Shown one piece after another: positions 1 to 64,000 of a stretch of DNA of 64,000 nucleotides. The notes below the pieces were generated by a model that had not been told where the DNA came from, did no database searches, and worked only from the letters and a program-made list of their open reading frames with translations. Source of the DNA: Tateyamaria pelophila (GTDB lineage Bacteria; Pseudomonadota; Alphaproteobacteria; Rhodobacterales; Rhodobacteraceae); NCBI RefSeq assembly GCF_019966495.1, contig NZ_JAIMIA010000019.1:1-64000 (forward strand), in the 5' to 3' direction. Numbering within the stretch: position 1 is the stretch's first letter; each line of letters starts with the position of its first letter. The position numbers and the translations under genes were made by a program.

Positions 1-207
1 AGACGATGTCATCAAGCAGTACCTGGAATTACATTCCGACAAATGATGCCTCCGGCGTCAGCCGGTGGTCCTTCACTGGCATTGCTGAACGAAGAGCGAT
101 GCTGCACCACAGGATCCTCAAAGACATTGAGGTTAGAGAGATCGGGCTCAGAAGCCAGATCGGATTTGCTCCGATAATCTGGTGTTCTGGCTTTGGCGCA
201 ACAGAAA

Positions 208-226
208 GCGGAGCCAATGGCTCCGC
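208..226 (-). terminator. Probable Rho-independent terminator of the ABC transporter operon
   Basis: A perfect 8-bp stem (GCGGAGCC, loop of three, GGCTCCGC) lies just beyond the 3' end of the last transporter gene. Read on the minus strand it is followed by TTTCTGTT. This fits an intrinsic terminator with an imperfect U-tract. Bases 1-207 hold no gene I can support; a plus-strand frame ending in TGA near base 43 could be the tail of a gene outside the window. Confidence 0.6.
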
Positions 227-267
227 GTGTTCCGTTCAACCTTATCAAAACCAAAGCACGGCCTGCC

Positions 268-1023
268 TCAGATCGCCAGATATTCGGACCGCAATTCTTC
301 GTTTTCGAGAACTTCCGCTGCGGATCCGTCGAAAACGATACCGCCTGTATCCAGAATCACGGCACGGTCGGCCAGTTGCAAAGCGCGTATGGCGTTCTGC
401 TCAACTATGACCGTTGTGATGCCTTGTTCCTTGATCACGCGCAGCGTCTTTTCGATTTCATCGACGATGACTGGCGCCAGACCTTCATACGGTTCGTCCA
501 GCAACAGCACTTTGATGTCACGTGCAAGCGCCCGGGCGATGGCCAGCATTTGCTGTTCCCCGCCCGAAAGTGTGACACCTTCTTGCAAACGCCGCTCGCC
601 AAGGCGCGGAAAGAGATTGTAAAGCCGCTCGATCGACCAGCCGATAGGGGGAGCGATTTGTGCCAGCTTGAGGTTTTCCTCGACGGTCAGGCCCGGGATG
701 ATCCTGCGATCTTCAGGGACAAGGCCAAGACCCAACTGTGACGCTTCATGGCTTTTCATTTTGTGCAAGGGCTGGTGGTCGAGCCAGATCTCGCCATGAC
801 GCAACTCGGGGTCATCCATGCGGGCAATGGATCGGAGTGTCGTGGTTTTGCCCGCTCCGTTGCGGCCAAGAAGCGCCAGAATTTCACCCTCATGGACGTT
901 GAAGCTGATCCCTTGGACGATGTAGCTTTCACCGTAATAGGCATGCATGTCCCATATGCTGAGGAAGGCAGGGGCGGTCTGGGCATGGCTGATGCCCTTG
1001 GAGAAATCGGGTTTGACGTTCAT
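268..1023 (-). CDS. livF: HAAT-family ABC transporter ATP-binding protein (LivF type)
   Basis: This 251-residue protein is the second ATPase of a branched-chain-amino-acid-type importer and powers substrate uptake from the cytoplasmic side. Walker A GRNGAGKTTT, the signature LSGGEQQ and Walker B VLLLDEPYEGL are all visible, and the length is typical of LivF. It is the last gene of a minus-strand operon running binding protein, LivH, LivM, LivG, LivF. A 66-bp gap carrying a perfect palindrome separates it from livG. The family handles amino acids, urea, amides and short carboxylates, so the substrate is not fixed by this sequence. Confidence 0.9.
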   Translation of the reverse strand: MNVKPDFSKGISHAQTAPAFLSIWDMHAYYGESYIVQGISFNVHEGEILALLGRNGAGKTTTLRSIARMDDPELRHGEIWLDHQPLHKMKSHEASQLGLGLVPEDRRIIPGLTVEENLKLAQIAPPIGWSIERLYNLFPRLGERRLQEGVTLSGGEQQMLAIARALARDIKVLLLDEPYEGLAPVIVDEIEKTLRVIKEQGITTVIVEQNAIRALQLADRAVILDTGGIVFDGSAAEVLENEELRSEYLAI

Positions 1024-1053
1024 GTCAGTGCTCCGTTCTGAGTCGTAGCGCCA

Positions 1054-1075
1054 AGAAAATTCGTACGAATTTTCT
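1054..1075. repeat. Perfect 22-bp palindrome between livG and livF
   Basis: AGAAAATTCGT is followed immediately by its exact reverse complement, giving an uninterrupted 22-bp palindrome centred on GTAC. In the mRNA it could fold back, and as DNA it could bind a symmetric protein. It sits inside an operon between two coupled ATPase genes. It resembles palindromic intergenic repeats I associate with Rhodobacteraceae genomes, but I found no second copy in this window. Confidence 0.7.
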
Positions 1076-1089
1076 CAGGCGACGTTGCA

Positions 1090-1854
1090 TTATGCGGCTT
1101 CCTGGGTTTCACCCAAATATGCTTCACGCACTTTGGGGTGACCTTTGATATTGTCCGGCGTATCTTCGACCAGCGGTGTGCCCTGTGCCAGGACAGTGAT
1201 CCGTTCCGCCAGTGAGAATACCACGTGCATATCGTGCTCGATGATCGCAATCGTGATGTTCCGCTCTTCCTTGATTTGCTTGAGCAGGTCGATCGTGTTG
1301 TTGGTATCCGCCCGCGCCATTCCGGCCGTGGGTTCGTCCAGCAGCAGCAAGCGCGGTTCCTGAGACAAACACATTCCGATCTCGAGGCGCCGCTTATCAC
1401 CGCGCGACATGGAGGCTGCGTGCATGTGCCGCTTGTCCGACATGTTCATCTCTTCCAACATGTGCTCGGCGCGCTCAACAATTTCGCGATCCTTCAGCAT
1501 GTTGATGAACACATTGGGTTTGAACGATCCGTCTCGTTTTGCAAAGCAGGGGATCATCATGTTTTCCATGACGCTTAGATCGCCAAAGATCTCAGGAGTC
1601 TGAAACACACGCGAAATGCCCATCTGGTTGATCTCGTAGGGTTTGCGCCCCAGAACCGATTGCCCATCGAACATCACGGAGCCCGTATCCGGTATCAGCT
1701 TGCCGACAAGGCAGTTCAGCAAGGTCGACTTGCCGGCCCCATTTGGTCCGATGATCGCATGCACCGAGTTTTCCGCAATGCTGAGGTTCACGTCACCGAG
1801 CGCCTGAAGGCCGCCGAACCGTTTGCCCACGTTCTTGACTTCGAGAATTCCCAT
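1090..1854 (-). CDS. livG: HAAT-family ABC transporter ATP-binding protein (LivG type)
   Basis: A 254-residue ATPase with Walker A GPNGAGKSTL and Walker B LLLLDEPTAGM. The signature region reads MSRGDKRRLE instead of the usual LSGGQ, a common variation in LivG/UrtD proteins. It pairs with LivF to drive the LivHM channel. The start is supported by a good ribosome site (GGAGA) 5-9 bases upstream. It lies 11 bp downstream of livM and is clearly co-transcribed. Confidence 0.9.
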   Translation of the reverse strand: MGILEVKNVGKRFGGLQALGDVNLSIAENSVHAIIGPNGAGKSTLLNCLVGKLIPDTGSVMFDGQSVLGRKPYEINQMGISRVFQTPEIFGDLSVMENMMIPCFAKRDGSFKPNVFINMLKDREIVERAEHMLEEMNMSDKRHMHAASMSRGDKRRLEIGMCLSQEPRLLLLDEPTAGMARADTNNTIDLLKQIKEERNITIAIIEHDMHVVFSLAERITVLAQGTPLVEDTPDNIKGHPKVREAYLGETQEAA

Positions 1855-1865
1855 CAGTCGTCTCC

Positions 1866-3065
1866 TTATTCCGCAGGTGTGGTTTTGCCGTCAGGCGAGT
1901 CGTCAACCGGTGACTTGCGCTTGAACAGTTTCGCAATCTTTTGCCCACCTTCGACCAGACCACCCGGCAGGAAGATCACGACCGCCATGAAGATCAAGCC
2001 AAGCGTCAGGTGCCAGCCTTTGCCGATGAACGGATAGATCAGCGTGACAACGAAATCCTCAAGCCCGTCGGGCAGAAAGGCAAACCAGGTGTGGAGGATG
2101 TCCGAGTTGATCTTTGACAGGATGTTTTCCATGTACTTGATCGCACCAGCCCCCAGCACCGGACCAATCAGGGTCCCAACGCCGCCGAGGATTGTCATCA
2201 GGACCACCTCGCCAGACGCCGTCCAGAACATCCGTTCCGCGCCAACCTGTGTGTCCATCGCAACCATCAGACCGCCCGCCAAACCGGCATACATGCCGGA
2301 AATGACAAAGGCCGCCAGTGTGTAGGGCTTGGTGTTCAACCCGGTATAGTTCAGCCGCTGCTGGTTCGACTTCACAGCCCGCAACATCATCCCGAAAGGA
2401 GAGCGGAATATACGGATCGACATGTAGAAGGCCACAAGCATCACAATCGCTGCCACATAGTACCCCGCGTTGAAGGTGAACAGCCAGGACCCCATGCCCA
2501 GTTCAACGCTTGATCCCATTTCCAGCCCGAACAGGTTGGCCTTGGGCGTGGCGCCCGGCGCCAGAGCCGCATCAAGAATGCGCGGGTCTGTGATTTTCGG
2601 CTGCAAGCCCGTTTCGCCGCCGGTCAACGGAGTCAGCACAGAATAGGCCAGTGAATAAGACATCTGGGCAAAGGCCAGCGTCAGGATCGAAAAGTAGATG
2701 CCCGAGCGGCGTAGCGAAATCCAGCCTACGGCGAGGCTGAAAACACCTGCAACGATCACCGACACGACAATGCCGGGGATCACGTTCATCGTCAGCAGTT
2801 TCATCATCCACATCGCGGCATAGCTTCCGACCCCCAGGAAGGCCGCATGGCCAAAGGAGAGGTACCCCGTCAGGCCAAACAGGATGTTGAACCCGATCGC
2901 GAAGATACCGAAAATCACGAATCGCTGCATCAGGTCGGGATAGCCCGCGTTGAACTGTGCGAGGCCCGATCCTTCGGGGAAGGGGTTCAGGATAAAGGGC
3001 GCAAATGCGACGAGCACTGCAACCAGGATCAGCAGACGCGCGTCTTTTTTCTCAAGTCCGAACAT
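1866..3065 (-). CDS. livM: HAAT-family ABC transporter permease (LivM type)
   Basis: A 399-residue inner-membrane permease with about ten hydrophobic segments. It has the conserved LivM block around [18 protein letters not shown] (residues about 66-83) and the C-terminal [21 protein letters not shown] loop (about 285-305) that contacts the ATPases. A polar C-terminal tail of about 35 residues follows the last helix. It starts 4 bp after livH and forms the channel heterodimer with LivH. Confidence 0.9.
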
Positions 3066-3069
3066 GTGC

Positions 3070-4101
3070 TTAGTCCTCCATCACGCCCTTGCGACCCATA
3101 AGGCCACGCGGACGTGTCAACAAAATGATAATTGCAACGAGGTAGATGATGATCTGGTTCAATCCGGGCAGGATGTTCAGAACTTCGCGCATAGAGGCAA
3201 AGCTTTCCAGAATACCCAGCAGGAAGCCTGCCAGCACCGCGCCGGGCAGGGAGCCCATGCCGCCGACAACCACCACGACGAAGCTCAGGACAAGGAAATC
3301 CATTCCCATGTGGTAATTCGGGGAGTTGATCGGCGTGTACATCACCCCGGCCAGTCCCGCGACCGCGGCGGCAATCCCGAACATCAGGGTAAAGCGGCGG
3401 TCGATGTTGATGCCCAACAATTGAACCGTTTCACGGTCTGCCATACCGGCACGCACCACCATCCCGAAGGTCGTGAATTGCAGAAAGGCAAAGACAGCGC
3501 CGATGATGATCGCTGCAAAGCCGAAATATACGAGGCGCCAGTAGGGATAGATGATGACATTCGGATCAAACCCGAAGGCGGCACCAAAGTCGAAGGAGCC
3601 GCGAAATGCGTCGGGCGCCGGTGTTGGGATCGGGTTGGCACCATAAAAATACTTGATGATCTCTTGTAGAACGATGGCAAGGCCAAAGGTCACGAGGATC
3701 TGGTCCGCGTGCGGACGTTTGTAAAAATGCTTGATCAGCCCCCGTTCCATCGCGACGCCGATGCCGACCATGACCGGGATCGCAAAGAGGATCGACAGAG
3801 GTACGGCCCAGTCGATGAGTGCGTCGCCCGTTGCCTGACCAAACCAGTCATAGACATAAGGTACATCTACCTTCAGCGGGTTGCCCAGAAAGTCGGTTTG
3901 CGTGTTGTCCACAACCTCATGGCTGATCGATATGATCCGGCTGAGCGTTACGGCACAAAACGCGCCGATCATGAACAGTGCGCCATGGGCAAAGTTAACG
4001 ACGCCGAGCGTGCCAAAAATGAGCGTGAGTCCCAACGCGATCAGCGCATAGGCTGATCCCTTGTCGAGTCCGTTCAGGACTTGAAGGATGATTGCTTCCA
4101 T
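3070..4101 (-). CDS. livH: HAAT-family ABC transporter permease (LivH type)
   Basis: A 343-residue inner-membrane permease with the LivH signatures [19 protein letters not shown] near the N-terminus and [18 protein letters not shown] near the C-terminus. It is longer than E. coli LivH (about 308) because of a soluble loop at residues about 55-85 between the first and second transmembrane blocks. It follows the binding-protein gene by 79 bp and precedes livM by 4 bp. Confidence 0.9.
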
Positions 4102-4180
4102 CGGTCTGACCTTTGGTTTGGAGATTTATCCGCGAAGGATGGGGTGGGGCGGGCCCGTTGGCCCGCCCCGGATCGTTGGC

Positions 4181-5518
4181 TTACGCGCCTGGGTTACACG
4201 CGCCCAGTTCGCCACCAAAGATGGAGGCGTCATAGGTCACCTGGCTCACAGGTGTGATTTCCACGATCTCAAGAAGGTCGAATTCCGACGTCGGGTTTTC
4301 TTTCCCCTTCACGACCAGCACGTCCTTGAAGCACTGGTGATCTTCGCCACGATACAGCGTCGGGCCATTGCCCATGCCGTCGAATTCGAAGTCTTTCAGG
4401 GCTTCGCCAACCGCACATGGGTTGAAAGAACCGCCACGTTCCACCGCATCTGCATAGAGCAGGGCCTGAACGTAGCAGGTGTGCGCCGCCTGGCTGGGGG
4501 GGAAGCCGTATTTGGTGCCGAAGGATTTGACGAATGCCTTGGAGCCTTCGTCCTGCAGCGACCAGTGCCAGTTTGTCGAACCAAAGATGCCTTTGACGTT
4601 GGCACCCGCACCCTTCGCCATCAGGCGGGAGTAGAGCGGAACAACGATCTCGAACTGCTTGCCGTTCACCATCCGGTCACGCAGGCCGAACTGAACCGCG
4701 TTTGTCAACGAGTTCACCATGTTGCCGCCGTAGTGGTTCAACACCAGCACGTCCGCATCCGATTGCAAGATCGGCGTAATGTAGGACGAGAAATCTGTCT
4801 GCGTCAGCGGTGTCAGAACCGTGGCTACGGTTTCCCAGCCCAGAGCTTCGGTCGACGTGCGAACGGCCTCTTCTGTGGTGTAACCCCAGTTGTAGTCGGC
4901 GGTCAGGTGATAGGCTTTGCGATCGTTGCCATAGTTGGCAGCAAGGATCGGCGCCAGCGCCGCGCCGGACATATACGAGTTAAAGAAGTGACGGAAGCCA
5001 TTGGCTTTCTTGTCTTTTCCCGTTGTGTCGTTGGAGTGGGTCAGACCGGCCATAAAGATGACACCGGCTTCTTGGCACAACGCCTGAACGGCCACGGCCA
5101 CACCTGACGACGAGCCGCCGGTGATCATGACAGCGCCGTCTTTTTCGATCATCGACCGGGCTGAAGCGCGGGCGGCGTCCGATTTCGTCTGCGTGTCGCC
5201 TGTGACGTATTCGACCTTCTTTCCCAGGATTCCGTTGCCTTGCAGGGCCTTGGACGAGAATGTGTTCAGCAGGCCGCCATCGCCGCCACCGTTCAGGTGC
5301 TCGACCGCCAACTCGTAAGCGCGCAACTCGTCCGCACCCTCATCCGCGTAAGGACCGGATTGCGGAACGTTGAAGCCCAATGTGACAGTGTCGCCCGTTG
5401 GTGCGTTGGTGAAGCCTGCATGGCTTTCGGCGCGCAGATACGTCGGAAGCGTGAGGCCGGCACCGGCAACGACGCCGGTTTGCAGCACGCCACGGCGTGT
5501 CAGGTTCAATTTGGACAT
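4181..5518 (-). CDS. Tat-exported periplasmic substrate-binding protein (HAAT/Peripla_BP_6 family)
   Basis: The 445-residue precursor binds the transporter's substrate in the periplasm. It begins MSKLNLTRRGVLQTG, a twin-arginine export motif followed by a hydrophobic stretch and an AES cleavage region. The start at 5518 is chosen because GGGAGGA lies 7 bases upstream and because it places the Tat motif correctly; an in-frame ATG 20 codons earlier has neither. The mature part has the Leu/Ile/Val-binding-protein fold signatures (GFNVPQSGPYADEG, MITGGSSSGVAVAV). Residues that would define the ligand cannot be read by eye. The divergent neighbour is a ScfR-type regulator, which suggests but does not prove a link with short-chain carboxylate or amide metabolism. 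Confidence 0.85.
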   Translation of the reverse strand: MSKLNLTRRGVLQTGVVAGAGLTLPTYLRAESHAGFTNAPTGDTVTLGFNVPQSGPYADEGADELRAYELAVEHLNGGGDGGLLNTFSSKALQGNGILGKKVEYVTGDTQTKSDAARASARSMIEKDGAVMITGGSSSGVAVAVQALCQEAGVIFMAGLTHSNDTTGKDKKANGFRHFFNSYMSGAALAPILAANYGNDRKAYHLTADYNWGYTTEEAVRTSTEALGWETVATVLTPLTQTDFSSYITPILQSDADVLVLNHYGGNMVNSLTNAVQFGLRDRMVNGKQFEIVVPLYSRLMAKGAGANVKGIFGSTNWHWSLQDEGSKAFVKSFGTKYGFPPSQAAHTCYVQALLYADAVERGGSFNPCAVGEALKDFEFDGMGNGPTLYRGEDHQCFKDVLVVKGKENPTSEFDLLEIVEITPVSQVTYDASIFGGELGACNPGA

Positions 5519-5615
5519 AAATATCCTCCCATTTGTTGAAATGCGCAGCCAGGCTCCTCTTCCACGGCGGCGCGGCACCTATTAGTGCAAATGTCATAAG
5601 GCCCTCTTTCGGAAA

Positions 5616-5625
5616 ATTGCGCAAT
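5616..5625. promoter_or_regulatory. Palindrome in the divergent promoter region, candidate operator
   Basis: The 232-bp region between the binding-protein gene and the XRE regulator is AT-rich and contains the perfect palindrome ATTGCGCAAT. Its position between divergent promoters and its symmetry make it a candidate site for the adjacent regulator. Relatives of that regulator (RamB/ScfR type) bind TTTGCAAA-like sequences, so the match is suggestive only. Confidence 0.3.
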
Positions 5626-5750
5626 AAACCCCTTGTTTTTCACAACTATTTTGTAAACATATCAACACCGCGCAGGGAGCATCTGTAAATTTTATTATGT
5701 CGCAGCGCAGAAACGCGTTGAAAAACCTGAGATAGGGGGACGGCAGCAGC

Positions 5751-7049
5751 ATGACCAGAGAAGCACTAACCGGCAGCCGCATCCGCGAACGTCGTATCAT
5801 TCTGGGCGTGAAGCAGGCGGATCTGGCGCGCCAGATCGGAATATCAGCGTCCTACCTCAACTTGATCGAGCACAACCGTCGCAGAATCGGCGGCAAGCTA
5901 CTTCTCGATATAGCGGGGGTATTGGGGGTCGAAATTTCGGCGCTGACCGAAGGCGCCGAAGCTGCCTTGATCGCGGCTTTGCGGGATGCTGCCCAAGGGG
6001 CGCGGATGCCCGACGCCGAAATGGAACGTGCGGAAGAGTTTGCAGGCCGGTTTCCCGCCTGGGCGGATGCGTTGTCCAAATCCCACCGCAGGATCGCTGT
6101 CCTGGAGCGGATGATTGAAACGCTGAACGATCGCCTGACCCATGATCCCGAACTGGCCGCGTCCGTGCACGAAGTGCTTTCCACAGCGGCTGCGATCCGC
6201 TCGACAGCGTCGATCCTCGCGGAAGACAAGGATCTGGACCCAGAATGGCGCGACCGGTTTCATGCCAATATCGATGCCGACAGCCGCCGTCTGGCCGCCA
6301 GCTCAAAGGCTCTCGTCGGGTTTCTGGATGCAGAAACCGGTGAAGCAGTCACGTCCAGCACACCGCAAGAAGAGGTCGAAGAGTTTCTGGCGGCGCGCAA
6401 CTACAGTTTTGAGGACCTGGAAGCCGGTGCGGTGCAACCCGCCGACGCCATAAAGGATGCACCGGAATTGACATCCGTCTCCGCCCGGCAAGTCGCCGAA
6501 GATGTCTTGAAGCGCATTGTCCAAGACAGTGAGCGCGTGGCGATGCCGAAGCTTGAGAGGGCTCTTGAGACGGTGGGCGCCGATCCTGTTGCGCTGGCCG
6601 AACATTTCCGGGTTTCGGTGCCGTGCATCATGCGCCGGATGGCTTCATTGCCGAAATTGGGGCTTGGCCTTGTGGTTTCGGATCGGTCGGGCGCGTTATT
6701 GTTCCGCAAGGGCGTTCCGGGGTTTGCGATCCCGCGCTATGGCGCGGCTTGCCCTTTGTGGCCCTTGTTTCAGGTATTGGGGCAACCGGGCCACGTCTTG
6801 TCGCAGCGGATACAGGTGCCCGGTCGCGCCGATGCCGTCTTTGATTGCTATGCTGCCGCCGAGTCCGTCGGACCCATGGTCATCAATGTGCCGCCGCTGA
6901 TCGAGGCGACGATGCTGATCGTACCTGTTCCCGGCCCGGACCAGGACAGCGACGCTGCACCTCAGGAAATGGGGGCGTCGTGCCGTATTTGCCCGCGTCG
7001 CGGGTGCCCGGGCCGCCGCGAGCCTTCTATTCTGAGCGCAGGGTTCTGA
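5751..7049 (+). CDS. XRE-family regulator with ScfR-type C-terminal domain (short-chain fatty acyl regulator)
   Basis: A 432-residue cytoplasmic transcription factor. Residues about 9-65 form an XRE helix-turn-helix (IRERRIILGVKQADLARQIG). The C-terminal third matches the PF09856-type domain and ends with the cysteine cluster CRICPRRGCPGRREPSIL, typical of that family. Members such as RamB act on acetate, glyoxylate and short-chain fatty-acid genes. The gene is divergent from the ABC transporter and precedes a response regulator and a transporter-like sensor kinase, so it probably controls one or both units. A GGGGGA stretch precedes the start. Confidence 0.8.
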   Translation: MTREALTGSRIRERRIILGVKQADLARQIGISASYLNLIEHNRRRIGGKLLLDIAGVLGVEISALTEGAEAALIAALRDAAQGARMPDAEMERAEEFAGRFPAWADALSKSHRRIAVLERMIETLNDRLTHDPELAASVHEVLSTAAAIRSTASILAEDKDLDPEWRDRFHANIDADSRRLAASSKALVGFLDAETGEAVTSSTPQEEVEEFLAARNYSFEDLEAGAVQPADAIKDAPELTSVSARQVAEDVLKRIVQDSERVAMPKLERALETVGADPVALAEHFRVSVPCIMRRMASLPKLGLGLVVSDRSGALLFRKGVPGFAIPRYGAACPLWPLFQVLGQPGHVLSQRIQVPGRADAVFDCYAAAESVGPMVINVPPLIEATMLIVPVPGPDQDSDAAPQEMGASCRICPRRGCPGRREPSILSAGF

Positions 7050-7138
7050 CGTTTTGACAGGCCGTGCAAAACTGCACATAGTCGGTCATGCGCACAATCG
7101 GGCCGCAGGTCCTGCGCATCAGGGGAGGAGACGCGAGC

Positions 7139-7513
7139 ATGGATAAACATGTTCTGCTGGTGGAAGATGAGATGAATATCATCGAAGCCATTCGATTTTT
7201 GCTGAGCCGTGAGGGGTGGCGGGTTGATACCCATTCCGACGGTGCGACGGCGGTCGAGATCATTCGTAAACTGCGTCCGACGCTGGTGGTTCTGGATTAC
7301 ATGCTGCCAGGTAAAAATGGTCTCGATATCTTATTGGAACTGCGTAACGATCCTGATTTCGTCAATTTGCCGGTTTTGATGCTGACGGCGCGCGGCCAGT
7401 TGCGCGACCGTGAACAGGCCGAGAAAGCGGGTGTCAGCCGTTTCATGACAAAACCGTTTTCCAACACCGAAGTGGTGACCGCTGTGCGCGATCTGGTGCA
7501 ATTGGCGCGATGA
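7139..7513 (+). CDS. Single-domain response regulator (REC only)
   Basis: This 124-residue protein consists of one receiver domain: acidic pair near DE 10-11, phosphoacceptor Asp53 in VVLDYMLPG, a Thr in LMLTARG, and the Lys of FMTKPFS. There is no output domain, so it must act by protein contact or by passing phosphate on. The start at 7139 is preceded by GGGGAGGAG. Its TGA overlaps the ATG of the next gene, and the kinase two genes downstream is the obvious partner. CrbR, the usual partner of CrbS-like kinases, has a DNA-binding domain, so this arrangement is different. Confidence 0.85.
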   Translation: MDKHVLLVEDEMNIIEAIRFLLSREGWRVDTHSDGATAVEIIRKLRPTLVVLDYMLPGKNGLDILLELRNDPDFVNLPVLMLTARGQLRDREQAEKAGVSRFMTKPFSNTEVVTAVRDLVQLAR

Positions 7514-7818
7514 AACCGCCCTCCAAGCCTGCCATTTTTCTGGAGCGGAGCGGGTATCGGCAACGCCGGATGATGGATGCGCTGCGGGTGCTGCCGGTGC
7601 TGGGCGTGTTTTTGTGGATGTTTCCGCTGTTCTGGCCCACCGGCCCGGCCGAGCATGGCATCGCTGAACCGGTGAAAATGTCCTCTGCCGTCATCTACGT
7701 CTTTGGCGTTTGGGTGCTTTTGATTGCGATGTCTTTCGGGTTGCGCCGGATATTGCGCGCCACGCTGGAGCAAGAAGCGGCAGAAGTGGAAGAGGCGAGC
7801 GGGGGCGAAGCGCGCTGA
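7510..7818 (+). CDS. Small two-helix membrane protein linked to the symporter-like kinase
   Basis: A 102-residue protein with two predicted transmembrane helices (about residues 27-44 and 60-78), a basic N-terminus and an acidic C-terminal tail. Two-helix small subunits (DUF485/DUF4212 types) accompany sodium/solute symporters, and this one overlaps the symporter-domain kinase by one base (TGATG). By position it is a candidate accessory subunit of the sensor. I do not recognise a named family from the sequence itself. Confidence 0.7.
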   Translation: MKPPSKPAIFLERSGYRQRRMMDALRVLPVLGVFLWMFPLFWPTGPAEHGIAEPVKMSSAVIYVFGVWVLLIAMSFGLRRILRATLEQEAAEVEEASGGEAR

Positions 7819-10499
7819 TGGCCTCCGTCAACCAGCTGATCGGCGTCAGTATCGCCTATGTTGTGTTTCTCTTTGCGGTCGCCTTTTTTGCAGAGCGGGC
7901 GGCCGCATCAGGCCGACGCGGCTGGCTCGGATCGCCGCTTGTCTACACCTTGTCGCTGTCAATCTATTGTACGGCATGGACGTTTTACGGCGCCGTCGGC
8001 TATGCGGCCCGATCCGGGATGGAGTTTGTGACCATCTATCTGGGTCCGAGCCTGGTGATGATCGGATGGTGGTGGGTCTTGCGCAAGCTTGTGCGCATCG
8101 GGCGTGCCCAACGGGCCACGTCCGTCGCCGACCTCATTTCCGCCCGCTACGGAAAATCCAATACGCTCGCGATCGTGGTGACGATCATGTCCGTGATAGG
8201 GGTGACCCCCTACATCGCGCTTCAATTGCAGTCGGTCACGTTGTCATTGTCGATATTTGCAGGCCCGGATGATGCCGGTGGCTTCAGCCAACCGGGGGGG
8301 GCGTTCTGGATCGCAGTGGGATTGGCCGTCTTCACCGTCCTGTTCGGCACGCGCAACCTGAACGCCAATGAACGTCACGACGGGGTGGTCATCGCGATTG
8401 CGGTCGAAGCGGTCGTGAAACTTGTGGCGCTGATGGCTGTCGGCATCTTTGTCGTTTGGGGGATCGCAGGCGGGATCGGCCCGATGATGGAGCGCATCAA
8501 TACCTCGCCCATCGGCGAGTGGAACGTTGATCGCAGCCGTTGGGTCGCGCTGACGGCTTTGTCGGCGGCCGCGTTTTTATGCCTGCCGCGCATGTTTCAG
8601 GTGCTGGTCGTCGAAAATCAGGATGAACGCCATCTGCAAATCGCAAGCTGGGCCTTTCCTCTGTACCTGTTGCTGATGAGCCTGTTTGTCGTGCCTATCG
8701 CAGTCGTTGGCCTTGATCTGATGCCCGCAGGCTCCAACCCGGACCTGTTCGTGCTGACCGTCCCGCTGGCTGAAGGGCGGATCGGTCTGGCGACGCTCAG
8801 CTTTCTGGGTGGGTTTTCGTCGGCGACGTCGATGGTGATCGTGGCGACGCTGGCGCTGGCTACGATGGTGTCGAACCATGTGGTGATGCCGGTGTGGCTG
8901 AACGCGCAGGGCAACGGCGCGTCGGTGTCGGGTGATGTGCGCAACGTGGTGATCTTTGCCCGTCGTACGTCCATTCTGGTGATCATCGGCTTTGGATATC
9001 TGTACTACCGGTTTTCGGGTGGAGGGGCTGCGCTGGCGGCCATTGGTTTGATTTCCTTTGTCGGCGTGGCCCAGTTTCTGCCCGCCATGCTCGGAGGCAT
9101 TTTTTGGCGGGGGGCCACGCGCACGGGGGCTCTGTCCGGATTGATCGTGGGGTTCGTGATCTGGGTCTACTGCTCGCTCTTGCCCAGCTTTGGCCCGGAT
9201 GTGGTACTCAGCCGGGAGCTGTTTGAAGTCGGCCCCTGGGGTGTGGGCCTGTTGCGGCCCGAAGCGCTCTTTGGCATCGAAGGTCTGGATGCGACAGTAC
9301 ACGCGGTTGTGTGGTCCCTGACACTGAATACCTTCGCTTTTGTCGTCATGTCATTGATGACGTTTCCCGGTCCATTGGAGCGTCTGCAGGGTGCCCAGTT
9401 CGTGAATGTATTTGATCATTCAACTCAAACCCGTGGCTGGGACGCGGCCTTTGCGACGTCCGAGGACCTGATGATCATGTCTCAGCGCATCCTTGGCCCG
9501 ACCGAAGCCCAGAACCTGTTTCGGGCCGAGGCGCGCAAGCAGGGTGTCCGAGGCCATCTGCCGGAACCCACGCAGGCTTTCTTGCAGCACCTTGAACGTG
9601 AACTGGCGGCATCGGTCGGTTCGGCAACAGCGCACGCAATGATCAGCCAGTTGGTGGGCGGGGCGTCCGTCTCGGTGCAGGACCTGATGGCCGTCGCGGA
9701 CGAATCTGCGCAGATATTGGAATATTCCAACCAGTTGGAAGCCAAGTCTGCCGAGTTGAGCCGCACCGCCGGTCAATTGCGCGAGGCGAATGACAAGCTG
9801 ACGGCCCTGTCGGTGCAAAAGGATGCGTTTCTCAGCCAGATCAGCCACGAATTGCGCACGCCGATGACCTCGATCCGGTCCTTTACGGAAATCCTGCGCG
9901 ACACAGAAGGGTTGGGGCAGGTGGAAAAGACCAAATACGCTTCGATCATCCATGGGGAAACGATCCGCTTGACCCGGCTGTTGGACGCTTTGCTGGATTT
10001 GAGCGTTCTCGAGAATGGTCAGGTCAATCTGAATGTCGAAAGCGGGCGTTTGAGCGAAGTGTTGGACAAGTCCATCGTGACGGCGCAGGCCGGGGCGATG
10101 CGACCCTTGACGATCAAACGAAGACATCTGGATGAGGCGATCATCCTGACCACGGATTTGGATCGATTGAACCAGGTCTTTATCAATCTGATCACGAACG
10201 CTCAGAAATACTGCGCAGCGCAAACGCCGATACTGACCATTGAAGTGCACCGGAATGGCGAGAATGTATCGGTCGTGTTTGCCGACAATGGAATACCCAT
10301 TCCGGTTCAATCACGGGCGCTGATTTTCGAGAAATTTGCGCGCATCAAGGACACCGAAGGGGACGGGGCCGGGCTCGGGTTGGCGATTTGTCGCGAAATC
10401 ATGACGCGTTTGGGCGGCAATATCCGATATGCGCCGGACCTTGAGGGGAACGCGTTTGTTATCGATTTGCCGCGGTCTGCTGCGATGGCTGCGCAGTGA
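7818..10499 (+). CDS. Sodium/solute symporter-domain sensor histidine kinase (CrbS-like, with STAC-like region)
   Basis: An 893-residue inner-membrane sensor. Residues 1 to about 510 form an SSS (SLC5/PutP-like) transporter domain with around a dozen helices. Residues about 535-640 resemble the STAC connector domain and lead into a coiled coil. The kinase core follows: H-box SQISHELRTPMTSI with the phosphorylated His near residue 677, N-box INLITNAQKY, and G-boxes DNGIPI and GAGLGLAI. No PAS domain is obvious. CrbS of Vibrio and Pseudomonas has this plan and controls acetate switching through acs; no acs gene is in this window. The start at 7818 overlaps the preceding stop codon. Confidence 0.88.
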   Translation: MASVNQLIGVSIAYVVFLFAVAFFAERAAASGRRGWLGSPLVYTLSLSIYCTAWTFYGAVGYAARSGMEFVTIYLGPSLVMIGWWWVLRKLVRIGRAQRATSVADLISARYGKSNTLAIVVTIMSVIGVTPYIALQLQSVTLSLSIFAGPDDAGGFSQPGGAFWIAVGLAVFTVLFGTRNLNANERHDGVVIAIAVEAVVKLVALMAVGIFVVWGIAGGIGPMMERINTSPIGEWNVDRSRWVALTALSAAAFLCLPRMFQVLVVENQDERHLQIASWAFPLYLLLMSLFVVPIAVVGLDLMPAGSNPDLFVLTVPLAEGRIGLATLSFLGGFSSATSMVIVATLALATMVSNHVVMPVWLNAQGNGASVSGDVRNVVIFARRTSILVIIGFGYLYYRFSGGGAALAAIGLISFVGVAQFLPAMLGGIFWRGATRTGALSGLIVGFVIWVYCSLLPSFGPDVVLSRELFEVGPWGVGLLRPEALFGIEGLDATVHAVVWSLTLNTFAFVVMSLMTFPGPLERLQGAQFVNVFDHSTQTRGWDAAFATSEDLMIMSQRILGPTEAQNLFRAEARKQGVRGHLPEPTQAFLQHLERELAASVGSATAHAMISQLVGGASVSVQDLMAVADESAQILEYSNQLEAKSAELSRTAGQLREANDKLTALSVQKDAFLSQISHELRTPMTSIRSFTEILRDTEGLGQVEKTKYASIIHGETIRLTRLLDALLDLSVLENGQVNLNVESGRLSEVLDKSIVTAQAGAMRPLTIKRRHLDEAIILTTDLDRLNQVFINLITNAQKYCAAQTPILTIEVHRNGENVSVVFADNGIPIPVQSRALIFEKFARIKDTEGDGAGLGLAICREIMTRLGGNIRYAPDLEGNAFVIDLPRSAAMAAQ

Positions 10500-10554
10500 A
10501 GATGCAGAAATCCGCGCTGTGATAAAGCGATTGGTAACCATTCGCGCCTAATTG

Positions 10555-10569
10555 TTAAACCGGAGTTAC
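10555..10569 (+). promoter_or_regulatory. Candidate CtrA box upstream of the FliM-like gene
   Basis: TTAA-N7-TTAC matches the CtrA recognition sequence TTAA-N7-TTAA at seven of eight fixed bases. It lies 24-38 bp before the start codon of a motor-switch-family gene. CtrA controls flagellar genes in Rhodobacteraceae. The assignment is by pattern only. Confidence 0.4.
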
Positions 10570-10592
10570 AGGTGATTTGACCGATAGAGTAT

Positions 10593-11822
10593 ATGGGCGA
10601 AACCAAGTCAAATACGGTTCTGGGGCGCATTGCGGCCGCCGGGCGCGAGGATCATCAGGCGCGTGCCATGACCTTGCAAAAGGCCATGCGTGTGACGTTG
10701 ACCAAGGTTGCGGATTCGCTGATGGACCTGCCCTTGGCGGTCATCGGATCGGTTGTCCAGAAAGTTACGGGTGATGGACTGGAAAGCGTCATTGACGATG
10801 ATGCGTTGCTCCTTTTGCTGGATGGACCTACGGCACGTGTCGGTGCTGTGCAGTTCGACCCGGTGCTTGTCGGTGGGATGATCCAACAACAAACCATTGG
10901 CACCGTGCGTCCGGACACCGGCGCGGCCCGTCCGATGACGCGCACGGACGCCGCCATTTGCGCGCCGTTGCTCGACGCCGTTTTCGAACGGGTGCCCAAA
11001 ATCGTTGACAGCGCGGAAGACGCCCGCCTCGTCGATGGCTTTCGTTTCGGTGCCAAGGCGGAGCATAGTAGGGCGTTGCGGATCGCGCTCGAAGCGCCCG
11101 AGTATACCATTTTGCGGCTCACAATCGATTTAGCGCGCGGTACGCGGCAGGGTGAAATGGTGATAATTCTTCCGATCCAACACCTGGAAGTGACGGTGCC
11201 GGAAGGGCCGGACGACCACGGCGAGCATAAGCTGCAACCACCCGAAATGAGTAAGGTGGTGATGGACCTGACAACAGAACTGAACATGATCCTGTGCCGG
11301 GTGAAGCTGCCACTGACAAAGGTCCGGGATCTCAAGCCGGGCGATGTGCTGGATATCCCTCCGGGCCATTTTCCAAATGTACAGATATGCGAAAAATTCG
11401 GGCGTGTTCTGGGGCAGGGGGTCGTTGGTCACGTGGATGGGTTGCGTGCCGTCAAACCCAAGCAAAAACCACTGCACGCATCCCAACCGCTGCGACGCGC
11501 CAGCGACGAAGATCGCGTGGACATGCCAAAGGTGGAAGAGATCGGTGACCGAAGGCGCGCACAAGATACGGATGCCAGGGTTTCGCAGAGCAATGAGAAA
11601 TCGGAGGATGCAGGGGCAGCGCAACAGACGACGACCCTCGGAAAACCGTCCGATGCAGACGGGGCAAACGATTCTGAGCACAAAGTGCCTGCGATTGCCG
11701 ATGCCCCTGAGGTCGACCTGCCAGCCCTGGAAGATTTTCCCGACCTTGAAGATCTGCCGGATTTGGCAGACATGCCTGACCTTGCTGACCTGTCCGAAAC
11801 GAAATTGCCAATCGCGAGCTAG
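10593..11822 (+). CDS. FliM/FliN-family flagellar motor switch protein
   Basis: A 409-residue protein whose middle part (about residues 75-220) resembles the FliM core, followed at about 230-300 by a SpoA/FliN-type domain (VKLPLTKVRDLKPGDVLDIP). It lacks a recognisable N-terminal CheY-binding peptide of the LSQDEIDALL kind. The last 110 residues are a low-complexity tail ending in repeated acidic D-L-x-D-L/M-P units. Such proteins form the cytoplasmic C-ring that sets rotation direction. No other flagellar gene is adjacent; fliG lies 8 kb away on the opposite strand. Ribosome-site support for the start is weak. Confidence 0.8.
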   Translation: MGETKSNTVLGRIAAAGREDHQARAMTLQKAMRVTLTKVADSLMDLPLAVIGSVVQKVTGDGLESVIDDDALLLLLDGPTARVGAVQFDPVLVGGMIQQQTIGTVRPDTGAARPMTRTDAAICAPLLDAVFERVPKIVDSAEDARLVDGFRFGAKAEHSRALRIALEAPEYTILRLTIDLARGTRQGEMVIILPIQHLEVTVPEGPDDHGEHKLQPPEMSKVVMDLTTELNMILCRVKLPLTKVRDLKPGDVLDIPPGHFPNVQICEKFGRVLGQGVVGHVDGLRAVKPKQKPLHASQPLRRASDEDRVDMPKVEEIGDRRRAQDTDARVSQSNEKSEDAGAAQQTTTLGKPSDADGANDSEHKVPAIADAPEVDLPALEDFPDLEDLPDLADMPDLADLSETKLPIAS

Positions 11823-11831
11823 GACTGATCG

Positions 11832-12260
11832 TCAAACAGTCTTTGCAATAGCGTCCAGTGTCGGACGCAAGTTGTCCAGATCATACCCGCCCGATCGCGC
11901 TGCCGCGAGTACGTCATCTGTGTTCATCTTGCCAGCCTTACCAAGCGCCCAGACAATGGTAGACCGCGTACCGGAGGCGCAATAGGCCAAAACCGGGCCT
12001 GCGCTCTTTTCGATCGTCTTTGCATGCAATTCCACGTTCTCGGGGTTCATGGTTTGATGTGTCAGCGGCAGGCGCACAAAAGCCAGGCCCGCAGCCAAGG
12101 CCGCGGCCTCGATGGCGTCAGCCTGCAAACTCGGTGGGACCTCGGCATCAGGGCGATTGCAGATCACGGTCGTGATGCCTGCTGCTGCGATATCATTCAT
12201 GTCCGCCGCATCAATCTGCGGAGCCACAAAGTAAGTCGGGGTGATTTGGCGAATATCCAT
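11832..12260 (-). CDS. TIGR01244-type phosphatase / sulfur transferase family protein (DUF442)
   Basis: A 142-residue protein of the DUF442 family, a dual-specificity-phosphatase-like fold. The active-site loop reads YCASGTRST, a Cys-x5-Arg phosphate loop. The start at 12260 (MDIRQITP) is the usual family start, although the frame stays open for another 62 codons upstream and the ribosome site is poor. In other bacteria the domain is found in sulfide-related Blh proteins and as a free-standing phosphatase. The substrate is unknown. It converges on the FliM-like gene with a 9-bp gap. Confidence 0.8.
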   Translation of the reverse strand: MDIRQITPTYFVAPQIDAADMNDIAAAGITTVICNRPDAEVPPSLQADAIEAAALAAGLAFVRLPLTHQTMNPENVELHAKTIEKSAGPVLAYCASGTRSTIVWALGKAGKMNTDDVLAAARSGGYDLDNLRPTLDAIAKTV

Positions 12261-12468
12261 GGCATCAAGAGTTAGGCCGTGATTGGCGGACTGTCCAGCG
12301 CGCGTCACAGTTGTCTGGTGATCCGTGGCGTCGGAGGCTTTGATGACCGGATTTCGATATCCGAGATCAGCGAAGCTGACGACCGAACCCCAGAGCATAG
12401 GTTTGATCATTCGCTCCAGGTCGTCGACAACAAAACAGCGAGACACGGCTTTGACGCATTGATGAGGT

Positions 12469-12711
12469 TCAGCTCAAAAAGATACCGATAATAACGACCA
12501 TCAAGCCGATAACCGACAAAAACAGCGCTCCGAGGTTGCGTGGCAAAACGCGCTGCATGACCGCGCGCATTTCGGTGTCGTCCAACTTGGCGCGCCGCGC
12601 GCGCCAAACCGTCACAACGCACCACATAAGCCCCACGAGCCCCAGGACCGAAATCGCGGCGCCGCCCCAGATCAGGCCGTCAAACAAGCTAAATGTTTCA
12701 GTGCTTTCCAT
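12469..12711 (-). CDS. Small two-helix membrane protein of unknown function
   Basis: An 80-residue protein with hydrophobic segments at about residues 11-35 and 59-79, separated by a basic/acidic cytoplasmic-type loop (RARRAKLDDTEMRAV). It lies 208 bp upstream of the phosphatase gene on the same strand and may share its promoter region. I recognise no family. The base composition matches the neighbouring genes, which supports it as real. Confidence 0.6.
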   Translation of the reverse strand: MESTETFSLFDGLIWGGAAISVLGLVGLMWCVVTVWRARRAKLDDTEMRAVMQRVLPRNLGALFLSVIGLMVVIIGIFLS

Positions 12712-13344
12712 GGCACGCCCTTACCGGAACCCGATGTTCAGGGCAAGCGCGCGAATTCGCAAGCCATCCCCTCTTGCAGGGCACCGGCGAGGCCGCTATC
12801 CAACGCCCATCAATGCTTGGGAGAGCCAAGCCTCTGTCATCGTGGCTGGTGCCAAGAACGCCGGTTTTGACGTAAAAACGGGGCGATCCGGGCATCAAAG
12901 GATTGAAACGCTTTGCTGGGAGAGAAAAGGGATGCTGGGTCAAACACGATGAGGTGTTTCTCAAAGAGCGCTTTGAATACTCGCGGTGCGGCGGGCCCGG
13001 CTTGTCAAACGGTTAAGGCAAAAAAAAACGAGGTATTTTATCCTCTGGCGGTCTTCCAAAGCGAGTGGAGCCGCGTGAATCCGAAATCCGGCGAGGGGTC
13101 CAACGGGATTGAAAATTCAGACGAAGGTGGAAATCACGGAGATTGATGCTCCCGATCGCAGATGTCGTGGCGCCGGGTCTAAATCTGTGCGCGGGTGTGA
13201 GTGAATCGCCAAAACGGAAACAGGAAAAGCAGCACTTTCCTCACGAGATCATACCCAGACAGCGAATAGCCTGGCTTTCCAAGTCTCTGCGAACGTGATT
13301 TCTTGACTGCCGAAATACAAAACTTAGAAACGTAAGGACTGACA
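12712..13344. other. 633-bp region without a supportable gene
   Basis: No open frame here has a credible start, ribosome site and composition together. A short A-tract (nine A) occurs near 13020. The last 50 bp contain TTGACT near 13302 and probably the promoter of gapR. I see no RNA gene or repeat. Confidence 0.5.
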
Positions 13345-13617
13345 ATGGATCAAGTATTGGATCAAGAATCCACACCGGATAGCTACAAGGTAACGGCAAA
13401 CGAACTGCGGCAATTTGTAGAACGCCTGGAGCGTCTGGCCGCCGAGAAAAAGGATCTCGCCGAGCAGGAAAAAGAAGTCAAAGCCGAAGCTAAATCGCGC
13501 GGCTACGACGTTCGGATTCTTGTCAAATTGCTGGCGATGCGCAAGCGAGACGCTGACGACCTCGCAGAGGAAGAGGCCGTTCTGGAAATGTACAAAGAGG
13601 CTTTGGGTATGACCTGA
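13345..13617 (+). CDS. gapR: GapR-family nucleoid-associated protein (DUF2312)
   Basis: A 90-residue, mostly helical protein with the DUF2312 signatures: the coiled-coil LRQFVERLERLAAEKKDL, the centre EVKAEAKSRGYDVRIL, and the C-terminal EEEAVLEMYKEALG. In Caulobacter GapR clamps overtwisted DNA and helps topoisomerases during replication. Length and layout match the family (about 89 residues). AAGGA lies 7-8 bases before the ATG. It stands alone, with gene-poor DNA on both sides. Confidence 0.92.
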   Translation: MDQVLDQESTPDSYKVTANELRQFVERLERLAAEKKDLAEQEKEVKAEAKSRGYDVRILVKLLAMRKRDADDLAEEEAVLEMYKEALGMT

Positions 13618-13649
13618 TAGGGATTAGACGTCCCTACAATCTCCCGATC

Positions 13650-13805
13650 TTATAGATAGCGCTGCCTCATAGTGAGAGCAGGATTGATGCTGTGCAGCCC
13701 CAAATAGCGCAGCAGCATCAAGCCTGCGGCGGTGGCGAGAAAGACGAACTGGGTCGTCGTTAACGAAGATCTAGATCTCCGCAACCGTATGCTAAGCAAT
13801 GCCAT
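13650..13805 (-). CDS. Possible 51-residue membrane peptide or gene remnant
   Basis: A minus-strand frame encodes a peptide with a basic N-terminus and one hydrophobic segment (TTTQFVFLATAAGLMLLRYL). It has no clear ribosome site and lies next to a decayed transposase. It could be the tail of a lost membrane-protein gene or a chance frame. Confidence 0.2.
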   Translation of the reverse strand: MALLSIRLRRSRSSLTTTQFVFLATAAGLMLLRYLGLHSINPALTMRQRYL

Positions 13806-13989
13806 GAGGCGTTAACAAGGTTGTGCGCACTCAGCACGCCTTGACCGCAAGCCAATCAGCAGAAAGAAACCGGAACGAATACTACACCTGAACTCCCCAA
13901 ATTGCGGGGCAGGCCAATGCCCCAATGGACGACGACTTCACCTCTGTCTCAAGCTGGCCACGGATGGCCCACACGGCATTTATCCATCG

Positions 13990-14108
13990 ACGTCTATGTC
14001 CGCATGATCATCGGCCTGTTCAAAACCCAGTCCATAAAGGTCCCCCGGCCTTGGAAGTCCGTCGGCCAGATCGCGTTGGACACCCTGAAACGGATCGACA
14101 AGGTATGA
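13990..14108 (+). pseudogene. Remnant of an IS3-family transposase (OrfB C-terminal part)
   Basis: The frame IIGLFKTQSIKVPRPWKS, followed by TLKRIDKV, matches the run near the end of the IS3-family integrase domain (pattern N-G-L-x-K-x-E-x-I...G-P-W-x-S...A-T-L-x-W-x-D-W). The catalytic DDE residues before it and the Y-N-x-x-R-x-H segment after it are not recognisable, so the element is dead. DNA near 14220-14255 resembles the last part of such an element. The whole 13618-14537 stretch otherwise carries no intact gene. Confidence 0.5.
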
Positions 14109-14537
14109 CACCACCCGACATTCACAGCGTCATTGGCGACGTCACGCCCAAAACAGCGAGGCAGGCCTTTCATGTGAGCTTGAACGCAGACGAGAAAGCA
14201 GCCCAATCATTGAACCAGAAATTCCTTGGTAAACCGGGCACGGTTCAGTCGTCAATCGCGTTGCGGCCCTTGAGCGGCGCTGCACAGGAGGAGTGCAATA
14301 TAGCGTTGGACGGGACGTATGCCGCACAGCCTGCAGCTTCTTTTTTTAGATAGGACTACAGATATTTAGGAAGCAGCGTCCGCATTTCGTCAGTCGTCGC
14401 CATTAATATTTTCAGCCCCTTCAAACACATTAATAAGAAGCCGAACCCATTGCACAAAAACGTAGACGGCTTTGGCAAAGCCGCCGGAAAAGGTGTGAGG
14501 CAAGAATGGGCGCCAAGCTGACCTTTTGGGTAGGTAT

Positions 14538-14565
14538 CAAAAAGGAGCCAGATGGCCCCTTTTTG
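14538..14565. terminator. Terminator after acnA, possibly bidirectional
   Basis: An 11-bp stem with one mismatch (AAAAAGGAGCC / GGCCCCTTTTT) lies 18 bp beyond the acnA stop. Because the stem itself begins with A5 and ends with T5, it can serve either strand. Its main client is the minus-strand acnA. Confidence 0.75.
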
Positions 14566-14582
14566 ATTTCATTTGTGGTGTC

Positions 14583-17351
<2,769 letters not shown>

Positions 17352-17452
17352 GAATGCTCCCTTTCTGAATGCGCTGCGGGACAAGAGATTTGGATGCGTC
17401 ATGCCTTAACCAGCGCCTGCAATCAACAAATTTCGGGTCCGGTGCGACGATT

Positions 17453-17472
17453 TTGTATACTATTGCATACAA
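17453..17472. promoter_or_regulatory. Inverted repeat upstream of acnA, GntR-type operator candidate
   Basis: TTGTATAC-TATT-GCATACAA has 8-bp arms with one mismatch. It resembles operators of GntR/FCD regulators built on TTGTATACAA. It lies between acnA (minus) and the DUF1223 gene (plus), about 100 bp before acnA. It probably governs acnA; the regulator is not in the window. Confidence 0.5.
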
Positions 17473-17590
17473 TAAAGGCCGAGGGCAGTGACACAAATGC
17501 TCAACAAACCTTGATTGGTCATTTGATCGCATGCCTTTTAGGTCTGTGCCATAGTTGCTGTCCGATCTCCAAGCTGCGGTGCATATCTTC

Positions 17591-18283
17591 ATGAAGAAAC
17601 TGATTCCCCTCATTCTGACAGGCCTGTCCCTGTTCGGCACGTCGGCAGCAGCGCAATCGCCCGTGGTTGTTGAACTGTTCACGTCGCAAGGCTGTTCGTC
17701 CTGTCCGCCGGCCGATGCGTTGATGCACGAATTGGCCAAGCGGGACGATGTCATCGCGCTGGCGCTGCATGTGGATTACTGGGACTACATCGGTTGGAAA
17801 GATGAGTTTGCCGTCCCCGCCAATACGGAACGTCAGCGCGGCTATGCGCAAGAGGCAGGGCGCCGTTCGATCTACACGCCTCAGATGATCATAAATGGCG
17901 TCACCGATATTGTCGGAGCGCGGCCAATGGATTTGTCCAAGGCCATCGCCGAACACGCGGCCAATCCGACGCTGATTGCGTTAGAGGTGGAGCGATCAGG
18001 CTCGACCGTGTCGATCTCGGCGGAGCCATGGCAGACACCTGGTCCTCTGACGGTGCAGATGTTGCGCTATACGCCCGAGCGGACGTCGGACATTACCCGC
18101 GGAGAGAATGCAGGGCATGTGCTGACATATACCAACGTGACCGAGGATTGGGAAACCCTGGCCGAGTGGGACGGCGCAACGGCCCTTTCTCTGGAAACGG
18201 AGGTTGAGGGGGACCAACCGTTGGTCGTTCTCATTCAACACGGAACGCACGGACCTATTCTGGCCGCAGCCCAGATCAAGTAA
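17591..18283 (+). CDS. DUF1223 family secreted thioredoxin-like protein
   Basis: A 230-residue precursor with a clear Sec signal peptide (MKKLIPLILTGLSLFGTSAAAQ). The mature protein opens with VVVELFTSQGCSSCPPADA, the thioredoxin-like CxxC hallmark of DUF1223. It probably acts as a periplasmic thiol protein; no substrate is known for the family. The start at 17591 is chosen for the signal peptide, since an ATG 12 codons earlier would spoil it. Its 3' end overlaps the convergent acyltransferase gene by 8 bp. Confidence 0.85.
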   Translation: MKKLIPLILTGLSLFGTSAAAQSPVVVELFTSQGCSSCPPADALMHELAKRDDVIALALHVDYWDYIGWKDEFAVPANTERQRGYAQEAGRRSIYTPQMIINGVTDIVGARPMDLSKAIAEHAANPTLIALEVERSGSTVSISAEPWQTPGPLTVQMLRYTPERTSDITRGENAGHVLTYTNVTEDWETLAEWDGATALSLETEVEGDQPLVVLIQHGTHGPILAAAQIK

Positions 18284-19175
18284 TCCGGTTCGCCCTCCAG
18301 CGCCGCGCCACCCAAAACCACTGTTCGGGATTTTCAAGAATACGCGCTCTCAGGCTGTCGTTCAGCGCTTGCGTCATTGTCACAGGGTCGCTGTGCGGTA
18401 TCGGCGCTTCGAGCACGGACGCGAAGGACAGCCCATCGGGCTGCCGAATGCCGTAAAAGGGGATCAGCGAAGCGTCATACCGCAAGGCCAGTTCGGCGGC
18501 GGAAGTTGATGTATGCGCCGGTTTGCCCAGAAAATCGAGGATCGGCGCGTTTTCGACGTGTTGATCAAAGAGCAGGACAAGCTGACCGCCGGATTTGAGA
18601 TGACGCAGGAATCCGGCCATGCCCGCGCGGTCCTGCGCAAAGACGGGGCCACCCAAGGCCTGTAGTGTCTGCACGTAATGGGCATTGAAATATGGGTTCG
18701 ACATGTCGCGGTAGAGCCCGCCGACGTCAAATCCACGGCCAATGAGGGCCGCGCGCACGGCCTCGTAGTTGCCGAAATGCCCGCTGACCAACAGAGCAGG
18801 GCGGCCTTTGGCGCGCGCCTCCGAAAGGGCGGCAAATCCTGCGCCGCTGATCGCCGCGTTTTTTTGCTGATCCAGCAGATCGCGGGTCGCGTAGTTTTCG
18901 ATCACGGTGCGCCCGGCATTGTACAGGCTGGTATCCGCGATGCGCTTTTGCTCGGCTGACGGCAGGTGCGGCAGGATCATTGCCACGTGCGCGCGCGCAC
19001 GCTTGCGATATCCGGCAAGGGGGCCAATGACATGCGCCATCATCCAGCCCATCACCCGCCCGCGCATTTTGGAGGGCATGGTCAGCGCAGCAAGGATCAC
19101 GCCGCGCGCCACAAGATTGGTCGCAAAATGTGCGGCCTTGGTGACCCAGGGTATTGTGTCGGGCGCTTTGCGCAT
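18276..19175 (-). CDS. LpxL/HtrB-family lipid A acyltransferase-like protein
   Basis: A 299-residue inner-membrane protein with a hydrophobic N-terminal segment. The acyltransferase motif HFGNYE (H-x4-D/E) lies near residue 132, followed by GLYRDMSNPYFNAHY and a later VLLFDQHVENAP block. Such enzymes add the secondary acyl chains to lipid A. The family also has members acting on other lipids. A 23-codon open frame with a CAGGGA site ends one base into the start codon (TGATG), so translation may be coupled to a short leader peptide. Confidence 0.85.
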   Translation of the reverse strand: MRKAPDTIPWVTKAAHFATNLVARGVILAALTMPSKMRGRVMGWMMAHVIGPLAGYRKRARAHVAMILPHLPSAEQKRIADTSLYNAGRTVIENYATRDLLDQQKNAAISGAGFAALSEARAKGRPALLVSGHFGNYEAVRAALIGRGFDVGGLYRDMSNPYFNAHYVQTLQALGGPVFAQDRAGMAGFLRHLKSGGQLVLLFDQHVENAPILDFLGKPAHTSTSAAELALRYDASLIPFYGIRQPDGLSFASVLEAPIPHSDPVTMTQALNDSLRARILENPEQWFWVARRWRANRIT

Positions 19176-19443
19176 CAGGCGGCTCTGCTGTCCAAAGGGG
19201 CGGGACCGCGCCTATTCGCGCGCCCCTTGTGCTGTGTGACAGACATAAATCCCTGAATGTGTGACCACAAGCGCCGCGAAAAAACCTCCGTCGTGTGCGT
19301 TGCGGCAATGGGGCCGGATAACCGGAGCATGGCGAGGTCGGATTTGTCAGATCTTGCCCGGCCTTCGATCTTGAGACGGTCTTAGGACAGCCTCGTCCTT
19401 CAGTTCCTGCGGTCTAGACCCCGCTTGTCAGGACGTGCCAGTC

Positions 19444-20517
19444 TCAGCTGTCGTCATCTGCGGAGATCAACGTCAGTTCGCCGTCACTTTCCATCTGTCG
19501 GATTGCGGTCACGACCGCCGCCATGGCGGCCTCGGTCTCAGCGGGCTTGGGTGTGCCTGCCTCGCCCACTTCTTCGCGCAATTGGTCTGCCATCCGTGCG
19601 GACATGTTTTCAAGAAGATGGTCGGCGCTGGCCTGCAAGCCTGCGGCTTCGGCACCCGCCAGAGCCGTGATCAGGGCCGCCGGGTCCACTGCGCGCAGGA
19701 TGCGTGGCACATCGCGGGCGGCGATCCGGGCCGGGATGTTCGCAAAGGTGAAGATCGCCTTTCGGACGGCATTGGCAAAGCCCTCATCCGTCTCGTCGAG
19801 CCCAGCGAGCATGTCATCGCGGGTGAGCGAAGTGGAGGAATTAAGGATGGCGCCCACCCGTTCCACCGGCCCGTCATGAAAGGCGCGCACTGGCCTGTCC
19901 TCCAGCTGGCTGGCGAGGGACAGGCCGATTCTGTCGACTGCATCGGGCGTTACGGCCCCGGTCATTGACACCGCGTAGGTGATCTGGCGGGCGCGCGGGC
20001 CGGGCAGTTTGCCCAGCAGGTTCGCGGCCTTGCTCACTGGAAGTTTCGACAGCATCACGGCGGCGATCTCGACGCTCTCGTTCTGGAGGATCGGCAACAG
20101 CAACTCCGGCTCCATGTCGCGAATGCGTTTCCAAGGATCGCCTGCTTCGCGCACACCAGCCTCTTTGCGCAGGCGGGCCGCGGTTTGAGGGCTGATGCGG
20201 CCCTCAAGCGCACTGAGCGCGCCTGCCATGCCACCGGGGAAGGACAGCCCGATCCGGTCCACCTCGTCGGCAAACTCCGCAGCGACATGCTGCAGCGTAT
20301 CGCGATCCACGGTGCGCATCGACCCCATGGCCTTGGTCAGATGCGCTTGCAACTCTTCGGGCAAATCCTCAAGCGGGATGTCAGCCCCGTCATTGAGCAA
20401 CATCCGCACCACAATCGCAGCCTTGGCGCGACGGGACAGGGAGTTCGTGGTGAGAGAAAGACCGCCGCCCTGATGCACGATTGCGGGGGCGGCAGGGATG
20501 GGAACCAATTCAGTCAT
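19444..20517 (-). CDS. fliG: Flagellar motor switch protein FliG
   Basis: A 357-residue protein with the FliG three-part plan. The N-terminal segment is helical. The middle segment has NESVEIAAVMLSKLPVSKAA (the EHPQ-like region) and the armadillo-type block LPGPRARQITYAV. The C-terminal charged helix region begins IFTFANIPARIAARDVPRIL, corresponding to the MFxFEDL motor block, and ends AIRQMESDGELTL. FliG transmits torque between stator and rotor. It is not in a flagellar operon; its upstream neighbour on the same strand is an unrelated TPR gene. Confidence 0.88.
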   Translation of the reverse strand: MTELVPIPAAPAIVHQGGGLSLTTNSLSRRAKAAIVVRMLLNDGADIPLEDLPEELQAHLTKAMGSMRTVDRDTLQHVAAEFADEVDRIGLSFPGGMAGALSALEGRISPQTAARLRKEAGVREAGDPWKRIRDMEPELLLPILQNESVEIAAVMLSKLPVSKAANLLGKLPGPRARQITYAVSMTGAVTPDAVDRIGLSLASQLEDRPVRAFHDGPVERVGAILNSSTSLTRDDMLAGLDETDEGFANAVRKAIFTFANIPARIAARDVPRILRAVDPAALITALAGAEAAGLQASADHLLENMSARMADQLREEVGEAGTPKPAETEAAMAAVVTAIRQMESDGELTLISADDDS

Positions 20518-20561
20518 GCGCTGCCTCGATACGGGGATTTATACCCTACATCGCAGGCAAA

Positions 20562-20580
20562 GGTTGATAATCCTTCAACC
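20562..20580. terminator. Hairpin between the TPR gene and fliG
   Basis: GGTTGA-N7-TCAACC forms a perfect 6-bp inverted repeat, followed by TTTGCC on the minus strand. It lies 11 bp after the TPR gene stop and 45 bp before fliG. It may attenuate transcription between the two genes, but the U-tract is short. Confidence 0.35.
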
Positions 20581-20590
20581 GTTGCAGAAA

Positions 20591-21199
20591 TCAGTACCTG
20601 TAGGTCTGGCCCGTTTCGATAGCAGTGCGCAGGGACGTTTCTGCCCATGTTCCGGCACCGCCGCGTTCCTGAATCTCGCGCAATTGCCCAATGGCTGCGA
20701 CCTTGTCACCGGAGGCCACAAATCCTTGACCCATGTAGGAGCGGGCCAGAATGTTGTCGGGATTGGTGTCGATGGCCCGCTGGTAATACACATTGGCCAG
20801 TGCCACATCCCCAAGCATGCGCGCTGTGAACCCCCGATAGGTCAGCACTTGATCGGAGGCCTGATCGGGCATGTTGTCCATCACCTGCGTCGCTTCGTCG
20901 TAACGTCCGGCGTAGGCCAGTTCGCGCACGGCATCATACAGGGTGCCATTGTCCAGATGGGATGTCTTGTCGGGGCGCACGCATTTGCTGATGCTCGCAT
21001 CCCATACTCCGTTCACCTTGGCCGAGAAGCGCACGTATTTTTTGATTTCAGGATCCCACTGGCGTTCCTGAAAGCAATCCTTGGTGGTTTGGGTTGTTTG
21101 CGGCTTCGACTCATCTTCGCCCCCAGCGGAAAAGCTTGCGGTTGGAAAAGCGATGGCAAGAGCAAGCACCGCAGTGACAGAGGGGGTACGAAACATCAC
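20591..21199 (-). CDS. Secreted TPR-containing protein of unknown function
   Basis: A 202-residue precursor with a signal peptide (MMFRTPSVTAVLALAIAFPTASFSAG). Residues about 40-70 contain two cysteines (CFQERQWD, SKCVRP). Residues about 85-190 form two to three TPR-like helical pairs (AVRELAYAGRYDEATQVMDN; GDVALANVYYQRAIDTNPDN). It probably works as a periplasmic scaffold. It is transcribed toward fliG with a 73-bp gap. I cannot name a specific family. Confidence 0.75.
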   Translation of the reverse strand: MMFRTPSVTAVLALAIAFPTASFSAGGEDESKPQTTQTTKDCFQERQWDPEIKKYVRFSAKVNGVWDASISKCVRPDKTSHLDNGTLYDAVRELAYAGRYDEATQVMDNMPDQASDQVLTYRGFTARMLGDVALANVYYQRAIDTNPDNILARSYMGQGFVASGDKVAAIGQLREIQERGGAGTWAETSLRTAIETGQTYRY

Positions 21200-21285
21200 A
21201 GATTCTCCAGTTGGGCGCGTCGGTTTCAGTTGTAGTCGTATAATCCGCCGCGCCCGGTCACTAAGTTTTCAACATTCCGTGAACG

Positions 21286-21450
21286 TCAGCCGGTTGTCAT
21301 GACACAGCTATTTGTCGCGGAATCATAGGTCGATCCGGCAGCGCAGGACATCGCCTGTTGCTCGGTCTTTCCATAGTTGCAGCCCATCGCAAGGCTGAGC
21401 GTGGGGGCGAGGGTGAGAGCCAGCGCCACGGCGAGAGTCTTGGTCGTCAT
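21286..21450 (-). CDS. Small secreted cysteine-containing protein (54 residues)
   Basis: A short gene with GGAGA 6-10 bases before the ATG and a clean signal peptide (MTTKTLAVALALTLAPTLSLA). The mature peptide of about 33 residues has three cysteines in the pattern C-N-Y-G-K...M-S-C-A-A-G-S-T-Y-D...S-C. The C-x-x-G-x-x-(Y/W)-D-x5-C run recalls chitin-binding-like mini domains and small conserved Roseobacter proteins of unknown role. Confidence 0.7.
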   Translation of the reverse strand: MTTKTLAVALALTLAPTLSLAMGCNYGKTEQQAMSCAAGSTYDSATNSCVMTTG

Positions 21451-21653
21451 CAGTCGTCTCCTTTGTGTTGCAATTCACGTAAGGTAGAGCAACTTGCCGC
21501 GTGGACAAAATAAATTCGTGCTGCAGGCGATGCAACGGCCATGATTGCTGTTGGATTGGGCGCGAAACCGGCAGTATATCGCATAAGCGCGCATGGCCCG
21601 GCTGCTTTCGGTGTCAGAGCCTGCGGGCACCGGGGCGGCGGCAGACGCCGGTT

Positions 21654-22793
21654 TCAGTCGAGTTTGAACGGTTTGGGCAGCGTGCGCAGGGACCGCGCCC
21701 CGAGCTGTCCCATATTCGCAATCAGGTCCGACTTGAGAATGTGAGCAAGGTGATCCGGTCCTTCGGGACCCAGGGCCGCCAGTGCGTAGTGCCAGGCGCG
21801 GCCGAGCATGACGAAATTGGCCCCCGAGGCCAGGGCGCGCAGAATATCGAGCCCGCCCTCGATGCCACTGTCGAAGATGATGGGCAGGGTGGTGGCGCGC
21901 CGGATCGCGGGCAACACGTCGATCGTTGCAGGGGCCGCATCGAATTGTCGGCCTGCATGGTTGGAGACCCAGACGGCGTCGACGCCCAATCCTTGTAAAC
22001 GCTCCGCATCTTTGCCGCGCAGCACGCCTTTGACCACGAATGGACCCTGCCAGGCGTCGCGCAACCATTTCACATAATCCCAGTCGGGTGATGTGCGGAG
22101 CAAATAGCCCACATGGGCGTTCACGGGCAGGTTGTTCGTTGCGGCATTGGCATAGGCGTCGAGCATCCGCATGTGCGGCATGCCCCTATGGGCCATTCCG
22201 AGCGCCCAGGCGGGGCGCAGGGCCACTTGCGCCAGGAGCCGTGGTGTGAGGCGGGGCGGGTTGGTCAGCCCCGACCGCGTCTGTCGTTCGCGCCGGGAGG
22301 CGACGGGAACATCGACCGTCAGCACGAGAGTGGTAAAGCCCGACGCGCGGGCCCGTTTCAGCATATCGCGCCGAATGCCTTCGTCGCGGGGCGGGTACAT
22401 CTGGAACCAGCCGTTTTCGCCCAGCACATTTTGGATGTCTTCGGGCGCTGCGGTGGCTACGGTCGACAAGGTATAAGGTATGCCCAGTCGGTTTGCGGAT
22501 TGCGCCAGATACCGTTCGGCGTCCGGCCACATCAGTCCGGACATGCCCACGGGTGCGATGCCAAAGGGCAGCGGCAAATCCGCGCCCAGAAAGGATGTCG
22601 TCAGGTCCGGTGTGAACTCGCCGTGCAGGATGGACGGCATCAGCCCGACCTTGTCGAGCGCGCTGCGGTTGCGCGCCTTGGTGGCTTCGCTACCAGTACC
22701 GCTGTCGAGATATTCCCAGACAAATTTGGGAATGCGCCTTTCAGCGCAGTTCTTCAGGTCGGAGAGAGCGGGGAAGCGCGCATCGTATGTCAT
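21654..22793 (-). CDS. FMN-dependent 2-hydroxy-acid oxidase/dehydrogenase (LldD family)
   Basis: A 379-residue flavoenzyme of the TIM-barrel family that includes L-lactate dehydrogenase, glycolate oxidase and mandelate dehydrogenase. It has the active-site block VWVSNHAGRQFDAAPATIDVLP with the catalytic His and an Arg. The FMN phosphate loop is DSGIEGGLDILRALASGANFVMLGR, and the N-terminal IPKFVWEYLDSGTGSE motif is present. It oxidises a small 2-hydroxy acid and passes electrons to the respiratory chain or oxygen. Substrate choice cannot be fixed here. The start at 22793 is the family-typical one. Confidence 0.88.
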   Translation of the reverse strand: MTYDARFPALSDLKNCAERRIPKFVWEYLDSGTGSEATKARNRSALDKVGLMPSILHGEFTPDLTTSFLGADLPLPFGIAPVGMSGLMWPDAERYLAQSANRLGIPYTLSTVATAAPEDIQNVLGENGWFQMYPPRDEGIRRDMLKRARASGFTTLVLTVDVPVASRRERQTRSGLTNPPRLTPRLLAQVALRPAWALGMAHRGMPHMRMLDAYANAATNNLPVNAHVGYLLRTSPDWDYVKWLRDAWQGPFVVKGVLRGKDAERLQGLGVDAVWVSNHAGRQFDAAPATIDVLPAIRRATTLPIIFDSGIEGGLDILRALASGANFVMLGRAWHYALAALGPEGPDHLAHILKSDLIANMGQLGARSLRTLPKPFKLD

Positions 22794-22892
22794 GGCGCAT
22801 CTTATGGCGCGACCGCACGACCGCTGCAAGGAGGCGTCTGAAAGGCTGGTGAGGGGGCTCGCGTGACGCGGCTGTGTGGATGGGGCCATGGC

Positions 22893-23017
22893 GGAAGAGG
22901 CTTCCGCCTTACGGGGCAGACAGCAGGTGGTGTCCTTGAAGCGGCAGCCGTTGCAGGGGGCGCTGCCCCCCCCCGCGCGTGCCGCGCGTCCCCCGGAGTT
23001 TTTCTGGCAAGATGAAG
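22893..23017. repeat. Composite Rhodobacteraceae-type intergenic repeat, copy 1
   Basis: This stretch contains GCTTCCGCCTTACGGGGCAG, then GGGGCGCTGCCCC, then CCCCCGGAGTTTTTCTGGCA and AGATGAAG. The last block is shared, in inverse orientation, with the gaps at 40138-40170 and 61553-61590. The CCGCCTTACGGGG block recurs at 44808-44824. No gene is present between 22794 and 23078. Confidence 0.6.
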
Positions 23018-23023
23018 GGGTTG

Positions 23024-23038
23024 GAACATCTCAAGAAC
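23024..23038 (+). promoter_or_regulatory. LexA (SOS) box upstream of uvrD
   Basis: GAAC-ATCTCAA-GAAC matches exactly the alphaproteobacterial LexA operator GAAC-N7-GAAC. It lies 41-55 bp before the uvrD start codon, where a repressor would block the promoter. It indicates DNA-damage induction of the helicase. Confidence 0.75.
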
Positions 23039-23078
23039 ATGGCTTTTCCTTTGGTTTGGTCCGCGCTAGATTGCGGAC

Positions 23079-25514
23079 ATGAGCAGTTTTGATGATATGG
23101 ACGCCTTTGAGGGTGCCGCTTCGTTGTCGGCGCGGGCTATGGCCGCGCGTCCGCAGCCTTATCTGGAGGGGTTGAACCCCGCCCAGCGTGCCGCCGTTGA
23201 GCAAATGGATGGCCCAGTGCTGATGCTGGCGGGGGCCGGGACGGGCAAAACCCGTGCGTTGACCGCGCGCATTGTGCATTTGCTGAATACCGGGCGCGCC
23301 CGGCCTAACGAGATCCTGGCAGTGACCTTTACCAACAAGGCGGCCCGCGAAATGAAGAATCGCGTCGGGGCCATGTTGGGACAATCCATCGAGGGCATGC
23401 CCTGGCTGGGGACCTTTCATGCGATCTGTGTCAAGCTGCTGCGTCGCCATGCGGAACTGGCAGGGCTGAAGTCGAACTTTACCATTCTGGATACGGACGA
23501 TCAGATCCGTCTGCTCAAGCAGTTGATTCGGGCCGCCAACATCGACGACAAGCGTTGGCCTGCGCGTCAGTTGTCCTCCATCATCGACGGGTGGAAAAAC
23601 CGGGCGCTGACGCCGGACAAGGTGCCTGCGGCGGATGGCGGGGCGTATAACCACAAGGGGGTCGAGCTTTATGCGCAGTATCAGGCACGTTTGAAGGAAC
23701 TGAATGCCTGCGACTTTGGCGATTTGTTGTTGCATGTGGTCACGATTTTCCAGACGCATCCGGATGTTCTGGGGCAGTATCAACGCTGGTTCGCCTATAT
23801 TCTGGTGGACGAGTATCAGGATACCAACGTCGCGCAGTACCTGTGGCTGCGCCTGTTGGCGCAGGGGCACAAGAATATCTGTTGTGTGGGCGATGATGAC
23901 CAGTCGATCTATGGCTGGCGTGGCGCGGAAGTGGGCAACATTCTGAAGTTCGAGACGGATTTTCCCGGCGCTCATGTTGTGAAACTGGAGCAGAACTATC
24001 GCTCCACCCCGCATATTCTGGGCGCGGCGTCTGGCGTGATTGCGGGCAACAAAGCGCGGTTGGGCAAGACGCTCTGGACGGACAAGGACGAGGGCGAGAA
24101 GGTCCGGTTGATCGGCCATTGGGACGGCGAGGAAGAGGCCCGCTGGATCGGCGACGAGGTCGAAGCGGCGCAGCGTGGCACCCGTGGGATGGACCCTGTG
24201 TCGCTGGATCAGATGGCGATTCTGGTGCGTGCCAGCCACCAGATGCGCGCCTTTGAAGATCGGTTTCTGACCATTGGACTGCCGTACCGCGTAATTGGCG
24301 GGCCACGGTTTTACGAGCGGATGGAGATCCGGGATGCCATGGCCTATTTCCGGGTGGTGGTGTCGCCCGAGGACGATCTGGCCTTTGAGCGGATTATGAA
24401 TACGCCCAAGCGTGGCCTGGGCGACAAGGCGCAGCAGACCATTCAAATCGCAGCGCGCGCCAATGAGGTGTCTCTGGTCGAGGGAGCGCGTCTGGCGGTG
24501 GAGCAGGGGTTGATCAAGGGCAAGGGCGGCAAAGAGCTTGGCGCGCTGGTCGCGGGGATTGACCGGTGGAATTCGGAACTGCGCGGCCCCCGGATTGAAA
24601 TGACCGTGGATGATGATGCGGTGCTGGATGAGGGCGGACCTGCGCCCCGGTTTGAGTATGGGCCGCCGCGCCTGTCTCATGTCGAGTTGGCGGAAATCAT
24701 TCTGGACGAAAGCGGCTACACCGCTCATTGGCAAAACGACAAGACGCCCGAGGCGCCGGGACGGTTGGAGAACCTCAAGGAACTGGTGAAGGCGCTGGAA
24801 GGTTTTGAAAACCTTCAGGGATTTCTGGAACATGTATCGCTGATCATGGACAATGCGTCTGAGGATGCCGGATCGAAAGTGTCGATCATGACCTTGCACG
24901 CCGCCAAAGGTCTGGAATTTCCGATGGTCTTTCTGCCGGGCTGGGAAGACGGGTTGTTTCCGTCGCAGCGTTCCATGGATGAGAGCGGGCAGAAGGGCCT
25001 CGAGGAGGAGCGTCGTCTGGCCTATGTCGGGATCACGCGGGCGGAGGAAGTGTGTACGATTTCCTTTGCCGCCAACCGCCGGGTTTTTGGGCAGTGGCAA
25101 TCTTCGATGCCGTCACGTTTCATTGATGAATTGCCCGAGGAGCATGTTGATGTGCTGACTCCTCCGGGCCTGTATGGTGGCGGGTTTGGGGCAGCGTCAC
25201 CGAGCATGGGCGTCCAGTCGAACCTGCATCAGGCGGCTGCGGATGCGAACGTGTACAACTCGCCCGGCTGGAAACGGCTGCAAGCCAGATCGGGCGAGCG
25301 GCCGATCAGCCAACCCAAGGAAAGCAAGAATACGGTGATCGACCTGACGGCCGTATCGAGCTTTACCGTGGGGGAACGAGTGTTTCACCAAAAGTTCGGC
25401 TACGGCGCGATTGTGGAGATAGAGGGCGACAAGCTGGAGATTGCGTTTGAAAAGGCAGGGACAAAGAAGGTCGTCGCGCGATTCGTGTCCGGCTGTGATG
25501 ACATTCCGTTTTAG
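23079..25514 (+). CDS. uvrD: DNA helicase UvrD/PcrA (superfamily 1)
   Basis: An 811-residue 3'-5' DNA helicase for nucleotide excision and mismatch repair. Motifs appear in order: I GAGTGKTRAL (near residue 52), Ia TFTNKAAREMK, II VDEYQDTN, III VGDDDQSIYGWRG, IV QNYRSTPHI, V TLHAAKGLEFP, VI RRLAYVGITRAEE. The C-terminal FHQKFGYGAIVEIEGDKLEI is the Tudor-like RNA-polymerase-contacting domain of PcrA/UvrD. The N-terminal 25 residues are an extra extension. A LexA box precedes it. Confidence 0.96.
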   Translation: MSSFDDMDAFEGAASLSARAMAARPQPYLEGLNPAQRAAVEQMDGPVLMLAGAGTGKTRALTARIVHLLNTGRARPNEILAVTFTNKAAREMKNRVGAMLGQSIEGMPWLGTFHAICVKLLRRHAELAGLKSNFTILDTDDQIRLLKQLIRAANIDDKRWPARQLSSIIDGWKNRALTPDKVPAADGGAYNHKGVELYAQYQARLKELNACDFGDLLLHVVTIFQTHPDVLGQYQRWFAYILVDEYQDTNVAQYLWLRLLAQGHKNICCVGDDDQSIYGWRGAEVGNILKFETDFPGAHVVKLEQNYRSTPHILGAASGVIAGNKARLGKTLWTDKDEGEKVRLIGHWDGEEEARWIGDEVEAAQRGTRGMDPVSLDQMAILVRASHQMRAFEDRFLTIGLPYRVIGGPRFYERMEIRDAMAYFRVVVSPEDDLAFERIMNTPKRGLGDKAQQTIQIAARANEVSLVEGARLAVEQGLIKGKGGKELGALVAGIDRWNSELRGPRIEMTVDDDAVLDEGGPAPRFEYGPPRLSHVELAEIILDESGYTAHWQNDKTPEAPGRLENLKELVKALEGFENLQGFLEHVSLIMDNASEDAGSKVSIMTLHAAKGLEFPMVFLPGWEDGLFPSQRSMDESGQKGLEEERRLAYVGITRAEEVCTISFAANRRVFGQWQSSMPSRFIDELPEEHVDVLTPPGLYGGGFGAASPSMGVQSNLHQAAADANVYNSPGWKRLQARSGERPISQPKESKNTVIDLTAVSSFTVGERVFHQKFGYGAIVEIEGDKLEIAFEKAGTKKVVARFVSGCDDIPF

Positions 25515-25515
25515 T

Positions 25516-25539
25516 TTGCGTTCACGCAGACAAACGCAA
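25516..25539. terminator. Weak hairpin after uvrD
   Basis: TTGCGTT-N10-AACGCAA begins 2 bp after the uvrD stop codon. It has no U-tract, so it may be a 3'-end-stabilising structure rather than an intrinsic terminator. The remaining 25540-25808 holds nothing I can identify. Confidence 0.3.
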
Positions 25540-25808
25540 TCGGTGGCAAGGATTTCTTTTCACAGAAAGGCGATCAACCACACTGTCGATCAGATTTGAC
25601 CCGCGTGGCCGTTCGCGCAGGTGAACGAATGAAACGCGCCTTTGAGCACATTCTGGTCTGACTTAGTGCGGGAATGACCCGTCCGTGCGAAATCAAACCC
25701 TGCATAATTATGATCGCTGGCCGTCTTGTCCGTTTCCGGTAACATCCGGACCAAAGCGAGATTTCGCAAAACCATGCTATGCTCCCGCACCGATAAGGGA
25801 GTATTTTC

Positions 25809-27443
25809 ATGTCCGAGTATTTCGATCTTGGCAATTACAGCCGCCCGGTCAGTCCCCACGCAGACGCGCAAACCTGGTTTGACCGGGGTCTTGTATGGCT
25901 TTTTGCGTACAATCACGAAGAGGCCATCGCCTGCTTTGAAAAAACGCTGGGCTTTGATCCGGGCTGTGCGCTGGCCCATTGGGGGATCGCATACGGGATC
26001 GGCCCGAACTACAATAAACCGTGGGAGGTCTTCATGCCCGAGGAGAAGGCCCCGGCCTTGGGGCGCGCGCACCAGGCACTTGCGGCCGGACAGGCTCTGA
26101 CGGAGGCAACGCCTGCGGAACGCGCTTTGATCGACGCGCTGGCGCTGCGCTATCCGACAGACCCGGAGATCGAGGATTACCAGCCGTTCAATGACGGGTT
26201 CGCCCATGCGATGCGGCCGGTTTACGAGGCACATCCGGATGATTTGGATATCGCCTGCTTTTATGCCGAGGCATTGATGAACCGCACGCCCTGGCAATTG
26301 TGGGACTTTCACAATGGTGTGCCAAACCCCGAAGCTTCAACGGTCGAAGCGATGGCTGTTCTGGAACGCGCTTTTGACCACACACCGGGCGCCTGGGACC
26401 ACCCGGGGCTTTTGCACATGTATATTCACCTTATGGAAATGTCGCCACATCCGGAACGGGCGTTGCGCCACGGCGACCGGCTTGTGGGCCTTGTGCCGGA
26501 TGCCGGTCATCTGGTGCATATGGGAACGCATATTGATGTACTGTGCGGAGATTACCAAAACGTGCTGTCCCGCAATCTGGCCGCCTGTGAGGTGGATGAG
26601 AAATTCAAAACCTATGCGGGACCCGCGAATTTTTACGCGCTCTATCGCATCCACAACCTGCATTTTGCTTTTTTCGGCGCGATGTTTCTGGGCCAGAAAG
26701 CTGCCGCCGTCGATGCCGTACTGCGCCTGAGAGACGAGGTCCCGGACGAGGTTGTGCGGTCTTATCCCGACATTTTCGAAACCTTCGTGGCCGCCGCACC
26801 GCATGTCTACATCCGTTTTGGCATGTGGGAAGAGATACTTGAGTTGCCGCAACCGGAAGATACGGAGCTTTACGTCACCACAAACGCGCTGATTTTCTAT
26901 GCCAAGGCGGTGGCCTATGCCAATCTTGCCCGCCATGACGAGGCACAGCAGGCCATGGCCGACTTTACCGAGGCTTATGCCCAGGTGCCCGATACCCGCT
27001 TGTTGTTCAACAACACGGCCCGCGACGTGCTCGCCATCGGCGAAGAGATGATGAAAGGCGAGCTGGCCTTCAAATCGGGTCAGCATACCGAGGGTCTGGC
27101 GCATCTGCGGGCGGCGGTCACATTGGATGATGGGCTGGAATACGAAGAGCCGTGGTCCTGGCCGCAACCATCGCGTCATGCGCTCGGGGCACTGTTGATG
27201 GAAGCAGGGGAATATGCCGAGGCCGAAGCCGTTTACCGTGCCGATCTGGGCCTTGACGGGAAACTGCCGCGCCCCAGCCAGCATCCGCGCAATGTCTGGG
27301 CCTTGCATGGTTTGCATGAATGCCTGCGCCGACGCGGCGAGACAGTTGAATTGGTACATGTGTCCGTGCTGCTGGATCAAGCGATTGCGCGTGCGGATAT
27401 CCCCATTCGCGCCAGTTGTCTGTGTCGCGCACAAGCGGCGTGA
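25809..27443 (+). CDS. Large TPR-repeat protein of unknown function
   Basis: A 544-residue soluble protein without signal peptide or membrane helix. It starts SEYFDLGNYSRPVSPHADAQ, followed by a TPR pair (AQTWFDRGLVWLFAYNHEEAIACFEKTLGFDPG). Further TPR-like pairs occur at about residues 185-230 (EAMAVLERAFDH) and 405-520 (LAHLRAAVTLDDG; EYAEAEAVYRADL). His-rich segments such as HLVHMGTHID and LLHMYIHLMEM occur in the middle. Related TPR proteins are widespread in bacteria without assigned function. It stands alone between uvrD and a small minus-strand gene. Confidence 0.75.
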   Translation: MSEYFDLGNYSRPVSPHADAQTWFDRGLVWLFAYNHEEAIACFEKTLGFDPGCALAHWGIAYGIGPNYNKPWEVFMPEEKAPALGRAHQALAAGQALTEATPAERALIDALALRYPTDPEIEDYQPFNDGFAHAMRPVYEAHPDDLDIACFYAEALMNRTPWQLWDFHNGVPNPEASTVEAMAVLERAFDHTPGAWDHPGLLHMYIHLMEMSPHPERALRHGDRLVGLVPDAGHLVHMGTHIDVLCGDYQNVLSRNLAACEVDEKFKTYAGPANFYALYRIHNLHFAFFGAMFLGQKAAAVDAVLRLRDEVPDEVVRSYPDIFETFVAAAPHVYIRFGMWEEILELPQPEDTELYVTTNALIFYAKAVAYANLARHDEAQQAMADFTEAYAQVPDTRLLFNNTARDVLAIGEEMMKGELAFKSGQHTEGLAHLRAAVTLDDGLEYEEPWSWPQPSRHALGALLMEAGEYAEAEAVYRADLGLDGKLPRPSQHPRNVWALHGLHECLRRRGETVELVHVSVLLDQAIARADIPIRASCLCRAQAA

Positions 27444-27490
27444 ACACGCAAACCAGGATGCGCCACGGGCCGTGCGGCGCGTCCCGTTTT

Positions 27491-27670
27491 TCAGGCCTTG
27501 CGGGTCGCCGCAGTCTGGTTGAAGGCCGCGCGGACCATCGCAAGGATCCATGCCGTCGGTTTGAACCGATGCGGCGCGATCTGGGCCATCGCGATCCGTT
27601 CTGCCGGGTCCGGCGCAGTCAAATGGTCGGGCTGGTGATACAGAAGCGTGATATCATAAAGGGGTAGCAT
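27491..27670 (-). CDS. Small hypothetical protein (59 residues)
   Basis: A short frame beginning MLPLYDITLLYHQPDHLTAP, with GGAGAG 5-10 bases before the ATG. It is followed by an Ala/Arg-rich helical segment (MAQIAPHRFKPTAW, AMVRAAFNQTAATRKA). There is no signal peptide. The good ribosome site and the lack of any competing gene support it. It lies convergent to the TPR gene with a 47-bp gap. Function unknown. Confidence 0.5.
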   Translation of the reverse strand: MLPLYDITLLYHQPDHLTAPDPAERIAMAQIAPHRFKPTAWILAMVRAAFNQTAATRKA

Positions 27671-27811
27671 GGCATCTCTCCGGTTGTGGATGTCCGATCA
27701 TTGCAGGTCCCTGTGCCGCGCGCTTGACGGATATCCTTAGCTTTCCCTGAGAAACTCCTTAGCTTTGCCAAGTGCCTTGCCTGACGACGAAAATCGCGCT
27801 GTAGTGGCGGG

Positions 27812-28990
27812 ATGGAATACCAATTCGCAGATTGCGTGCTGAACACAGCGCGTCACGATCTGACCCGCGCCGGGGTGCCGCAGAAGGTGGAGCCGCAGGT
27901 CTTTGATCTTTTGCTTCTGTTGGTGGGCAATCCGGGGCGTCTGGTGTCGCGTGACGAGAATGTGGACGTGGTCTGGGGTGGGCGCATTGTGTCGGAGTCG
28001 GCCATCAGTGCGCGCATTGCTGCTGCGCGCAAGGCGGTCGGGGATGATGGTAAGGCGCAGGCAGTTATCCGCACTGTTGCCCGGGGCGGTTTGATGTTGG
28101 TCGCGGAGGTGAACGAAACGGTTTCGCAGACGCGCGAAGCTGCGCCGGTCGCGGTGCCCGCGGTTCAGCGCATCAAGTACACCCGAGACAAGGATGGGCA
28201 CACGCTGGCCTATTCCATACTGGGCACGGGGTGGGATGTGATGCGATTCCCACCGCCCTACACGAACGATCTGGAGCATGAATGGCGGTTCAAACACCAC
28301 CGTGTTTTCATCGAAGCGTTGTCCAAACACTTTCGGTATTTGCGATATGATCAGGTTGGCTCCGGCCAGTCTGAGCGTCTGGAACGCGATATGAGTATTG
28401 CAAACCTCGCCGATGATGCACTGTGTGTGGCCGATACCACAGGCGCCTCCACTTTTGCCGGGTTCGCTCTGTCTGGTGGTGTTTTGGGCGCGGTCAGTTT
28501 TGCCGCGCGATACCCCGAACGGTTAAGCCGTTTGGTTATTGTCGGAGGCTATGTCGATGGTCGGGTGACACGTGGACAATCCGGGCCAAACGATTCCCTG
28601 AAGACAATGATCGCAGAAGGCTGGGGCAAGCCGGACAGTCCGTTTGCGACCGCGTTTCTCACCACTTACTTTCCGGAAGGACCGCTGGAAGATGTGCGTG
28701 AGTTGGCAAACATGATGCAGTCCGCCTGTACGCCAGACACAATGCTGAATTACCGGGACTTGAGCAACACCGCATCAATTGCGGATTTGTTACCGGATGT
28801 GCGCTGTCCGACCTTGGTCATTCATGGACGCCATGATGCGGTGCACCCGCTTTCGGAGGCGCAAAAGCTTGCGGCGGGCATTCCAGACGCGGAACTGGTG
28901 GTGTTGGAGACGGCCAATCACGTTCCATTGCCGGGGAACGATGTGTGGGATGTGTATTCCGATACGTTGATCGCTTTCCTGAAGGGATGA
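27812..28990 (+). CDS. Winged-helix DNA-binding / alpha-beta hydrolase fusion protein, nucleophile replaced
   Basis: A 392-residue fusion. Residues about 1-95 form an OmpR/CadC-type winged helix (VEPQVFDLLLLLVGNPGRLV, VWGGRIVSESAISARI). Residues about 120-392 form an alpha/beta hydrolase with the acid region VIHGRHDAVHPL and catalytic-type His in ANHVPLPG. At the nucleophile elbow the sequence is GFALSGG (residues 217-223), where relatives read G-x-S-x-G-G; Ala219 occupies the serine position. It may therefore bind rather than hydrolyse a ligand, acting as a one-component regulator. No membrane segment is evident. Confidence 0.8.
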   Translation: MEYQFADCVLNTARHDLTRAGVPQKVEPQVFDLLLLLVGNPGRLVSRDENVDVVWGGRIVSESAISARIAAARKAVGDDGKAQAVIRTVARGGLMLVAEVNETVSQTREAAPVAVPAVQRIKYTRDKDGHTLAYSILGTGWDVMRFPPPYTNDLEHEWRFKHHRVFIEALSKHFRYLRYDQVGSGQSERLERDMSIANLADDALCVADTTGASTFAGFALSGGVLGAVSFAARYPERLSRLVIVGGYVDGRVTRGQSGPNDSLKTMIAEGWGKPDSPFATAFLTTYFPEGPLEDVRELANMMQSACTPDTMLNYRDLSNTASIADLLPDVRCPTLVIHGRHDAVHPLSEAQKLAAGIPDAELVVLETANHVPLPGNDVWDVYSDTLIAFLKG

Positions 28991-29070
28991 AACTCTTCGG
29001 CTGTGCCCGTCCGCATGGGTCAGACCTGTCACCGCCTCTTGGGCAGAAATGCGCGTTTACCGGATCGGAA

Positions 29071-29160
29071 ACGAAAAACGACGACCCCAGGGAGGAGGGG
29101 CCGCCGCTCTTTTGACATCATCACCAGATCAGGGAGGAGGAGGATCCGATAATGATGTGT
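29071..29160 (-). ncRNA. CcsR/cuckoo-type small RNA, third (distal) copy
   Basis: Two hairpins read on the minus strand. The 5' one (29158-29115) has a 16-bp stem with several G-U pairs and the loop CTCCTCCTCCCT. The 3' one (29108-29078) has a 12-bp stem and the loop TCCTCCCT, followed by TTTTT. Both loops expose the anti-Shine-Dalgarno string CCTCCTCCC or most of it. This layout, two hairpins each with that loop, is that of the alphaproteobacterial CcsR ('cuckoo') sRNAs. Confidence 0.8.
29074..29108 (-). terminator. Terminator of the DUF1127-CcsR transcript
   Basis: AGCGGCGGCCCC pairs with GGGGTCGTCGT (G-U pairs included) around the loop TCCTCCCT and runs into TTTTTCGTTT. The final CcsR hairpin thus doubles as an intrinsic terminator. 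Confidence 0.8.
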
Positions 29161-29189
29161 TCGGTGCACCCGGTCGGATGCGGTGTAAA

Positions 29190-29276
29190 AGGTGCGGCAC
29201 CTCCAGGGAGGAGGAGGCGCCGCAGTAGTGACATCGTTACCGGATCAGGGAGGAGGAAGACCCGTTGGCGATGTGT
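29190..29276 (-). ncRNA. CcsR/cuckoo-type small RNA, second copy
   Basis: The 5' hairpin (29274-29231) has ACATCG/CGATGT at the base, an internal mismatch and an upper stem, with loop TTCCTCCTCCCT. The 3' hairpin (29223-29194) has an 11-bp stem GCGGCGCCTCC / GGAGGTGCCGC with loop TCCTCCCT. The copy lies exactly 116 bp from its neighbours. A 35-nt linker shared with the next unit (GTTCGGTGCACCC...GCGGTGTAAAAGG on the plus strand) separates the units and is the likely processing zone. Confidence 0.8.
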
Positions 29277-29307
29277 TCGGTGCACCCATTCAGGTGCGGT
29301 GTAAAAG

Positions 29308-29385
29308 GTGCGGCGACGCCTGGGAGGAGGTAGGCGCCGCCGCCAATTTCAGATGTCCCAGGGAGGAGGAGAGGAACATCTGATC
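29308..29385 (-). ncRNA. CcsR/cuckoo-type small RNA, first (proximal) copy
   Basis: The 5' hairpin (29382-29350) has stem CAGATGTTCC / GGGACATCTG and a 13-nt loop with CCTCCTCCC. The 3' hairpin (29343-29310) has a 12-bp stem GCGGCGGCGCCT / AGGCGTCGCCGC with loop ACCTCCTCCC. It begins 12-15 bp after the stop codon of the DUF1127 gene, the position of ccsR1 behind ccaF1 in R. sphaeroides. Confidence 0.8.
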
Positions 29386-29396
29386 TCGTAAACTCT

Positions 29397-29630
29397 TTAG
29401 CTCGCGTCGACGCCGTAGGCGGCTTCCCAAGCGATGCTTGAAATCTCTGACGGGTGGATGCCCAAATCGGCGAGTTCCCGTCCGGACAAAGCGCGAAGCT
29501 CTGCCTTGGTCGTGTTGTAGATGCGGCGCATTGCGTGGCGCTCTGCGACGTTGTTCAAGAAGCGAGCGCCTGCGCCCAGCATACGCTCTACCAGATCATT
29601 CCGTCCGGCGATGTCATTGTAATAGGCCAT
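29397..29630 (-). CDS. ccaF1: DUF1127 small RNA-binding-type protein (CcaF1-like)
   Basis: A 77-residue basic protein ending in the DUF1127 domain: RIYNTTKAELRALSGRELAD, then LGIHPSEISSIAWEAAYG. In R. sphaeroides the DUF1127 protein CcaF1 binds RNA and affects maturation of the CcsR sRNAs encoded just downstream. The same arrangement is seen here. The start at 29630 (MAYYNDIAG) suits the family; the frame continues upstream for 33 codons, through the probable promoter. A CGGAG stretch lies 11-15 bases before the ATG. Confidence 0.85.
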   Translation of the reverse strand: MAYYNDIAGRNDLVERMLGAGARFLNNVAERHAMRRIYNTTKAELRALSGRELADLGIHPSEISSIAWEAAYGVDAS

Positions 29631-29727
29631 TTTCCGTGGCTCCGTTTTGTCTGTGTTGGGAGTAAGATAGTCAAATGCTGCGAGTGCACAATACCCAACC
29701 GAGTCAATGCTGCTATGCAGCAATTGC

Positions 29728-29752
29728 ATGGGGTGTTGGATGAAAAAACAAG
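29728..29752 (-). promoter_or_regulatory. ccaF1: RpoH-type (heat-shock) promoter of the DUF1127-CcsR operon
   Basis: On the minus strand CTTGTTT is followed after 12 bases by CCCCAT, close to the sigma-32 consensus CTTGAAA-N11-15-CCCCAT. Transcription would begin near 29720 and leave a leader of about 90 nt. The R. sphaeroides counterpart depends on RpoHI/RpoHII. Confidence 0.7.
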
Positions 29753-29856
29753 CTTAATGCTGAATCGGTGAGCGCTAACGCCGGATGCCAGTGGTGCCCC
29801 TTGCTCTTCCGCGAGAATGTGCCAGTTAATGCGGCACCCGAGCGGAGAAAACAGTC

Positions 29857-30930
29857 ATGCCCATCACCAACGACCAAATCCTTGCCACCTTGCGCCGGAT
29901 CGCAATGCCGGATGGGGGAGACCTTGTGAGCCGCGATTTGATTCGTGCCGTGCAGGTGAACGATGGCGCCGTGCAATTCGTGATCGAAGCACCGACACCG
30001 GAGATTGCCGCGCGCATGGAACCGGTCCGCGCGGCCGCGCAGGAGGCTGTGCAGGCCCTTGAGGGGGTAGGCACCGTCCGTGTTGCATTGACGGCCCACG
30101 GCCCTGCGGCGAAGCCCGCCGCCCCGCCCAGCCTGAAGATCGGCGGCCACCCCAAACCGCAAGAAGGCCCGACCAAGCCGACGGGCGTGCAGCGCATTCT
30201 GGCAATCGGGTCGGGCAAGGGCGGTGTGGGAAAATCCACCGTTTCTTCCAACCTTGCCGTGGCTTTGGCCAAACAGGGCCGCAAGGTCGGCCTGCTGGAT
30301 GCAGATATATACGGTCCGTCGCAACCGCGCATGATGGGGATCAACAAGCGCCCTGCCTCGCCCGACGGAAAGACGATCATCCCGCTGAAAGCCCATGGCG
30401 TCACACTGATGTCCATCGGCTTCATGATGGAAGAGGGCAAGGCGGTGGTCTGGCGCGGCCCTATGCTGATGGGCGCGCTGCAACAGATGCTTGGGCAGGT
30501 GGAATGGGGCGAGTTGGACGTGCTGATCGTCGATTTGCCGCCCGGAACGGGGGATGTGCAGTTGACCCTGTGCACCAAGTCGGACCTGACCGGGGCGATT
30601 GTCGTGTCCACTCCGCAGGACGTGGCGTTGATTGATGCGCGCAAGGCGCTGGACATGTTTGCGACCCTGAAAACGCCGGTGCTGGGCCTGATTGAGAACA
30701 TGTCGATGTTTGTCTGCCCCGATTGCGGGGCGGAGCATCAGATCTTTGGTCAGGGCGGCGTCGCGGCCGAAGCGGAGAAGATGGGCGTGCCCTTGCTCGG
30801 TGCCTTGCCGATTGATCTGGAAACCCGTTTGGCGGGGGATGGCGGTACGCCGATTGCAGCCGGGGACGGACCGATGGCGCAGGCCTATGCGCGTATCGCC
30901 GAAGGGTTGATCAAGGGTGGCATGGCCTGA
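29857..30930 (+). CDS. apbC: Mrp/ApbC-type Fe-S carrier ATPase
   Basis: A 357-residue cytoplasmic P-loop protein that carries Fe-S clusters to apo-proteins. Residues 1-80 form a MIP18/DUF59-like domain. The deviant Walker A GSGKGGVGKSTVSSN is near residue 120, followed by LLDADIYGPSQPRM and IVDLPPGTGDVQLTL. The cluster-bridging CPDC motif is in ENMSMFVCPDCGAEH. The layout and length are standard for ApbC/Mrp. It is divergent from the DUF1127 operon. Confidence 0.95.
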   Translation: MPITNDQILATLRRIAMPDGGDLVSRDLIRAVQVNDGAVQFVIEAPTPEIAARMEPVRAAAQEAVQALEGVGTVRVALTAHGPAAKPAAPPSLKIGGHPKPQEGPTKPTGVQRILAIGSGKGGVGKSTVSSNLAVALAKQGRKVGLLDADIYGPSQPRMMGINKRPASPDGKTIIPLKAHGVTLMSIGFMMEEGKAVVWRGPMLMGALQQMLGQVEWGELDVLIVDLPPGTGDVQLTLCTKSDLTGAIVVSTPQDVALIDARKALDMFATLKTPVLGLIENMSMFVCPDCGAEHQIFGQGGVAAEAEKMGVPLLGALPIDLETRLAGDGGTPIAAGDGPMAQAYARIAEGLIKGGMA

Positions 30931-30947
30931 ACGTGCGCGCTGCGCTC

Positions 30948-31511
30948 TTAGAGAGTGGGTCGCCGTTCGTAAGATATGACAGTCGCGACCCGGCCCATAT
31001 TGGTAATGATTTCTTCGCAGATCAGAACGAGCGACGCATCTGCCAGGGCATAGGTGAATTCGAACCTGTTGCGCGTCGTATTGGATGTTTCTATCTTTCT
31101 TACGCTCGGCCTCACGCCTCCAACTTCTAAACGATAAACGGACGCTACCTGGGTTTCGCAATCATCAAACAAGAGCGATCTCGCTTCTTCATCATCCCAA
31201 TTGATTTGGGACTGGTCACTGAAAGAACCGAGTAAGCTCTCGTAAGGATCAAATATATCGCCTAAGAAAGAGCCGCCTAACGCAATGTTTGCCGCAATAA
31301 TCCAGGCAGCTGCACGATTTTTGCTGCGAAGTTTCGCCTTGAGATCGTCTAATTCTTTGTCAGACTGTTTTGTCTGAGTGGAAACCTGATCCAAGAGCCA
31401 AGCGTCCCGATCGCCCATGACCGAACGCAATCTGTCATCTAGCGCAGCAAGCCGTTCGCGCAATTCGGCACGAGATGGAGGCAGATCTGGGGAATTGTCC
31501 TCGTCCGTCAT
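30948..31511 (-). CDS. Membrane-anchored protein of unknown function
   Basis: A 187-residue protein with a charged, coiled-coil-like N-terminal half (about residues 14-65), one hydrophobic segment (RAAAWIIAANIALGGSFLG) and a C-terminal soluble part of about 100 residues without recognisable motif. No Cys-based or catalytic pattern stands out. Its base composition and that of the following spacer are richer in A+T than the surrounding genes, which may indicate recent acquisition. It converges on apbC with a 17-bp gap. Confidence 0.6.
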   Translation of the reverse strand: MTDEDNSPDLPPSRAELRERLAALDDRLRSVMGDRDAWLLDQVSTQTKQSDKELDDLKAKLRSKNRAAAWIIAANIALGGSFLGDIFDPYESLLGSFSDQSQINWDDEEARSLLFDDCETQVASVYRLEVGGVRPSVRKIETSNTTRNRFEFTYALADASLVLICEEIITNMGRVATVISYERRPTL

Positions 31512-31795
31512 AAATATCGATCTCCGTCCGGATTAGGGGCTGATGTGGCCCGCCGTCTTATAGTCCACTTCGTTAAGTGCATTCCTTCATGTTTAATGCG
31601 ACGACGGCAGTCGCCGTGCTGTGCACCCGCACAACACACACTGCCATCAAACGGCATTGCACGGCAGCATTACAATGGAAATCGAGGTGGGAATTTATGG
31701 TCCCGCCGCTTGATCCTCCCCGTGATTCGAATCAATTTCGACAGTCTAGACTGAAAAATACGATGTTCGGGTGAGAACAAAGCAAAAACATATCC

Positions 31796-31804
31796 TGTGG
31801 ATAA
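31796..31804 (+). promoter_or_regulatory. Perfect DnaA-box sequence before the dcw promoter
   Basis: TGTGGATAA is the exact complement of TTATCCACA. A single box can occur by chance, but this one is 20 bp from the MraZ boxes. The rest of 31512-31795 contains no gene, only the palindrome GATTCGAATC near 31727. Confidence 0.3.
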
Positions 31805-31806
31805 GT

Positions 31807-31849
31807 TTGTGAATGAAATTTTCTGGGATATTATGGGACTATAAGGGAG
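31807..31849 (+). promoter_or_regulatory. MraZ-box promoter of the dcw cluster
   Basis: Three direct repeats (TGGGA, TGGGA, AGGGA) start at 31824, 31834 and 31844, each separated by 5 bp, the known arrangement for MraZ binding. A promoter-like pair, TTGTGA at 31807 and TATTAT at 31829 with 16 bp between, overlaps them, so MraZ would repress its own operon. The inferred start of transcription is near 31840, giving an unusually long leader of about 480 nt before mraZ. Confidence 0.65.
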
Positions 31850-32240
31850 GCCTTTTGATAGTACTACATATTGTGCCAATTTTTTGAATTAGACGTACAT
31901 AAGCCAATTTTCATACAAATTTCCTTACTGAGTTGAGTTTCACTTATCCTGTGTGCAACACTCAACAGACGATATTCCCACAAAAAACTATTGTCGCCCA
32001 TGTTTTCCCATGGCATCAATAGTGCATCGGATGAGAACGAGCCCGGGGCAGCAAACGACCCCACGCACAAACAACAAAACTCTAGCAGGTTTCATACAGG
32101 CACCTCGCTTTCATCAGACCAAGAGATCCGGCGCGCTAACGAGCAATACATCCCCCCAGATGGTGCGCGTAGCTGGACATCCCGAAATCGGGACGAAGTC
32201 GGCGGATTGATCAGTGGCAGCAGATCAATCCGCCGTTTTC
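31841..32240 (+). ncRNA. UpsM-like small RNA in the mraZ leader
   Basis: The leader between the MraZ-box promoter and mraZ ends in two adjacent hairpins, the second a strong terminator, 86 bp before the mraZ start. In R. sphaeroides the same position yields the abundant sRNA UpsM, made by premature termination in the dcw leader. The coordinates here are approximate because the 5' end is inferred. No open frame in the stretch looks coding. R. sphaeroides UpsM is about 200 nt, so this one would be longer or start further downstream. Confidence 0.5.
32201..32239 (+). terminator. Intrinsic terminator in the mraZ leader
   Basis: GGCGGATTGATC pairs perfectly over 12 bp with GATCAATCCGCC around a 10-nt loop, followed by GTTTTCATTTC. 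A smaller perfect hairpin (TCCCGA-AA-TCGGGA, 32180-32193) stands directly upstream. Transcription of the division cluster must read through this or start after it. Confidence 0.85.
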
Positions 32241-32325
32241 ATTTCTGGAGCAGGGGACAGGCAGAGCGCAAGCAGCGCACCAATAAATGCCCGGCAAGGG
32301 CAGGCAAAGGGACGGACCAAGCCGG

Positions 32326-32817
32326 ATGGCACGCAGGTTCAGAGGCGAAAGCGACCACAAGGTGGACGCAAAGGGCAGGGTGTCTATCCCGGCCTCTTTT
32401 CGCCGTGTGATCGAGCTTTGCGACCCGGATTGGACCGACGGCCTGCCGCCCCGTTTGATCATTGTCTATGGCGGGGCGACCCGCAACTACCTCGAAGGTT
32501 TCACGGTTGAGGCCATGGAAGAGGTGGACGAGAAAATATCGAAGCATCCGCGCGGCTCGGCCAGGCGCAAGGCGATGGAGCGGCTTTACAGTGCGCAATC
32601 CATAGAGACCGTTGTGGATGAAACGGGCCGCATCGTTTTGCCTGCAAAGGTCCGTGACAAGATCGGCCTGAACGGCATGGCGCGGTTTGTATCCTCCGGT
32701 GACACATTCGAGATCTGGGAGCCTGACGCTTATGATGAAAGCATCGCGGCGCTTGATGATGACGGGTTTGACCCTGACAAAGACCCTTCCGTCTATCTGG
32801 ACGGGGATCTGGATTAG
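32326..32817 (+). CDS. mraZ: Transcriptional regulator MraZ
   Basis: A 163-residue DNA-binding protein with two SpoVT/AbrB-like repeats: KVDAKGRVSIPASFR (about residues 11-25) and VVDETGRIVLPAKVRDKI (about 95-112). MraZ represses the dcw cluster through TGGGN repeats, present in the leader. The start at 32326 (MARRFRGE) matches relatives; the frame continues 13 codons upstream. The stop codon abuts the ATG of rsmH. Confidence 0.95.
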   Translation: MARRFRGESDHKVDAKGRVSIPASFRRVIELCDPDWTDGLPPRLIIVYGGATRNYLEGFTVEAMEEVDEKISKHPRGSARRKAMERLYSAQSIETVVDETGRIVLPAKVRDKIGLNGMARFVSSGDTFEIWEPDAYDESIAALDDDGFDPDKDPSVYLDGDLD

Positions 32818-33783
32818 ATGTCGGCTGGGGGGCCACATATACCGGTACTGATCGATGCGATCCTGCGGGCCTGTGCGCCCATCGAAGGTGTCTGGCTGGA
32901 TGGGACGTTTGGCGCCGGCGGCTACACCCGCGCCTTTCTGGAGGCAGGCGCCGCCCGCGTCATTGCGGTCGATCGGGATCCGCTGGCTTTCGAGTTGGCG
33001 GCGCCCTGGGCGGAAACCTATGGTGACCGTCTGGTGATGCAGCATGGCGTGTTTTCCAAGATGGATGAATACGCCGAAAATCTGGACGGTGTTGTGCTGG
33101 ATCTGGGCGTCAGTTCCATGCAACTGGATCTGGCAGAGCGCGGTTTTTCCTTCATGCGGGACGGTCCCCTGGACATGCGCATGAGCCAGGACGGCCCGTC
33201 GGCGGCCGATCTGGTGAACACGGCGGAAGAGGAAAACCTGGCGGATATTCTTTATCATTACGGCGAAGAGCGCGCGAGCCGTCGCATTGCCCGCGCCATC
33301 ATTGCCGCCCGTCCCGTGACCACGACCCTGCAACTGGCCGGGATCGTCGAGAAATGTCTGCCGCGCCCCAAACCGGGGCAATCCCATCCCGCAACGCGCA
33401 GCTTTCAGGCGCTGCGGATTGCGGTGAACAATGAATATGGCGAGCTTTACGAGGGGCTTATGGCGGCGGAACGCGCCTTGGCACCCGGCGGCAAGCTGGC
33501 TGTCGTGACCTTTCATTCCGTCGAAGACCGGATGGTGAAGCGCTTTTTGACCGCGCGGGCGGGTAAGGCGGCCAATGCCAACCGCTATGCCCCCGAAACG
33601 ATCACAGCGCCTGCGCAATTCGAAGTGAAATCGCGCAAGGCCATCAGCGCCGACAAGGACGAACTGGCCGCGAACCCGCGCAGCCGCTCGGCCAAGTTGC
33701 GCGTGGCGGTCCGCACTGATGCTCCGGCCGGAGAGATCGACGCAAAATCCATTGGCATGCCGCACCTCAGAGGAGCCACTTGA
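32818..33783 (+). CDS. rsmH: 16S rRNA (cytosine1402-N4)-methyltransferase RsmH (MraW)
   Basis: A 321-residue SAM-dependent methyltransferase acting on C1402 of 16S rRNA. It shows [10 protein letters not shown], the SAM motif [17 protein letters not shown], the [13 protein letters not shown] block and the C-terminal [12 protein letters not shown] signature. It follows mraZ without a gap and overlaps the ftsL start. Confidence 0.97.
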
Positions 33784-34142
33784 TGCGCACAGTATTATAT
33801 ATCCTCACAACGCTGGCTGTGATTGGCCTCGCGTTCTGGGCGTACCGTGAAAACTATGCCACGCAGGAAGTGCTTTCCAAGACCGACAAGCTGCACAGTG
33901 ACATCCGCAACGCCCATGCCCGCCTGGCCGTGTTGCGCGCCGAATGGGCCTATCTGAACCGTCCCGACCGGTTGCGCGATCTGGCGGATATCAACTTTGA
34001 CCGTCTGGGCCTGTTGCCCTTCCGCGCCGATCAGTTCGGACACCTCGACGAGGTGGCGTATCCCGCACCCAAGCTCTTGCCGATCACAAACGCAATCGAA
34101 GTCATCGGCACGCTGGCAGATGACGGGGAGGACTACCCATGA
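33783..34142 (+). CDS. ftsL: Cell division protein FtsL
   Basis: A 119-residue bitopic membrane protein with one N-terminal helix (TVLYILTTLAVIGLAFWAY) and a periplasmic coiled coil (about residues 30-75). It joins FtsB and FtsQ in the division complex. The ATG at 33783 overlaps the rsmH stop (TGATG) and GAGGAG lies just upstream. Its own stop overlaps the ftsI start (ATGA). It is recognised mainly by position and topology, as usual for this family. Confidence 0.88.
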   Translation: MRTVLYILTTLAVIGLAFWAYRENYATQEVLSKTDKLHSDIRNAHARLAVLRAEWAYLNRPDRLRDLADINFDRLGLLPFRADQFGHLDEVAYPAPKLLPITNAIEVIGTLADDGEDYP

Positions 34143-35926
34143 TCCGCACGCCGCTCCGCCCCCTGGCCCGCATCCTGCCTGCGCGTGCCGCAGGCGAAAG
34201 CACCGATGCCATCGAGCGGGAGAACATACGCAACCGCCATGAGGAAATGCGCGATCGGATGCGCCAGCGTGCAGAGGGCCGCTTGCTGGTGTTGGGCGTG
34301 TTTTTTCTCTGTGCCTTTGTCGTGGTGGGCGTCCGAATGGGCATGCTCGCCACGTCTGAGCCGACCGAGCCGCGGGCCAGTGCGCAAGGGGCGGCGATCT
34401 CGGCCTCCCGTGCAGATATCGTCGATCGTCATGGCCGCTTGCTGGCGACCAATTTCGACACCCATGCCCTTTATGCCCAACCGCCGCAGATGATCGACCC
34501 TGTGGCCGCAGCCAACGGACTTGCCGAGATATTTCCCGATCTGAAGGCCGAAGACCTGATCGAGGATTTCACAGGCAAGCGCAAGTTTCTGTGGATCAAG
34601 AAGAAAATCAGCCCCGAACAGATGCAGGCGGTGCATGAGATTGGTGATCCGGGCTTGCTTTTTGGCCCACGCGACATGCGTCTTTATCCCAACGGATCGC
34701 TGGCGGCGCATGTGCTGGGCGGTGCGTCCTTCGGCAAGGAGGGTGTGAGTGCCGCCGAGGTGATTGGCGTCGCGGGCGTCGAAAAGTACTTTGACGATTA
34801 TCTGCGCGATCCGGCCAATGGTCAAAAACCTTTGCAGCTTTCCCTGGACCTGACGGTGCAGGCCGCAGCGGAGCGTGTGTTGATGGGCGGCATGAAGATC
34901 ATGAATGCGAAGGGGGCGACATCGGTCCTGATGGACGTGAAGACGGGTGAAATCGTTTCGGTCGTATCCTTGCCCCATTTCGACCCCAACAATCGCCCTC
35001 GTCCCGCGATCACGGGGGATCAATCGGACAGCCCCCTCTTTAATCGCTCGGTCCAGGGTGTTTACGAGCTTGGCTCGACCTTCAAGATCTTTGCCGCCGC
35101 ACAGGCGGTGGAGCTTGGTCTGGTGTCGCCCTCGACCATCATTGACACCAAGGGACCGATGCGCGTCGGCGGCTTCCCGATTGGCGAGTTCCGGAACAAG
35201 AATTATGGCGAGCTGAGCGTCTCTGACATCATTGTAAAGTCGTCGAACCGGGGCACGGGCCGTTTGGCGTTGCAGATCGGGATAAAACGACAACAGGATT
35301 TTCTGCGCAGCCTCGGCTTCTTTGATCCCACGTCGTTCGAGATTGTGGAGGCCGCCACAGGCAAACCACTGCTGCCCAAGCGCTGGACTGATCTCAGCTC
35401 TGTCACCATCAGCTATGGGCACGGGCTGTCATCCTCGCCAATGCATCTGGCGGCGGGGTATGCCGCGATCGCCAACGGGGGGCGGGTGGTCAAACCGACC
35501 ATCCTCAAGCAGGACGGTCCCCAGATGGGCGAACGCGTGATGCGAGAAAGCACGGCCAGCGCGGCGCGCGACATGTTGCGGGAGGTTGTGACCAGCGGCA
35601 CGGCGTCCATGGGCGAGGTGCCCGGCTATGCCGTAGGTGGCAAGACCGGTACGGCTGACAAGCCGAGGCCGCGCGGCGGCTATTACGAAGATAAGGTGAT
35701 TGCGACGTTTGCCACTCTGTTTCCATCGCATGATCCCAAATACGTTTTGATCGTGACGTTGGACGAACCGGTCGAGACCAGCGGCGACAAGCCACGCCGC
35801 ACCGCCGGTTGGACAGCCGTGCCCGTCGCCGCCGAGATGATTGGCCGGATCGCGCCCTTGCTTGGGTTGCGGCCAACCGTTGAACCCAAACAACTGGCTG
35901 GTATAACGCTGACCAGCAGCAACTGA
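34139..35926 (+). CDS. ftsI: Septal peptidoglycan transpeptidase FtsI (PBP3)
   Basis: A 595-residue class B penicillin-binding protein. The cytoplasmic tail (1-45) is followed by one membrane helix, a pedestal domain, and the transpeptidase domain with SxxK at GSTFKIF, SxN at KSSNRG and KTG at GGKTGTADK. It crosslinks septal peptidoglycan together with FtsW. Confidence 0.97.
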   Translation: MIRTPLRPLARILPARAAGESTDAIERENIRNRHEEMRDRMRQRAEGRLLVLGVFFLCAFVVVGVRMGMLATSEPTEPRASAQGAAISASRADIVDRHGRLLATNFDTHALYAQPPQMIDPVAAANGLAEIFPDLKAEDLIEDFTGKRKFLWIKKKISPEQMQAVHEIGDPGLLFGPRDMRLYPNGSLAAHVLGGASFGKEGVSAAEVIGVAGVEKYFDDYLRDPANGQKPLQLSLDLTVQAAAERVLMGGMKIMNAKGATSVLMDVKTGEIVSVVSLPHFDPNNRPRPAITGDQSDSPLFNRSVQGVYELGSTFKIFAAAQAVELGLVSPSTIIDTKGPMRVGGFPIGEFRNKNYGELSVSDIIVKSSNRGTGRLALQIGIKRQQDFLRSLGFFDPTSFEIVEAATGKPLLPKRWTDLSSVTISYGHGLSSSPMHLAAGYAAIANGGRVVKPTILKQDGPQMGERVMRESTASAARDMLREVVTSGTASMGEVPGYAVGGKTGTADKPRPRGGYYEDKVIATFATLFPSHDPKYVLIVTLDEPVETSGDKPRRTAGWTAVPVAAEMIGRIAPLLGLRPTVEPKQLAGITLTSSN

Positions 35927-35943
35927 GCCAAAAAGGCCGACAT

Positions 35944-37452
35944 ATGGGTGATCAGGTAAAACCACTTTCAGCGCTGGGCCTGACCGCGCGCAATGGTCGG
36001 GGCCGCGTCGCGCCGAATCCCGTGATCTCGGGGATCGCCGTGGATAGTCGCGAGGTCAAGGATGGTTTCCTCTTTGCCGCGATGCCGGGCGTGCGCATGC
36101 ACGGCGCCGAGTTCATTCAATATGCCGTCCGTATGGGGGCCGTTGCGGTCTTGACCGATGCCGAGGGGGCCGCATTGGCCTCTGAATATCTGGACGATAT
36201 CGCAGTTGTCATCGCCGACGCCCCGCGCGAAGCGTTGTCGCGTGCCGCAGCCCTTTGGTTCGGCGGCCAGCCTGAAACAATGGTCGCCATTACCGGCACC
36301 AATGGCAAAACCTCCGTCTCGACCTTCGTCCGGCAAATATGGATCGAAATGGACCTTCCAGCCGTCAATCTGGGCACAACCGGTGTCGAAGGGGCATGGA
36401 CCGCACCGCTGGCCCATACCACGCCAGAGCCGATTACATTGCACCGGATCCTAGCAGCAGCGAAAGCGGCGGGCATCACCCATGCGGCGATGGAGGCCTC
36501 GTCCCACGGCCTCGACCAGCGTCGTCTGGATGGTGTGGTGCTCAAGGCGGCCGGGTTCACGAACTTTACCCAGGACCATCTGGATTACCACCACACGTTC
36601 GAAGCCTATTTCGATGCCAAGGCGGGGTTGTTTGCGCGGGTTTTGCCAGAGGACGGCATCGCGGTGATCAACATGGATGATCCACGCGGCATCGATATGG
36701 CCGCGATTGCCAGTGCGCGGGGCCAGACGGTTCTGAGCGTGGGCCGCGATGGTGGGGATTTGCACCTGTCGGGGCAGCGTTTCGATGCAACCGGGCAGGA
36801 CGTGCGGTATACCTATCTGGGCAAAAGCTACACGGCGCGTTTGCCGCTGATCGGCGGATTTCAGGCCGACAATGTGATGCTGGCGGCGGGCCTTGTGATC
36901 GCCTGCGGGGCGGAGCCGGAGCGGGTGTTCGAAACCCTGCCGCATCTGCGTACTGTACGCGGGCGTATGCAGCTGGCGGCGCGGCGCGCCAACGGGGCGG
37001 CGGTCTTTGTGGATTATGCACACACACCGGATGCCATCGCCACGGCCCTGGCCGCGATGCGCCCGCATGTAATGGGCAAACTGGTGGCCATCGTCGGCGC
37101 GGGCGGCGATCGGGACGCAGGCAAACGCCCGTTGATGGGGCAGGCTGCGGCCCAAAACGCGGATGTGATTTTTGTCACCGACGACAACCCGCGCAGCGAA
37201 GACCCGGCCACCATCCGGGCCGCCGTGATGGAAGGCGCGACCGGGTTTGCCGCAGACGTAAGTGTCGCGGAAGTGGGCGACCGGGCCGAGGCGATCCTGC
37301 GCGCCGTTGACGTACTTGAACCGGGCGACGCCTTGCTGATCGCGGGCAAGGGTCATGAAAGCGGGCAGATTGTGGGCGAGGATATCCTGCCCTTCGATGA
37401 CGCGGAACAGGCCAGCGTAGCCGTCGCCGCCTTGGAAGGAAGACTGACATGA
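35944..37452 (+). CDS. murE: UDP-MurNAc-L-Ala-D-Glu:meso-diaminopimelate ligase MurE
   Basis: A 502-residue cytoplasmic Mur ligase adding the third stem-peptide residue. The P-loop is ITGTNGKTSVSTF and the substrate block is EASSHGLDQRRLDG. The meso-diaminopimelate-type DNPRSEDP loop is near residue 417, indicating DAP rather than lysine. It overlaps murF by four bases (ATGA). Confidence 0.97.
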   Translation: MGDQVKPLSALGLTARNGRGRVAPNPVISGIAVDSREVKDGFLFAAMPGVRMHGAEFIQYAVRMGAVAVLTDAEGAALASEYLDDIAVVIADAPREALSRAAALWFGGQPETMVAITGTNGKTSVSTFVRQIWIEMDLPAVNLGTTGVEGAWTAPLAHTTPEPITLHRILAAAKAAGITHAAMEASSHGLDQRRLDGVVLKAAGFTNFTQDHLDYHHTFEAYFDAKAGLFARVLPEDGIAVINMDDPRGIDMAAIASARGQTVLSVGRDGGDLHLSGQRFDATGQDVRYTYLGKSYTARLPLIGGFQADNVMLAAGLVIACGAEPERVFETLPHLRTVRGRMQLAARRANGAAVFVDYAHTPDAIATALAAMRPHVMGKLVAIVGAGGDRDAGKRPLMGQAAAQNADVIFVTDDNPRSEDPATIRAAVMEGATGFAADVSVAEVGDRAEAILRAVDVLEPGDALLIAGKGHESGQIVGEDILPFDDAEQASVAVAALEGRLT

Positions 37453-38897
37453 CGCTCTGGACAGCCGCGGAGGCCGCCGAGGCAACGGGCGGACAAACCA
37501 CAGGCGACTGGACCGCGACGGGCGTATCGATCGATACACGCACGCTTGAGCCCGGCGATTTGTTTGTTGCCCTTCAGGCGGCGCGTGACGGCCATGATTT
37601 TGTCGCACAGGCTTTGGCAGCCGGCGCGGCCGCCGCCCTTGTGACTCATGTGCCGGACGGGGTTTCAAACGACGCGCCCTTGCTGATCGTACCGGATGTT
37701 CTTGAAGCGCTGGAAGCCTTGGGCGTTGCAGCCCGCGCCCGGACGCAGGCCCGCGTCGTGGCCATCACCGGCAGCGTCGGCAAGACCTCGACCAAGGAAA
37801 TGCTGCGCGCAATCCTTGGAGATCAGGGCCGCACCCATGCGTCGGTGGCCAGTTACAACAACCACTGGGGCGTGCCGCTGACCTTGGCACGGATGCCGAG
37901 CGACACCGAATATGCGGTGATCGAGATCGGGATGAACCATCCCGGCGAGATTGCCCCTCTGGCCAAAATGGCACGCCCGCATGTGGCAATGATCACTACC
38001 GTCGCCGCCGCCCACCTGGAGGCGTTCGAGAACATCGAAGGGATCGCGCTGGAAAAGGCGGCCATCCTTGAAGGATTGGAATATGGCGGCACAGCCATCC
38101 TGAACAATGATTGTTCGACGGCGGCCATTCTGCAAGCCAAGGCCCATGATCTGAAACGGCGCGATATTGGTTTTGGCGCGCACGGTTATGATTTTGTTCT
38201 GAAGTCTGTGGATTTACGACGCGATACGACGGTGGTGCAAGCCGAGGCGCACGACGCACCGCTTCTGTTCAAGATCGGCGCGGTCGGGAGGCATTTCGCC
38301 ATGAACGGGCTTGGCGCGCTGGCCGCCGCCGAAGCGCTCGGCGCGGATCTGGCGCTTGCGGCACAATCTCTGGGGCGCTGGTCTCCCTACAAGGGGCGCG
38401 GTGCGCGCGAAGTGATTTACCTGGATCCAATCGAAACGCACATGACGCTTGAGTTGATCGACGACAGCTATAACGCCAACCCAACCTCGATGGAGGCCGC
38501 GATGGATGTTCTGGCTGCTGCTGAAGTCACCAATGATATCGGACGTGTCAGCAAGGGCCGCAGGATCGCTTTTGTCGGTGACATGAAGGAGTTGGGCGAT
38601 CAAGGCGCTGACATGCATGCGGATCTGGCAAAGCTGGCCGCGATGCAGGCGATAGACAAGGTGCATTGCATCGGCCCGCTGATGCAGCACCTGCACGCGG
38701 CGTTGCCTGCGGAACAGCAGGGGCTCTGGACGCCTACCGCCACAGAGATGGCGCGCGATATCCGGCGCAGTCTGGACAGTGGGGACGTGGTCTTGGTCAA
38801 GGGCTCGCTGAGCATGAATCTGGCCCTTGTCGTTGACGCCATCCGCAAAATGGGCCATCCGGTGGATATGGGCGCGGACCCACAAGATTATGTTTAG
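37449..38897 (+). CDS. murF: UDP-MurNAc-tripeptide:D-Ala-D-Ala ligase MurF
   Basis: A 482-residue Mur ligase completing the pentapeptide precursor. It has [14 protein letters not shown] (P-loop), [13 protein letters not shown] and the [12 protein letters not shown] block typical of MurF, and [18 protein letters not shown] near residue 337. It is translationally coupled to murE, and mraY follows 11 bp later. Confidence 0.97.
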
Positions 38898-38908
38898 GAT
38901 CGGCTGAA

Positions 38909-39991
38909 ATGCTCTATTGGTTGACGGCGCTTTCGGATGGCGGGGATTTTTTCAACCTCTTCCGCTACATCACATTCCGTGCCGGCGGAGCGTTCCTGAC
39001 AGCGCTGGTGTTCGGATTTCTGTTTGGCAAGCCGCTGATCGCGGTCTTGCGGCGCAGACAGGGCAAAGGCCAGCCGATCCGCGATGACGGTCCCGAAGGA
39101 CATTTTTCCAAAGCGGGCACGCCGACAATGGGCGGGTTGCTGATCGTAGGTGCGTTGACCACGTCCACACTGCTGTGGGCGCGTCTGGACAATCCGTTCG
39201 TGTGGATCGTGCTCGGAGTGACACTGGCCTTCGGATTGATCGGATTTGCCGACGATTATGCAAAAGTATCGAAACAAACGACTGCGGGCGTGCCGGGCAA
39301 GGTGCGCCTTTTGTTGGGGTTTGTGATCGCAGGACTTGCGGCCTATTTCGCCACCATCAGCCACCCCGAAACCTTGCAAAATCAACTAGCTTTACCGGTT
39401 TTCAAAGACGTTCTGGTGAATATGGGGTTTCTGTTCATCCCTTTCGCGATGATCGTCATCGTGGGATCTGCCAATGCGGTCAACCTGACCGACGGGCTGG
39501 ACGGGCTGGCAATCATGCCGGTGATGATCGCGGGCGGCACGTTGGGTATCATCGCCTATGCGGTGGGTCGGGTGGACTTCACTGAATATCTGGACGTGCA
39601 TTATGTGCCGGGCACCGGCGAATTGCTGATCTTTACCGCGGCCCTCTTTGGCGGTGGCCTGGGCTTTTTATGGTACAATGCGCCGCCTGCGGCAGTCTTC
39701 ATGGGTGACACGGGCTCGCTGGCTCTGGGGGGCGCGTTGGGGGCCATCGCAGTGGCCACCAAGCACGAACTGGTTCTCGCGATCGTGGGGGGGCTCTTCG
39801 TCGTCGAGGCGCTCAGCGTGATCATCCAGGTGCTCTATTTCAAACGTACAGGCAAGCGCGTCTTCCTGATGGCGCCGATCCACCATCACTACGAGAAAAA
39901 GGGCTGGGCGGAGCCACAGATCGTGATCCGGTTCTGGATCATTTCCTTGATCCTGGCGATGATCGGTCTGGCCACACTCAAGGTGCGCTGA
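38909..39991 (+). CDS. mraY: Phospho-MurNAc-pentapeptide transferase MraY
   Basis: A 360-residue polytopic inner-membrane enzyme making lipid I from UDP-MurNAc-pentapeptide and undecaprenyl phosphate. Signature blocks are [44 protein letters not shown] and the HHHYEKKGW motif. Ten hydrophobic segments are seen, as expected. Confidence 0.97.
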
Positions 39992-40216
39992 TGGCGCGGA
40001 CCCTCGCCACAGACGCAAACCGTGGCTCCGGTCGCACCATCGGAGCAGTTTCGATCTACTTTCTCCTAATCGACACTGCGTGCGACGTAACCAGACAGGT
40101 CCTCCGCGACCGACAGGAAAAGGCGTGGTGAAGGTGGTTTTTCTCTTGGCCCAAAATATCCCGGGGAGTGTGAGGGGCTGGCCCCTCACTCCGACGCGCG
40201 CAAAGGGCGATGCGAT
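39992..40216. repeat. mraY-murD spacer with Rhodobacteraceae-type repeat, copy 2
   Basis: The spacer is 225 bp inside an otherwise tightly packed operon. Bases 40138-40195 carry TTTCTCTTGGCCCAAAATAT, CCCGGGGAG and the hairpin GTGAGGGGC-TG-GCCCCTCAC (40168-40187). They are related to the inverse of the block at 22990-23017. A 46-codon frame starts at the A of the mraY stop (39991-40131) but has no protein-like features I trust. Confidence 0.55.
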
Positions 40217-41611
40217 ATGATCCCGGTGCGCGGCGTGAATGGTGCACGCGTTGCTGTTCTTGGTCTTGGACGATCCGGTCTGTCAGCCGCACGGGCGCTG
40301 GCGGAAGGCGGGGCGACGCCCATATGCTGGGATGACAATCCGGATGCCCGTATCAAGGCCGAAGCCGAAGGGTTCGACTGCGTTGACCTGAAACGGGCGG
40401 GGGCCTTTGACGACGTTTCGCGGCTGATCGTCAGTCCCGGCATTCCGCATCTCTACCCTGCGCCGAACGCTGTCATCTCGGCGGCGCTTGCGGCAGGGGT
40501 GCCGGTCGACAATGACATCGGGCTGTTCTTCCAGTCCTTCGCGACGCCGGAGTGGGACAACTTCGACAGCGCACCGCGGGTGATTGCCGTGACCGGCTCG
40601 AACGGGAAATCGACCACCTCTGCCCTGTTGCATCACATCATGCAGGTCGCTGGACGCCCGTCGCAATTGGCCGGCAATATCGGGCGCGGCGTGTTGGATA
40701 TCGACCCACCGCATGACGGTGAAGTGATCGTTTTGGAACTGTCCAGCTACCAGACGGATCTGGCCCGCAATCTGACACCGGATGTGGCGGTTTTCACGAA
40801 CCTGTCGCCGGATCATCTGGACCGGCACGGCGGCATGGGCGGATATTTTGCGGCCAAGCGTCGGCTTTTCGCCGAGGGCGGACCTGATCGCGCCGTGATC
40901 GGGGTTGACGAGGACGAGGGGCGTTTCCTCGCGGGTCAGTTGAGCGAAGGTCCCACGGATGACCGGGTCATCCGGGTTTCTGTGGAACAGAAACTGACCG
41001 GACCGGGATGGCAGGTTTTTGCCCGCAAGGGGTATCTGTCCGAATACCGTAAGGGTCGGCAGGTGGCGTCGATAGATCTGCGCGATATTGGCGGGTTGCC
41101 GGGCGCGCATAATCATCAAAACGCGTGTTCCGCTTACGCGGCGGCCCGCGCCGTTGGCATCGCCCCCAAGGTGATCGAGGCCGCGTTTCGGTCCTTTGCG
41201 GGCCTGCCCCACCGCAGCCAGTTGATCGCGGAAGCGGGTGGCGTGCGTTTCGTCAACGACAGCAAGGCCACGAATGTGGACAGCGCGGCCAAGGCTCTGG
41301 CGGCGTTTGACAACATCTTGTGGATCTGTGGTGGCCTTCAGAAAGACGGTGGTCTCGACGGTGTGAATGCCGCATCGGGCTCGGTCAAGAAAGCCTACGT
41401 GATCGGGCGCGAGGCTGCACATTTCGCGATGCAATTGACCGTGGATACCCACGTATGCAACACGATGGAGGCAGCCGTGGAAGCCGCCATGGCAGACGCA
41501 AAGTCCGGAGACGTCGTCCTTTTGGCGCCCGCCGCGGCCAGCTTCGATCAATATGACAGTTTTGAGCGGCGCGGCGAGGATTTCATCGCGCAGGTCAAGG
41601 CCAGGCTGTGA
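40217..41611 (+). CDS. murD: UDP-MurNAc-L-alanine:D-glutamate ligase MurD
   Basis: A 464-residue Mur ligase adding D-Glu. It has an N-terminal Rossmann-like domain ([20 protein letters not shown]), the P-loop [24 protein letters not shown] and the [11 protein letters not shown] block, and [19 protein letters not shown] in the C-terminal half. AAAGGG precedes the start. Its stop is followed by an oppositely oriented gene. Confidence 0.97.
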
Positions 41612-41688
41612 TGCTCTGATCCAAAGGAGCGCCTTTCAGGCGCACTCTGTTTTGATTTGGTCAGGCCGCGGGCGGGCCAAGACGCCGA

Positions 41689-42864
41689 TCAGCTTTGCAG
41701 GGCGCGGGCGGCGGCCATGGCGGACGACCACGCCCATTGGAAGTTGTATCCACCGAGCCAGCCGGTCACATCCACTGCTTCGCCGATGAAATAAAGACCG
41801 GGCACGTTTTTCGACATCATGGTTTTTGAGCTCAGACCGTCGGTTGCGACGCCGCCGCGTGTCACCTCTGCGGTGCGGTAGCCTTCGGTGCCGCCTGGGA
41901 TCAGTTGCCAGGCCGTCAGGTCCTGGCAGATCGCGTCGATGCGACTGTCGGAGAGGTCTCCGAGCCGCCCCGACAGGTCGATCTGGTCGCTCAGGTGTTC
42001 CACAAGTCGACCGGGCAGATGTTTTGCAAGCTCGGTGGTGAGCGCTTTCTTGCCGTCTTCGGTGCGTTTTTGGCGCAGCACCGTGCCAAAATCCGTATCC
42101 GGTGCGAGGTGGACCGTGATCGGATGCCCAGCCGCCCAATAGCTGGAAGCTTGCAGGATCGCCGGGCCAGACAGCCCGCGATGGGTGAACAGCATCGCCT
42201 CGTCAAAGCTTGGGCCGTCGGCGGTGATCCGCGCGGGGCAGGCCACGCCGGAGATGTCGGCAAAGCGCCCGTCTGCAAAGGTAAACGGCACCAAGGCCGG
42301 GTCCGTTTCGGTGATCCGGTGACCGAATTGGCGGGCGATGTCGTAGGCAAAACCGGTCGCACCCATCTTGGGGATGGATTTGCCCCCTGTCGCGATGACG
42401 ACGTTGTGCGCTGTGATCGGCTTGGTCTGGCCGTCTTTTGCCAGGGCGGCCGTGAAGCCGGTGCTGTTTTTTTCCAGATCGCTGATGCTGGCTTGCAAGC
42501 GCAGGTCGACCCCGGCATCTTGCATCAGGTTGCGCAGCATCGCGATGATCTCTTTGGCGGAGACGTCGCAAAAAAGCTGGCCCAAAGTCTTTTCGTGCCA
42601 GGCGATGTTGTGCTGGTTGATCAGGTCGATGAAATCCCATTGGGTATACCGGGCCAGCGCGGATTTGGCGAAATGGGGGTTTTCGCTGATGAAGGCCTGC
42701 GGTTCGCAATACAGGTTCGTAAAGTTGCAGCGTCCACCGCCCGAGATGCGAATTTTCTCGCCCGGAGCACGTGCATGATCCACAAGCAGCACCCGACCAC
42801 CCGCATAGGCTGCACACATCATGCCGGCGGCTCCGGCGCCAATCACCAACGTATCAAAATCCAT
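41689..42864 (-). CDS. HI0933/YhiN-family flavoprotein (NAD(P)/FAD-dependent oxidoreductase)
   Basis: A 391-residue protein with an N-terminal dinucleotide-binding motif (DTLVIGAGAAGMMCAAYAG) and the family hallmark KIRISGGGRCNFTN near residue 36. The central VIATGGKSIPKMGATGFAYD and C-terminal GLYFIGEAVDVTGWLGGYNFQWA are also typical. Proteins of this family bind FAD, but their reaction is not established. It is inserted on the opposite strand between murD and ftsW. GGGGAGG supports the start at 42864. Confidence 0.9.
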   Translation of the reverse strand: MDFDTLVIGAGAAGMMCAAYAGGRVLLVDHARAPGEKIRISGGGRCNFTNLYCEPQAFISENPHFAKSALARYTQWDFIDLINQHNIAWHEKTLGQLFCDVSAKEIIAMLRNLMQDAGVDLRLQASISDLEKNSTGFTAALAKDGQTKPITAHNVVIATGGKSIPKMGATGFAYDIARQFGHRITETDPALVPFTFADGRFADISGVACPARITADGPSFDEAMLFTHRGLSGPAILQASSYWAAGHPITVHLAPDTDFGTVLRQKRTEDGKKALTTELAKHLPGRLVEHLSDQIDLSGRLGDLSDSRIDAICQDLTAWQLIPGGTEGYRTAEVTRGGVATDGLSSKTMMSKNVPGLYFIGEAVDVTGWLGGYNFQWAWSSAMAAARALQS

Positions 42865-42969
42865 GACCTCCCCGTGCAGGATTGCACAGAAAGGGTCAAG
42901 CCTGTGCACTTGTGATGTGCAATGCGGCGGTTATCTCAAGAGTTCAGTCGTTCCAAAGGAGATCGCATC

Positions 42970-43497
42970 ATGACAGCACTGGCCGCAGGCACCCATTTTC
43001 CCCAGATTGAAATTCCCCGTCTGGGCGAGGTCACTATCACTTTGGGCATCCCGCAAGAGGGGCGTGATTGGCAACTGGTCGTGATCTATCGTGGTCTGCA
43101 TTGTCCGCTGTGCAAAAAATACCTTGCCCAGCTTGAAGAAATGCAGGGCCAGTTTCATGAGATCGGTGTCGATGTGGTCGTCGCTTCAGGTGATCCCGAG
43201 GCAAAAGCGCAAGTGATGACCGATGAGAAGGGCTTGAGCCTGCCGATGGGGTACGGCTTGAGCGTGGAGCAGATGAAAACGCTGGGACTTTATGTATCCG
43301 ATCCGCGCAGCGCTCAGGAGACCGACCGCCCATTCGCAGAGCCTGGTCTGTTCGTGATCAATGGTGAAGGGCGCATCCAGATGGTCGACGTTTCCAACGC
43401 ACCGTTCCTGCGTCCCGACCTGCCGGGGGTCCTCGGCGGCATCACTTTTATCCGCAACAACGATTATCCTATCCGAGGCACGCATAAAGCCGCCTAA
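42970..43497 (+). CDS. Peroxiredoxin-like AhpC/TSA-family protein
   Basis: A 175-residue thioredoxin-fold protein. The redox site reads IYRGLHCPLCKKYLAQLEEM, a CxxC within an AhpC/TSA-type setting. The typical peroxiredoxin Thr-x-x-Cys motif is replaced, so it may act as a thiol oxidoreductase rather than a true peroxidase. No signal peptide is present. AAAGGAG supports the start at 42970. It is divergent from the flavoprotein gene (105-bp gap) and followed by its own terminator, so the pair is a self-contained insert in the dcw cluster. Confidence 0.85.
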   Translation: MTALAAGTHFPQIEIPRLGEVTITLGIPQEGRDWQLVVIYRGLHCPLCKKYLAQLEEMQGQFHEIGVDVVVASGDPEAKAQVMTDEKGLSLPMGYGLSVEQMKTLGLYVSDPRSAQETDRPFAEPGLFVINGEGRIQMVDVSNAPFLRPDLPGVLGGITFIRNNDYPIRGTHKAA

Positions 43498-43502
43498 ATT
43501 CA

Positions 43503-43545
43503 CGCGCGGGCAAGCCCAACAAAAGCTGGCCCGCGCGCGCCTTTT
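43503..43545 (+). terminator. Terminator after the peroxiredoxin-like gene
   Basis: CGCGCGGGC pairs perfectly with GCCCGCGCG around a 17-nt loop, followed by CGCCTTTT. It separates the redox insert from ftsW. Confidence 0.7.
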
Positions 43546-43618
43546 GAGCTATGCTACGCAGCATACCCCGGCCAAAACGGGGAACTGAGGCGGATTACAG
43601 GCAATAAGGCGGCAGATC

Positions 43619-44785
43619 ATGACTGAAATGGTCTATGGTGCAGTTCCGATACGGGACGGCGAACCCATTCTTCCAAAATGGTGGCGGACAATCGACAAGT
43701 GGTCATTGTCCTGTGTTCTGATCCTCTTTGCGATCGGAATGCTGCTGGGCTTTGCGGCGTCCGTGCCGCTGGCGGAAAAGAACGGGTTTCCCCCGTTTCA
43801 CTACGTGACACGGCAGGCGATATTTGGCGGCGGTGCGCTGATCGCAATGATCCTGACCTCGATGATGTCCCCGGTTCTGGTGCGGCGCCTCGCCGTCCTG
43901 GGGTTTCTGGTGGCGTTCGTGGCCCTGGTTTTCCTGCCCTTTTTCGGAACGGACTTCGGTAAGGGCGCAATGCGCTGGTATTCGCTGGGTTTTGCGTCCG
44001 TCCAGCCGTCCGAGTTTCTCAAGCCTGGCTTTGTCGTTGCGGCGGCCTGGATGATGGCGGCCAGTCAGGATATCAATGGCCCGCCCGGCAGGCTCTGGTC
44101 TTTCGCGCTTTGCATCTCGATCGTTCTGATGCTGGCCTTGCAACCTGATTTCGGGCAGGCTGCTCTGGTTCTGTTCGGATGGGGCGTGATGTATTTTGTG
44201 GCGGGTGCCCCTATCCTGCTGCTTGTCGGGATGGCGGGCCTCGTCATTTTCGGCGGCACCATCGCCTATTCCAATTCGGAGCACTTTGCCCGTCGCATCG
44301 ACGGTTTTCTGAGCCCCGATGTCGATCCGCGTACGCAGCTGGGATATGCCACCAATGCGATCCAGGAGGGCGGTCTTTTCGGGGTCGGTGTGGGCGAAGG
44401 AGAAGTGAAATGGTCGCTGCCGGATGCCCATACGGATTTCATCATCGCAGTGGCGGCCGAGGAATACGGCCTTGTTCTCGTGCTTTGCATTATTGCGCTC
44501 TACACAGGCATTGTCGTGCGATCCCTGTTGCGGCTTGTACGTGAACGCGATCCGTTTATTCGGCTGGCCGGCACCGGGCTGGCCTGCATGTTCGGCGTTC
44601 AGGCGATGATCAACATGGGTGTGGCTGTGCGCCTTTTGCCGGCAAAAGGCATGACGCTGCCGTTTGTATCTTACGGTGGATCCTCCGTTATTGCGTCCGG
44701 CATCGCCATCGGCATGTTGTTGGCCTTTACCCGGACACGGCCGCAAGGCGAGATTTCGGATTTGCTGGGACGGGGGCACAGATGA
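43619..44785 (+). CDS. ftsW: Septal peptidoglycan glycosyltransferase FtsW
   Basis: A 388-residue SEDS-family membrane enzyme polymerising lipid II at the septum with FtsI. Ten hydrophobic segments are present. Conserved blocks are [31 protein letters not shown], the large loop [19 protein letters not shown] and [10 protein letters not shown] near the C-terminus. It needs its own promoter because the preceding terminator blocks read-through. Confidence 0.95.
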
Positions 44786-44831
44786 TCATCCGTGGCAGAG
44801 GCGGAGTAAACGCCGCCTTACGGGGAAGGCG
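44786..44831. repeat. Hairpin repeat in the ftsW-murG spacer
   Basis: AGGCGG-N8-CCGCCT (44796-44815) is followed by TACGGGGAAGG immediately before the murG start. The CCGCCTTACGGGG block also occurs near 22907. Here the repeat supplies the ribosome-binding region (GGGGAAGG) of murG. Confidence 0.45.
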
Positions 44832-45929
44832 ATGACCCAACCGCTTCTCATGATTGCGGCCGGCGGCACGGGTGGTCACATGTTTCCGGCGCAGGCCCTG
44901 GCCGAGGCGATGCTGGCGCGCGGTTGGCGCGTCAAGCTGAGCACGGATGCACGCGGTGCGCGCTATACCGGCGGCTTTCCGCACAGCACCGAGATCGAGC
45001 AAATTTCGTCGGCCACGTTCGCCCGCGGTGGGGTCTTGGCCAAGGCTGCGGTGCCCTTCCGCATTGGGGCCGGCGTTTTGAGTGCTGCAATCCAGATGAA
45101 GCGGGACAAGCCGTCAGTTGTTGTCGGCTTTGGCGGGTATCCGACCATTCCGGCGATGGCGGCGGCCACTTTGCTGCGCTTGCCGCGCATGATCCATGAA
45201 CAAAACGGGGTGCTGGGCCGGGTCAATCAGATCTTTGCGCCGCGTGTCGATGCGGTTGCCTGCGGCACATGGCCTACGGATGTGCCCGAGGACGTCGAAG
45301 CCATTCATGTTGGGAACCCGGTGCGCAAAGCCATTCTGGAACGTGCGGCGGCAGGATACATCGTGCCGGGCGATTACCCGATCGAATTGCTGGTCATCGG
45401 TGGCTCGCAAGGCGCACGCATCCTCTCGGACGTCATTCCCCCCGCGATTGCCAGCCTGCCGATGGAGCGGCTGCGCAGTCTGCGCGTTAGCCATCAAGCG
45501 CGCGGCGAAGACGAAGACCGCGTGCGCACCTTCTATGCCGAGCATGCCATCAACGCCGATGTGCAACCGTTTTTTCAGGATGTGCCCCGCCGCATGACCG
45601 AAGCGCAGTTGGTCATCTCGCGCTCGGGGGCGTCCTCCGTTGCGGATATTTCAGTGATTGGTCGGCCGTCGATCCTTATCCCATATGCGGCGGCGACGGG
45701 CGATCACCAAACCGCCAATGCACGTGGTCTGGCCGAAGCCGGGGCCGCCATCATGATCCCCGAAAGCCAGTTGACTGTGGACGTCATGGCCGAACAGATC
45801 GGATCGGTCCTCGACAATCCGGACGGGGCGTTGCAAATGGCGCTGGCCGCGCAAAGCGTCGGCAAACCAGAGGCCACCGAAACGCTCGCCGCCATGGTTG
45901 AAATCCTCGCTGAGAAAGGCAAAGCATGA
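44832..45929 (+). CDS. murG: Undecaprenyl-PP-MurNAc-pentapeptide N-acetylglucosaminyltransferase MurG
   Basis: A 365-residue GT-B glycosyltransferase producing lipid II on the inner membrane face. It has the G-loop [19 protein letters not shown], the second G-loop GFGGYPTIP, and [16 protein letters not shown] with [15 protein letters not shown] in the donor domain. The start at 44832 follows GGGGAAGG. It overlaps murC by four bases. Confidence 0.96.
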
Positions 45930-47332
45930 ACGCCGCGACCAAACTCCCAACAGATGTTGGCCCGATTCATTTTGTCGGCATCGGCGGCATCGGCATGTCC
46001 GGCATCGCCGAGGTGCTGTTGAACCATGGCTATACCGTGCAGGGCTCCGATCTGAAGGCGACGAAAATCACGGATCGGCTGGTCGATCTGGGAGCGACAG
46101 TGTTCGAAGGCCAAAAGGCCCGGAATGTCGAGAATGCCGCTGTGGTGGTGATCTCGTCTGCGATCAAGCCGGGCAATGCCGAGTTGGACGCCGCGCGGAT
46201 CCTTGGCCTGCCCATCGTGCGGCGCGCCGAAATGCTGGCCGAGTTGATGCGCTTGAAATCGAACATCGCGATTGCGGGCACCCACGGCAAGACGACAACC
46301 ACAACGATGGTTGCGGCCTTGCTGGATGAGGGCAAATTTGACCCGACCGTGGTGAATGGCGGCATCATCCACGCCTATGGCAGCAATGCGCGCAAGGGTG
46401 AAGGCGAGTGGATGGTTGTCGAGGCAGATGAAAGCGACGGTACGTTCAATCGGTTGCCCGCCACCATCGCCATCGTGACAAATATCGACCCCGAACATAT
46501 GGAACACTGGGGTACCGAAGCGGCGCTGCACCAAGGGTTCCTTGATTTCGTGTCCAACATTCCGTTTTACGGCGTGGCCGTGTGTTGCACCGACGATCCA
46601 GACGTGCAGGCCCTGGTGGGCAAGATCACCGACCGGCGTGTCATCACCTACGGGTTCAACGCGCAGGCCGATGTGCGGGCGATCAACCTGAGCTACAAGG
46701 CAGGCGTGGCTCATTTCGATGTGGCGTTGCAGGCCGAAGACAAGGTGATCGAGAATTGCAGCCTGCCGATGCCCGGTGACCACAATGTGTCCAATGCGTT
46801 GTCCGCGATTGCGGTGGCACGTCATCTGGGCATGAAAGGGGATGAAATCCGTGCGGCTCTGGCGGCGTTCGGGGGCGTTAACCGCCGCTTTACCCGTGTG
46901 GGCGAAATTGACGGCGTGACGATCATCGATGATTACGGCCATCATCCGGTAGAAATCGCGGCGGTGCTGAAGGCCGCGCGGCAGGCGACGGACGGGCGCG
47001 TGATCGCAGTGCATCAACCGCACCGCTACACCCGGCTCAGCCATCACTTTGATGAATTCTGCGCCTGTTTCAATGACGCGGATGTGGTGGGCATTGCCGA
47101 GGTGTTTTCGGCCGGCGAGGCGCCGATAGAGGGCGCCAGCCGCGATGACCTTGTGGCCGGTTTGATCCGGCATGGTCATCGTCATGCCCGCGCTGTTATC
47201 GGCGAAGATGATCTGGAGCGTCTGGTGCGCGAGCAGGCGCGGCCCGGTGATATGGTCGTCTGCCTTGGGGCAGGAACGATCAGCACCTGGGCTAATGGCT
47301 TGCCCGGGCGGTTGCAGAAAGGGGCGGCGTAA
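45926..47332 (+). CDS. murC: UDP-N-acetylmuramate:L-alanine ligase MurC
   Basis: A 468-residue Mur ligase for the first stem-peptide residue. Key blocks are [17 protein letters not shown] (Rossmann loop), [16 protein letters not shown] (P-loop), EADESDGTF, and [18 protein letters not shown] with HQPHRYTRL. It starts inside the murG stop codon (ATGA). Confidence 0.97.
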
Positions 47333-47495
47333 GTGCGGTGATTAAAGTAGTCGTTTCAAGAGTTTTTTATTTCGGCAGGGCCTTGGTGTCGGATGTCCCG
47401 GCATTGGCCGCTGCACGGCGCGCTGCCGCTCAAGATATCAAAGCCCGCGTCACGGCGCGGGGACACAACCCTCGTTTTTTACCGGAGCTGTGCGG

Positions 47496-47750
47496 ATGAG
47501 CTTGTCTTTGATCCTTGCCTGTATTTGGGGCCTCGTTGCGAACCTGCTGGCGATGCTGCCCAGTCGCGACAATCATTGGACCTATGCCTATGTCCTCATT
47601 GCCTTCGGCATTCCGATCGTCGGTTTTGTCACCTACCAGCACGGACCGGGGGCGGGGCTGTTCGTAATGGCGGCGGGCATGAGCGTGCTGCGCTGGCCGG
47701 TGATCTATGTCACCCGCTGGGTCAAGAACTGGGTCGCATCGCGCAAATGA
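47496..47750 (+). CDS. DUF2484 family membrane protein
   Basis: An 84-residue protein with three hydrophobic segments ([54 protein letters not shown]). It has the DUF2484 pattern and its usual place between murC and murB in Rhodobacteraceae. Function is unknown; the position suggests an envelope role. GGAG lies 8 bases before the ATG at 47496. A GTG two codons earlier is a less likely start. Confidence 0.85.
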
Positions 47751-47769
47751 ACTGCGCCGTCGCTTTCCC

Positions 47770-48696
47770 ATGATCTATGATCTGCCCGCCGTTCGCGGCA
47801 CGCTGACCCCGCAAAAGGACCTGTCCGCTCTCACGTGGTTGCGCGTGGGCGGCCCGGCGGACTGGTTATTTCAGCCGGCCGATGCCGAAGATCTGAGCGC
47901 GTTTCTCGCGGCTCTTGGCCCGGATGTCCCTGTATTTCCCATGGGAGTAGGGTCGAATCTGATCGTGCGGGATGGCGGCTTGCGCGCGGTCGTCATCCGC
48001 CTGTCGCAGCGCGGCTTTGGCCAGATCGAGGTGAACGGGCTTGAGGTAACGGCAGGGGCCGCCGCATTGGACGGCCGGGTGGCGACGACCGCCGCGGCCG
48101 CCGGGGTGGACCTGACATTCCTGCGCACGATTCCCGGATCCATTGGCGGTGCCGTGCGCATGAATGCGGGCTGCTATGGCAGTTATACTGCGGATGTCTT
48201 TGTCTCCGCACAGGCGGTGCTGCGTGACGGCACCCTGGTCACTCTGAACGCCGATGATCTGCGTTTTGCCTATCGCCAGTCCAGTGTCCCGGACGGAGCC
48301 GTGATCACCTCGGTGACCTTGCGCGGCGTATCCGGCGATGCCGACGCGCTTGCGACGCGTATGCAGGAGCAACTGGCCAAGCGTGATGCGACGCAGCCGA
48401 CGAAAGACCGCAGCGCGGGGTCAACCTTCCGAAATCCGGCAGGATTTTCGTCGACCGGGCGGGCCGATGACGTGCATGACCTCAAGGCGTGGAAAGTGAT
48501 TGATGATGCGGGTTTACGCGGCGCGCGACGCGGTGGCGCCCAGATGAGCGAGAAGCATTCCAACTTTTTGATCAATACGGGCGGCGCCACAGCAGCCGAC
48601 CTCGAAGGATTGGGCGAAGAGGTGCGAAAAAAGGTTTACGATTCAAGCGGTATCACGCTAGAGTGGGAAATTATGCGTGTAGGCGATCCGACATAA
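47770..48696 (+). CDS. murB: UDP-N-acetylenolpyruvoylglucosamine reductase MurB
   Basis: A 308-residue FAD enzyme completing UDP-MurNAc synthesis. It has [17 protein letters not shown], the FAD-binding [12 protein letters not shown], and [21 protein letters not shown]. The proton-donor region is [13 protein letters not shown], and the C-terminal [17 protein letters not shown] block is present. It is the compact type without the extra E. coli loops. The start at 47770 lacks a strong ribosome site; translation may be coupled to the DUF2484 gene. Confidence 0.96.
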
Positions 48697-48786
48697 GATC
48701 TCACGCGCAGGGCAGATCGAAAAAAGCGATCAATAAACGGCGAATAATGATGAGGGTCCGCAAACGGGCCCCGGAACCAGAGGCAC

Positions 48787-49710
48787 ATGGCGGGTCAGTC
48801 GAGCAGGACGTCCCCGACAGTGGCGGTGTTAATGGGTGGCCCCTCGGCAGAGCGCGAGGTGTCTCTCTCGAGCGGGCAAGCCTGCGCAGCGGCGCTGAGG
48901 GACCAAGGATATAACGTGGTTGAGGTCGATGCTGGCCCCGACCTTGTTGCCGTTTTGCACTCCATAAAGCCTTGCGCTGTCCTGAACTGCCTGCATGGCC
49001 GTTGGGGCGAGGATGGTTGCGTGCAGGGGCTGCTGGAATGGATCGGCGTGCCGTATTCTCATTCCGGCGTGTTGTCCTCAGCTTTGGCGATGGACAAGCA
49101 GCGCACCAAGGATGTGTATCGCAGCGTCGGCCTGCCGGTGGTGGACAGCCTCATCGTGTCGGCGGATGCGGTGCGCGCGGCGCATGTGATGACGCCGCCC
49201 TATGTCGTAAAGCCCAACAACGAAGGATCGAGCGTCGGTGTCTACCTTGTGCACGAGGCCTCCAACGGCCCGCCGCAGCTTGCTGCGGATATGCCCGAAT
49301 TCGTGATGGTCGAAGCCTTTGCCGCAGGGCGGGAGTTGACCACAACCGTGATGGGCGGCCGTCCCCTCGGCGTGACCGATATCCTCACCGATGGCTGGTA
49401 TGATTATGACGCCAAATACAAACCGGGCGGATCGCGCCACGTGATCCCCGCCGATGTACCCACCGAGATTTTCGACCTGTGCCAGGATTATGCGGTGCGT
49501 GCCCACAATGCTTTGGGATGCAAAGGTGTGAGCCGAACGGATTTTCGCTGGGACGAAGGCAAAGGGGTCGCGGGGCTGATTTTGCTTGAAACCAACACCC
49601 AGCCCGGCATGACGCCGACGTCGCTGTCGCCCGAACAGGCGATCGCCGCGGGGATCTCCTTTGGCGAGCTTTGTGCCTGGATGGTGGAGGACGCGTCATG
49701 CCATCGCTGA
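48787..49710 (+). CDS. ddl: D-alanine:D-alanine ligase Ddl
   Basis: A 307-residue ATP-grasp enzyme supplying D-Ala-D-Ala to MurF. It has VAVLMGGPSAEREVSLSSG, HGRWGEDGCVQGLLEWIGVP, VVKPNNEGSSVGV (ATP-grasp) and LLETNTQPGMTPTSLSPEQA. The usual GxxGE is GRWGED here, an acceptable variant. Its end overlaps ftsQ by 13 bp. Confidence 0.96.
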   Translation: MAGQSSRTSPTVAVLMGGPSAEREVSLSSGQACAAALRDQGYNVVEVDAGPDLVAVLHSIKPCAVLNCLHGRWGEDGCVQGLLEWIGVPYSHSGVLSSALAMDKQRTKDVYRSVGLPVVDSLIVSADAVRAAHVMTPPYVVKPNNEGSSVGVYLVHEASNGPPQLAADMPEFVMVEAFAAGRELTTTVMGGRPLGVTDILTDGWYDYDAKYKPGGSRHVIPADVPTEIFDLCQDYAVRAHNALGCKGVSRTDFRWDEGKGVAGLILLETNTQPGMTPTSLSPEQAIAAGISFGELCAWMVEDASCHR

Positions 49711-50585
49711 AACGTGCCTCCCGCGCCGATCCGGCGCCGTCCCGTTGGTCATGGCGCTTGCAGCGTCTGATGCTGACGCCTGCTTTCCTGTTCTGCCTGC
49801 GTGTCGGTGTGCCGTTCATGGCCATGTTCGCGCTCGGCACTTGGTACCTGTCCAATCCGGACACACGCGCGGCGATCACGGAAACGGTGGCAGAGGCGCG
49901 TGCCGCAATCGAGCAGCGTCCGGAGTTCATGGTCAATCTGATGGCCATCGACGGCGGCGATGCCGAATTATCCGAAGCAATCCGCACCGCCGTGCCGTTG
50001 GATTTCCCGATGTCGTCCTTTGATCTGGACCCGGCAGAGATACGGGGCCGTCTGCTTGAATTGCCACCAATCAAGGAAGTCTCTGTGCGCATTCGTCCGG
50101 GTGGCGTGCTGCACGTGGATGTCACCCCGCGCGTGCCTGTCGCGATCTGGCGTACCGCCCGCGGCTTGACCCTGATCGATGACGAAGGCGCAGTCGTTGC
50201 CCCGATTGCACAACGAAGCCAGCACCCCAAACTGCCTGTGATCGCAGGCGAAGGTGCCGCGGAACATGTGGATGAAGCGTTGCAGCTTGTCGCGGCGGCG
50301 GCCCCTTTGGGCGACCGTCTGCGCGGTTTGGTGCGGATGGGCGACCGGCGCTGGGATGTGGTGCTTGACCGGAGTCAGCGCATCCTTCTGCCGACCGAAG
50401 GGGCGGTACGTGCGCTCGAACGGGTCATCGTTCTGGAGGCCACGCCGTCGCGCAAAGTGCTGAGCCGTGACATTGCGCGCATCGATATGCGCCTGCACGA
50501 CCGGCCCACCGTTCGCATGAATGCCACAGCCACCGAAGAGTGGCGCCGGATCCGACAGTTGAATTCCGAGAAAGAGTTGCAGTGA
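49698..50585 (+). CDS. ftsQ: Cell division protein FtsQ
   Basis: A 295-residue bitopic membrane protein. A basic cytoplasmic tail is followed by a helix at about residues 33-53, then a POTRA-like domain (SSFDLDPAEIRGRLLELPPI, VSVRIRPGGVLHVDVTPRVP), and a beta domain with VHVDEALQLV-like and VLDRSQRILLP segments. It links FtsL/FtsB to the divisome. GGAGG precedes the start within ddl. The stop overlaps the ftsA start. Confidence 0.93.
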   Translation: MPSLKRASRADPAPSRWSWRLQRLMLTPAFLFCLRVGVPFMAMFALGTWYLSNPDTRAAITETVAEARAAIEQRPEFMVNLMAIDGGDAELSEAIRTAVPLDFPMSSFDLDPAEIRGRLLELPPIKEVSVRIRPGGVLHVDVTPRVPVAIWRTARGLTLIDDEGAVVAPIAQRSQHPKLPVIAGEGAAEHVDEALQLVAAAAPLGDRLRGLVRMGDRRWDVVLDRSQRILLPTEGAVRALERVIVLEATPSRKVLSRDIARIDMRLHDRPTVRMNATATEEWRRIRQLNSEKELQ

Positions 50586-51919
50586 TGACCGACCTTTATT
50601 CAAATCAGCGCAGCATGCGCAACATGCGCAAGATCGCGATGCAGCGGGGCGTGGTCGCCATTCTCGATGTGGGCAGTTCCAAGATCGCCTGCCTTGTGCT
50701 GCGCTTTGATGGCAACGCGCAACTTGGCGACGACGGAGAGATCGGCTCGCTGGCGGGGCAGTCCGGCTTTCGCGTCATCGGGGCCGCAACGACGCGGTCG
50801 CGGGGCGTCACATTCGGCGAGATCAATGCCATACAGGAAACCGAACGCGCCATTCGCACCGTGTTGCAGGCGGCGCAGAAAATGGCCGGGATTCGCGTCG
50901 ATCACGTGATTGCCTGTCTGGCCGGGGCGGAACCGCGCAGCTACGGGCTTGATGCGCGCATCGATGTCGAAGGACAAGCCGTCAGCGAAGCGGACGTGGC
51001 CCGTGTTTTGTCGCGCTGCGATGTGCCGGACTATGGCGAGGGCCGAGAGGTGCTGCATGCCCAACCGGTCAATTTCGCCCTGGACCACCGATCAGGCTTG
51101 TCTGACCCGCGCGGCCAACTGGGCTCGGAGCTTGCTGTTGATTTGCATATGCTGACCGTGGATGCAGCCGCCGTCCAGCATTTGGCGCATTGTATCAAAC
51201 GCTGTGATCTGGAACTGGCGGGCATCGCATCCTCGGCTTATGTCGCTGGCATTTCTGCGCTGGTTGAGGATGAACAGGAGCTGGGGGCGGCTTGTATCGA
51301 TCTGGGTGGCGGGTCCACGGGCGTATCGATCTTTATCAAAAAGCACATGATCTTTGCGGACTCCGTCCGGATGGGCGGCGATCACGTCACCAGCGATATC
51401 TCGATGGGATTGCAGGTGCCGATGGCCAACGCCGAACGGATCAAGACCTTTTACGGCGGTGTTCAGGCGACCGGTATGGACGACCGCGAAATGATCGAAA
51501 TCGGCGGCGAGACGGGGGATTACGAACACGACCGCCGCACCGCCAGCCGCGCCGAACTGATCGGCATCATGCGCCCGCGCGTCGAGGAGATCCTCGAAGA
51601 GGTGCGCGCCCGACTGGATGCGGCGGGTTTCGACCACTTGCCCAGCCAGCAGATTGTTCTGACAGGCGGCGGCAGCCAAATTCCGGGCCTCGATGGGCTC
51701 GCATCAAAGATCCTTGGCCAGCAGGTACGACTTGGCCGACCGCTGCGCGTGCATGGATTGCCACAGGCCGCGACGGGGCCGAGCTTTGCCAGTGCCGTCG
51801 GCCTCGCTCTTTTTGCGGCCCATCCGCAAGACGAGTGGTGGGATTTCGACATTTCCCACGACCGGTATCCAAAGCGCAGCCTGCGCCGCGCGGTGAAATG
51901 GTTCCGGGATAACTGGTGA
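50585..51919 (+). CDS. ftsA: Cell division protein FtsA
   Basis: A 444-residue actin-fold ATPase that tethers FtsZ to the membrane. It has the phosphate-1 motif AILDVGSSKIACLV, the SHS2/1C domain around VDHVIACLAG, and the phosphate-2 motif ACIDLGGGSTGVSIF. The adenosine motif is VLTGGGSQIPGLDGLA. The C-terminus ends in an amphipathic, Arg/Trp-rich helix (SLRRAVKWFRDNW), the membrane-targeting sequence. It overlaps ftsQ by one base. Confidence 0.96.
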   Translation: MTDLYSNQRSMRNMRKIAMQRGVVAILDVGSSKIACLVLRFDGNAQLGDDGEIGSLAGQSGFRVIGAATTRSRGVTFGEINAIQETERAIRTVLQAAQKMAGIRVDHVIACLAGAEPRSYGLDARIDVEGQAVSEADVARVLSRCDVPDYGEGREVLHAQPVNFALDHRSGLSDPRGQLGSELAVDLHMLTVDAAAVQHLAHCIKRCDLELAGIASSAYVAGISALVEDEQELGAACIDLGGGSTGVSIFIKKHMIFADSVRMGGDHVTSDISMGLQVPMANAERIKTFYGGVQATGMDDREMIEIGGETGDYEHDRRTASRAELIGIMRPRVEEILEEVRARLDAAGFDHLPSQQIVLTGGGSQIPGLDGLASKILGQQVRLGRPLRVHGLPQAATGPSFASAVGLALFAAHPQDEWWDFDISHDRYPKRSLRRAVKWFRDNW

Positions 51920-52093
51920 TCGCAAAATGTGGGATCATCGTGGACATAGAGTGAACAAGAGCAAGAAATCGCCCATATTTTGCGTTAATTTTGTGTTTTT
52001 CGCGTGACGGATAAGCCACAAAGCGTTAGGTTTATGGGTATTAAGGCAAAAAAACACCCGCGAATGCGGCAAACAATACAGGCGGATATTACG

Positions 52094-53704
52094 ATGACCT
52101 TGAACCTTTCACTGCCCGGGCAGGACGAGTTGAAACCCCGCATCACCGTCTTTGGTGTCGGCGGGGCGGGCGGCAACGCCGTCAACAACATGATCGAAAA
52201 AGAGCTGGATGGTGTCGATTTCGTCGTCGCCAACACCGACGCGCAGGCGCTGCAACAATCCGCCGCCGCCAATCGTGTGCAGCTGGGGATCAAAGTCACC
52301 GAAGGTCTTGGGGCAGGGGCGCGGGCAAGCGTTGGCGCCGCCGCAGCCGAGGAGTCAATCGAGCAGATCGTCGATCATCTGGCGGGCGCGCACATGTGCT
52401 TTATCACCGCCGGAATGGGCGGTGGTACGGGCACGGGTGCTGCACCGATCATCGCACAAGCTGCCCGCGAGTTGGGCGTGCTGACTGTCGGTGTCGTGAC
52501 CAAACCTTTCCAGTTTGAGGGCGGCAAACGCATGAAGCAGGCCGAAGACGGTATCGAGGCGCTGCAAAAGATGGTCGACACGCTGATCATCATCCCCAAC
52601 CAGAACCTGTTCCGTCTTGCCAATGAAAAGACCACGTTTACCGAAGCGTTTTCGATGGCGGATGATGTGCTTTACCAGGGTGTTAAGGGCGTAACGGACT
52701 TGATGGTCCGTCCCGGCCTGATCAACCTCGACTTTGCGGATGTCCGTGCTGTCATGGACGAAATGGGCAAGGCGATGATGGGGACGGGCGAGGCCGAGGG
52801 CGAAGATCGCGCCGTTCAGGCCGCCGAGAAGGCCATTGCCAACCCGCTGCTGGACGAAATTTCGCTACGCGGCGCCAAAGGTGTGCTGATCAACATCACC
52901 GGGTCGCATGACCTGACCCTGTTCGAATTGGACGAAGCGGCGAACCGTATCCGCGAAGAGGTCGATCCGGACGCGAACATCATCGTCGGATCGACCCTCG
53001 ACACTGCGATGCAGGGCATGATGCGCGTCAGCGTTGTGGCCACGGGCATCGACGCCAGCGACGTGAACAGCGAATTGCCGGTTCCCCGGCGCAGCATGGC
53101 CGCACCGCTGAAGCCAACCGTGATGGCAGAAGAGGCTGATGACTATCCAGAACCGGCCCCCGCTTTGGTCGCCGCCGCCGCAGAAGAGCCCACGCTCTTC
53201 GAAGAGTTGGATGCACAAACCGTTGCCGCAGAAGACATGGCCGAGGATATCTTTGGCGAAGAAACGCAAGCCGAGGACGACGACGGTCTGCCACCCCCGG
53301 CCTATCAGCCGCAGGTTGCAGCCTTTGAGCCGACGCCAGAGCCTGAAACGCGCCGGGCCGAAGAGTTCGTCGCTCCGCGTGCGCCAGCACCCGGAACACC
53401 GTCCCCCGAAGCCCTGGCCCGTCTGCGCGCGGCCACGCAAAAGGCGACGGCATCACCGCAACGCCAGCACCACGCAGCCGAGCATGCCGTGACAGCAGCA
53501 GGTGAAAAGCCGCGCTTTGGAATCAACTCCCTGATCAACCGGATGACGGGTTCAGGTGAAGGCACGGGCGCGGAACGTCCTGCACGTCAGCAACCGCCGG
53601 TACAGCGCCAGGCCGCCGCTCCGGCGCCACAGCCCGTCGAAGCCGTGGACCCTGATCAGGAACGGATCGAGATCCCGGCATTTTTGCGTCGCCAGGCGAA
53701 CTAG
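52094..53704 (+). CDS. ftsZ: Cell division GTPase FtsZ
   Basis: A 536-residue tubulin homologue forming the Z ring. It has [15 protein letters not shown], the GTP signature [12 protein letters not shown] and the T7 loop [11 protein letters not shown]. The linker beyond about residue 320 is long, acidic and proline-rich, as in alphaproteobacteria. Two conserved pieces close the protein, [12 protein letters not shown] and the C-terminal peptide [12 protein letters not shown] that binds FtsA. The start at 52094 fits the family N-terminus; the frame stays open upstream. A 174-bp spacer after ftsA probably contains a dedicated promoter. Confidence 0.97.
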
Positions 53705-53727
53705 GCACAAATCATCTCGTCAAATCT

Positions 53728-53752
53728 GGGCCGCATCACTGCGGCCCTTTTT
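53728..53752 (+). terminator. Strong terminator after ftsZ
   Basis: GGGCCGCA-TCAC-TGCGGCCC is a perfect 8-bp stem followed by TTTTT. It ends the division cluster proper and separates it from lpxC. Confidence 0.9.
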
Positions 53753-53900
53753 GCGTTTGATATCAAGGCCGGTTCATGTGGTGCGCGCATAACCGCCCAT
53801 GGGATTCCGCGATGTTTCAGTCCGTTACAAAGATTGAGTTGAGTGTTGGCAGGGGCATCCATAGGTATCCTCAGGTCTAATCGGGGTGCGACTTGGCACG

Positions 53901-54824
53901 ATGCAAACAACTGTGAAATCGCCAATTTCTTTCGCTGGGCGTGGATTGCACTCGGGCAAGAAGGCCCGCGTGACGATTCGTCCGGCGATGGCCGAGCACG
54001 GTATTTGGTTTGTCCGGACGGATATAGATGTGGGTGACACGATCGTGCCTGCCCGCTGGGATATGGTGCGTGAAACGTCCCTATGTACGACGCTCGCCAA
54101 TGACGCGGGCGTGACAGTCAGTACGGTGGAGCACCTGATGGCCGCTCTGGTCGGCTGTGGCGTTCACAACTGCCTGATCGAGATCGATGGGCCCGAGGTC
54201 CCGATCATGGATGGCTCTGCGGTGGCGTTTGTGCGCGGATTGATGCAGCGCGGCTTGCGCATCCTGCCAGCCCCGGTGCGGGCTTTCGAGGTGCTCAAGC
54301 CTGTCAGCGTTGAACATGGTGGTGCGACAGCGACAATCCTGCCCTCTGACAGGATGCGTATTGAATTTCATATCGATTTCAAAGACGCTGCGATCGGACG
54401 CCAGCACAAATCCTTGAGTATGGACAACGGCAACTTTGCCCGCGAACTCTGTGACAGCCGCACGTTCTGTCGCAAGGGTGATATCGAAAAAATGCAGGCC
54501 AACGGTCGGGCGCTGGGCGGCAAAGCCGGCAGGAATGCCGTCATTTTTGATGGCGATCGCGTGTCCAGCCCGGGCGGTTTGCGTCATTCGGATGAACCGG
54601 TGCGTCACAAGATGCTTGATGCGCTGGGTGATCTGGCACTGGCCGGTGCGCCGCTGATCGGGCACTATATCGGGGTGCGGGCGGGCCATGCGCTGACCAA
54701 TCAACTGCTGCGCGAACTGTTCACGACGCCGGATGCCGTGCGTATGGTGATATGCGACGCAGAAATGCTGGCGCGTCTGCCGGGCTATGGCCTTGTTTGG
54801 GACGAGATCCCCGCTGTTGCGTGA
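53901..54824 (+). CDS. lpxC: UDP-3-O-acyl-N-acetylglucosamine deacetylase LpxC
   Basis: A 307-residue zinc amidase committing the cell to lipid A synthesis. Zinc ligands and catalytic residues are visible in VSTVEHLMAAL and HKMLDALGDLALAG, and the opening block ISFAGRGLHSG is typical. The start at 53901 (MQTTVKSP) is chosen over a GTG five codons earlier. Its promoter should lie in the 148 bp after the ftsZ terminator. It and the next gene indicate an outer membrane with lipid A. Confidence 0.96.
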   Translation: MQTTVKSPISFAGRGLHSGKKARVTIRPAMAEHGIWFVRTDIDVGDTIVPARWDMVRETSLCTTLANDAGVTVSTVEHLMAALVGCGVHNCLIEIDGPEVPIMDGSAVAFVRGLMQRGLRILPAPVRAFEVLKPVSVEHGGATATILPSDRMRIEFHIDFKDAAIGRQHKSLSMDNGNFARELCDSRTFCRKGDIEKMQANGRALGGKAGRNAVIFDGDRVSSPGGLRHSDEPVRHKMLDALGDLALAGAPLIGHYIGVRAGHALTNQLLRELFTTPDAVRMVICDAEMLARLPGYGLVWDEIPAVA

Positions 54825-54927
54825 CGCAGAGCGAATTCGTCATTTTCCCCCCCGGAACTATTGTGCTAGAGAAAGTCTAACAGCCCACGAAAAGGGCGGC
54901 GTACTGCATCTCTGGGGGTGGCAAGGC

Positions 54928-55794
54928 ATGATCCGATGCAATTCCATGATACGTCTGACACTGGTCATGACGTTGGCGGCTGTCCTTGCCGCCTGTGGTG
55001 GCAACGGTCGCCCGACGGTCGGTGGTTTTTTCAATCAACAGGAAGTTCCGCTGGACAACTTTACGGCGGAACAGATCTTTGGCCGGGGTGAATTTGAGCT
55101 GGATAATAACAATCCCGGCGAAGCAGCATATTACTTCTCCGAAATCGAGCGGCTCTATCCTTATTCCGATTGGGCGCGCAGGGCCTTGATCATGCAGGCG
55201 TTTTCCTACCACCGCGACAAGGATTACCCCAACAGCCGGTCCGCAGCACAGCGTTTCATCGATTTCTATCCCGATGATGACGATGCGGCCTATGCGCAAT
55301 ACCTGCTCGCGCTCAGCTACTATGATCAGATCGACGAAGTCGGTCGTGATCAGGGCCTGACCTTTCAGGCATTGCAGGCTTTGCGTGAAGTGATCGAGCG
55401 CTATCCTGACAGCGAATATGCCAAATCCTCAATTCTGAAATTCGATCTCGCCTTTGATCACCTTGCGGGCAAGGAGATGGAGATCGGGCGGTATTATCTG
55501 AAGCGCGGGCGCTATACGGCGGCCATCAATCGCTTCCGTGTTGTCGTCGAAGACTTCCAGACCACGACCCACACGCCCGAGGCGTTGCACCGTTTGGTGG
55601 AAAGCTACCTGTCCTTGGGTTTGGCTGCCGAGGCCCAGACAGCGGCGGCGATTCTCGGATACAACTACCAGGCAAGCGAGTGGTATCAGGACAGCTTCAA
55701 CTTGCTGGCCGGGAACGGGTTGGAGCCCGGACCGTTCAGCGATGGATGGCTGCGCCAGATCTATCGTCAGATGATCAAGGGCCGTTGGATTTAA
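54928..55794 (+). CDS. bamD: Outer membrane assembly lipoprotein BamD
   Basis: A 288-residue lipoprotein precursor with lipobox LAAC after a hydrophobic signal (LTLVMTLAAVLAAC). TPR-like pairs follow from about residue 50 (AEQIFGRGEFELDNNNPGEA; ALIMQAFSYHRDKDYPNSRS; YYLKRGRYTAAINRFRVVVE). It works with BamA to insert outer-membrane proteins. The start at 54928 is one of two close ATG codons and the choice is uncertain by six residues. Confidence 0.93.
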   Translation: MIRCNSMIRLTLVMTLAAVLAACGGNGRPTVGGFFNQQEVPLDNFTAEQIFGRGEFELDNNNPGEAAYYFSEIERLYPYSDWARRALIMQAFSYHRDKDYPNSRSAAQRFIDFYPDDDDAAYAQYLLALSYYDQIDEVGRDQGLTFQALQALREVIERYPDSEYAKSSILKFDLAFDHLAGKEMEIGRYYLKRGRYTAAINRFRVVVEDFQTTTHTPEALHRLVESYLSLGLAAEAQTAAAILGYNYQASEWYQDSFNLLAGNGLEPGPFSDGWLRQIYRQMIKGRWI

Positions 55795-55830
55795 GCAACG
55801 TTTTGGTACAGGCCATTTTGGTGGGCGGAT

Positions 55831-57480
55831 ATGCTGCGCGGTCTTGATATCTCGGACATGTTGATCATTGACCGGTTGGAACTTGCGTTTCAGCCGGGGT
55901 TGAACGTGTTGACCGGGGAAACCGGGGCCGGGAAATCCATTCTGCTCGACAGTCTGGGTTTTGTGCTGGGCTGGCGGGGCCGTGCGGACCTTGTGCGGCA
56001 GGGGGCGGCACAGGGCGAGGTCACGGCGTGGTTCGATCTGTCCGCCGATCATCCGGCGCGGGCCGTGCTGGAGGAAGCGGGTTTGCCGAGTGGTGATGAG
56101 TTGATCTTGCGCCGCGTGAATACGGCTGATGGTCGCAAGACCGCTTGGGTCAATGACCGTCGCTGTTCGGGGGAGGTGCTGCGGGCGCTGTCCGATACGT
56201 TGGTCGAATTGCACGGCCAGCATGATGATCGCGGCCTGCTCAATCCGCGCGGACACCGTGACATCCTTGATGAATTTGCCGACCTGGCGGCGGCGCGCTC
56301 CAAGACGCGTAATGCGTGGCGGGCGGCAGGCGCGGCGCGCAAGGCACTTGCGGCCGCCGAGGCCGCGATGCAGGCGATCCGGGCGGAAGAAGAGTATCTG
56401 CGCCATGCCGTCGCCGAGTTGGACGCGCTGGACCCGCAACCGGGCGAGGACGCCGCACTCGATACCCAGCGTCGGTTGATGAAGGCTGCGAAAGAAATCC
56501 TAGACAATGTGAAGCGGGCCAAGCAGATGCTAGGGAATGACGGCGCCGAAGGGGCGATCAACGATGCTATCAAGTGGCTGGAGGATGTAGCGGGCAAGGC
56601 CGACGGGCAACTGGATGCCCCAATATCTGCATTGTCGCGCGCGATGATTGAACTGGACGAGGCGAATGAGAGTGTTGAAAGTGCGCTGCGCAATCTTGCT
56701 TTTAATCCAAACGAGTTGGAGGCTGTTTCAGAGCGTTTCTTTGACATTCGTGACTTAGCCAAGAAGCATAAGAAAACTCCAGATGACCTGCCCGCTTTCG
56801 CCGATGATCTGCGCGCCAAACTGGCGGCCCTTGATGCGGGCGATGCGGATCTGGCAGTTCTGACCAAGGAAAAACTGGCCGCCGAAGCTACCTATGACGC
56901 GGCGGCTGCGACGCTGTCGGAGCGCCGCAAGGCCGCAGCTAAACGGCTTGATAAGGCGGTCATGGCGGAGCTTGCGCCGCTCAAGATGGAGCGGGCGGTT
57001 TTCAGGACCGAAATCGTGCCGGATACGCCGGGCCCTGATGGTATGGATGCGGTGGCGTTTACCGTGGCCACCAATCCCGGCGCGCCATCTGGCCCGTTGA
57101 ACAAGATTGCGTCTGGCGGTGAATTGAGCCGCTTTCTGCTGGCGCTCAAGGTCTGTCTGACCAAGGGGCAGTCGGGGCTGACCATGATTTTCGACGAGAT
57201 CGACAGAGGCGTTGGCGGCGCGACGGCGGACGCGGTTGGACGGCGGTTGGCGTCGATCGCGGCAGGCGGTCAGGTTCTGGTCGTCACGCACTCTCCGCAA
57301 GTGGCTGCCCTGGGCGCGTATCACTGGCGCGTGGAAAAGCGGGTCGCCAAGGGCATGACCACATCCACGGTCGTTCCTTTGGGTGCTCCAGATCGAGTGG
57401 ACGAAATCGCGCGCATGTTGGCAGGCGATACGATCACGGATCAGGCACGCGCCGCTGCACGCGCTCTTTTGAACGTCTGA
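55831..57480 (+). CDS. recN: DNA repair protein RecN
   Basis: A 549-residue SMC-like ATPase in double-strand break repair. Walker A is LTGETGAGKSILLDSL, coiled-coil arms occupy about residues 150-370, and the signature ASGGELSRFLLALK with Walker B MIFDEIDRGVGG follows. The DTHSPQVAA-type end reads VVTHSPQVAALGAYHW. No LexA-type box was found in the 36-bp gap after bamD, so it may be co-transcribed with lpxC-bamD. Confidence 0.95.
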   Translation: MLRGLDISDMLIIDRLELAFQPGLNVLTGETGAGKSILLDSLGFVLGWRGRADLVRQGAAQGEVTAWFDLSADHPARAVLEEAGLPSGDELILRRVNTADGRKTAWVNDRRCSGEVLRALSDTLVELHGQHDDRGLLNPRGHRDILDEFADLAAARSKTRNAWRAAGAARKALAAAEAAMQAIRAEEEYLRHAVAELDALDPQPGEDAALDTQRRLMKAAKEILDNVKRAKQMLGNDGAEGAINDAIKWLEDVAGKADGQLDAPISALSRAMIELDEANESVESALRNLAFNPNELEAVSERFFDIRDLAKKHKKTPDDLPAFADDLRAKLAALDAGDADLAVLTKEKLAAEATYDAAAATLSERRKAAAKRLDKAVMAELAPLKMERAVFRTEIVPDTPGPDGMDAVAFTVATNPGAPSGPLNKIASGGELSRFLLALKVCLTKGQSGLTMIFDEIDRGVGGATADAVGRRLASIAAGGQVLVVTHSPQVAALGAYHWRVEKRVAKGMTTSTVVPLGAPDRVDEIARMLAGDTITDQARAAARALLNV

Positions 57481-57581
57481 ATTGTCGCATCCGCACCGAA
57501 CTTCGGTTGCGTGGGCTTTCCAGACCGGAGCGCATGGCCTAAGACAAAGGGAGCAAAAGCTTTTTTGACCCCAATCATCAC

Positions 57582-59270
57582 ATGCCCGAACCTCGGCGCC
57601 GCTTCATGTCCCAACAGCTCGATCAGGCGGTTACCGCCTGCAAAGACGGCTGGAAAGTCCTGCGCCATCAGGGTCCGGGTCAAATTCAATTCTGGTTCAT
57701 CGCACTTGCAGTCGGCATTGCGGCCGGCTTTGCCGCCTTGCTCTTTCGCAAGGGAATCGAAGCGTTGCAGGCGTGGCTCTATGGTACGGATGATGTGCAT
57801 TATCTGCACAGTTTTGCCTCGTCTCTGCCGTGGTACTTGATTCTGATCATTCCCATCGTGGGCGGCTTGCTGACCGGCATCATCCTGCACCTGTTTACCA
57901 AAGATGCGATTGTGCGCAGTGTTGCGGACGTCATCGAAGGCGCGGCCTTGCGTGACGGACAGGTCGGAACGCGGGCCGGGATGGCATCGGCTCTGGCCAG
58001 CATGATCACCCTGTCTTCTGGCGGATCGACCGGACGGGAAGGGCCGGTGGTGCACATCGCCGCCGTGATCTCAACGAAAGTGTCGCGTTGGATCAAGGCG
58101 GACGGGATCACCGGGCGTGATTTGTTGGGCTGCGCCGTCGCGGCCGCTGTTTCGGCCAGTTTCAACGCCCCCATCGCAGGCGCACTTTTTGCGCTGGAGG
58201 TGGTGCTGCGTCATTTTGCGGTACATGCATTTGCGCCGATTGTGATTGCCAGCGTGGCGGGCACAGTGATCAACCGGCTGGAATTTGGCGATGTGGCCCA
58301 GTTTGATCTGCCAGAGACAAACGTGCTGACTTTTTATCAGGAATTGCCCGCGTTTCTCATTCTCGGGCTGATCTCGGGCCTTGTTGCCGTGGTTCTGATG
58401 CGCGCGATTTTCTGGACCGATGACCTGGGAACGGCTGTGCAAAATCGGACGGGCATGCCGCGCTGGTTACGTCCGGCTGTGTCGGGGGCCATGCTCGGGG
58501 CCATTGCGATCTTCTATCCCCATATTATCGGTGTCGGATATGAGACGACCACGCTCGCGCTGACGGGACAACTCGCCCTGAACGATGTTTTGGTCTTTGC
58601 CGTTCTGAAAACCGCGGCCGTCGCGATTACGATGGCCGGGCGCATGGGGGGCGGTGTGTTTTCGCCGTCCTTGATGCTCGGCGCTCTGACCGGGCTGGCC
58701 TTTGGATTGATCGCGACGGGGTGGTTCCCGGATGTGTCAGGCTCCGTCACGCTCTACGCGCTGGCTGGCATGGGGGCTGTGGCTGCGGCTGTTCTCGGCG
58801 CACCGATCTCGACCACGCTGATCGTGTTCGAGTTGACGGGCGACTGGCAGACGGGGCTGGCAGTGATGGTGGCGGTGTCGATGTCGACGGCCTTGGCGTC
58901 TCGGTTGGTGCACCGCAGTTTCTTTCTGACCCAACTGGAACGGCGCGGTGTGCATCTTGCGGCCGGACCCCAAGCCTACCTTCCCGCAATGTTTCCGATC
59001 AGCACGGTGATGCGCAGCCTGGATCATCCGCGCTCGGCTGACGAAGACCGGTGTTGGGACATGATTGGTGAGGCGATTTATGTGGACGCCAGTGGAACAC
59101 TGGAAGTCGCCTTGCCGGTTTTTGACCGCGCCATGGTGCCGTTCATACCCGTTGTGACGTTGACCGGGGAAGGGAACGCACCAGAGCTTCAGGGTGCGCT
59201 TTTCCACGTGGACGCGTTGAAGGCCTATAATCGGGCTTTGGCGGCCACGGCGGCGGAAGAGCATAGTTGA
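57582..59270 (+). CDS. ClC-family chloride channel/antiporter
   Basis: A 562-residue polytopic membrane protein with the ClC selectivity motifs GSTGREGPVVH (gating glutamate present) and GGGVFSPSLMLGAL, with NAPIAGALFALEVVL between them. The gating glutamate and bacterial context favour a Cl-/H+ antiporter. The last 110 residues form a cytoplasmic extension that resembles a degenerate CBS region. An alternative ATG eight codons later is possible; neither has a clear ribosome site. Confidence 0.9.
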   Translation: MPEPRRRFMSQQLDQAVTACKDGWKVLRHQGPGQIQFWFIALAVGIAAGFAALLFRKGIEALQAWLYGTDDVHYLHSFASSLPWYLILIIPIVGGLLTGIILHLFTKDAIVRSVADVIEGAALRDGQVGTRAGMASALASMITLSSGGSTGREGPVVHIAAVISTKVSRWIKADGITGRDLLGCAVAAAVSASFNAPIAGALFALEVVLRHFAVHAFAPIVIASVAGTVINRLEFGDVAQFDLPETNVLTFYQELPAFLILGLISGLVAVVLMRAIFWTDDLGTAVQNRTGMPRWLRPAVSGAMLGAIAIFYPHIIGVGYETTTLALTGQLALNDVLVFAVLKTAAVAITMAGRMGGGVFSPSLMLGALTGLAFGLIATGWFPDVSGSVTLYALAGMGAVAAAVLGAPISTTLIVFELTGDWQTGLAVMVAVSMSTALASRLVHRSFFLTQLERRGVHLAAGPQAYLPAMFPISTVMRSLDHPRSADEDRCWDMIGEAIYVDASGTLEVALPVFDRAMVPFIPVVTLTGEGNAPELQGALFHVDALKAYNRALAATAAEEHS

Positions 59271-59333
59271 GATCGTTGGGTGCTCTGTTTTGCGCGATGC
59301 GCAAAAGGCGCCCACCCACCGACCCAAATGCGA

Positions 59334-59678
59334 TCAGATTTTCTCGACCGTGATCGTGTCGCCAACATAAAATGCCAGGTAATCCTTGATCCGGGCGACA
59401 CCCTCTTTGGGGGCTTCATAACTCCAGACGGCATTTTCCAGTGTTTGCGACTTTGTCACGACGGAGAAATAGGTCGCATCGCCCTTATGGGGGCAATGGC
59501 TTGTCTTGTCCGTTCGATCAAGGAATGCCATCGCAATGTCGCCCCGTGGAAAATAGATGACAAAAGGGTAGTCGCCCTCGGACAACTCCAGTGCATTGTC
59601 GCTTTCGCCCAGCACAGCGCCGCCTGCGCGCACCGTCCAGGTTCCGGGTGCTTTGCGGATCGTGATGTGATCAGCCAT
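59334..59678 (-). CDS. DUF427 family protein
   Basis: A 114-residue protein of the DUF427 (PF04248) beta-barrel-like family. It shows the family run FVIYFPRGDIAMAFLDRTDK, the SHCPHKGDATYFSV block and a Trp-rich end (NAVWSYEAP). Its biochemical role is not established. GGAGG 6-10 bases upstream supports the start at 59678. It converges on the chloride transporter gene. Confidence 0.88.
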   Translation of the reverse strand: MADHITIRKAPGTWTVRAGGAVLGESDNALELSEGDYPFVIYFPRGDIAMAFLDRTDKTSHCPHKGDATYFSVVTKSQTLENAVWSYEAPKEGVARIKDYLAFYVGDTITVEKI

Positions 59679-59755
59679 GGCTGTGCCTCCATTCATGTCG
59701 AGAAAACCAGTGTTTGAAACCTGCATGTAGCAGAGGTGTCACCACACTGCCAGTG

Positions 59756-61546
59756 TCAGAGCGGTGCCGTCGCCTGTTTCAGCCAATCCCGCGTCGTTTC
59801 CGAAACTCTTGGTCCGATCTTGTCATAGGTCTCGCAATGATATGCGTCGATCCATGCCCGGCTCTCTGCATCCAGCATTTGGACATTGACAAGCCGACGG
59901 TCGATCGGCGCGAAGGTCAGCGTGCGCCAACTCAACATCTCGCGATGCGCGTCCCCGCCGGGTGGGACTTCGGCGGTTTCAGCCACGATCAGGTTTTCAA
60001 TGCGGATGCCAAAAGCGCCTTCACGGTAATATCCGGGTTCGTTGGACAGGATCATGCCGGGTTCGATGGGGACATGGTTGATCCGGCTGAGCCGCTGGGG
60101 GCCTTCGTGCACGGACAGATATGCGCCCACGCCATGACCCAGCCCATGATCAAAGTCCTGATGGGCGTACCAAAGAGGTGCGCGGCCAATCGCTTCGATA
60201 TCCCGCCCGGCCAGCCCTTTGGGCCACCGCAGCCGCGACATCGCAATCATACCCATCAGAACGCGCGTATAGGCGGCGCGCGCCGTGTCGGGTGGCGTTC
60301 CAATTGCAATCGTGCGGGTGATGTCCGTCGTACCATCGAGATATTGCCCGCCGCTGTCGAGGACGATCAGATGCCCATCTTCCAGGACGCTGTCGGTCTC
60401 TTCGGTCACACGGTAATGCATGATGGCCCCGTTGGGTCCGGTGCCCGCGATGGTTTCAAAGCTGATATCCTGCAAGGCATTGTCCCGGCGGCGCATCGAT
60501 TCGAGCCGAGTGACGACTTGGGTTTCACGCAGAGTACCGGGGGCTTGCGCATCCAGCCAAGCCAGCAATTCGACGACCGCCGCGCCGTCCCGCAGATGGG
60601 CTTCGGCACTGCCCGCAATTTCGGACGGGTTCTTGCAGGCTTTGGGCAGGGCGCAGGGATCAGCCCCCCATTTCACGCGGCCGCCAATGCAATCTGCGAC
60701 ACGGACAGGGACTGTGGATTTATCGAGACAGACCGGACCGTCCAAGCCGTCCAGATACTGCAAGAAAGCGGCGGGATCATGGCAGGTCACCTCTGGTCCA
60801 AAATGATCACGCACCTCGGTCAGCTTTTCCTCGGCCATGAACAGGTTAACCTTGCCGTCATGATGCAAGACACCAAACCCCTGTGCGATCGGATTGCGCG
60901 GAATGTCGGCGCCGCGGATGTTGAGCAGCCAGCACAAGCTGTCTGGCAGGGTGATAACGGCGCATGTGGCCCCATCCTTGTGCAAGGCATTGCCAAGACG
61001 GGCGCGCTTTTCTGCATGGCTTTCGCCTGCAAATTCAAGCGGATGGACCTTGACCGGTGCTGCTGCGGGCGCAGGTTGGTCCGGCCAGCAGCGATCGACG
61101 AGATTGTCGACCTGAACCAGCGAAACACCGGACCCTTCCAACGCTTCGCGGCTTTGTTCGATCTGACCGGACGTGTGGAGCCAAGGATCAAATCCCACAC
61201 GACCGCCCGTCGGCAGTTGTTCCTTGAGCCAATCCGCAAGGGATACCTCTGGCCATGGTACGGGCGTAAAAGCATCCGCAACTTGTGCTTTGACTTGCGT
61301 GCGATAACGGCCGTCGATGAACACACCGGCCACGTCGCGCAAGGCCGCACAAAACCCTGCCGACCCGGTAAAGCCTGTCAACCAGGCCAATCTCTCATCG
61401 TGGGTAGAGACATATTCACCCTGATGCGCATCGGCGCGTGGAACCAAATAACCGTCGAGCCCCTCGGTCTCAAGCTGCGCGCGCAACGCTGCCAATCGGG
61501 GCGGACCCTGCTCGGGGCGCGCGGTGACCTCAAAGCTCTGAAACAT
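59756..61546 (-). CDS. Xaa-Pro aminopeptidase (M24B, aminopeptidase P)
   Basis: A 596-residue metallopeptidase of the long type with two N-terminal creatinase-like domains and a C-terminal pita-bread domain. The metal ligands are visible: first Asp in VLDSGGQYLDGTTD, His in DHGLGHGVGAYLSVHEGPQ, and Glu in ILSNEPGYYREG. It removes an N-terminal residue next to proline from peptides. The start at 61546 has AAGGGA upstream. It follows cobT by 53 bp on the same strand. Confidence 0.93.
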   Translation of the reverse strand: MFQSFEVTARPEQGPPRLAALRAQLETEGLDGYLVPRADAHQGEYVSTHDERLAWLTGFTGSAGFCAALRDVAGVFIDGRYRTQVKAQVADAFTPVPWPEVSLADWLKEQLPTGGRVGFDPWLHTSGQIEQSREALEGSGVSLVQVDNLVDRCWPDQPAPAAAPVKVHPLEFAGESHAEKRARLGNALHKDGATCAVITLPDSLCWLLNIRGADIPRNPIAQGFGVLHHDGKVNLFMAEEKLTEVRDHFGPEVTCHDPAAFLQYLDGLDGPVCLDKSTVPVRVADCIGGRVKWGADPCALPKACKNPSEIAGSAEAHLRDGAAVVELLAWLDAQAPGTLRETQVVTRLESMRRRDNALQDISFETIAGTGPNGAIMHYRVTEETDSVLEDGHLIVLDSGGQYLDGTTDITRTIAIGTPPDTARAAYTRVLMGMIAMSRLRWPKGLAGRDIEAIGRAPLWYAHQDFDHGLGHGVGAYLSVHEGPQRLSRINHVPIEPGMILSNEPGYYREGAFGIRIENLIVAETAEVPPGGDAHREMLSWRTLTFAPIDRRLVNVQMLDAESRAWIDAYHCETYDKIGPRVSETTRDWLKQATAPL

Positions 61547-61552
61547 GTCCGG

Positions 61553-61592
61553 TCCCTTTTCTCTGTTCTTGAAATATCCCCCCGGGAGGGGG
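61553..61592. repeat. Rhodobacteraceae-type repeat, copy 3
   Basis: TCTGTTCTTGAAATATCCCC followed by the palindrome CCCCCCGGGAGGGGGG-like stretch lies between cobT and the aminopeptidase gene. It aligns with the blocks at 40140 and, inverted, at 22990. Confidence 0.5.
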
Positions 61593-61599
61593 GTCGGGC

Positions 61600-63477
61600 T
61601 CAACTCACGCGCCGCATGCCCATCACGCGCGCCCTTGCCCGTGGATCGCTGTCGAAGAGTGCGGCCAACTGTTCGGTCATCGCGCCGGCCAACTGTTCGA
61701 CATCCGTTATGGTCACTGCGCGGTCGTAGTATCGGGTCACATCATGGCCGATCCCGATCGCGAGCAACTCGACCTGTCTTTTGCGTTCAACCATTGCAAT
61801 GACGTCGCGCAAATGCTTTTCCAGATAGTTCGCCGGGTTGACGGACAGGGTGCTGTCATCCACAGGCGCACCATCAGAGATCACCATCAGGATCTTGCGC
61901 GCCTCGGGGCGGCCTGCCATTCGGCGATGGGCCCATTCCAGCGCTTCTCCGTCAATGTTTTCCTTCAGCAGCCCTTCTTTCATCATCAGCCCCAGATTGG
62001 GTCGAGCCCTTCGCCAAGGCGCGTCGGCGGATTTATAGATGATATGGCGCAGATCGTTGAGACGCCCGGGCTGGGCCGGACGGCCATCATTCAGCCACGC
62101 CTCGCGGGCCAGTCCGCCCTTCCACGCGCGGGTCGTGAAACCGAGGATTTCGACCTTTACGTTGCACCGCTCGAGCGTGCGGGCCAACACATCCGCGCAT
62201 ATGGCGGCAATCGAAATAGGACGCCCGCGCATGGAGCCGGAATTGTCCAGTAAAAGCGTAACGCAAGTGTCGCGAAATTCGGTGTCTTTCTCAACTTTGA
62301 ACGAAAGCGGCGTCGTCGGATTGGCCACGATCCGGGCAAGGCGACCTGCGTCCAGTGTACCTTCTTCCAGATCGAACTCCCATGATCGGTTCTGCTGCGC
62401 CTGCAAACGGCGTTGCAGCTTGTTGGCGAGGCGGCTGACAGCGCCCTTCAGCGGCTCAAGCTGCTGATCGAGATAGGCACGCAAACGCTCCAACTCGACC
62501 GGTTCGGCCAGATCTTCGGCGCGGATCTCTTCGTCATGGGTGTCGAGGTAGACGCGGTAATCCGGATCGGCCTCAGACACGGGTTGCGGGGGCGGGGGCT
62601 CCAGCGGGGCCTCGCCTTCCGGCATTTCGGCCTCTTCGCCCAGTTCCTGATCGGCCATGTCGTCCATCGACACCTGTGCCTGCGACGCGTCCTGCTGCTC
62701 ATCTTGCGACTGCTCGGGCGTGCCCTCTTCGTTCTCCTGATCCTGATCGTCCTGACCGGTGCTGTCAGGGTCTTGCTCTTCTTCCTGACCCTCTTCGGCC
62801 TGATCTTCCTGATCTTCGTCGATCTGGTCCGGGTCATCGCCCAGTTGATCGCCGTATCCCAGATCGCTGATCATCTGCCGGGCAAAGCGGGCAAAGGCAG
62901 ATTGATCTTCAAGGATATCACCCAGGTCTTCGAGGGTGCCGCCCGCCTGATCCTCGATAAAGCCGCGCCAGAGGTCCATGGCGTTTTCGGCACCGCCGGG
63001 CAGGTCACGCCCAGTTGCCAGATGCCGGATCAGATAACCCGCCGCGACCGCCAGAGGTACATCGCTGGCCTGCTTGCACTGGTCATAGCCCTTGCGCATG
63101 GCGTCGTTCTTGATCTTGGCGTCGATATTGCCTGCGGTGCCGGGCATGTCGCGCGCGCCCATTGCCTCGCAACGGGCCGTTTCCATCGCTTCGTAAAGGT
63201 CGCGCGCCATTTCCCCTTGTGGCGAATAACGCGCATGGGTCTGACCGTTGTGATAGCGGCGGTGCAGCGCCAGCGCGTCGGCCGTTCCGCGTGCCAGCAT
63301 CACCTCGTCGCGTGTCATGCGGCGGCTGACTTGCGGCAGGCGCATTGCATCGCCAGAGACGCCTGAAGGATCGACCGAGTACGAAACGTTCAACTCAGGA
63401 TCATTGGCCATGACCTTGGTGGCCTCGGCAAGGGCTTTCTTGAACGGGTCTGCGGGGTTGTCGGAGTTCGTTGACAT
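61600..63477 (-). CDS. cobT: Cobaltochelatase subunit CobT
   Basis: A 625-residue subunit of the aerobic cobaltochelatase that inserts cobalt into hydrogenobyrinate diamide with CobN and CobS. The N-terminal 210 residues are helical. A very acidic, Gln/Asp/Glu-rich linker spans about 215-290. The C-terminal third is a von Willebrand A domain with the MIDAS loop [11 protein letters not shown] and [11 protein letters not shown]. The start at 63477 has GGAG upstream. cobS lies 79 bp upstream on the same strand. Confidence 0.95.
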
Positions 63478-63556
63478 GTTCAGCTCCAAACAGAAGTAAG
63501 GGACTGGCCGATGAACAGAGTTCCGGCCAGCGCCGCTGTTTTGCCGCGCGCCCGGA

Positions 63557-64000
63557 TCACCCCAGGCTCACGCTGGCCGCGCTTTCCGGCAATTCCTCAT
63601 CGAACAAACGCTGATAGAACTCGGCGACCGTCTGCCGCTCCAGTTCGTCGCATTTGTTGAGAAAGCTCAAGCGGAAAGCATAGCCAACATTGCGGAAAAT
63701 CTCTGCGTTCTGCGCCCAGGCGATGACAGTTCGCGGAGACATCACCGTCGACAGATCGCCGTTCATGAACGCCGTGCGCGTCAGATCGGCGACTGTGACC
63801 ATCTGTTTGACCTTCTTGCGCCCTTCGGCAGTGTTGTAATGCGGGTTCTTGGACAGAACGATGGCCGTCTCCGCGTCGATGCTGAGATAGTTCAGCGTCG
63901 CCACCAATGACCAGCGGTCCATCTGGCCCTGGTTGATTTGCTGGGTGCCGTGATAAAGGCCAGTTGTATCACCCAGGCCAACCGTGTTGGCCGTCGCGAA
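63557..64000 (-). CDS. cobS: Cobaltochelatase subunit CobS (5' end outside the window)
   Basis: The C-terminal 147 residues of the MoxR-like AAA+ ATPase CobS. The visible part begins with [28 protein letters not shown], then [20 protein letters not shown] and [19 protein letters not shown], all characteristic. The Walker motifs lie beyond the window edge. It heads the cobS-cobT minus-strand pair for aerobic vitamin B12 synthesis. Confidence 0.95.

Follow-up and report, generated by a model that had tools for sequence, protein, structure and literature searches.

The minus strand of the window (the whole 64-kb stretch of DNA that was analyzed) carries a DUF1127 gene preceded by a conserved upstream region and followed, 13 nt after its end and on the same strand, by an array of six hairpins. 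The features are given below in 5′ to 3′ order on the minus strand, with the evidence for each in brackets.

29705-29728, minus: composite LsrB/VtlR-like box TGCAATTGCTGCATAGCAGCATTG, which holds TGCA-N6-GCAT and the reverse complement of CAATGCNGCNATGCA
29686-29691, minus: putative −35-like element TTGTGC within the conserved ATTGTGCA-N3-GCAGCAT block (upstream alignment)
29664-29669, minus: putative −10-like element TATCTT, with a predicted transcription start near 29657 (upstream alignment)
29397-29630, minus: ccaF1-like gene, 77 aa, DUF1127 (PF06568, 33 bits, cut-off 23.3)
29349-29383, minus: hairpin 1 (unit 1), anti-Shine-Dalgarno loop (fold, motif, repeat, alignment)
29310-29343, minus: hairpin 2 (unit 1) (fold, motif, alignment; Rfam CcsR1 match 29305-29385)
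29275-29309, minus: linker 1, 35 nt, a candidate site of cleavage; it contains the U-rich ACCUUUUACACC and GCACCUGAAUGGGUGC, which forms a small hairpin
29231-29274, minus: hairpin 3 (unit 2) (fold, motif)
29193-29224, minus: hairpin 4 (unit 2) (fold, motif; Rfam CcsR1 match 29189-29272)
29159-29192, minus: linker 2, the second copy, 34 nt (sequence, repeat)
29115-29158, minus: hairpin 5 (unit 3) (repeat, fold, motif)
29075-29110, minus: hairpin 6 (unit 3), anti-Shine-Dalgarno loop and likely terminator, with a T tract at 29074-29078 (fold, motif, alignment; CcsR1 match 29073-29158)

The window contains six copies of the motif CCTCCTCCC, each of them on the minus strand (29361, 29322, 29248, 29206, 29132 and 29090); 0.47 occurrences are expected, and none of 100 shuffles reaches six. 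The minus-strand RNA of the array folds into six hairpins spanning 29075-29383, at −154 kcal/mol and with a z-score of −9.56 against shuffles. The motif lies wholly inside the loop of hairpins 1, 2, 3 and 5; in hairpins 4 and 6 its first two C are paired in the stem and the rest is in the loop. A preliminary description of this DNA had placed the motif, or most of it, in the loops of six minus-strand hairpins, and the motif positions and the fold confirm this, down to the qualifier. In 5′ to 3′ order, the loop-to-loop spacings are 39, 74, 42, 74 and 42, which is the alternation of 42 and 74, with 39 for one pair, that had been claimed. The claim of three two-hairpin units is likewise borne out by a 116-bp unit repeated at 81% identity (29087-29202 and 29203-29318) and by linkers of 35 and 34 nt as counted on the sequence. 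With a T tract (TTTTT) at its 3′ end, hairpin 6 is also the likely terminator of the operon; it was not listed by a consensus terminator scan. Each linker (29275-29309 and 29159-29192, minus) has a small extra hairpin, GCACC/GGGTGC and GCATCC/GGGTGC, in which a one-sided change keeps the pairing.

Assignment to the CcaF1-CcsR family

In E-value mode on the short stretch, the Rfam model CcsR1 (RF02791) matched all three two-hairpin units over model positions 1-83 of 83, at 29305-29385 (44.5 bits, E = 1.6e-9), 29189-29272 (25.0 bits, E = 0.001) and 29073-29158 (23.4 bits, E = 0.003). All three fall below the gathering score of 65.3 bits, and Rfam run at gathering scores gave no match in the window. 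The alpha-r14 model (RF02344) reached 48.1 bits on unit 1 and also 39 bits in the window, both under its gathering score of 58.8. Among six loci run at gathering scores, that of a Pseudorhodobacter relative (L111) clears the CcsR1 threshold at 77 bits, and one from Aliiroseovarius clears that of alpha-r14. The covariance-model search that the preliminary description had named as a check found full-length matches on three units, but all of them under the gathering score. Its assignment to the CcsR/CcaF1 type nevertheless holds up on these matches and the position of the DUF1127 gene, and its proposal of three sRNAs, a prediction from sequence alone, agrees with the three matches. Judged by the DUF1127 gene directly upstream and the three full-length CcsR1 matches, the locus is a CcaF1-CcsR (CIN1/cuckoo) locus, a kind already known. 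In Rhodobacter sphaeroides, ccaF1, which encodes a DUF1127 protein, is co-transcribed with CcsR1-4, and these are excised by RNase E with CcaF1, according to the available sections of PMC10253847, PMC8625941 and PMC8307010. Hairpin families with the same loop and varying hairpin number occur in Rhizobiales, as described in section 2.7, the part of PMC3927594 available to us.

Occurrence of the array among relatives

An initial family survey found the search pattern in 319 of 394 genomes; its control was void, as the pattern is its own reverse, and the survey served for finding loci only. The named relatives considered below are the best 80 of 307 by similarity to the window's DUF1127 protein, which is no random sample, and the best 14 of these 80 places are all Tateyamaria. 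For 77 of the best 80, the sequence extends 500 nt or more past the gene, and hairpins were counted there if they had a CTCCTCC loop and a 6-bp stem. The DUF1127 gene is directly followed by one or more of these hairpins in 73 of the 77; counts run from 0 to 16 and are most often six (17 of 77), all among the best 80 of 307. One metagenome-assembled Tateyamaria locus (L055) has the box and the DUF1127 gene and no CTCCTCC loop behind the gene.

A closer look was taken at 16 genomes, 15 picked for many pattern matches and one (G240) of the window's genus. From these, 15 arrays were read; G050 is uncounted, its stretch having been taken without its array. The named set includes three of these 15 arrays (L191 = L098, L197 = L108 and L198 = L071). 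A DUF1127 gene precedes all 15, and the longest array has 26 hairpins, packed into 1.2 kb behind one DUF1127 gene (L186, G165:C1:334000-338000) largely as three-hairpin repeats. Some arrays are built of near-identical tandem units, which suggests recent tandem duplication or amplification. Several identical units of about 89 bp are present at G366:C17:36115-36718 and of about 114 bp at G051:C4:691717-692438. The array in the window extends a known RNA family and is ordinary for its bacterial family.

A phmmer search with the window protein was run on 28 loci with hairpin pairs and missed DUF1127 at 7 of them, some of which are probably chance motifs; a profile was used afterwards. The locus also appears in records labelled Flavobacteriia (L083, JAHBAN010000007.1) and Nocardioides marinus (L106, JAHVJD010000007.1), labels that perhaps reflect contamination or mislabelling. 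The Flavobacteriia record is identical in length, range and match to a Roseobacter contig.

Divergence of the stems

Stem sequence diverges in these hairpins while pairing is preserved. With the window and 14 close relatives aligned, two-sided changes that keep the pair were found at 6 of 20 predicted pairs in the first unit and at 5 of 19 in the last. Stems of 8 bp or longer flank 470 of the 473 array loops in the named loci; the figure drops to 283 of 473 once the flanks are shuffled, and outside the arrays 23 of 51 copies of the motif in the named loci have such a stem. This survey located loops by their motif and is therefore no measure of loop constancy, which is visible in the alignments of relatives. 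All six standard pair types are represented at every one of stem levels 1 to 14 of the array loops. Taken together, the two-sided changes, the high stem frequency and the full set of pair types per level indicate that the stems drift while staying paired, in line with the earlier observation that the stems differ and still pair.

A conserved box upstream of the DUF1127 gene

An upstream block common to the window and 24 named relatives stands out from its surroundings in the alignment, and within it the ultraconserved box has the form TGCA-N6-GCAT-N-GC-N-GCATTG. Of the 80 named loci (best 80 of 307), 54 have the 15-base TGCATNGCNGCATTG within 400 nt upstream, 65 have its 12-base core there and 74 have TGCA-N6-GCAT. 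In the 870,554 strand-bases elsewhere in the named loci, the respective counts are 0, 0 and 12. The core also lies upstream of 9 of the 15 closely read arrays. A search blind to genes, with TGCA-N6-GCATNGCNGCATTG, found 60 places in 55 of 149 family genomes, against one for the reversed-pattern control. The absence of the core from 15 of the 80 named loci and 6 of the 15 arrays, together with the absence of the exact composite from 94 of the 149 genomes, counts against an LsrB-type reading of the promoter.

Thirty of the 60 places, those fetched as loci, were examined. A DUF1127 gene lies within 450 nt of the box at 26 of the 30, with hairpins at 25 of those 26, and at two more (L251 and L256) anti-Shine-Dalgarno loops lie downstream and no DUF1127 gene was found by profile. 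In the remaining two cases (L232 and L245), the box follows the stop codon of an LsrB-like gene by 13 and 4 nt, and a SorX-like sRNA motif comes 115-117 nt after the box. With 28 of 30 boxes before a DUF1127 gene or hairpins and 2 of 30 behind an LsrB-like gene, the examined boxes occur in only two kinds of place. The 15-mer is present in 45 of 181 genomes across the class, a count of presence alone, and it is for Rhodobacteraceae that the link of the box with DUF1127 genes and hairpins is shown. The window's genome has one other exact 15-mer (L127, C214:34825-34839), between two acetyltransferase-like frames and with the rest of the block missing.

The window's TGCAATTGCTGCAT is an exact TGCA-N6-GCAT at about −71 to −58 from the predicted start. 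In Sinorhizobium meliloti, LsrB activates NfeR1 from TGCA-N6-GCAT at −72 to −60, as stated in the accessible part of PMC10746234. Brucella VtlR activates three DUF1127 genes and AbcR2, with a reported motif CAATGCAGCCATGCA, according to an excerpt of PMC12595884; in reverse complement, the box agrees with this motif at all 13 fixed positions of the pattern, and the window copy does so at 13 of 15 positions. The VtlR consensus published for Agrobacterium and Brucella is GCAT-N3-TG-N3-T (PMC7486931, in the portion available), from which the window, reading GCAT-AGC-AG-CAT-T, departs by one fixed base (A for T). We predict that the box is an LsrB/VtlR-type activator site. The array itself is of a known kind, and the predicted link to a regulator through the promoter box is the new part.

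A candidate regulator and a SorX-like sRNA

Of 10 genomes examined at class level, 8 have a gene for a LysR-type protein next to trxB. The counterpart of this protein in the window's genome (C207:9139-10002) was found with E = 1.3e-85, against 2.2e-38 for the second-best LysR protein, and matches of similar strength were found in all 25 family genomes searched. The C207 protein shares 49% identity with the trxB-linked homologue over 294 residues, strongest in the helix-turn-helix, compared with 32% for the genome's second-best LysR protein. Its best solved chain is 9hh1 at 240.7 bits, with the next at 97.4; 9hh1 is the structure of Agrobacterium LsrB, a protein that the authors call unique to Rhizobiales in the available text of PMC11975290. 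By similarity and context, the C207 protein appears to be the one clear LsrB-lineage regulator. The aligned stretch of 9hh1 contains four cysteines, none of which is conserved in the C207 protein, and this makes redox sensing by the regulator doubtful. No trxB gene lies beside its gene within about 1.5 kb on each side, nor was the regulator gene found on either side of the genome's trxB.

Four nucleotides behind the regulator's stop codon lies TGCACGTGACGCAT, again a TGCA-N6-GCAT, and about 118 nt behind is a match to the Rfam family SorX with 55.0 bits, above the gathering score of 46.6 (L224 on C207, minus, 1298-1378). Across 21 family loci of the regulator gene, taken from the 25 genomes, the sRNA motif is present in 19 and the box in 12, and all 12 have both. 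The abcR genes of S. meliloti likewise adjoin lsrB (PMC7143759, from the part available). In many family loci, a CTTGA...CTA-type promoter-like stretch precedes the SorX-like sRNA. Loci of suhB (RF00519), tried as a route to a VtlR gene, had no LysR neighbor; the LysR pattern used was over-strict, so this result carries no evidential weight.

Proposed mechanism and alternatives

To the observed operon anatomy, loop and stem conservation, CcsR1 homology, conserved box and regulator gene, our main reading adds a series of steps, and we put its probability at about 0.66. The LsrB/VtlR-lineage LysR-type regulator encoded at C207:9139-10002 would bind the box at 29705-29728 and activate a sigma-70-like promoter with its start near 29657. 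A single transcript of about 590 nt would then carry ccaF1 and the six hairpins and end at hairpin 6. As reported for R. sphaeroides, RNase E with CcaF1 may cut the 3′ part at the U-rich linkers, releasing three two-hairpin sRNAs. Their CCUCCUCCC loops, held open by stems of free sequence, would act as mimics of the 16S rRNA 3′ end and pair with purine-rich Shine-Dalgarno sites, which would lower the translation of many mRNAs, and the number of hairpins would set the dose. We infer the pairing step by analogy with NfeR1, which has the same loops and silences mRNAs in a loop-dependent manner (PMC10746234, in the sections available), and not by a target search in the genome. The whole loop complement GGGAGGAGG lies before a start codon at 6 places in the genome versus 2 in the control; few of these resemble real starts, one of the six is itself a hairpin loop of this type read on the opposite strand, and the search with the full complement was too weak to name any target.

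The same operon and RNAs could instead be driven by RpoHI/RpoHII, with the box bound by another regulator or forming part of that promoter. An RpoHI/RpoHII promoter is published for R. sphaeroides ccaF1-CcsR1-4 (PMC10253847, with sigma control also in PMC8307010, both as far as the accessible text goes), and this counts against an LsrB-type reading of the promoter. We nonetheless think RpoH control in place of an LsrB-type regulator unlikely: the conserved block reads as a far-upstream dyad with TTGTGC-N16-TAT-like elements, and by a crude pattern a CTTGA-N11-18-CYA-type stretch lies within 300 nt upstream at only 1 of the 80 named loci, with only CTTGT, near 29752, in the window. RpoH and LsrB-type controls can also act together. 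A different alternative concerns the RNAs themselves, whose loops or stems might titrate an RNA-binding protein, CcaF1 or Hfq, and pair with no mRNA. CcaF1 binds RNA and affects the levels and processing of CcsR (PMC10253847), Hfq interacts with CcsR (PMC8307010; both statements from excerpts), and a hairpin number of 0 to 26 is one that a titration device could vary. Such a decoy would leave it unexplained that the loop is kept as an anti-Shine-Dalgarno sequence while the stems drift, and the available text of PMC10746234 has NfeR1 silencing mRNAs through the same loops; we regard the decoy as improbable.

The hairpins might also serve mainly to shield the 3′ end of the ccaF1 mRNA and to terminate transcription, the shared loop being a by-product of tandem duplication. 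The first loop begins 15-31 nt past the stop codon at 56 of the 74 loci with hairpins, TTTT follows the last hairpin at 60 of the 74, and near-identical units do build some arrays. Duplication leaves unexplained, however, how a constant loop persists amid diverged stems that still reach at least 8 bp at 470 of 473 loops (loops found by motif), and we consider this explanation very improbable. To a repeat element, a chance arrangement or a plus-strand feature, for which the tandem layout and nothing else speaks, we assign next to no probability. All five copies of CCTCCTCCCTG in the 5.65-Mb genome lie inside the hairpin array, which rejects a mobile repeat; the plus-strand RNA of the array hardly folds better than shuffles (z-score −1.12, with 12 of 100 shuffles folding as well), which rejects a plus-strand feature; and the 116-bp unit is not a multiple of 3, which rejects a coding repeat. 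The hairpins in relatives and the CcsR1 matches contradict all of these as well.

Comparison with known systems

In CcaF1-CcsR1-4 of R. sphaeroides as in the window, two-hairpin RNAs with CCUCCUCCC loops stand in tandem immediately after a DUF1127 gene and end in a terminator. R. sphaeroides has four units and the window three, whose CcsR1 scores stay below gathering. The R. sphaeroides promoter is reported to be RpoHI/HII-dependent, whereas the window has an LsrB-like box and no RpoH promoter recognized by a crude pattern; R. sphaeroides DNA entered this comparison through the Rfam model and papers only. The cuckoo RNA family and the CIN1 locus were reportedly described by Reinkensmeier and Giegerich in 2015. 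A short DUF1127 protein stands beside CcsR-like hairpins both there and here, and no difference separates the two, the family being known to us through the description in the available part of a citing paper (PMC10253847).

The alpha-r14/NfeR1 RNA of Sinorhizobium has identical CCUCCUCCC loops, and its TGCA-N6-GCAT lies at a similar distance from the start as in the window, in the text available to us. It differs in being a three-hairpin sRNA with its own promoter, with no DUF1127 gene mentioned in that text, and the window's score of 48.1 lies under the 58.8 of its model. The Rhizobiales LsrB/VtlR regulon (AbcR1, VrsA, NfeR1 and DUF1127 genes, in the excerpts consulted) has a LysR-type regulator of the same lineage, a similar box and the same types of target. 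In the window, both target types, the DUF1127 gene and the anti-Shine-Dalgarno sRNAs, are in one operon; its genome differs further in the SorX-like sRNA after the regulator gene, the absence of the 9hh1 cysteines from the aligned stretch and the lack of a trxB neighbor.

We consider it likely that Rhodobacteraceae CcaF1-CcsR arrays are direct targets of the LsrB/VtlR lineage, and that they represent an old alphaproteobacterial regulon (regulator, SorX/AbcR-like sRNA, DUF1127 and hairpins) outside the Rhizobiales, drawn together in one operon in which hairpin number, up to 26, would be a fast-evolving dose setting. The last two examined boxes, which lie behind LsrB-like genes, make this regulon more likely. 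If true, this would run counter to the published view of LsrB as a protein unique to Rhizobiales. Within a limited coverage of the literature, which may have missed such papers, we found none that joins LsrB or VtlR with CcsR or SorX; LsrB and CcaF1 occur together only in PMC12501420, where LsrB appears once, in the reference list, and neither CcsR nor related words appear in PMC12218461. The promoter evidence would join the oxidative-stress sRNAs of R. sphaeroides (CcsR and SorX) with the rhizobial LsrB/VtlR sRNA regulon, two literatures that hardly overlap, and it offers a testable regulator for operons that are widespread in a marine family which is itself abundant. With natural arrays reaching 26 units, one could also test how many ribosome-site mimics a cell needs.

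A second DUF1127 gene in the same genome

The window's genome contains a second DUF1127 gene (L154, C211:36000-39500, minus, about 1100-2040), behind which lies the related loop CCTCCTCCCG. Next come another DUF1127-like frame and a further two anti-Shine-Dalgarno hairpins, the final one of which, with the loop CACCTCCTCCCG, is likely a terminator. A divergent LysR gene stands beside this DUF1127 gene; its best NCBIfam match is YafC, under the cut-off.
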